20,128 nt of DNA from a virus, in the IMG/VR virus record IMGVR_UViG_3300027704_000220, positions 1-20,128 of that record, one strand, 5' to 3'. This document shows, one piece after another, positions 1-20,128 of the stretch (its first letter is position 1; every line of letters begins with the position of its first letter). The notes under the pieces were generated by a model. It was not told the origin of the DNA. It saw nothing but the letters and a program-made list of their open reading frames with translations, and ran no database searches. The position numbers and the translations under genes are program-made.

Positions 1-96
1 ACTTCCGAAAGAAGTGTTTTCTATAACAATACAACATATACTGATAAGGTTTTTAATAAATCTATAGATGATATGATAAAAGATAAAGATAGATAA
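1..96 (+). CDS. 3' end of a gene entering from the left (unknown)
   Basis: Frame 1 is open from the first base to a TAA at 94-96 and gives the last 31 residues of a protein (ends DDMIKDKDR). The tail is polar, rich in Asp, Lys and Asn, and has no recognisable motif. The next ATG lies only 2 bases after the stop, on the same strand and with the same tight packing as the rest of the cluster, so it is likely the end of a co-transcribed phage gene. Function cannot be judged from this fragment. Confidence 0.55.
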   Translation, partial: TSERSVFYNNTTYTDKVFNKSIDDMIKDKDR

Positions 97-98
97 CT

Positions 99-512
99 AT
101 GGCATTTAAACTGGGGAAAGAAAGAGGGATACAAATGTCTAATGGAGAGATCAAGAATAAGATGAGCTTCAATAAAGATAATGTATCTATACCTGGTGTG
201 CCTGTTTTCAGGAAGGATCTAGGCGAGGGAATAATGGGTGAGGCTAATATGGATGGAAGTATTTATCTTAGTAATAACGTTGAGCCTGGTAGTAAAGAAG
301 AGAGGGAAGTGTTGACTCATGAGATGAGACACGCAACTGATATGAAGATCGGTAAATTAAAATACGAAGATGATTATATAAAATATAATGGTGAAACGTA
401 CGCAAGGCAAGATAGAAACGGTGTGGATATGATTAAGTACGATGGAAAATGGATCCAAGCTGGTAGCATGGAGTTTCCTTGGGAACTTGAAGCAAACAAC
501 GGTAATAAATAA
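99..512 (+). CDS. HExxH zinc-metallopeptidase-like phage protein
   Basis: This 137-residue protein carries HEMRH at residues 74-78 inside VLTHEMRHATD, which has the form of a zincin zinc-binding helix (two His ligands and a catalytic Glu). About 50 residues later comes FPWELEA (126-132), whose Glu residues could give the third zinc ligand. I remember short marine-phage proteins with the same layout: an FKLG-type start, a VPV(F/Y) strand, HExxH and a late PWExEA. There is no signal peptide or membrane segment. The gene starts 2 bases after the previous stop and precedes beta-rich virion-type genes and a holin, so it may be virion-borne or act on the cell envelope. Substrate and activity are unknown. 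The motif is seen; peptidase function is inferred. An ATG at codon 13 is a possible later start. Confidence 0.72.
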   Translation: MAFKLGKERGIQMSNGEIKNKMSFNKDNVSIPGVPVFRKDLGEGIMGEANMDGSIYLSNNVEPGSKEEREVLTHEMRHATDMKIGKLKYEDDYIKYNGETYARQDRNGVDMIKYDGKWIQAGSMEFPWELEANNGNK

Positions 513-534
513 CAATTAAACAAATTAAACAAAA
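513..534 (+). promoter_or_regulatory. A/T-only translation leader before the 535 gene
   Basis: The 22 bases between stop and start contain only A, T and C, with no Shine-Dalgarno-like purine run. With the preceding TAA they begin TAACAATTAAA, which recurs at 4318-4328 and, slightly changed, at 11484. Such leaders are typical of Bacteroidota, where A-rich unstructured DNA before the ATG takes the place of Shine-Dalgarno pairing. Confidence 0.45.
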
Positions 535-555
535 ATGGCAACATTAACACCAACA
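535..555 (+). repeat. 21-nt direct repeat, copy 1 (start of paralogue)
   Basis: The first 21 bases of this gene are identical to 1154-1174, the start of the next gene. Synonymous differences begin right after. It marks the homologous 5' ends of a tandem gene pair. Confidence 0.85.
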
Positions 556-1128
556 TTAACTTTAGCATCTTCAGATATGAATGGAGATGTCTTGAACTTA
601 TCAGTAACAGACACTCTTACGGTTCTTGGACAGGTTACAACAAAACAAGTAGTAGCAACATCTGCAGGTGTAGTGTTTGCTACAGCTGCTAATTACAGCA
701 AATCATATGTGTATTTAAAAAATCACAGTACAGTCACAGCTGAAATTATTACAATCGAAGCTCCTTCGGTTATTAGTGCAGATTTAACAAATGACGCAAC
801 AGTAACTGTAGCTTCTACACGTAAACTTTCAAGAGGTATGACGGTTTCAAGCGGATCGGTAACTGGAGTTAACGATGGGCAAACTATTGCATCAATAACA
901 AACGCAACTGAATTTGAGCTATCAGCAGTCGCTGACGGTGGAACAATTACAACGGATTTAACATACAACACAGACGAATATATGAAGCTAGGACCTGGAG
1001 AATTTGCTTTCTTTCCTTGGATAGCTACTGACGCTACAACTACAGATCAAGATGTAAGTTTAGCGTGTATAACAGCTTCAGGATCACCTGTGTTAGAAGT
1101 TAGAATATATCAAGAAGCAGCAGCATAA
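535..1128 (+). CDS. Beta-rich virion-type protein, long paralogue (tandem pair)
   Basis: A 197-residue Thr/Ala/Val-rich protein with almost no charged helical stretches, like a phage decoration or fibre-associated protein. It is a paralogue of the gene at 1154: both open MATLTPTLTLAS.D, share LNLSVTDTL, a YVY(L/I)K strand (58-62 here) and (L/H)PGEF.FFP (153-161 here). Unlike its partner it holds an extra block of about 70 residues (77-146) with the look of a small beta module (KLSRGMTV, then TIASITNATEFELS). I recall proteins starting STLTPTLTL in marine phages, with no firm function. The start follows an A-rich leader. A structural role is inferred from composition and neighbours. Confidence 0.75.
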   Translation: MATLTPTLTLASSDMNGDVLNLSVTDTLTVLGQVTTKQVVATSAGVVFATAANYSKSYVYLKNHSTVTAEIITIEAPSVISADLTNDATVTVASTRKLSRGMTVSSGSVTGVNDGQTIASITNATEFELSAVADGGTITTDLTYNTDEYMKLGPGEFAFFPWIATDATTTDQDVSLACITASGSPVLEVRIYQEAAA

Positions 1129-1129
1129 A

Positions 1130-1144
1130 TTAATAAATAAATAA
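1130..1144 (+). repeat. 15-nt AT repeat after paralogue stop, copy 1
   Basis: TTAATAAATAAATAA follows the stop of the 535-1128 gene and recurs exactly at 1591-1605, across the stop of the second paralogue. It may be a relic of tandem duplication or simply the shared A-rich leader style. The low complexity makes chance or convergence possible. Confidence 0.5.
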
Positions 1145-1153
1145 ACAAAAAAC

Positions 1154-1174
1154 ATGGCAACATTAACACCAACA
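1154..1174 (+). repeat. 21-nt direct repeat, copy 2 (start of paralogue)
   Basis: Identical to 535-555; it encodes the shared MATLTPT start of the two paralogous genes. Confidence 0.85.
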
Positions 1175-1594
1175 CTTACGCTTGCTAGCACTGATATCTT
1201 TGCTGGTCAACCGTTAAATTTATCTGTTACAGATACCTTAGCGGTATCAGCTCCAATGACGGATATCTCAAGAATGAATACTAACGACAACATTGGAAAT
1301 GGGGTAGGAATTATTATACCGGAAGGCACGGATAGTTACTACGTATATATAAAACACACCGGTGTACTGGCATCAAATGGTACTACAGCGGCAAGCGTAG
1401 GAAATGATTTTATATTATTAGGGGATGTTGATGCAACTGCTGGTATGAAAATAAGATTACATCCAGGCGAATTCACATTTTTTCCATTAAACGTTGGGGA
1501 CGGTTCTGCTGGTTCTGGTGGTGATATGGGTTTAAAAGTAGTAAAAGGAGGAGCTGACGTACAGATCAACTACGGTTTCTGGAAAAGATCTTAA
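1154..1594 (+). CDS. Beta-rich virion-type protein, short paralogue (tandem pair)
   Basis: A 146-residue protein that aligns with the 197-residue one upstream at both ends but lacks its central extra module. Shared blocks are MATLTPTLTLAS.D at the N-terminus, LNLSVTDTL (21-29), YVYIK (63-67) and HPGEFTFFP (103-111). Sequence between the blocks has diverged, so the duplication is not recent, although the first 21 bases remain identical. The protein ends in an aromatic/basic tail (GFWKRS). It has no signal peptide or transmembrane segment. It is probably a minor capsid or tail decoration protein of the same fold, perhaps forming mixed assemblies with its neighbour; this is inference. It sits 25 bases after the first paralogue, behind an AT-only leader. 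Confidence 0.75.
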   Translation: MATLTPTLTLASTDIFAGQPLNLSVTDTLAVSAPMTDISRMNTNDNIGNGVGIIIPEGTDSYYVYIKHTGVLASNGTTAASVGNDFILLGDVDATAGMKIRLHPGEFTFFPLNVGDGSAGSGGDMGLKVVKGGADVQINYGFWKRS

Positions 1595-1605
1595 TAAATA
1601 AATAA
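1591..1605 (+). repeat. 15-nt AT repeat after paralogue stop, copy 2
   Basis: Same 15 bases as 1130-1144. Here it spans the last base of the final Ser codon, the TAA stop and the leader of the next gene. Confidence 0.5.
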
Positions 1606-1612
1606 TAAAATT

Positions 1613-1900
1613 ATGCCATACAAGCAAAAACCAATGTCGTTCGGCGAGGGAACCGATAAGAAGAAGAATGACAAAAATAATAAAAAAGACGATACGTTTT
1701 TGAAAGATCAAAATGAATCAGAGGTTAAGTCTACAGATTATTTAACTAAAACACCAGTTGGTCCTGTAGCTCAAAAGAGCAAGTCTACTTATAACGAGAA
1801 AGAAGAGCAGATTGTAGAAAACATGTCTAATGCTAAAGATAATAACTTTGATGGTCACATGGAAATACAGATCAATAAGAATAAGAAAAAACAAAAGTAA
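1613..1900 (+). CDS. Small lysine/asparagine-rich hydrophilic protein (unknown)
   Basis: A 95-residue, strongly charged protein, rich in Lys, Asn and Asp, with few hydrophobic residues. It has low-complexity patches near residues 15-27 and at the C-terminus (NKNKKKQK). It is predicted to be largely disordered, and I do not recognise a family. The TAA stop overlaps the next start as TAATG (1898-1902), so it is probably translationally coupled to the holin gene. A small basic protein next to a holin could in principle be an accessory or antiholin-type factor, but nothing in the sequence shows that, and a minor virion protein is equally possible. Confidence 0.65.
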   Translation: MPYKQKPMSFGEGTDKKKNDKNNKKDDTFLKDQNESEVKSTDYLTKTPVGPVAQKSKSTYNEKEEQIVENMSNAKDNNFDGHMEIQINKNKKKQK

Positions 1901-2292
1901 TGAGTATTCTAACTAAATTACTTTCTGGTGGAGCAGCTAAACTTGTAGAAAGCGTAGGTGGAGTTATAGATAATCTACATACATCTAAAGATGAAAAGCT
2001 AGCGGCTGAGCTAAAGATTAAAGAACTTGTAGCGAGCTATGAAGCAGAAATGCAAAAACAAGTAACTGAGCGTTGGAAAATGGATATGGCTTCCGATTCA
2101 TGGCTAAGTAAAAATATAAGACCACTAGTTTTAATATTTCTAGTAGTATCTACGATACTGTTAGTTTTTATCGATGCCGGTGTAATTGCTTTTGAGGTTA
2201 AAGCTTCATGGGTGGACTTATTACAATTAGTATTAATAACTGTGATCGGTGCCTATTTTGGCGGTAGATCATTAGAAAAAGTAAAAAAATAA
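1900..2292 (+). CDS. Putative holin (3TM / GTA-holin-like)
   Basis: This 130-residue protein has the layout of the 3TM/GTA holin family. A short hydrophobic or amphipathic N-terminus (1-25) is followed by a charged helical linker (28-62) and a conserved-looking W-L-S-K-N-I-R-P element (68-75). Two membrane helices follow at about 75-93 and 104-120, then a short basic tail (SLEKVKK). Holins of this kind oligomerise in the inner membrane and let the endolysin reach the wall, or collapse the membrane potential, at the end of infection. The start is coupled to the upstream gene by TAATG. No endolysin is recognisable nearby; the HExxH protein at 99-512 is the only enzyme-like neighbour. A structural membrane protein is a less likely alternative. 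Confidence 0.72.
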   Translation: MSILTKLLSGGAAKLVESVGGVIDNLHTSKDEKLAAELKIKELVASYEAEMQKQVTERWKMDMASDSWLSKNIRPLVLIFLVVSTILLVFIDAGVIAFEVKASWVDLLQLVLITVIGAYFGGRSLEKVKK

Positions 2293-2296
2293 AACA

Positions 2297-2965
2297 ATGG
2301 GACAAAACTCAACAGAAGTCGCTTATGGCTTTGGACAATTAGGGAGTGTATTTACAAACTTAAACAAACCGGTTTTTCCGCCTAAAGGCTGTGTAATAGT
2401 AGCTGTTCAGTTTTTAGCTGACAATACACCAACTAGTATGATTACCGAGACTTTAGACGCTATGGGTCCTCAGTTTCCAGGTACAGACGATACTGAGGCT
2501 TCAGCTGCTAATTACATAGGTGTGCATGAGGCTGCGGCCGCTAGTGTTTCTGGTAACGTAGTTACAATTGCAGATGTAGCGGGCAACGCTAAAATAAAAA
2601 AAGGGCAATATGTAATTATTGGTGATGATGGTGATACTATTGATGCTGGTATGACGGTTGATACTGGAGCTGGGCATTTAACACCTATATACCAAGGGCC
2701 AAACGCCCAGGGAGTAGTGGTGGAAAGCCTTACTGGCGGTACATATGGAACTACTTTAACGCTGGGCGCTCCAGACGGTGGTGTTGTAGCGGTTGACGTT
2801 AGTAGTATAGATAGTAGTAACACATTATATTTCCTTGACGAGCAACACGGGGCTGGTGGTTCAACTATGGAGAGTGTAGTGTTTCCAAAAGGATTGACTA
2901 TATATGGTAGGTGGACAACAATTAGTCCTTCTGCTGCTCCAGTAATCTGTTACTTCGGACACTAA
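2297..2965 (+). CDS. Conserved beta-rich virion-type protein
   Basis: A 222-residue Gly/Val/Thr-rich protein. Its N-terminus (MGQNSTEVAYGFGQLGSV) and C-terminus (VFPKGLTIYGRW at 195-206, then ICYFGH) match the two ends of a small protein I recall as common in marine phage genomes, probably a capsid decoration or tail surface protein. The middle (about 85-165) is an extra beta-type block rich in Gly and Asp (KIKKGQYVIIGDDGD, then GMTV), resembling the insert in the 535-1128 protein. It has no signal peptide, membrane segment or enzymatic motif. The gene follows the holin by 4 bases and its stop overlaps the next start (TAATG at 2963-2967). The structural role is inferred from composition, remembered relatives and context. 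Confidence 0.72.
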   Translation: MGQNSTEVAYGFGQLGSVFTNLNKPVFPPKGCVIVAVQFLADNTPTSMITETLDAMGPQFPGTDDTEASAANYIGVHEAAAASVSGNVVTIADVAGNAKIKKGQYVIIGDDGDTIDAGMTVDTGAGHLTPIYQGPNAQGVVVESLTGGTYGTTLTLGAPDGGVVAVDVSSIDSSNTLYFLDEQHGAGGSTMESVVFPKGLTIYGRWTTISPSAAPVICYFGH

Positions 2966-4092
2966 TGCTAGGATTAGGAGCTAACATAGCGGCTGTTACT
3001 TCAACAGACTTATTTACGTTATCAAACGGTCAATCTATAGACTTTGATGGTACAGATGATTTTGTAGAAATAATATTAAATAACGATATTATCAATAAAC
3101 AGAAGGGTACGATAGCGGTATGGTTCCGCCTTGATGATATGGGAGGATCCTCATCAGTTATAGAGCTGTATAATGAGGCAGATGTTTTAGCAGGAACTAG
3201 TTCAAATATTATTCAACTTTTTGCACCCTTTAATCTTTCTACAAATGTTCCAAGAACAAAAGGAATACTTTTTCAAATTTTAGCAACTGAAGATGGAACT
3301 AGATACCACCAACAAACCAACGCTAAAAACAATCCTGAACATTGGGGAACAGGAGCTTCTAGGGATAAAGAAACTTATGGTTTTAATGATAGTACTAGTT
3401 CAAATGCACGGCTATTTTATAATGATGATAATGGCACATTTAGAAAAGAAAACAGGGATTTTAATTTATTTTCCTACGCTGGATTAATAGCAGCTGATTC
3501 TTTTTCAAATACAGAGTCACAAGTAGAATCGGTTGCTGGTAATCAAAATACTGGCTGGATACAAGTAACATGTACTTGGGATACAACAGAAGTTTTTACA
3601 CCCACTCAAGCTAATAACAATGGAGCTTTTGTTACTGCTAGTGAAATAACAGGTGCAATGCAAATCTTTATAAATGGAATTAAATTTCAAAAAGGACAAG
3701 GTTTAAAAGAAGGGGGCGGCATTTCAAACGATGAGCATGGCGTAACGTTGGGCATGAGAAGTATAACTCCTTCTTTTGTTTTTGATAGAATACGATTTGC
3801 GTGTGCTGAGGGCTCTAATGGTTCTGCAGGTAATGATATGGACGGTCATATATCTACGGTTGCTATTTGGGATGATGTTTTATCTGATAATGCAGTTGCA
3901 GCTGCATACAATAGTGGTACGCTAATAGATTTAACTGCTAATAGTGGAAATTATGATGGAAGCAATAATCTTGTTGGATATTGGCCTGTGGAAGAAGGAG
4001 GCGGAACAATTATAGAAGATAAATCTGGTAATAGTAATAATGGGATCCTTTATAATAACTCGGCTTGGGCCGCTGATGGTTTTGGTAATTAA
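2965..4092 (+). CDS. LamG/concanavalin-like jelly-roll protein (adhesin or decoration)
   Basis: A 375-residue protein with the marks of a Laminin-G/concanavalin-A-like lectin fold. It has SIDFDGTDDFVEI near residues 24-36, then TIAVWFRLDD, a WIQVTCTWD strand mid-protein and QIFINGIKF. Close to the end come DGHISTVAIWDDVLSDNAV and LVGYWPVEEGGGTIIEDKSG (336-355) with SGNSNNG. LamG-like domains on phage particles usually bind polysaccharide or surface glycoprotein, so this may be a receptor-binding or capsid-attached adhesion protein. No catalytic residues of a glycosidase are evident, and no signal peptide. The ATG overlaps the previous stop by one base, which suggests coupled translation with the other surface-type protein. 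Fold recognition is fairly secure; location on the virion is inferred. Confidence 0.8.
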   Translation: MLGLGANIAAVTSTDLFTLSNGQSIDFDGTDDFVEIILNNDIINKQKGTIAVWFRLDDMGGSSSVIELYNEADVLAGTSSNIIQLFAPFNLSTNVPRTKGILFQILATEDGTRYHQQTNAKNNPEHWGTGASRDKETYGFNDSTSSNARLFYNDDNGTFRKENRDFNLFSYAGLIAADSFSNTESQVESVAGNQNTGWIQVTCTWDTTEVFTPTQANNNGAFVTASEITGAMQIFINGIKFQKGQGLKEGGGISNDEHGVTLGMRSITPSFVFDRIRFACAEGSNGSAGNDMDGHISTVAIWDDVLSDNAVAAAYNSGTLIDLTANSGNYDGSNNLVGYWPVEEGGGTIIEDKSGNSNNGILYNNSAWAADGFGN

Positions 4093-4101
4093 TTGTAACT
4101 T

Positions 4102-4320
4102 ATGAAATACGTAATAATAAATAGCAGCGAGGTATCAAGTATAAATTTTAGTGAAGTATTACAAACATCTACTAAAACTCTTAGATACAATCTTGATGGA
4201 ACAAAAACATTTGTAAAATACGAGGGAGATCAACCCTCTTTTTTAAATGGTAAGACAGAACTTATTCACGCAGAAATAAAAACTGAATTAGCTAAAGAAA
4301 CCTGGACAGAAGAACTATAA
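4102..4320 (+). CDS. Small conserved phage protein (unknown)
   Basis: A 72-residue protein starting MKYVIINSSEVSSINFSEV, with a central FVKYEGDQPSFL and a C-terminal W-T-E-E-L. I recall small marine-phage proteins of the same size and pattern, always lying between structural genes and the packaging genes, with no assigned function. It probably forms a compact alpha/beta domain: a beta start, a LRYNLDGTKTFVKY hairpin, then a helix with Glu and Lys. It has no Cys, signal peptide or membrane helix. It starts 9 bases after the LamG gene. Confidence 0.7.
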   Translation: MKYVIINSSEVSSINFSEVLQTSTKTLRYNLDGTKTFVKYEGDQPSFLNGKTELIHAEIKTELAKETWTEEL

Positions 4321-4347
4321 CAATTAAATTAACTTAAATTAAATAAA
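4321..4347 (+). promoter_or_regulatory. A/T-only translation leader before the 4348 gene
   Basis: A 27-base gap of A, T and two C bases with repeated TTAAATTAA-like units and no Shine-Dalgarno sequence. With the stop before it, it begins TAACAATTAAA, as at 510-520. I read it as a Bacteroidota-style initiation leader. No convincing promoter is visible. Confidence 0.4.
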
Positions 4348-4641
4348 ATGGCAACAAAAGGAACAAACGCAAAAATTAAAGAACTTAAAGGTATTAAACC
4401 TGAGAAAGTTAAAGATGAAGAATTAAAAAAAATACAAAGTGTAGTTGGTAAAATAAACAACCTTTACATTGAACTAGGAAGATTAGAAGCGCTTAAGCAC
4501 AACCATCTACACACTCTAGCTGGTATTCAAGATGAATTAATGGTAGTACAAAACGATTTAAACAAAGAGTACGGTACTGATGACATTAATATTCAAACTG
4601 GAGAGATAAAATACAACGACGATGTCAAAGCTGATTCGTAA
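4348..4641 (+). CDS. Small coiled-coil protein (unknown)
   Basis: A 97-residue, mainly helical protein. A lysine-rich N-terminus leads into a heptad-like stretch (about 27-75: IQSVVGKINNLYIELGRLEA, then HLHTLAGIQDELMVVQNDL) and a short tail with INIQTGEIKYND. The shape, a helical hairpin followed by a small beta end, matches a small gene I remember upstream of terminases in marine phages. Its job is unknown; assembly chaperone or minor head component are guesses. Its end overlaps the next gene by 20 bases (4622-4641) in a different frame. Confidence 0.7.
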   Translation: MATKGTNAKIKELKGIKPEKVKDEELKKIQSVVGKINNLYIELGRLEALKHNHLHTLAGIQDELMVVQNDLNKEYGTDDINIQTGEIKYNDDVKADS

Positions 4642-4843
4642 AATATCTATCGGTAAAGATTATAAGAATGACGCTATGCACTATGCCGTGGGGCAAGAAG
4701 TGTACGGTGGTCATACTATATGTGATATCATAGAGGAAAAAGATAAGTTTTCTGTTTACATTAAAAAAGGTAAAGATGTTTTGCCTTGGAAAGACTTTAA
4801 TAAAAACATGGCAGTATCTGTAGAGTATAACTTACAATACTAA
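4622..4843 (+). CDS. Small conserved phage protein (unknown)
   Basis: A 73-residue protein, MSKLIRKISIGKDYKNDAMH at the start and a VSVEYNLQY end, with VLPWKDFN in between. The pattern (I-R-K-x-x-I-G-x-D-Y-x-N-A-M-x-Y-x-x-G-Q and W-K-x-F-N-x-N-M) is one I recall from marine phage genomes, next to the gene that follows here. The protein looks like a small beta barrel. Its start lies 20 bases inside the previous gene and its stop overlaps the next start as TAATG (4841-4845), so translation of these three genes is probably linked. Function unknown. Confidence 0.72.
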   Translation: MSKLIRKISIGKDYKNDAMHYAVGQEVYGGHTICDIIEEKDKFSVYIKKGKDVLPWKDFNKNMAVSVEYNLQY

Positions 4844-5433
4844 TGAAAAGTGTTTACGACTTTGTTGTAGCACCAAAAGGAGAAAGATACAACAACACTA
4901 AAACGCTAGATGGTGGAGAGCTAATCTTAAATACTGAGATATATAACCATCAGTATGTCAATAGAGAAGCTACAGTAGTATCCACTCCAATAGTTGGGCA
5001 CGCAGATATAATAGCTGGTGACACTGTTTTAATACACCACAATGTCTTTAGACGATGGCACAATGTAAAAGGCATAGAGAAGAATAGTAGAAGCTATTTT
5101 AATGAATCAACTTACTTTATAGGTGAAGATCAAATCTTTTTATATAAAAGAGATGAGGAGTGGATTTGCCCTAAGGGATATTGCTTTGTAATGCCTTTAA
5201 AAGCTACGGATCAATTTAACATTGAATCTGAAAAACCCCTACAAGGTATCGTTAAGTATTCTGACGGTACAGTTGAGAAAAACGACTTAGTCGGATTTCG
5301 TCCAAGTAGTGAATACGAGTTTATCGTTGATAACGAAAGACTATATCGAGTTAAATCTAATTTTATTACAATCAAATATGAACATCAAGGAAACGAAGAA
5401 GAGTATAATCCAAGCTGGGCACAAAGCAGTTGA
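4843..5433 (+). CDS. GroES-like co-chaperonin candidate with two lobes
   Basis: A 196-residue protein whose first half follows the GroES strand order. It has VYDFVVAPKGERYNN (4-18), GGELILN (24-30, like GroES GGI.LP), REATVVSTP (41-49, like G.VVAVG) and IIAGDTVLIHHNVFRRW (56-72, like VKVGD.VLF..Y.G), ending in GEDQIFLYK. The second half repeats the scheme: YCFVMPLKA (113-121), PLQGIVKYSDG, KNDLVGFRPSSEYEF (146-160), ERLYRVKSNFITIKYE. GroES caps GroEL chambers; phages such as T4 encode their own co-chaperonin (gp31) for capsid folding. The gene lies just before the terminase genes, where such a factor would be useful. I remember close relatives in marine phages. The fold assignment is by eye and there is no biochemical evidence. 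It overlaps the next gene by 56 bases. Confidence 0.6.
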   Translation: MKSVYDFVVAPKGERYNNTKTLDGGELILNTEIYNHQYVNREATVVSTPIVGHADIIAGDTVLIHHNVFRRWHNVKGIEKNSRSYFNESTYFIGEDQIFLYKRDEEWICPKGYCFVMPLKATDQFNIESEKPLQGIVKYSDGTVEKNDLVGFRPSSEYEFIVDNERLYRVKSNFITIKYEHQGNEEEYNPSWAQSS

Positions 5434-5656
5434 AGAGCTAATTAAAGTGGCAAAGGAAGCTATAGTAACAGACTCTGAAGATGATTTAACAGCCGATAAG
5501 TTAAAGAATGCCGCAGCGTCTAAAAAACTAGCTATATTTGACGCATTTGAAATACTTAACAGAATTGAAGAAGAAGAAAACTTGCTTGAGGGTAAAACAC
5601 CTGAAAAGGCAGAGGAAAAAACTTTTAAAGGATTCGCAGAAGGTAGATCTAAATAA
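5378..5656 (+). CDS. Putative small terminase subunit
   Basis: A 92-residue helical, acidic protein directly upstream of the large terminase, with its stop overlapping the TerL start (TAATG at 5654-5658). It reads AGHKAVEELIKVAKEAI, then DLTADKLKNAAASKKLAIFD (residues ~38-57), then a Glu-rich helix and FKGFAEGRSK. I chose ATG 5378 rather than the in-frame ATG at 5309: the earlier codons give a hydrophobic stretch inside the previous gene, while MNIKETKKS begins the part that resembles remembered relatives. Position and size fit a small terminase, which recognises phage DNA and regulates TerL, but I see no clear helix-turn-helix, so the function is inferred from context. The 56-base overlap with the GroES-like gene is unusually long for this window. 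Confidence 0.6.
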   Translation: MNIKETKKSIIQAGHKAVEELIKVAKEAIVTDSEDDLTADKLKNAAASKKLAIFDAFEILNRIEEEENLLEGKTPEKAEEKTFKGFAEGRSK

Positions 5657-7872
5657 TGTACAAGCAAAGTTTAGTTAAGACGGTTGAGCCTATAAAGAAA
5701 ACCACTATTTCCAGGATGAACAAAGGAAAGAAGTGGAAGTATGGTTACAATAAAGAACAGGACTTAATAGTCCTCTCGCGTAACGGTCAAATAGGAGAGA
5801 TCATAGAAATACAAAACCTAGCGATCGCTCTACCTAAGGTGCCTAAGGATGTGTATAAGAACCCTAAAGATAAATGGGTTAAGTTTGATCAGCCAAAAGA
5901 ATTAGAGCGCTTAAAAAACATATTTGACTGGCGTGCTTACCCGGAAGATCAAAAAGATCAATGGCATGATTATATAGACGAAGAATTTAGAAGAAGAGAA
6001 GAAGGTTTTTGGTTTACTAACGATGGCAAGCCAACGTGGATAACGGGCACTCATTACATGTACTTACAGTGGAGCAAGATTGATGTTGGAGCTGCTGATT
6101 TTAGAGAAGCAAATAGGCTGTTCTTTATTTTCTGGGAAGCCTGCAAAGCTGATAAAAGATGTTACGGGATGTGCTATCTTAAAAATAGAAGATCTGGATT
6201 TTCTTTCATGTCTTCAGCAGAAACAGTTAACTTAGCCACTCTTGCAAGTGATAGTAGATACGGAATACTATCTAAATCAGGAGCTGATGCTAAAAAAATG
6301 TTTACCGACAAAGTTGTACCTATATCAATTAACTACCCATTCTTTTTTAAACCTGTCCAAGATGGTATGGATCGCCCAAAATCCGAGCTTGCTTATCGTG
6401 TACCCGCTAGTAAGTTTACTAGAAAGAAGATCACGGCGAATGAAAAGCTCGAGGACATACAAGGGTTAGATACAACGATTGACTGGAAGAACACTGGAGA
6501 CAATAGTTATGATGGTGAGAAACTAGCACTACTAGTACATGACGAAAGTGGTAAGTGGGAAAGACCAGACAATATTCTTAATAACTGGAGAGTTACAAAA
6601 ACTTGTTTAAGATTAGGTAGTAGAATTATTGGTAAGTGTATGATGGGTAGTACTTCAAACGCTTTAGATAAAGGTGGAGAAAACTTTAAAAAACTATACA
6701 ATGCTTCAGACGTTACAAAAAGAAACAGAAATGGCCAGACAAAGTCTGGTTTATACTCTTTGTTTATCCCAATGGAATGGAACTACGAAGGATTTATTGA
6801 TGAGTACGGAGTTCCAGTTTTCACTACTCCTGATGTCGATAGGTTCGACCCAAGCGGTGAATTAATAGATGTAGGCGTAATAGATAACTGGCAAAATGAA
6901 GTTGATGGCTTAAAAGATGATTCAGATGGTTTAAATGAATTCTATCGTCAGTTTCCAAGAACGACAGAGCACGCTTTTAGAGATGAGACTAAAGGAAGTA
7001 TATTTAACTTAGTTAAACTATATGAACAAATAGATTATAACGAGGAAATGTCTAGAACGCTAGGGGTTACTCAAGGTAATTTTCAATGGGTTAATGGAAT
7101 AAAAGATTCTCAAGTAATATTTTACCCAGATCCAAAGGGTAGGTTTAAAGTTAGCTGGGTTCCACCTCAACAACTGCAAAACAAAGTTATATTAAAAAAC
7201 GGTATTAGATATCCTGGTAATGAGCATATGGGTTCTTTCGGTTGCGATAGCTATGACATATCAGGAACAGTGGATGGAGTTGGATCTAAAGGAGCTTTAC
7301 ATGGGTTGACAAAGTTTTCAATGGAAGATGCTCCGGCTAACAGTTTCTTTTTAGAATACTTGTCTAGACCTCCAACAGCAGAGATGTTCTTTGAAGATGT
7401 TCTAATGGCTTTAATATTTTATGGAATGCCAATATTAGCCGAGAACAATAAACCACGTTTACTGTATTACCTAAGGCGAAGAGGATACAGAGGGTTTAGC
7501 ATGAACAGGCCTGATAAAATATGGAACAAATTATCTGTAGCAGAAAAAGAAGTTGGTGGAATACCTAACTCAAGTGAAGATATAAAACAAGCGCATGCTG
7601 CCGCTATTGAGATGTACATTCAAGATCACGTTGGCATGAAGCAAGATGGGTCGTTTGGAGATGTTTATTTTAATGAACTCCTAAATGATTGGACAAAGTT
7701 CGATATAAACAAAAGAACAAAACATGATGCGTCAATAAGCTCTGGGTTAGCTATCATGGCTAACAATCGGCATCTATATGCCCCAAATGCTAAGATTGAA
7801 AAAACGCCTGTAAATATACATATTTCAAGATACACGAACACCGGAGGTATGTCTAAAATAATTAAAGAATAA
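5656..7872 (+). CDS. terL: Terminase large subunit (packaging ATPase-nuclease)
   Basis: A 738-residue DNA-packaging motor subunit. The N-terminal ATPase has a P-loop-like KNRRSGFSF (176-184), a Walker B with catalytic acid LALLVHDESGKW (290-301; D296, E297) and a coupling-type GSTSNALDKGG (331-341). The C-terminal RNase H-type nuclease has an acidic cluster: FGCDSYDISG (D531), FFEDVLMALIFYGMPILAEN (578-597) and TKHDASISSGLA (D691). TerL cuts concatemeric DNA and pumps it into the prohead through the portal. GTHYMYLQWSKID (131-143) resembles the G.HYFYL segment of crAss-like terminases. The usual P-loop Lys after Gly is Phe here; I believe this is typical of the remembered marine relatives. 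The gene is full length, coupled to the upstream gene and one base before the portal gene. Confidence 0.93.
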   Translation: MYKQSLVKTVEPIKKTTISRMNKGKKWKYGYNKEQDLIVLSRNGQIGEIIEIQNLAIALPKVPKDVYKNPKDKWVKFDQPKELERLKNIFDWRAYPEDQKDQWHDYIDEEFRRREEGFWFTNDGKPTWITGTHYMYLQWSKIDVGAADFREANRLFFIFWEACKADKRCYGMCYLKNRRSGFSFMSSAETVNLATLASDSRYGILSKSGADAKKMFTDKVVPISINYPFFFKPVQDGMDRPKSELAYRVPASKFTRKKITANEKLEDIQGLDTTIDWKNTGDNSYDGEKLALLVHDESGKWERPDNILNNWRVTKTCLRLGSRIIGKCMMGSTSNALDKGGENFKKLYNASDVTKRNRNGQTKSGLYSLFIPMEWNYEGFIDEYGVPVFTTPDVDRFDPSGELIDVGVIDNWQNEVDGLKDDSDGLNEFYRQFPRTTEHAFRDETKGSIFNLVKLYEQIDYNEEMSRTLGVTQGNFQWVNGIKDSQVIFYPDPKGRFKVSWVPPQQLQNKVILKNGIRYPGNEHMGSFGCDSYDISGTVDGVGSKGALHGLTKFSMEDAPANSFFLEYLSRPPTAEMFFEDVLMALIFYGMPILAENNKPRLLYYLRRRGYRGFSMNRPDKIWNKLSVAEKEVGGIPNSSEDIKQAHAAAIEMYIQDHVGMKQDGSFGDVYFNELLNDWTKFDINKRTKHDASISSGLAIMANNRHLYAPNAKIEKTPVNIHISRYTNTGGMSKIIKE

Positions 7873-7873
7873 G

Positions 7874-10291
7874 ATGAATAGACGAACTACAAATAATTTT
7901 TTCCCGAGTCAAGTTGTAGGCGATGCTGAGAAGGTTAGTTATGAATACGGCTTAAAGGTTGCTCATGCTATCGAGCAAGAGTGGTTTGGTGACGGTTCTA
8001 ATGGTAACAAGTATAATAAAGGTGCAAATAATTTTCATAATCTAAGGCTGTATGCGAGAGGCGAGCAATCGATACAGAAATATAAGGATGAGTTATCGAT
8101 TAACGGTGATTTGTCCTATCTTAATTTAGACTGGAAGCCTGTCCCAATTATACCTAAGTTCGTGGACATAGTTGTTAATGGAATTGCTGAGAGGTTATAC
8201 GATGTTAAAGCATACTCTCAAGATCAAGCGGGTGTTAGTAAGCGTACAGCGTATATGGAGGGTATTCTAAAAGACATGAGGCTAAAAGAGTTTGACGCGT
8301 CAACAAAAGAAGCTTTAAATATAGATTTATCTTCTACTTCTCCAGAAGAACTTCCAAGTTCACAAGAGGAACTAGAGCTACATATGCAGCTAAACTATAA
8401 ACAAGCTGTTGAGCTAGCTGAGGAAGCGGCTTTAAACGTATTGTTTAAAGGCAATGACTATGATCTAATAAAACGAAGGTTTTATTACGATTTAACCGTT
8501 CTTGGTATCGGAGCTGTTAAAACATCATTTAACACTTCTGAAGGAGTTACTATAGACTATGTAGATCCAGCAAACTTGGTTTACTCTTACACTGACTCTC
8601 CTTATTTTGAAGATATATATTATGTTGGTGAGGTTAAAGAGATACCTATTAACGAGTTGGTTAAGGAGTTCCCATTCCTAGAGCATGAACAATTAGAAGA
8701 AATATCAAGGTCAAGTGGTAGGTATCCAGGCAATTCCCGTAGAAATAGTAATGATTACGACAATAATAAAGTCCAAGTCTTGTACTTCAACTACAAAACC
8801 TATATGAACGAGGTTTATAAGGTTAAAGAAACGGCTAGTGGTTCAACAAAGATATTACCTAAAGACGATAAGTTCAATCCACCAGAAAATGAGGGTTCTA
8901 AATTCTCAAGACTACAAAGGTGTATAGAGGTTCTTTACGAGGGCGCTATGATACTTGGTACAGATAAGTTGCTTAAGTGGGAGATGGCTCGTAACATGAT
9001 GAGACCTAAAAGCGATTACACTAAGGTTAAGATGAATTATAACATAGTAGCACCCAGAATGTACGAGGGTCGCATTGAATCTCTTGTGAGTAGGATTACT
9101 GGTTTTGCTGACATGATACAGTTAACTCATTTAAAGTTACAACAAGTTATGTCAAGGATGGTTCCAGACGGTGTCTACTTAGATGCTGATGGATTAGCTG
9201 AAATTGATTTAGGTAACGGAACAAATTATAATCCACAGGAAGCTTTAAATATGTACTTCCAAACTGGATCTGTTATCGGTAGGTCGCTAACTCAAGATGG
9301 AGATCAGAATGCTGGTAGAATACCAATTCAAGAGATATCAAACAGTAGTTCATCTGCTACTAAAATGCAGGGTTTAATTAGCACTTACAATTACTACTTG
9401 CAAATGATTAGGGATACAACTGGTTTAAACGAAGCTAGAGATGCCTCTACGCCAGATTCAAAATCATTAGTTGGTATACAAAAAATGGCAGCTGCAAACT
9501 CAAACGTAGCGACTAGACATATACTACAGAGTGGAATGTATTTAACAGCTGAGGTTGCGGGCGCACTATCACTTAGAATATCTGATGTATTAGAGTATTC
9601 CCCAACAAAAGATGCTTTTATACAGTCTATAGGAGTACACAACGTAGCTACTCTAAAAGAAATGTCGGACTTACACTTATATGATTTTGGTATATTCTTA
9701 GAGCTAGCCCCTGATGATGAAGAGAAACAATTATTAGAAAACAACATTCAAACTTCAATACAACAGCAGTCTATTGACTTGGAGGATGCTATTGATTTAA
9801 GGAATATTAGAAACGTGAAGTTAGCAAATCAAATGCTTAAGATTACTAGAAAGAACAAAGCGGCTGAAAAACAAAAACAAGAACTCGAGATGACGGAGGC
9901 TCAAGGAAGATCACAAGCAGAAGCCTCGAAAGCAGCTGCTGAAGCTGAAACACAAAAAGCCCAAGCAGCCCACGCTTTAAACATAGAGTTGGAGAATGTA
10001 AAGTCAGGGAATAAAACTCAGCAAATGCAAATGGAGTCTGAGATTAAAAAAGAACTAATGCAAATGGAGTTTGAGATAAACATGAAGCTTCAGAAAATGA
10101 ACATGGAAGAAATTGACATGAAAGATACGGTTAAAGAAGATCGTAAAGATGGAAGAACAAAAATGCAAGCATCACAACAAAGTGAGCTGATTGACCAAAA
10201 ATTAAACAAGAAACCACCTAAAAACTTTGAATCCTCAGGTAATGATATTATGAGTGGGGAATTTGGTTTAGGAGGATTTGGTCCTAAGTAA
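7874..10291 (+). CDS. Portal protein
   Basis: An 805-residue protein immediately after TerL, the usual position of the portal, the dodecameric ring at one capsid vertex through which DNA enters and the tail attaches. The first ~640 residues mix helices and strands: YEYGLKVAHAIEQEWFGDG near the start, FVDIVVNGIAERLYDVKAYS near residue 95-115, DYVDPANLVYSYTDSPYFED, then RPKSDYTKVKMNYN and a long helical part. The C-terminus (about 650-775) is a long Gln/Glu/Ala/Met-rich coiled coil (QMQMESEIKKELMQMEFEIN), followed by a Gly/Pro/Phe tail. Large portals with a coiled-coil barrel are known in podoviruses such as P22, and the size is near that of crAss-like portals. Assignment rests on size, order and general layout. 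Confidence 0.85.
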   Translation: MNRRTTNNFFPSQVVGDAEKVSYEYGLKVAHAIEQEWFGDGSNGNKYNKGANNFHNLRLYARGEQSIQKYKDELSINGDLSYLNLDWKPVPIIPKFVDIVVNGIAERLYDVKAYSQDQAGVSKRTAYMEGILKDMRLKEFDASTKEALNIDLSSTSPEELPSSQEELELHMQLNYKQAVELAEEAALNVLFKGNDYDLIKRRFYYDLTVLGIGAVKTSFNTSEGVTIDYVDPANLVYSYTDSPYFEDIYYVGEVKEIPINELVKEFPFLEHEQLEEISRSSGRYPGNSRRNSNDYDNNKVQVLYFNYKTYMNEVYKVKETASGSTKILPKDDKFNPPENEGSKFSRLQRCIEVLYEGAMILGTDKLLKWEMARNMMRPKSDYTKVKMNYNIVAPRMYEGRIESLVSRITGFADMIQLTHLKLQQVMSRMVPDGVYLDADGLAEIDLGNGTNYNPQEALNMYFQTGSVIGRSLTQDGDQNAGRIPIQEISNSSSSATKMQGLISTYNYYLQMIRDTTGLNEARDASTPDSKSLVGIQKMAAANSNVATRHILQSGMYLTAEVAGALSLRISDVLEYSPTKDAFIQSIGVHNVATLKEMSDLHLYDFGIFLELAPDDEEKQLLENNIQTSIQQQSIDLEDAIDLRNIRNVKLANQMLKITRKNKAAEKQKQELEMTEAQGRSQAEASKAAAEAETQKAQAAHALNIELENVKSGNKTQQMQMESEIKKELMQMEFEINMKLQKMNMEEIDMKDTVKEDRKDGRTKMQASQQSELIDQKLNKKPPKNFESSGNDIMSGEFGLGGFGPK

Positions 10292-10319
10292 GAATTATTA
10301 ACTATTATTATATTATATT
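10292..10319 (+). promoter_or_regulatory. AT-rich leader before the scaffold gene
   Basis: The 28-base gap ends in repeated TTATA/TTATT units up to the ATG. The last 19 bases, including ATGGC, match those before the 13076 gene. There is no Shine-Dalgarno sequence. Repeated TATA-like units could also hold a promoter -10, but no -33/-7 Bacteroidota consensus (TTTG...TAnnTTTG) is visible, so I treat it as an initiation leader. Confidence 0.4.
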
Positions 10320-11486
10320 ATGGCAGAAAAAGAAGAGCCAATCGCAAATGACGATACCGGCAAGATTAAAGTAAAGAAAAAGGAAGCAAAACAACCAGAT
10401 GGTAACGAGACAAAAGGTAATGTTACTAAGGTTGCAGCGAAAATGAAGAAACCAGCCGAAGCTGTTGAACCAACAATTACAAAGGTTGATTTAAACAATC
10501 CACCAGAAGAAAAACCAGTTGAAGAGGTTAAACCTGAAGCTGAAGCGCAAGAGGTAGAAAAACAAGATGTACCAGCGTTAGAGGAAATTACTAACGAAGA
10601 GGTTACTGAGGTAGAGGAAAAGATTGGTGAAGCTGTGGCTGAGGCTGTAGTTACTGGAAAACCATTACCAGAGAACATACAAAAACTAGTAGACTTTATG
10701 GGGGAAACTGGTGGCGACATAAACGACTATGTGAAGCTCAACAAGGATTATGGTGAGATGGACAACCAAGATCTATTACGCGAGCATTATAAGCAAACAA
10801 AACCTCATTTAAATTCAGAAGAAATTAGCTTCCTTATGGAAGATCAATTCTCGTTCGACGAAGACGTAGACGACGATAGAGAAATACGCAGAAAAAAATT
10901 AGCGTTAAAAGAGCAAGTTGCGAGCGCTAAAACTCAACTGGAAGAGAACAAATCCAAATACTATGAAGAGATTAAAGCTGGAAGCAAACTTACGAGTGAG
11001 CAACAAAAGGCAATTGACTTCTTTAATAGGTACAACAAGGAAGAAGCGAGTAACAAAGAGGTAGCAGATAAACAAAAATCTACTTTCTTAAATAAAACCG
11101 AGCAGGTTTTTAACGACAAATTCAAAGGTTTTGAATACGAGGTCGGAGATAAGAAATTTAGGTTTAATGTAAACAACGCTGAAGCGGTTAAGGATACCCA
11201 AGCAGATATTAATAATTTTGTCAAGAAGTTCTTGAATGAAAATAATGAAATGTCAGATGCGAAAGGTTATCATAAATCTCTATATACAGCAATGAACGCT
11301 GATGCTATCGCTAAACACTTTTACGAACAAGGTCAGGCTGATGCTATGCAAGATAGCGTTTCTAATGCTAAAAACATAGACATGAGTCCTAGACAATCAC
11401 ATGGCACTGTAAGTGCTGGTGGTATAACCGTAAGAGCTTTAGGTGATAACTCTGCTGATTTCAAATTTAAAATTAACAAAAAATAA
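10320..11486 (+). CDS. Putative capsid scaffolding protein
   Basis: A 388-residue, highly charged protein between portal and major capsid genes, where scaffold or assembly proteins normally lie. Residues 1-105 are Lys/Glu/Pro/Val-rich and probably disordered (EEKPVEEVKPEAEAQEVEKQ). A helical part follows, with PENIQKLVDFMGETGGDI and an acidic FDEDVDDDREIRRKKLA leading into a coiled coil (about 190-245). The C-terminal third has FEYEVGDKKFRFNV and helices, ending SHGTVSAGGITVRALGDNS and a Lys-rich tail. Scaffolds guide coat proteins into a closed shell and then leave or are cleaved, often through a basic C-terminal segment; the basic end here fits. No serine-protease motif of a prohead protease is visible. 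Role inferred from position and composition. Confidence 0.72.
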   Translation: MAEKEEPIANDDTGKIKVKKKEAKQPDGNETKGNVTKVAAKMKKPAEAVEPTITKVDLNNPPEEKPVEEVKPEAEAQEVEKQDVPALEEITNEEVTEVEEKIGEAVAEAVVTGKPLPENIQKLVDFMGETGGDINDYVKLNKDYGEMDNQDLLREHYKQTKPHLNSEEISFLMEDQFSFDEDVDDDREIRRKKLALKEQVASAKTQLEENKSKYYEEIKAGSKLTSEQQKAIDFFNRYNKEEASNKEVADKQKSTFLNKTEQVFNDKFKGFEYEVGDKKFRFNVNNAEAVKDTQADINNFVKKFLNENNEMSDAKGYHKSLYTAMNADAIAKHFYEQGQADAMQDSVSNAKNIDMSPRQSHGTVSAGGITVRALGDNSADFKFKINKK

Positions 11487-11504
11487 CAATTTAAAAAATA
11501 AATT
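11487..11504 (+). promoter_or_regulatory. A/T-rich leader of the capsid gene
   Basis: An 18-base leader of A and T with one C (CAATTTAAAAAATAAATT) and no Shine-Dalgarno sequence before what should be the most highly translated gene of the virus. With the stop it reads TAACAATTTA, a variant of the TAACAATTAAA leader start at 510 and 4318. Confidence 0.45.
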
Positions 11505-13001
11505 ATGGCAATTACAAACGGTGGTAGTTTAAATAGTGTTCCTGCTTCAAGGCAGCAAACATTATCTACAAACTACCTAGATTTTACGTCCGGTAACAAT
11601 GACTGGGCACAACAATATTTACCAGATCTTATGGAGCAAGAAGCTGAAGTTTTCGGACCGAGAACTATTTCAGGATTTCTTTCAAAAGTAGGAGCTGAAG
11701 AGTCTATGACTTCTGACCAAGTAGTTTGGTCTGAGCAATCAAGATTACATTTATCTTACACGGCTACGGTAGCAGTGGCGGGTGATGTAAACGGTACAAT
11801 CGCAATTACTGCTGATATCGATGGAGATACTGCGGTAGGTGCTACGGCTAGTAGAGTTCACGGTATTAGAGTTAACGATATGTTATTAATCGCACAAGCT
11901 GGTGTTGTAGTTAAAGCTTTAGCTGTTGAAACTCCAAACTCAAATGTTGTTTCAGTTGAGCCTTATGCTACAGCTGCTTTATCAACATTAACTGCTGGTA
12001 CAGCTACTGTGTTGGTTATTGGTTCTGAGTTCGGTAAAGGATCTGCTTATGCTGACGAAACTGGTACTTTTAAAACAGATTCAAGAGGAGCTAATGAGCC
12101 TGTGTTCAAGTCGTTCACTAACAAGCCAATTATCATGAAAGATTACTACGAAGTATCAGGTTCTGATGTTTCTAGAGTTGGTTGGGTTGAAGTTGCTGCT
12201 GAAGACGGACAAGCTGGTTACTTATGGTACTTAAAAGCTGAAGCTGATACAAGAGCTCGTTTTAACGATCACTTGGAGATGACTATGCTTGAGGCTGAGA
12301 AAACTAACCTTTTATCTGCAATTGGGTTTGGCGCTAACAGTCAAGTTAGAGGTGCTGCTGATGCTGGTACTGAAGCTGGTACTGAAGGTTTATTCGCTGC
12401 TATTGAGTCAAGAGGTAACATTACTTCTGGTATCACTGGAGTTAACGCTGCAACTGATTTAGCTGAATTTGACGCTATCTTAGCTGAGTTTGATTCTCAA
12501 GGTGCTATTGAAGAAAACATGATGTTTGTAAACAGAGCTACTTCGTTAGCAATGGATGACATGTTAGCTTCAATGAATTCTTACGGAGCTGGAGGTACTT
12601 CTTACGGAGTATTCGACAACGAAGAAGATATGGCTTTAAACTTAGGTTTTTCTGGTTTCAGAAGAGGTTCTTATGACTTCTACAAGTCTGACATGAGATA
12701 CTTGAATGACAAAGCTACAAGAGGTGGTATTAACGCTGCTGCTGGTTCAGCTGCTATCCGTGGTATTATTGTTCCTGCTGGAACTTCTACGGTTTATGAC
12801 CAACAATTAGGGAAAAACCTTAAGAGACCATTTTTACATGTTAGATACAGAGCTTCACAAACTGACAATAGAAAAATGAAATCTTGGGTTACTGGTTCTG
12901 TTGGAGCTGCTACATCTGCTTTAGATGCAATGCAAATCCACATGTTATCAGAAAGATGTCTAGTTACACAAGGTGCTAACAATTTCATGTTAATGAAATA
13001 A
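11505..13001 (+). CDS. Major capsid protein
   Basis: A 498-residue coat protein, called from its place after portal and scaffold and from size and composition. The N-arm (1-80) has NYLDFTSGNNDWAQQYLPDL and VWSEQSRLHLSY. A Gly/Ala/Val-rich beta block (about 85-175) looks inserted. The body continues FTNKPIIMKDYYEVSGSDVS, a long helix region (WYLKAEADTRARFNDHLEMT, 241-260) as in an HK97-type spine helix, and later FDNEEDMALNLGFSGFRRGS. The end is HMLSERCLVTQGANNFMLMK. Size agrees with crAss-like HK97-fold coats. Codons are markedly uniform (nearly all Ala GCT, Leu TTA, Arg AGA) compared with the tail genes, as expected for very high expression. A strong hairpin terminator follows 15 bases after the stop. 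HK97 fold is inferred. Confidence 0.85.
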   Translation: MAITNGGSLNSVPASRQQTLSTNYLDFTSGNNDWAQQYLPDLMEQEAEVFGPRTISGFLSKVGAEESMTSDQVVWSEQSRLHLSYTATVAVAGDVNGTIAITADIDGDTAVGATASRVHGIRVNDMLLIAQAGVVVKALAVETPNSNVVSVEPYATAALSTLTAGTATVLVIGSEFGKGSAYADETGTFKTDSRGANEPVFKSFTNKPIIMKDYYEVSGSDVSRVGWVEVAAEDGQAGYLWYLKAEADTRARFNDHLEMTMLEAEKTNLLSAIGFGANSQVRGAADAGTEAGTEGLFAAIESRGNITSGITGVNAATDLAEFDAILAEFDSQGAIEENMMFVNRATSLAMDDMLASMNSYGAGGTSYGVFDNEEDMALNLGFSGFRRGSYDFYKSDMRYLNDKATRGGINAAAGSAAIRGIIVPAGTSTVYDQQLGKNLKRPFLHVRYRASQTDNRKMKSWVTGSVGAATSALDAMQIHMLSERCLVTQGANNFMLMK

Positions 13002-13015
13002 GCATTATTTATATT

Positions 13016-13052
13016 AAGGAGTCGGGGCTTCGGCCTCGACCCCTTTATTTTT
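13016..13052 (+). terminator. Rho-independent terminator after the capsid gene
   Basis: GC-rich hairpin in AT-rich DNA. An 8-bp stem (13021-13028 with 13033-13040, one G-T pair) closes on a TTCG tetraloop at 13029-13032. It is extended by AAGG/CCTT pairing (13016-13019 with 13042-13045) past a single A/C mismatch, and followed by TATTTTT (13046-13052). This is the clearest terminator in the window. It should end the packaging-capsid transcript and also protect the capsid mRNA 3' end. Confidence 0.88.
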
Positions 13053-13075
13053 ATTAATTTATATTATATTATATT
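13053..13075 (+). promoter_or_regulatory. AT-repeat leader before the 13076 gene
   Basis: 23 bases of pure A/T with TATAT-TATAT repeats. The last 19 bases including ATGGC equal those before the scaffold gene at 10320. Since a terminator lies just upstream, transcription of the next gene must come from read-through or from a promoter here. Several TATATT/TATTAT -10-like words exist, but none stands out and there is no TAnnTTTG. Confidence 0.4.
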
Positions 13076-13936
13076 ATGGCTAAAAAAGCTAAAAAAACAG
13101 AGATGGTTGAGGTAGAACCTCAAATAGAAACAATGGAAGAAGTGGTTACAGAATTTTTTGAAGAAACTGTAGCTGAAGAACCAAAAACAAGAGAAAGATT
13201 AAAACCCGCTAATGAGTGGGAAATAAAAGATAGAGTTTACTTTTTAAAAGGTGGTAAAAAACCTCTTTCAAGATCAATCAAAGCAACAGGTATATATTAC
13301 TTTGACCAAGAAAAAGGATACGAAAGAGAACTTAAATACTGTCAAAATCAAAAAACTTCGTTTGTTGATGAAATGAAAGGAGACCAAAGGTTAGAGCATA
13401 TTATTTTTAGATCTGGTAGTTTATACGTACCTAAGGAACAAACGGTTTTACAAAAGCTGTTATCTTTATACCACCCAGATAGAGATACTATGTATGAGGA
13501 GTACAAGCCGTCTGCTATTGCTGCTGATGAGATAGATGTATTAAATATTCAAGTTGATGCTTTAATTGCAGCTAGAAATATAGACATTGATATGGCTGAA
13601 GCTATTATGCGTGTAGAAAAAGGATCTGAGGTATCTCAGTTGAGTTCTAAGGAGCTTAAAAGAGATTTATTAGTATTTGCTCGTAACAACCCTAAACTCT
13701 TCTTAGAGTTAGCGGATGACGAGAATGTAATGCTAAGAAACTTTGGTATTAAAGCTGTTGAAGCTGGAATACTAAGATTATCTTCTGATCAAAGAAACTT
13801 CATGTGGGGTAGTAACGGAAGAAAGTTAATGGTTATACCATTTGACGAGCATCCTTATACTGCTTTAGCACACTGGTTTAAAACTGATGAAGGTATGGAA
13901 ATCTACTCTAATATAGAGAAAAGATTAAATCAATAA
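13076..13936 (+). CDS. Conserved head-associated protein (unknown)
   Basis: A 286-residue protein placed right after the capsid gene. The N-terminus (1-45) is a disordered Lys- then Glu-rich leader. A compact domain follows, with NEWEIKDRVYFLKGGKKPLS (47-66), YYFDQEKGYERELKYC (74-89) and FVDEMKGDQRLEHIIFRSG (96-114). A helical part has LYHPDRDTMYEEY (131-143) and LSSKELKRDLLVFARNNPKL (189-208). The C-terminus has RNFMWGSNGRKLMVIPFDEH (240-259) and ALAHWFKTDEGMEIY. I recall relatives at the same position in marine phages, without a known role. Position suggests a head-completion or connector protein. The gene stands alone between two UUCG-loop terminators, so its expression level may be set separately from its neighbours. 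Confidence 0.78.
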   Translation: MAKKAKKTEMVEVEPQIETMEEVVTEFFEETVAEEPKTRERLKPANEWEIKDRVYFLKGGKKPLSRSIKATGIYYFDQEKGYERELKYCQNQKTSFVDEMKGDQRLEHIIFRSGSLYVPKEQTVLQKLLSLYHPDRDTMYEEYKPSAIAADEIDVLNIQVDALIAARNIDIDMAEAIMRVEKGSEVSQLSSKELKRDLLVFARNNPKLFLELADDENVMLRNFGIKAVEAGILRLSSDQRNFMWGSNGRKLMVIPFDEHPYTALAHWFKTDEGMEIYSNIEKRLNQ

Positions 13937-13945
13937 CAAAATAAT

Positions 13946-13974
13946 ATGATCACCCTTCGGGGTGATCATTTATT
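13946..13974 (+). terminator. Rho-independent terminator after the 13076 gene
   Basis: A perfect 10-bp inverted repeat (13946-13955 with 13960-13969) closes on a TTCG tetraloop (13956-13959) and is followed by TTTATTAAAATTT. The stem includes ATGATCACCC. It lies 9 bases after the stop of the 286-residue gene. An ATG at the hairpin base begins an in-frame extension of the next gene, but a hairpin-embedded start is unlikely. Confidence 0.82.
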
Positions 13975-13987
13975 AAAATTTAATCAA

Positions 13988-14152
13988 ATGGAGAAAAAAC
14001 CAAAGGGTCTAGGAGACTCAATAGAAAAATTTACAAAAACAACTGGGATAAAAAACCTAGTTGATACAGTTAATAAGTTAAGGGGAATTAAGGATTGTGG
14101 TTGTGGAAAAAGAAAAGACAAGCTAAACGAGAAGTTCCCTTATAAAAAATAA
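13988..14152 (+). CDS. Tiny Cys-containing protein (CGCGKRK-FPY)
   Basis: A 54-residue basic protein with a helical front (LGDSIEKFTKTTGIKNLVDT) and a compact end, IKDCGCGKRKDKLNEKFPYK. The C-x-C-x-K-R-K-x-x-L-N-x-x-F-P-Y pattern is one I recall at the C-terminus of many small phage proteins, of unknown role; two closely spaced Cys could join a metal site in an oligomer. I chose ATG 13988. The upstream in-frame ATG at 13946 is the base of the terminator hairpin, and its extra 14 residues are translated hairpin, whereas 13988 follows a typical A/T leader. Located between capsid-associated and connector genes. Confidence 0.7.
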   Translation: MEKKPKGLGDSIEKFTKTTGIKNLVDTVNKLRGIKDCGCGKRKDKLNEKFPYKK

Positions 14153-14158
14153 AAAAAT

Positions 14159-14860
14159 ATGATACTAGTAGATACAGTATACCAAAGAGTTTTGGCTTTA
14201 GCCAATAAAGAGCAAAGAGGTTACATAACGCCTCAAGAGTTTAATCTACTAGCTAATCAAGCTCAATTAGAAATATTTGAACAGTATTTCTACGATCAAA
14301 AAAGTGAAGATAAAAACCTAAAGAATTCAACCGAATTCTCTAATGTAGACGAGATGTTAGACGAGAAGATATCTGTATTTAAGGAAACATCTACTATTAC
14401 GATGTCCACTTCAACTGCAATATCTACTAACGTAATTTTACCACCACACATGTGGAGATTAGGTTCGCTGTTTTACTCTGACTCCTTAGTTGAGATAGAG
14501 CAGGTTACCGAGGAAGAGCTAATGTACCTGTTGCAATCACCTATAGCCAAACCAAGTATTTATTGCCCTGCTTTCGTTAGGTCTAGCGACACCTCTGTTA
14601 CGGTGTACCCGAAAGCACCAATGTATTTATCTTGTAATTTCATAAGAATACCATCAAAAGTAGCTTGGGGATACGTGGTTGTTAAAGACAAAGCTCTATA
14701 CAACCTTGGGTATTCAGTAAACTTTGAGCTACATAGAAGCGACGAAACAGAACTTGTTTATAAAATACTGTCTTTAGCTGGAATAGTTATAGCAAAACCA
14801 GGACTTGGTACATTTGCTGATGGGCAAATAAATGCACAAAAAACACAAGAAAAACAATAA
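14159..14860 (+). CDS. Putative head-tail connector/adaptor protein
   Basis: A 233-residue protein. The N-terminal helices read VDTVYQRVLALANKEQRGYI (4-23) and TPQEFNLLANQAQLEIFEQY (24-43). A beta-rich middle follows (ILPPHMWRLGSLFYSD near 93-108, PAFVRSSDTSVTVYPKAP) with RIPSKVAWGYVV and a helical end containing NFELHRSDETELVYKILSLA. The ANKEQRG.ITP.EFN..A..AQ opening is one I associate with a marine-phage structural protein located downstream of the capsid gene. The plan (helical base, beta insert, helix-rich C-terminus ending in a disordered Gln/Lys tail) suits an adaptor that sits under the portal. It starts 6 bases after the previous stop and is followed after 3 bases by the next gene. 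Role inferred from position. Confidence 0.7.
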   Translation: MILVDTVYQRVLALANKEQRGYITPQEFNLLANQAQLEIFEQYFYDQKSEDKNLKNSTEFSNVDEMLDEKISVFKETSTITMSTSTAISTNVILPPHMWRLGSLFYSDSLVEIEQVTEEELMYLLQSPIAKPSIYCPAFVRSSDTSVTVYPKAPMYLSCNFIRIPSKVAWGYVVVKDKALYNLGYSVNFELHRSDETELVYKILSLAGIVIAKPGLGTFADGQINAQKTQEKQ

Positions 14861-14863
14861 AAT

Positions 14864-16000
14864 ATGGGATTATTCAATGGTAGTTTAGGGAATTATTACT
14901 CGGGTGACAATGGATTTGGAGGTTATCAATTCATTTCACTAAAAGATGCAATGAACAATTTTAGAGTTGCTTATGTTGGTGAAGATAAAATAATCTCAAA
15001 GATATCTAGAGCTGACATAAAGTTTCATGCTATGAGAGGTATACAGGAGTTGAGTTACGATACTCTTAGATCTTGCAAGACGCTTGAGTTAGAGGTCCCA
15101 CCTAGTTTATTACTACCGCTACCACATGACTACGTTGAATACGTTAAGATAACGTGGATGGACAGTGAGGGTAAATGCCATACGATATTGAATTGTAAAG
15201 CTTGCCCTAAAGATCCATTATCTTATAAGCAAAAGCAAGATGGAACTATTGATCTTACAAAAACATTAACTGAAGTAGAAATAACAGAAGGAGAACTTGT
15301 TTGGGTGCCAATAACAGCGTCGAACACGTTCAATCCATGTGAAAACGGTACTTTAGAAACAACATCAATAATCCCAGAATGCAGGAAGAATTATCGTGAG
15401 TTAGGAACTTTTGATAAGTGTTGCCCTGATGGGTATACTTATGAAATTAATGCTGACCATCCTCAAAAAGAGGGAAGATGCGTTAGGTGCATCGAGAAAG
15501 AACCAGAATTAGAACAGGTGTACATTGCGCCAGTAACGGGGTTTGTTAACACGTATAGTGACCCTACGGAAGAGGCTTCTACTACGTGGGAAAGTTTATC
15601 AAGCGGAGGTTCTAGTGGATCTTACGTGGGTAACGGAAGGTACGGTCTTGACCCGCAACACATGAATAGCAACGGATGTTTTTGGATAAACTGCAGGACA
15701 GGTCAAATACACTTCGACTCTAATTTGGCTGGGAAAACTGTGACTATACAATATGTTAGCGATGGAGTATCTATGGATGATTCAGAGATAGTAGTTCACA
15801 AATTTGCTGAAGAAGCGCTGTACAAGCATATTGTGCACGCGATATTAAACACTAGAGCAAATGTAGATCGTAATATTGTAGCAACATTTAAAAAAGAAAG
15901 ATCAGCAGCTATTCGAAATGCAAAGATAAGATTATCAAGTATTAAGTTAGAGGAGATTACCCAAATACTAAGGGGTAAATCTAAATGGATTAAACACTAA
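14864..16000 (+). CDS. Putative head-tail/tail tube protein with Cys-rich insert
   Basis: A 378-residue protein. The front has GGYQFISLKDAMNNFRVAYV (19-38), then a helix AMRGIQELSYDTLRSCKTLE (56-75) and PSLLLPLPHDYVEYVKITW (80-98). The end is a basic helix bundle (HKFAEEALYKHIVHAILNTR, later NAKIRLSSIKLEEI). The N- and C-terminal parts look like a tail-tube-A/gatekeeper type protein that joins portal complex and tail; I recall the DISFHA.RALQELSYDTL pattern in marine phages. Unusually, it carries 12 Cys, most in the central block (105-209): CxxC at 111-114 and 206-209 and a CCPDGYTY turn at 186-193. It lacks a signal peptide. The function is inferred, while the Cys cluster is plain. Confidence 0.72.
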   Translation: MGLFNGSLGNYYSGDNGFGGYQFISLKDAMNNFRVAYVGEDKIISKISRADIKFHAMRGIQELSYDTLRSCKTLELEVPPSLLLPLPHDYVEYVKITWMDSEGKCHTILNCKACPKDPLSYKQKQDGTIDLTKTLTEVEITEGELVWVPITASNTFNPCENGTLETTSIIPECRKNYRELGTFDKCCPDGYTYEINADHPQKEGRCVRCIEKEPELEQVYIAPVTGFVNTYSDPTEEASTTWESLSSGGSSGSYVGNGRYGLDPQHMNSNGCFWINCRTGQIHFDSNLAGKTVTIQYVSDGVSMDDSEIVVHKFAEEALYKHIVHAILNTRANVDRNIVATFKKERSAAIRNAKIRLSSIKLEEITQILRGKSKWIKH

Positions 16001-16003
16001 AAC

Positions 16004-19000
16004 ATGGCGCAATTTAAAAAAGATTTTCACTTAGGGAAGATGAATAAGGATATGGATGAACGTGTCGTTCCTAGTGGCGAGTATAGAGACGCGTTAAATT
16101 TACAAGTTCAATCTTCTGATGGTTCTAATATGGGAGCTGCTCAAACCTTAATGGGTAATGTTTTAATTTCAAAAGACTTAGTGCCAGTTGGTAGTACTTG
16201 CGTTGGTAGTATAGCTAGTAATAAAAATGATAAGGTGTATTACTTAGTTGCTGGCCCAGAGTTCTTACCACAAGATTGGGACACAGCTGGTGCTTGGAAA
16301 GACTACATAATAGAGTATGATATAAAGACAGAAAAGTTTAAGTATGTTTTTGTAGATATATATAAAACCAATTTCCAGGTTGCTAGTGCTTTAGATCATA
16401 TTGTTGGATCTGATAAAAATGTAAGCAACAATATAACTTTAGAGTCAAGTGTCGGTAATCCATTCACGCACATTAGGCGAGATATGTTTGTTGAAGGGTT
16501 TGGTGAAGACGGATTAAATTATATATCACAACATGTAAAAGGGGATGTAACTGTTCTTCCGGGCGTTACTGATGATAATGTAAGGTTGTTTAGTACTTAT
16601 ACGGATTTTAGCTCAACAACTATAATACCTGGTTCTTGGTTAAATTTTAGCTCAAATAGAATACTAAACTTCCACAAAAATAGATATATAACCGGTATCA
16701 ATATAATTGATGGGATGTTATTTTGGACAGACAACAATTCTGAGCCGAAAAAAATAAACATAGATAGATGCGTAGCGGGCACGGGTGGTTACGAAGGAAT
16801 ACCAACAACGATGCCTGGTATCTTTGATGGTGACACTGCTCTATTTCACACTAGACTATGCGTAACGCCTGATAAAAGCAATCCTCTAACAGTAAAACTG
16901 AGAACCATAAAAACCCCATGGTTTGTTGAGGAGGAAAATATAACTGTTATAAGGAAAGCCCCTTTGTCAGCTCCTATATTAAAAATGAGTAAGCACGAGG
17001 AAGACAGGGTTGATGAAGATTTAAATCCCGTAGCAACGTTCTCATCCACTAATGGTAGTCCTACTCATATTTCAGGACCACCAATACCTACCAATAATTC
17101 TTTCTCATACAAAGCTGCCAATGGATTTACTTACACAAAAAAAGTTGGTGACCTTCTACAGAATGTGCGTGTTGATGAACCGGTTTTTTGGAAGATAGGT
17201 GATACCATATTGTTCAATCAAAATCAAGATGATGATGTTAGTGTTGAGGGTTTCACTGAGCACGATGTTAGAGCTACAGTGGATGGCGGCACGGGGGCTG
17301 GAGTAGCTGGTTCTGATGGTCCGTTTAACTTTGTTATAGAATCTATAGACACAGAAACTATAGATACAGAGCAAAAAACTTGGCACTTAAGATTGGAGGA
17401 AAAGAAACCTATGTTTGAATTTAAAATCCCTAGGTTTGCATATAGATACAAATATGAAGATGGTGAGTACTCTACATTCTCACCATGGTCACTACCTGCG
17501 TTTTTACCCGGCACGTTCGACTACTTGCCCAAAAAAGCGTATAACCTAGGTATGACCAATAGACTTAGAAGTCTTAAAATAACTAACTATGTAGTTGAAG
17601 AATCCTTAAGACCTCAAGATGTAGTGGAGATAGATCTACTATATAAGGAAGAGTCTTCCCCAAACGTATACACCGTAGAGACGATTAAAATGACAGACGG
17701 GTGGAACCAAGATGATTTATTACTTTGGCCTGACTCCGTCACCGGCCCTTATGATAATGTTACTGGCTTGCCGCTGGTAAATCCAAACAACCATCATAGA
17801 GGCGAGTATAGGGTTACTTCAGAACTAATCCACGCTACAGTTCCATCAAACCAACTGTTAAGACAGTGGGATAACGTTCCAAGAGTGGCATTAGCACAAG
17901 AGATAACTAGTAATAGATTGGTTTATGGTAATTACTTGCAGAACTATAATTTAACTAGTATATATTCTGATTTAGAAATAAAACCGAAACTAGTGGTGTC
18001 ACTAAGTCCAAGCCAAGCCGCGTTAGGGGCTACGGAATTTGTGGAAGACCCAAATGATGAAAGCGAGGAAGTTGTGATTATTCGTTTAAATGAAGATGAT
18101 GAGTTTGAAACTCTTGGCGCACCAATGCCACATAAGACATGTAGGTCATTAAGAGAGTACCAAGTTGGAGTTGTTTACGGTGATGAATATGGTCGCGAAA
18201 CCCCTGTGTTAGCTGGCGATGGCTCTACTGGTACGTTAAATATACCAAAAGAACACTCTAGCACTATAAATAAATTAGAAGTGCAATTAGCATCAAACGC
18301 TCCTGATTGGGCTAAGTACTTTAAGTTTTTTGTAAAAGAAACATCAAATGAGTACTACAATATGGCAATGGATCGTTGGTATAATGCTGAGGACGGTAAT
18401 ATATGGCTATCCTTTGCTAGTGCGGATCGAAACAAAATAGATGATGAAACGTTTATAGTGTTAAAGAAGAGACATGACACACATCAACCAGTTGATGATC
18501 CAGCTAGGTATAAAGTTATAGCTATAGAAAATTCAGCTCCGGATTTTATCAAAACAAATGTAAAAGATCTTGGAGCGGTTTATAACGCACCACCTAACAA
18601 CGATAGTATTGGTACCACCACCCTTGGGTTTCCGTTAGTAGATTACAGTGAACTGTGGCTTGATGATGGTGCGCTTGGAATTCCTGATGTTCTTGGTCAA
18701 TCGAATGCAGTAAGCACTTTTGATGAAGGTAACATTCATGTAGGCTCTATATATGATAAGATAAGTGCTGGAACGTTTTTCCTCCGCATAAGGACATCCA
18801 ACATTAAGTCTGATTGGTACCAGGTTACTAAAATGATAAAGGAGAGTGGTAAATATAAATTCAAGATTGACGGGGTGTTTAACGATGATGTTGGGTTTGC
18901 CACTACAAATGGAACGTACTCTGGGCGAATTAGTGGCTTACGTATACAGTTCGCAAACCATCAAGTTGAAAACAAAAAAGAATTTGAAGGAAGGTTTTTT

Positions 19001-20128
19001 GTGAAGATATATAAGGATTTGGTTTTACTCCAAAACCTACTAATACCTACGGAGGTAAAGTACAAGGTGACTAATGTTTCTAGGATGGGTTATTGGAACA
19101 TGCCGCAAGGCGATAGAGCTTCCCGTGCCGCTACAAATCCCGACGCTGTTAATTGGGATTCCTACTCTGTTAATTGCAAAGCGGAATTAAACGCTGACAA
19201 TGGTATTCTTGGGGTCACGCAGGTTAGAAACCCAGGTTTTGCTATTAATGGTGTTGACAACACTGCATCCGACAGAACTTTTTTCTTTTACACCGCTAAT
19301 AATGGCCGGGCTAAAGGTTTCCCGTTTCAAGTTACTTTTTGTGCGGCTAAGAAAGGAGTGAGGAAGTGGATGGAGCAATCAACCGGGTACTTCTTTGTTG
19401 ATGCTACTTGGGTTAGGGCCACAAAGAAGAAATCATTTAGTAATGGATGTACTAGAAAAATCAAAGGCGGGAAAAGAGGTAGAGGTGTTTTTAATAATGG
19501 TTTATCCATGGACATAGGTTACGTTCATGTTGGTGAGTATGATTGGCCTGATGATGGCCTCCAAGAGGATTTTAAAAAGCAAATAACTACCAAGGGAACA
19601 ACGTTTAGGTTTAGAGAAGATAAAGACGGGATAGTCTACAGGATAACAGGCTCGTGTGTTGGGTCTGTCGATAATAGTACTACTTGTGGTAAAATGCATA
19701 CGTACGCCAATCTCACAGCTGGTGAGCCTGGTAACAACTACACTAGGTTTACAATAAATTTTGAGCACTTAGACGATCCTGGAGCTGGACTTGGAGCAGG
19801 TCCAAGCGGGTATGACATTGTAGGTGGTAAAAATTCGACAGGTGTAAGTGGTGTCCAAGAGCTTGGTTGGTGGGGAGGAAGACACACTACTGGAGTTTTA
19901 GGTGGGGGTGGTGATGATAATGATATGGTGGTTCCAATGCCACCTGGATATGGTGTTTCTAGCGCTAGTTGTGGAAGCGGAAGTGGAAGTCCTAGTGGCA
20001 TAACTTATACGGATGGTGATGGAAACACGGTAACAGCAATAAAACAAGCTATAAGATGGAGACAACACACTAACAAGTATCACCATATAGAAATAATCGA
20101 AGTTATGGATGATGACGATAGTGATTTT
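16004..20128 (+). CDS. Very large tail structural protein (5' part, open at window end)
   Basis: An ATG at 16004, 3 bases after the previous stop, opens a frame with no stop to the last base: 1375 codons, incomplete at the C-terminus. It begins MAQFKKDFHLGKMNKDMDER, then VPSGEYRDALNLQVQSSDGS and TLMGN, a pattern (R.A.N..V..S....G....L.GN) seen at the start of tail nozzle/tail-tube-B type proteins of short-tailed phages. It is beta-rich and Asp/Asn/Gly-rich throughout, with YIIEYDIKTEKFKYVFVDIY near 101-120 and REYQVGVVYGDEYGRETPV near 716-736 (recalled from Bacteroidota and marine phage tail proteins). A basic Cys-containing patch lies near 1140-1162 and a Gly/Ser-rich stretch near 1255-1335. 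Probable role: the tail nozzle or hub for DNA exit, with fused extra domains. This is inference; full length unknown. Confidence 0.82.
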   Translation, partial: MAQFKKDFHLGKMNKDMDERVVPSGEYRDALNLQVQSSDGSNMGAAQTLMGNVLISKDLVPVGSTCVGSIASNKNDKVYYLVAGPEFLPQDWDTAGAWKDYIIEYDIKTEKFKYVFVDIYKTNFQVASALDHIVGSDKNVSNNITLESSVGNPFTHIRRDMFVEGFGEDGLNYISQHVKGDVTVLPGVTDDNVRLFSTYTDFSSTTIIPGSWLNFSSNRILNFHKNRYITGINIIDGMLFWTDNNSEPKKINIDRCVAGTGGYEGIPTTMPGIFDGDTALFHTRLCVTPDKSNPLTVKLRTIKTPWFVEEENITVIRKAPLSAPILKMSKHEEDRVDEDLNPVATFSSTNGSPTHISGPPIPTNNSFSYKAANGFTYTKKVGDLLQNVRVDEPVFWKIGDTILFNQNQDDDVSVEGFTEHDVRATVDGGTGAGVAGSDGPFNFVIESIDTETIDTEQKTWHLRLEEKKPMFEFKIPRFAYRYKYEDGEYSTFSPWSLPAFLPGTFDYLPKKAYNLGMTNRLRSLKITNYVVEESLRPQDVVEIDLLYKEESSPNVYTVETIKMTDGWNQDDLLLWPDSVTGPYDNVTGLPLVNPNNHHRGEYRVTSELIHATVPSNQLLRQWDNVPRVALAQEITSNRLVYGNYLQNYNLTSIYSDLEIKPKLVVSLSPSQAALGATEFVEDPNDESEEVVIIRLNEDDEFETLGAPMPHKTCRSLREYQVGVVYGDEYGRETPVLAGDGSTGTLNIPKEHSSTINKLEVQLASNAPDWAKYFKFFVKETSNEYYNMAMDRWYNAEDGNIWLSFASADRNKIDDETFIVLKKRHDTHQPVDDPARYKVIAIENSAPDFIKTNVKDLGAVYNAPPNNDSIGTTTLGFPLVDYSELWLDDGALGIPDVLGQSNAVSTFDEGNIHVGSIYDKISAGTFFLRIRTSNIKSDWYQVTKMIKESGKYKFKIDGVFNDDVGFATTNGTYSGRISGLRIQFANHQVENKKEFEGRFFVKIYKDLVLLQNLLIPTEVKYKVTNVSRMGYWNMPQGDRASRAATNPDAVNWDSYSVNCKAELNADNGILGVTQVRNPGFAINGVDNTASDRTFFFYTANNGRAKGFPFQVTFCAAKKGVRKWMEQSTGYFFVDATWVRATKKKSFSNGCTRKIKGGKRGRGVFNNGLSMDIGYVHVGEYDWPDDGLQEDFKKQITTKGTTFRFREDKDGIVYRITGSCVGSVDNSTTCGKMHTYANLTAGEPGNNYTRFTINFEHLDDPGAGLGAGPSGYDIVGGKNSTGVSGVQELGWWGGRHTTGVLGGGGDDNDMVVPMPPGYGVSSASCGSGSGSPSGITYTDGDGNTVTAIKQAIRWRQHTNKYHHIEIIEVMDDDDSDF

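Follow-up and report, generated by a model that had tools for sequence, protein, structure and literature searches.

The window analysed here, a stretch of 20,128 bases from an IMG/VR virus record that is possibly a fragment, carries near its start a gene for a 137-residue zincin-type metallopeptidase (99..512, + strand), identified by its ORF, homologues and dN/dS. This zincin is very probably active, with Glu129 as its predicted third zinc ligand. The preliminary description had singled out two motifs in the protein, and both are seen in the ORF: HEMRH (residues 74-78; 318..332, +), with two predicted zinc ligands and the catalytic glutamate, and FPWELEA (residues 126-132; nt 474-494, +), which contains the PWE triplet (residues 127-129; 477..485, +). 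The first six codons, MAFKLG (99..116, +), encode a conserved leader that is predicted to be disordered. Immediately upstream lies the 3' end of another gene (1..96, +), whose stop is two bases ahead of the zincin start codon, and downstream are a putative three-TM holin (GTA_holin_3TM / phrog_3427; 1900..2292, +) and the large subunit of the terminase (5656..7872, +), both recognized by family match. The full proposal, to which we give slightly less than an even chance, is that an active gluzincin-type endopeptidase with E129 as a ligand is encoded by an accessory late gene and addressed by its FK[LM] leader to become cargo of the particle or prohead. Taken by itself, the late virion or cargo role is somewhat more tentative.

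A first scan of IMG/VR found 372 stretches with an encoded zincin relative, and a second, profile-based scan found at least 578. The relatives come from uncultured marine phages akin to Cellulophaga and Flavobacterium phages, among which the protein is broadly conserved; the terminase and portal of the window have kin in MW202828, Maribacter phage Panino, Flavobacterium elemo phages and Cellulophaga phages such as phi38:1. A single relative was found in genome contigs, in a MAG labelled Sphingobacteriales, which is too little to name a host. For the analysis of conservation, the best 80 loci kept from each scan, together with the one genome-contig locus, yielded 89 distinct zincin proteins. 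Since the patterns of the first scan did not contain PWE and those of the second did not contain HEMRH, the conservation of neither motif is purely an artefact of the search. His78, Pro127, Trp128, Glu129 and Ala132 are present in 89/89 proteins, as is Asp81, and His74 and Glu75 in 88/89, the remaining row being masked at these positions (88/88 resolved). Position 131 is occupied by Glu in 45 proteins, Asp in 43 and Gln in one. When the wider family is included (alignment A4, 68 divergent phage rows), seven columns are invariant: H74, E75, H78, P127, W128, E129 and A132.

These residues were examined again in a set anchored independently through the terminase, in which 24 of the 80 loci fetched hold a zincin as recognized by an HMM (itself built from the 89 proteins), giving 25 rows with the window. 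Glu75, His78, Trp128 and Glu129 are found in all 25 rows, His74 in 24, Pro127 in 23, Ala132 in 21 and Asp81 in 19. Position 131 is occupied by seven residue types (E8, D8, T3, M2, N2, R1, L1), and the zincin of locus L179, for example, carries PWEIRA. The preliminary description had left the third ligand as either E129 or E131; because position 131 varies freely and E129 is invariant, E131 is rejected and E129 is the predicted ligand, a choice for which the terminase-anchored rows speak most clearly. Thus both histidines, the catalytic glutamate and one glutamate of PWELEA are conserved across the homologues, the pattern that the preliminary description had proposed to look for. The exception is a divergent zincin (L260:2800-3174), which has Glu in place of the first His and keeps E75, H78, W128 and E129. 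Comparison of the window gene with six ungapped relatives gave dN/dS values of 0.03-0.10 (a seventh comparison, L006-L009, was saturated), indicating strong purifying selection at the sequence level. The reading frame, the ligand set and this selection are supported by sequence, and from the latter two, which argue for an active zinc protease, we infer activity.

Two AlphaFold2 models (from 59 and 66 rows; mean pLDDT 76 and 78, pTM 0.61 and 0.67) place HExxH on helix 66-83 and PWE on helix 127-132, with a beta-rich insert between them, and model the N-terminal start at low confidence (pLDDT below 50 for residues 1-20 in one of them). The structural neighbours are mostly zincins, all with modest scores by the tool's own yardstick: PprI (Z 5.7, 88 residues, rmsd 3.5), IrrE (Z 5.4, 92 residues, rmsd 3.6), an M. 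tuberculosis transcriptional regulator (Z 5.4), SPRTN (Z 5.3, 82 residues, rmsd 4.5), ArdC (Z 4.7, 81 residues, rmsd 4.0) and abylysin (Z 4.6, 55 residues, rmsd 2.8, limited in the better model to residues 22-84). The insert region matches GAS2 and frataxin domains. When the models were searched against the PDB with Foldseek, nothing matched at E<=0.001; SprT/SPRTN stood in the top row at E 0.11. Among the best matches, IrrE/PprI (Peptidase_M78) shares HExxH and a Glu on the following helix with the window zincin, at 16-17% identity over 88-92 residues and with Z scores (5.4 and 5.7) below the level that the tool treats as trustworthy. According to excerpts of PMC7848106, IrrE requires H82, E83, H86 and E113; the alignment, which ends at residue 134 of the model and 118 of the IrrE chain, suggests that E129 would correspond to E113, provided that its final stretch is free of gaps. 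The distance from the second His to this Glu is 27 residues in IrrE (H86-E113) and 51 in the window zincin, a longer gap that is due to the beta-rich insert, and the window zincin, unlike IrrE/PprI, is without an HTH or GAF domain.

The protein thus has what defines the zincin superfamily, a HExxH motif in which the Glu and the two His are conserved (the first His is lost in 1/25). Only sequence conservation and the secondary structure of the models place it among the gluzincins, with E129 on a helix after HExxH. The description of a compact gluzincin-like enzyme therefore holds for the conserved HExxH and E129 and for the two motifs, predicted to lie on separate helices; the argument from the lack of another lytic enzyme does not (see below). 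Within the four Pfam families listed for the window protein no model reaches its cut-off (Peptidase M90, 13.5 against 26.2 bits; M91, 17.8 against 25 bits), and Peptidase_M78 is not among them. In the SprT family the third zinc ligand is a His. The window family shares the active-site helix and preceding strands with SprT/SPRTN in the model, but H74 and H78 are the only invariant His in its alignments; the Pfam SprT-like model matches 5 of 59 family members, at best with E 0.0049. Minigluzincins (abylysin, selecase/jannalysin) show that a zincin scaffold can be as small as about 100 residues, and their matches to the window are weak in both structure and sequence, with no significant sequence match to abylysin or selecase (best, selecase, E 0.62). 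NCBIfam returned nothing meaningful, the PADLOC search with two proteins gave no match, and the Pfam, PHROGs and NCBIfam matches of the window protein include no known peptidoglycan hydrolase family. The strings PWEIEA and PWEXEA occur in no paper of the open PMC literature, where a search joining SprT-like, phage, metalloprotease and cyanophage likewise found nothing. By sequence comparison, the window protein is a new, so far unnamed, clade-specific phage zincin, below every Pfam cut-off listed.

Beyond this clade, the window zincin belongs with phage PWE zincins (phrog_16532/10499), with which it shows homology with both motifs aligned. Against viral structure predictions, Foldseek retrieved an uncultured-virus protein (E 6.5e-7) and a Tenacibaculum phage pT24 protein (BPT24_172; E 4e-4), followed by SprT-like and cyanophage proteins. 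The pT24 protein has HEATH and FPWEIEA and is also found by the window-family profile A1 (E 8.7e-7). The proteins of Prochlorococcus phage P-HM1 (PHM1_042) and Sinorhizobium phage phiM12 were not found by this profile; what connects them to the window zincin is the motif, the structural match and a comparison of one family with the other: hhalign of A1 with the cyanophage family A2 gave E 4.6e-5 and probability 68.5, with HExxH on HExxH and PWE on PWE. All these proteins resemble the window zincin in length and combine HExxH with a late PWExxA, but they are without the FKLG leader, stand in other genome contexts and mostly have Q three residues past HExxH, where the window family has D. Most are annotated as hypothetical, one (S-BM3) as a WLM protease domain protein and several under SprT-like names. 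The distant homologues of P-HM1 and phiM12 have small non-virion genes as neighbours and are not part of virion clusters. Scans with a second phiM12 protein and with the pT24 protein returned only the phiN3 counterpart and pT24 itself, respectively, and A1 found no zincin relative in the four cultured or named related phages searched. In the polyvalent proteins of phages and plasmids no domain is commoner than the zincin, for which a role in processing co-packaged proteins or cutting host proteins has been proposed; excerpts of this source (PMC5512222) describe HExxH, a second-helix Glu, variable inserts between the two and, in one type, an Asp three residues past HExxH. D81 of the window zincin is shared with that type, and the window protein stands alone at 137 residues, whereas the polyvalent-protein zincins are domains of large proteins.

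In the relatives, the zincin gene occupies a fixed position, with a winged-helix-like gene (a label that is our reading of the sequence), GroES and GroEL upstream and a holin relative within eight genes downstream in 77/80 loci, at +1 in 30 and +2 in 28 of these 77; the terminase is visible in 37 of the 80. The winged-helix-like protein encoded immediately before the slot (L134:6343-6783 and equivalents) is conserved, has 146 residues and matches no PHROG or Pfam family; a protein resembling it in MW202828 is annotated as a repressor and lies on the opposite strand. The window itself encodes a GroES-like protein (4843-5433; phrog_13932) just ahead of the terminase, and relatives also have an upstream GroEL/GroES pair. 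In one locus, an inserted ORF of 2426 residues separates the holin from the genes close to the terminase (L211:1092-8372). Among terminase loci whose upstream sequence exceeds 6 kb, 12/18 have the zincin, as do 4/9 of those exceeding 7 kb. Absence from some loci is uncertain, as large inserts push the slot outside the fetched stretch, but it is clear in L251, where the winged-helix-like gene directly abuts the holin. The zincin gene is thus a dispensable accessory in a fixed slot.

The second feature of this neighbourhood is the N-terminal leader. All zincins start alike, in the segment predicted with low confidence, and among the 89 proteins L5 and G6 are conserved in 89/89, K4 in 88/89 and F3 in 86/89. 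An FK[LM] leader is also present on 21 of 100 neighbouring protein families against 0.7 expected, namely on 15/63 upstream clusters (0.6 expected) and 6/37 downstream clusters (0.1 expected); the strict motif used in this count left out 6/125 loci, one with masked letters (L004) and five with HEMKH rather than HEMRH. In three long genomes, with the zincin excluded, 2/68, 6/63 and 4/48 ORFs have FK[LM] within 22 residues, against 0.33, 0.40 and 0.27 after shuffling. The neighbours' consensus is FK[ML][KR][GS], and the tagged proteins are small, unrelated and basic; the peptide FK[LM][KR][GS] is seen on unrelated small proteins in many zincin loci, for example L134:257-2087 and L131:2870-9179. 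In the window, two adjacent proteins (535-1128 and 1154-1594) have a near-identical start (MATLTPTLTLAS), and like pairs occur near 46 kb in the long relative G009. For ten zincins chosen out of the 25, leaders were compared with those of their neighbours using 200 shuffles. Three (L220, score 54; L188, 52; L260, 43) match unrelated neighbours with 0/200 shuffles as good in each case, and the best-matching neighbours inspected are without HExxH. Tag sharing is supported in part of the family. The window leader is not significantly like that of any neighbour (fraction of shuffles as good, 0.175), and five other tested leaders gave fractions of 0.065 to 0.735, or borderline values of 0.02-0.05 against unconvincing partners. 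Furthermore, the tagged proteins carry a median charge of +11 per 100 residues and mostly K/R at +3, whereas the zincins are slightly acidic (-3.5) and have G; the acidity, this G and the non-significant window leader count against a particle role. In related phages, FK[LM] within the first 22 residues was found in 0/64 ORFs of phi38:1 (part 24,000-72,534), 0/60 of Panino, 0/56 of MW202828 and 1/60 of elemoF, the last three also searched in part. The named structural proteins of phi38:1 were unusable for a leader test, as A1 finds no zincin there and the leader is absent from these ORFs. A tblastn search of phages with the first 51 residues of one leader protein gave no match, and the string FKMKG is in no paper of the open PMC literature.

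We propose that His74 and His78 on the active-site helix and E129 on the second helix would bind zinc, with E75 activating water and E131 serving as no ligand. The protein would be made with the late genes (GroEL/GroES, holin, terminase, capsid), and its flexible FK[LM] terminus would work as an address tag like those of the neighbouring small basic proteins, so that the zincin may be carried in the particle or prohead and would cut either phage proteins packaged alongside it or, once ejected, proteins of the host. Late expression, packaging and substrate are, like activity, inferred. The place of the gene among late genes, together with the shared leader, suggests such a particle-linked role by analogy with polyvalent proteins and with phage T4, in which, according to excerpts of PMC9026906, proteins enter the head by means of an N-terminal peptide of ten residues that a protease removes. 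The T4 capsid targeting sequence is like FK[LM] in being a short N-terminal peptide on otherwise unrelated small proteins; it differs in sequence and in being cut off by the prohead protease gp21. Against the proposal as a whole we count the modest structural scores, the loss of His in L260, the dispensability of the gene and the position of the P-HM1 and phiM12 homologues outside virion clusters.

A distinctly less probable reading, which we nevertheless rank as the main competitor, is that an active zincin remains inside the infected cell, where late in infection it would cut a protein of the host or of a defence system, its leader serving otherwise, for example in partner binding. The proposal that polyvalent-protein zincins process proteins or target host proteins (excerpts of PMC5512222), the non-virion surroundings of the P-HM1 and phiM12 homologues and the accessory nature of the gene all favour such an intracellular role, but the conserved late cluster and shared leader better suit a particle-linked one. 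The tag and the zincin co-occurring in one cluster, and the proteolytic removal of the T4 tags (excerpts of PMC9026906), could also point to a maturation protease whose substrates are the FK[LM]-tagged proteins, which it would trim much as T4 gp21 acts on its tagged internal proteins; we consider this unlikely.

A lysis accessory, a protease that works with the adjacent holin and has either the envelope or that holin as its target, is likewise improbable, if marginally less so than the maturation protease. It would fit the holin at +1 or +2 in most holin-bearing loci, and the preliminary description had remarked that the cluster shows no other lytic enzyme. Within the window as tested this observation stood, as no M15 signature is present and ten window proteins compared with PHROGs gave no other lytic enzyme. 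As an argument for lysis it was dropped, since all three long relatives (G002, G007 and G009) show an M15 signature in a protein of 151 residues that is encoded well away from the zincin and in G009 reaches 51.1 bits for Peptidase_M15_3 (cut-off 23.2) and has an endolysin PHROG match; the window's missing lytic enzyme therefore most likely reflects the limits of the window. Cultured or named related phages in which no zincin was detected carry peptidase M15, D-Ala-D-Ala carboxypeptidase, an annotated endolysin or an amidase. In L251 the holin is present although the zincin is missing, and inspection by eye of the zincin sequence shows no hydrophobic signal peptide. Least probable of all is a catalytically dead relative with a zinc-binding or structural function, close to the degenerate binding protein of the preliminary description. 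The L260 zincin without its first His is what such a protein might look like, but the retention of E75 in every resolved row of both sets and the low dN/dS make it very improbable.

A small and previously unnamed phage zincin thus gains an explicit ligand prediction, E129, that is open to a single point mutant. The FK[LM] leader is the more original lead. If it is a packaging signal, a large set of hypothetical phage proteins would be marked as particle cargo, and a route for loading foreign proteins into Bacteroidota phages would be available. Speculatively, and by analogy, uncultured marine phages related to those of Cellulophaga and Flavobacterium may use a modular FK[LM][KR][GS] virion-loading address on many unrelated small proteins, a Bacteroidota-phage counterpart of T4 capsid targeting, with a minimal zinc protease that rides along and would process the cargo or be injected with the DNA to cut host proteins.
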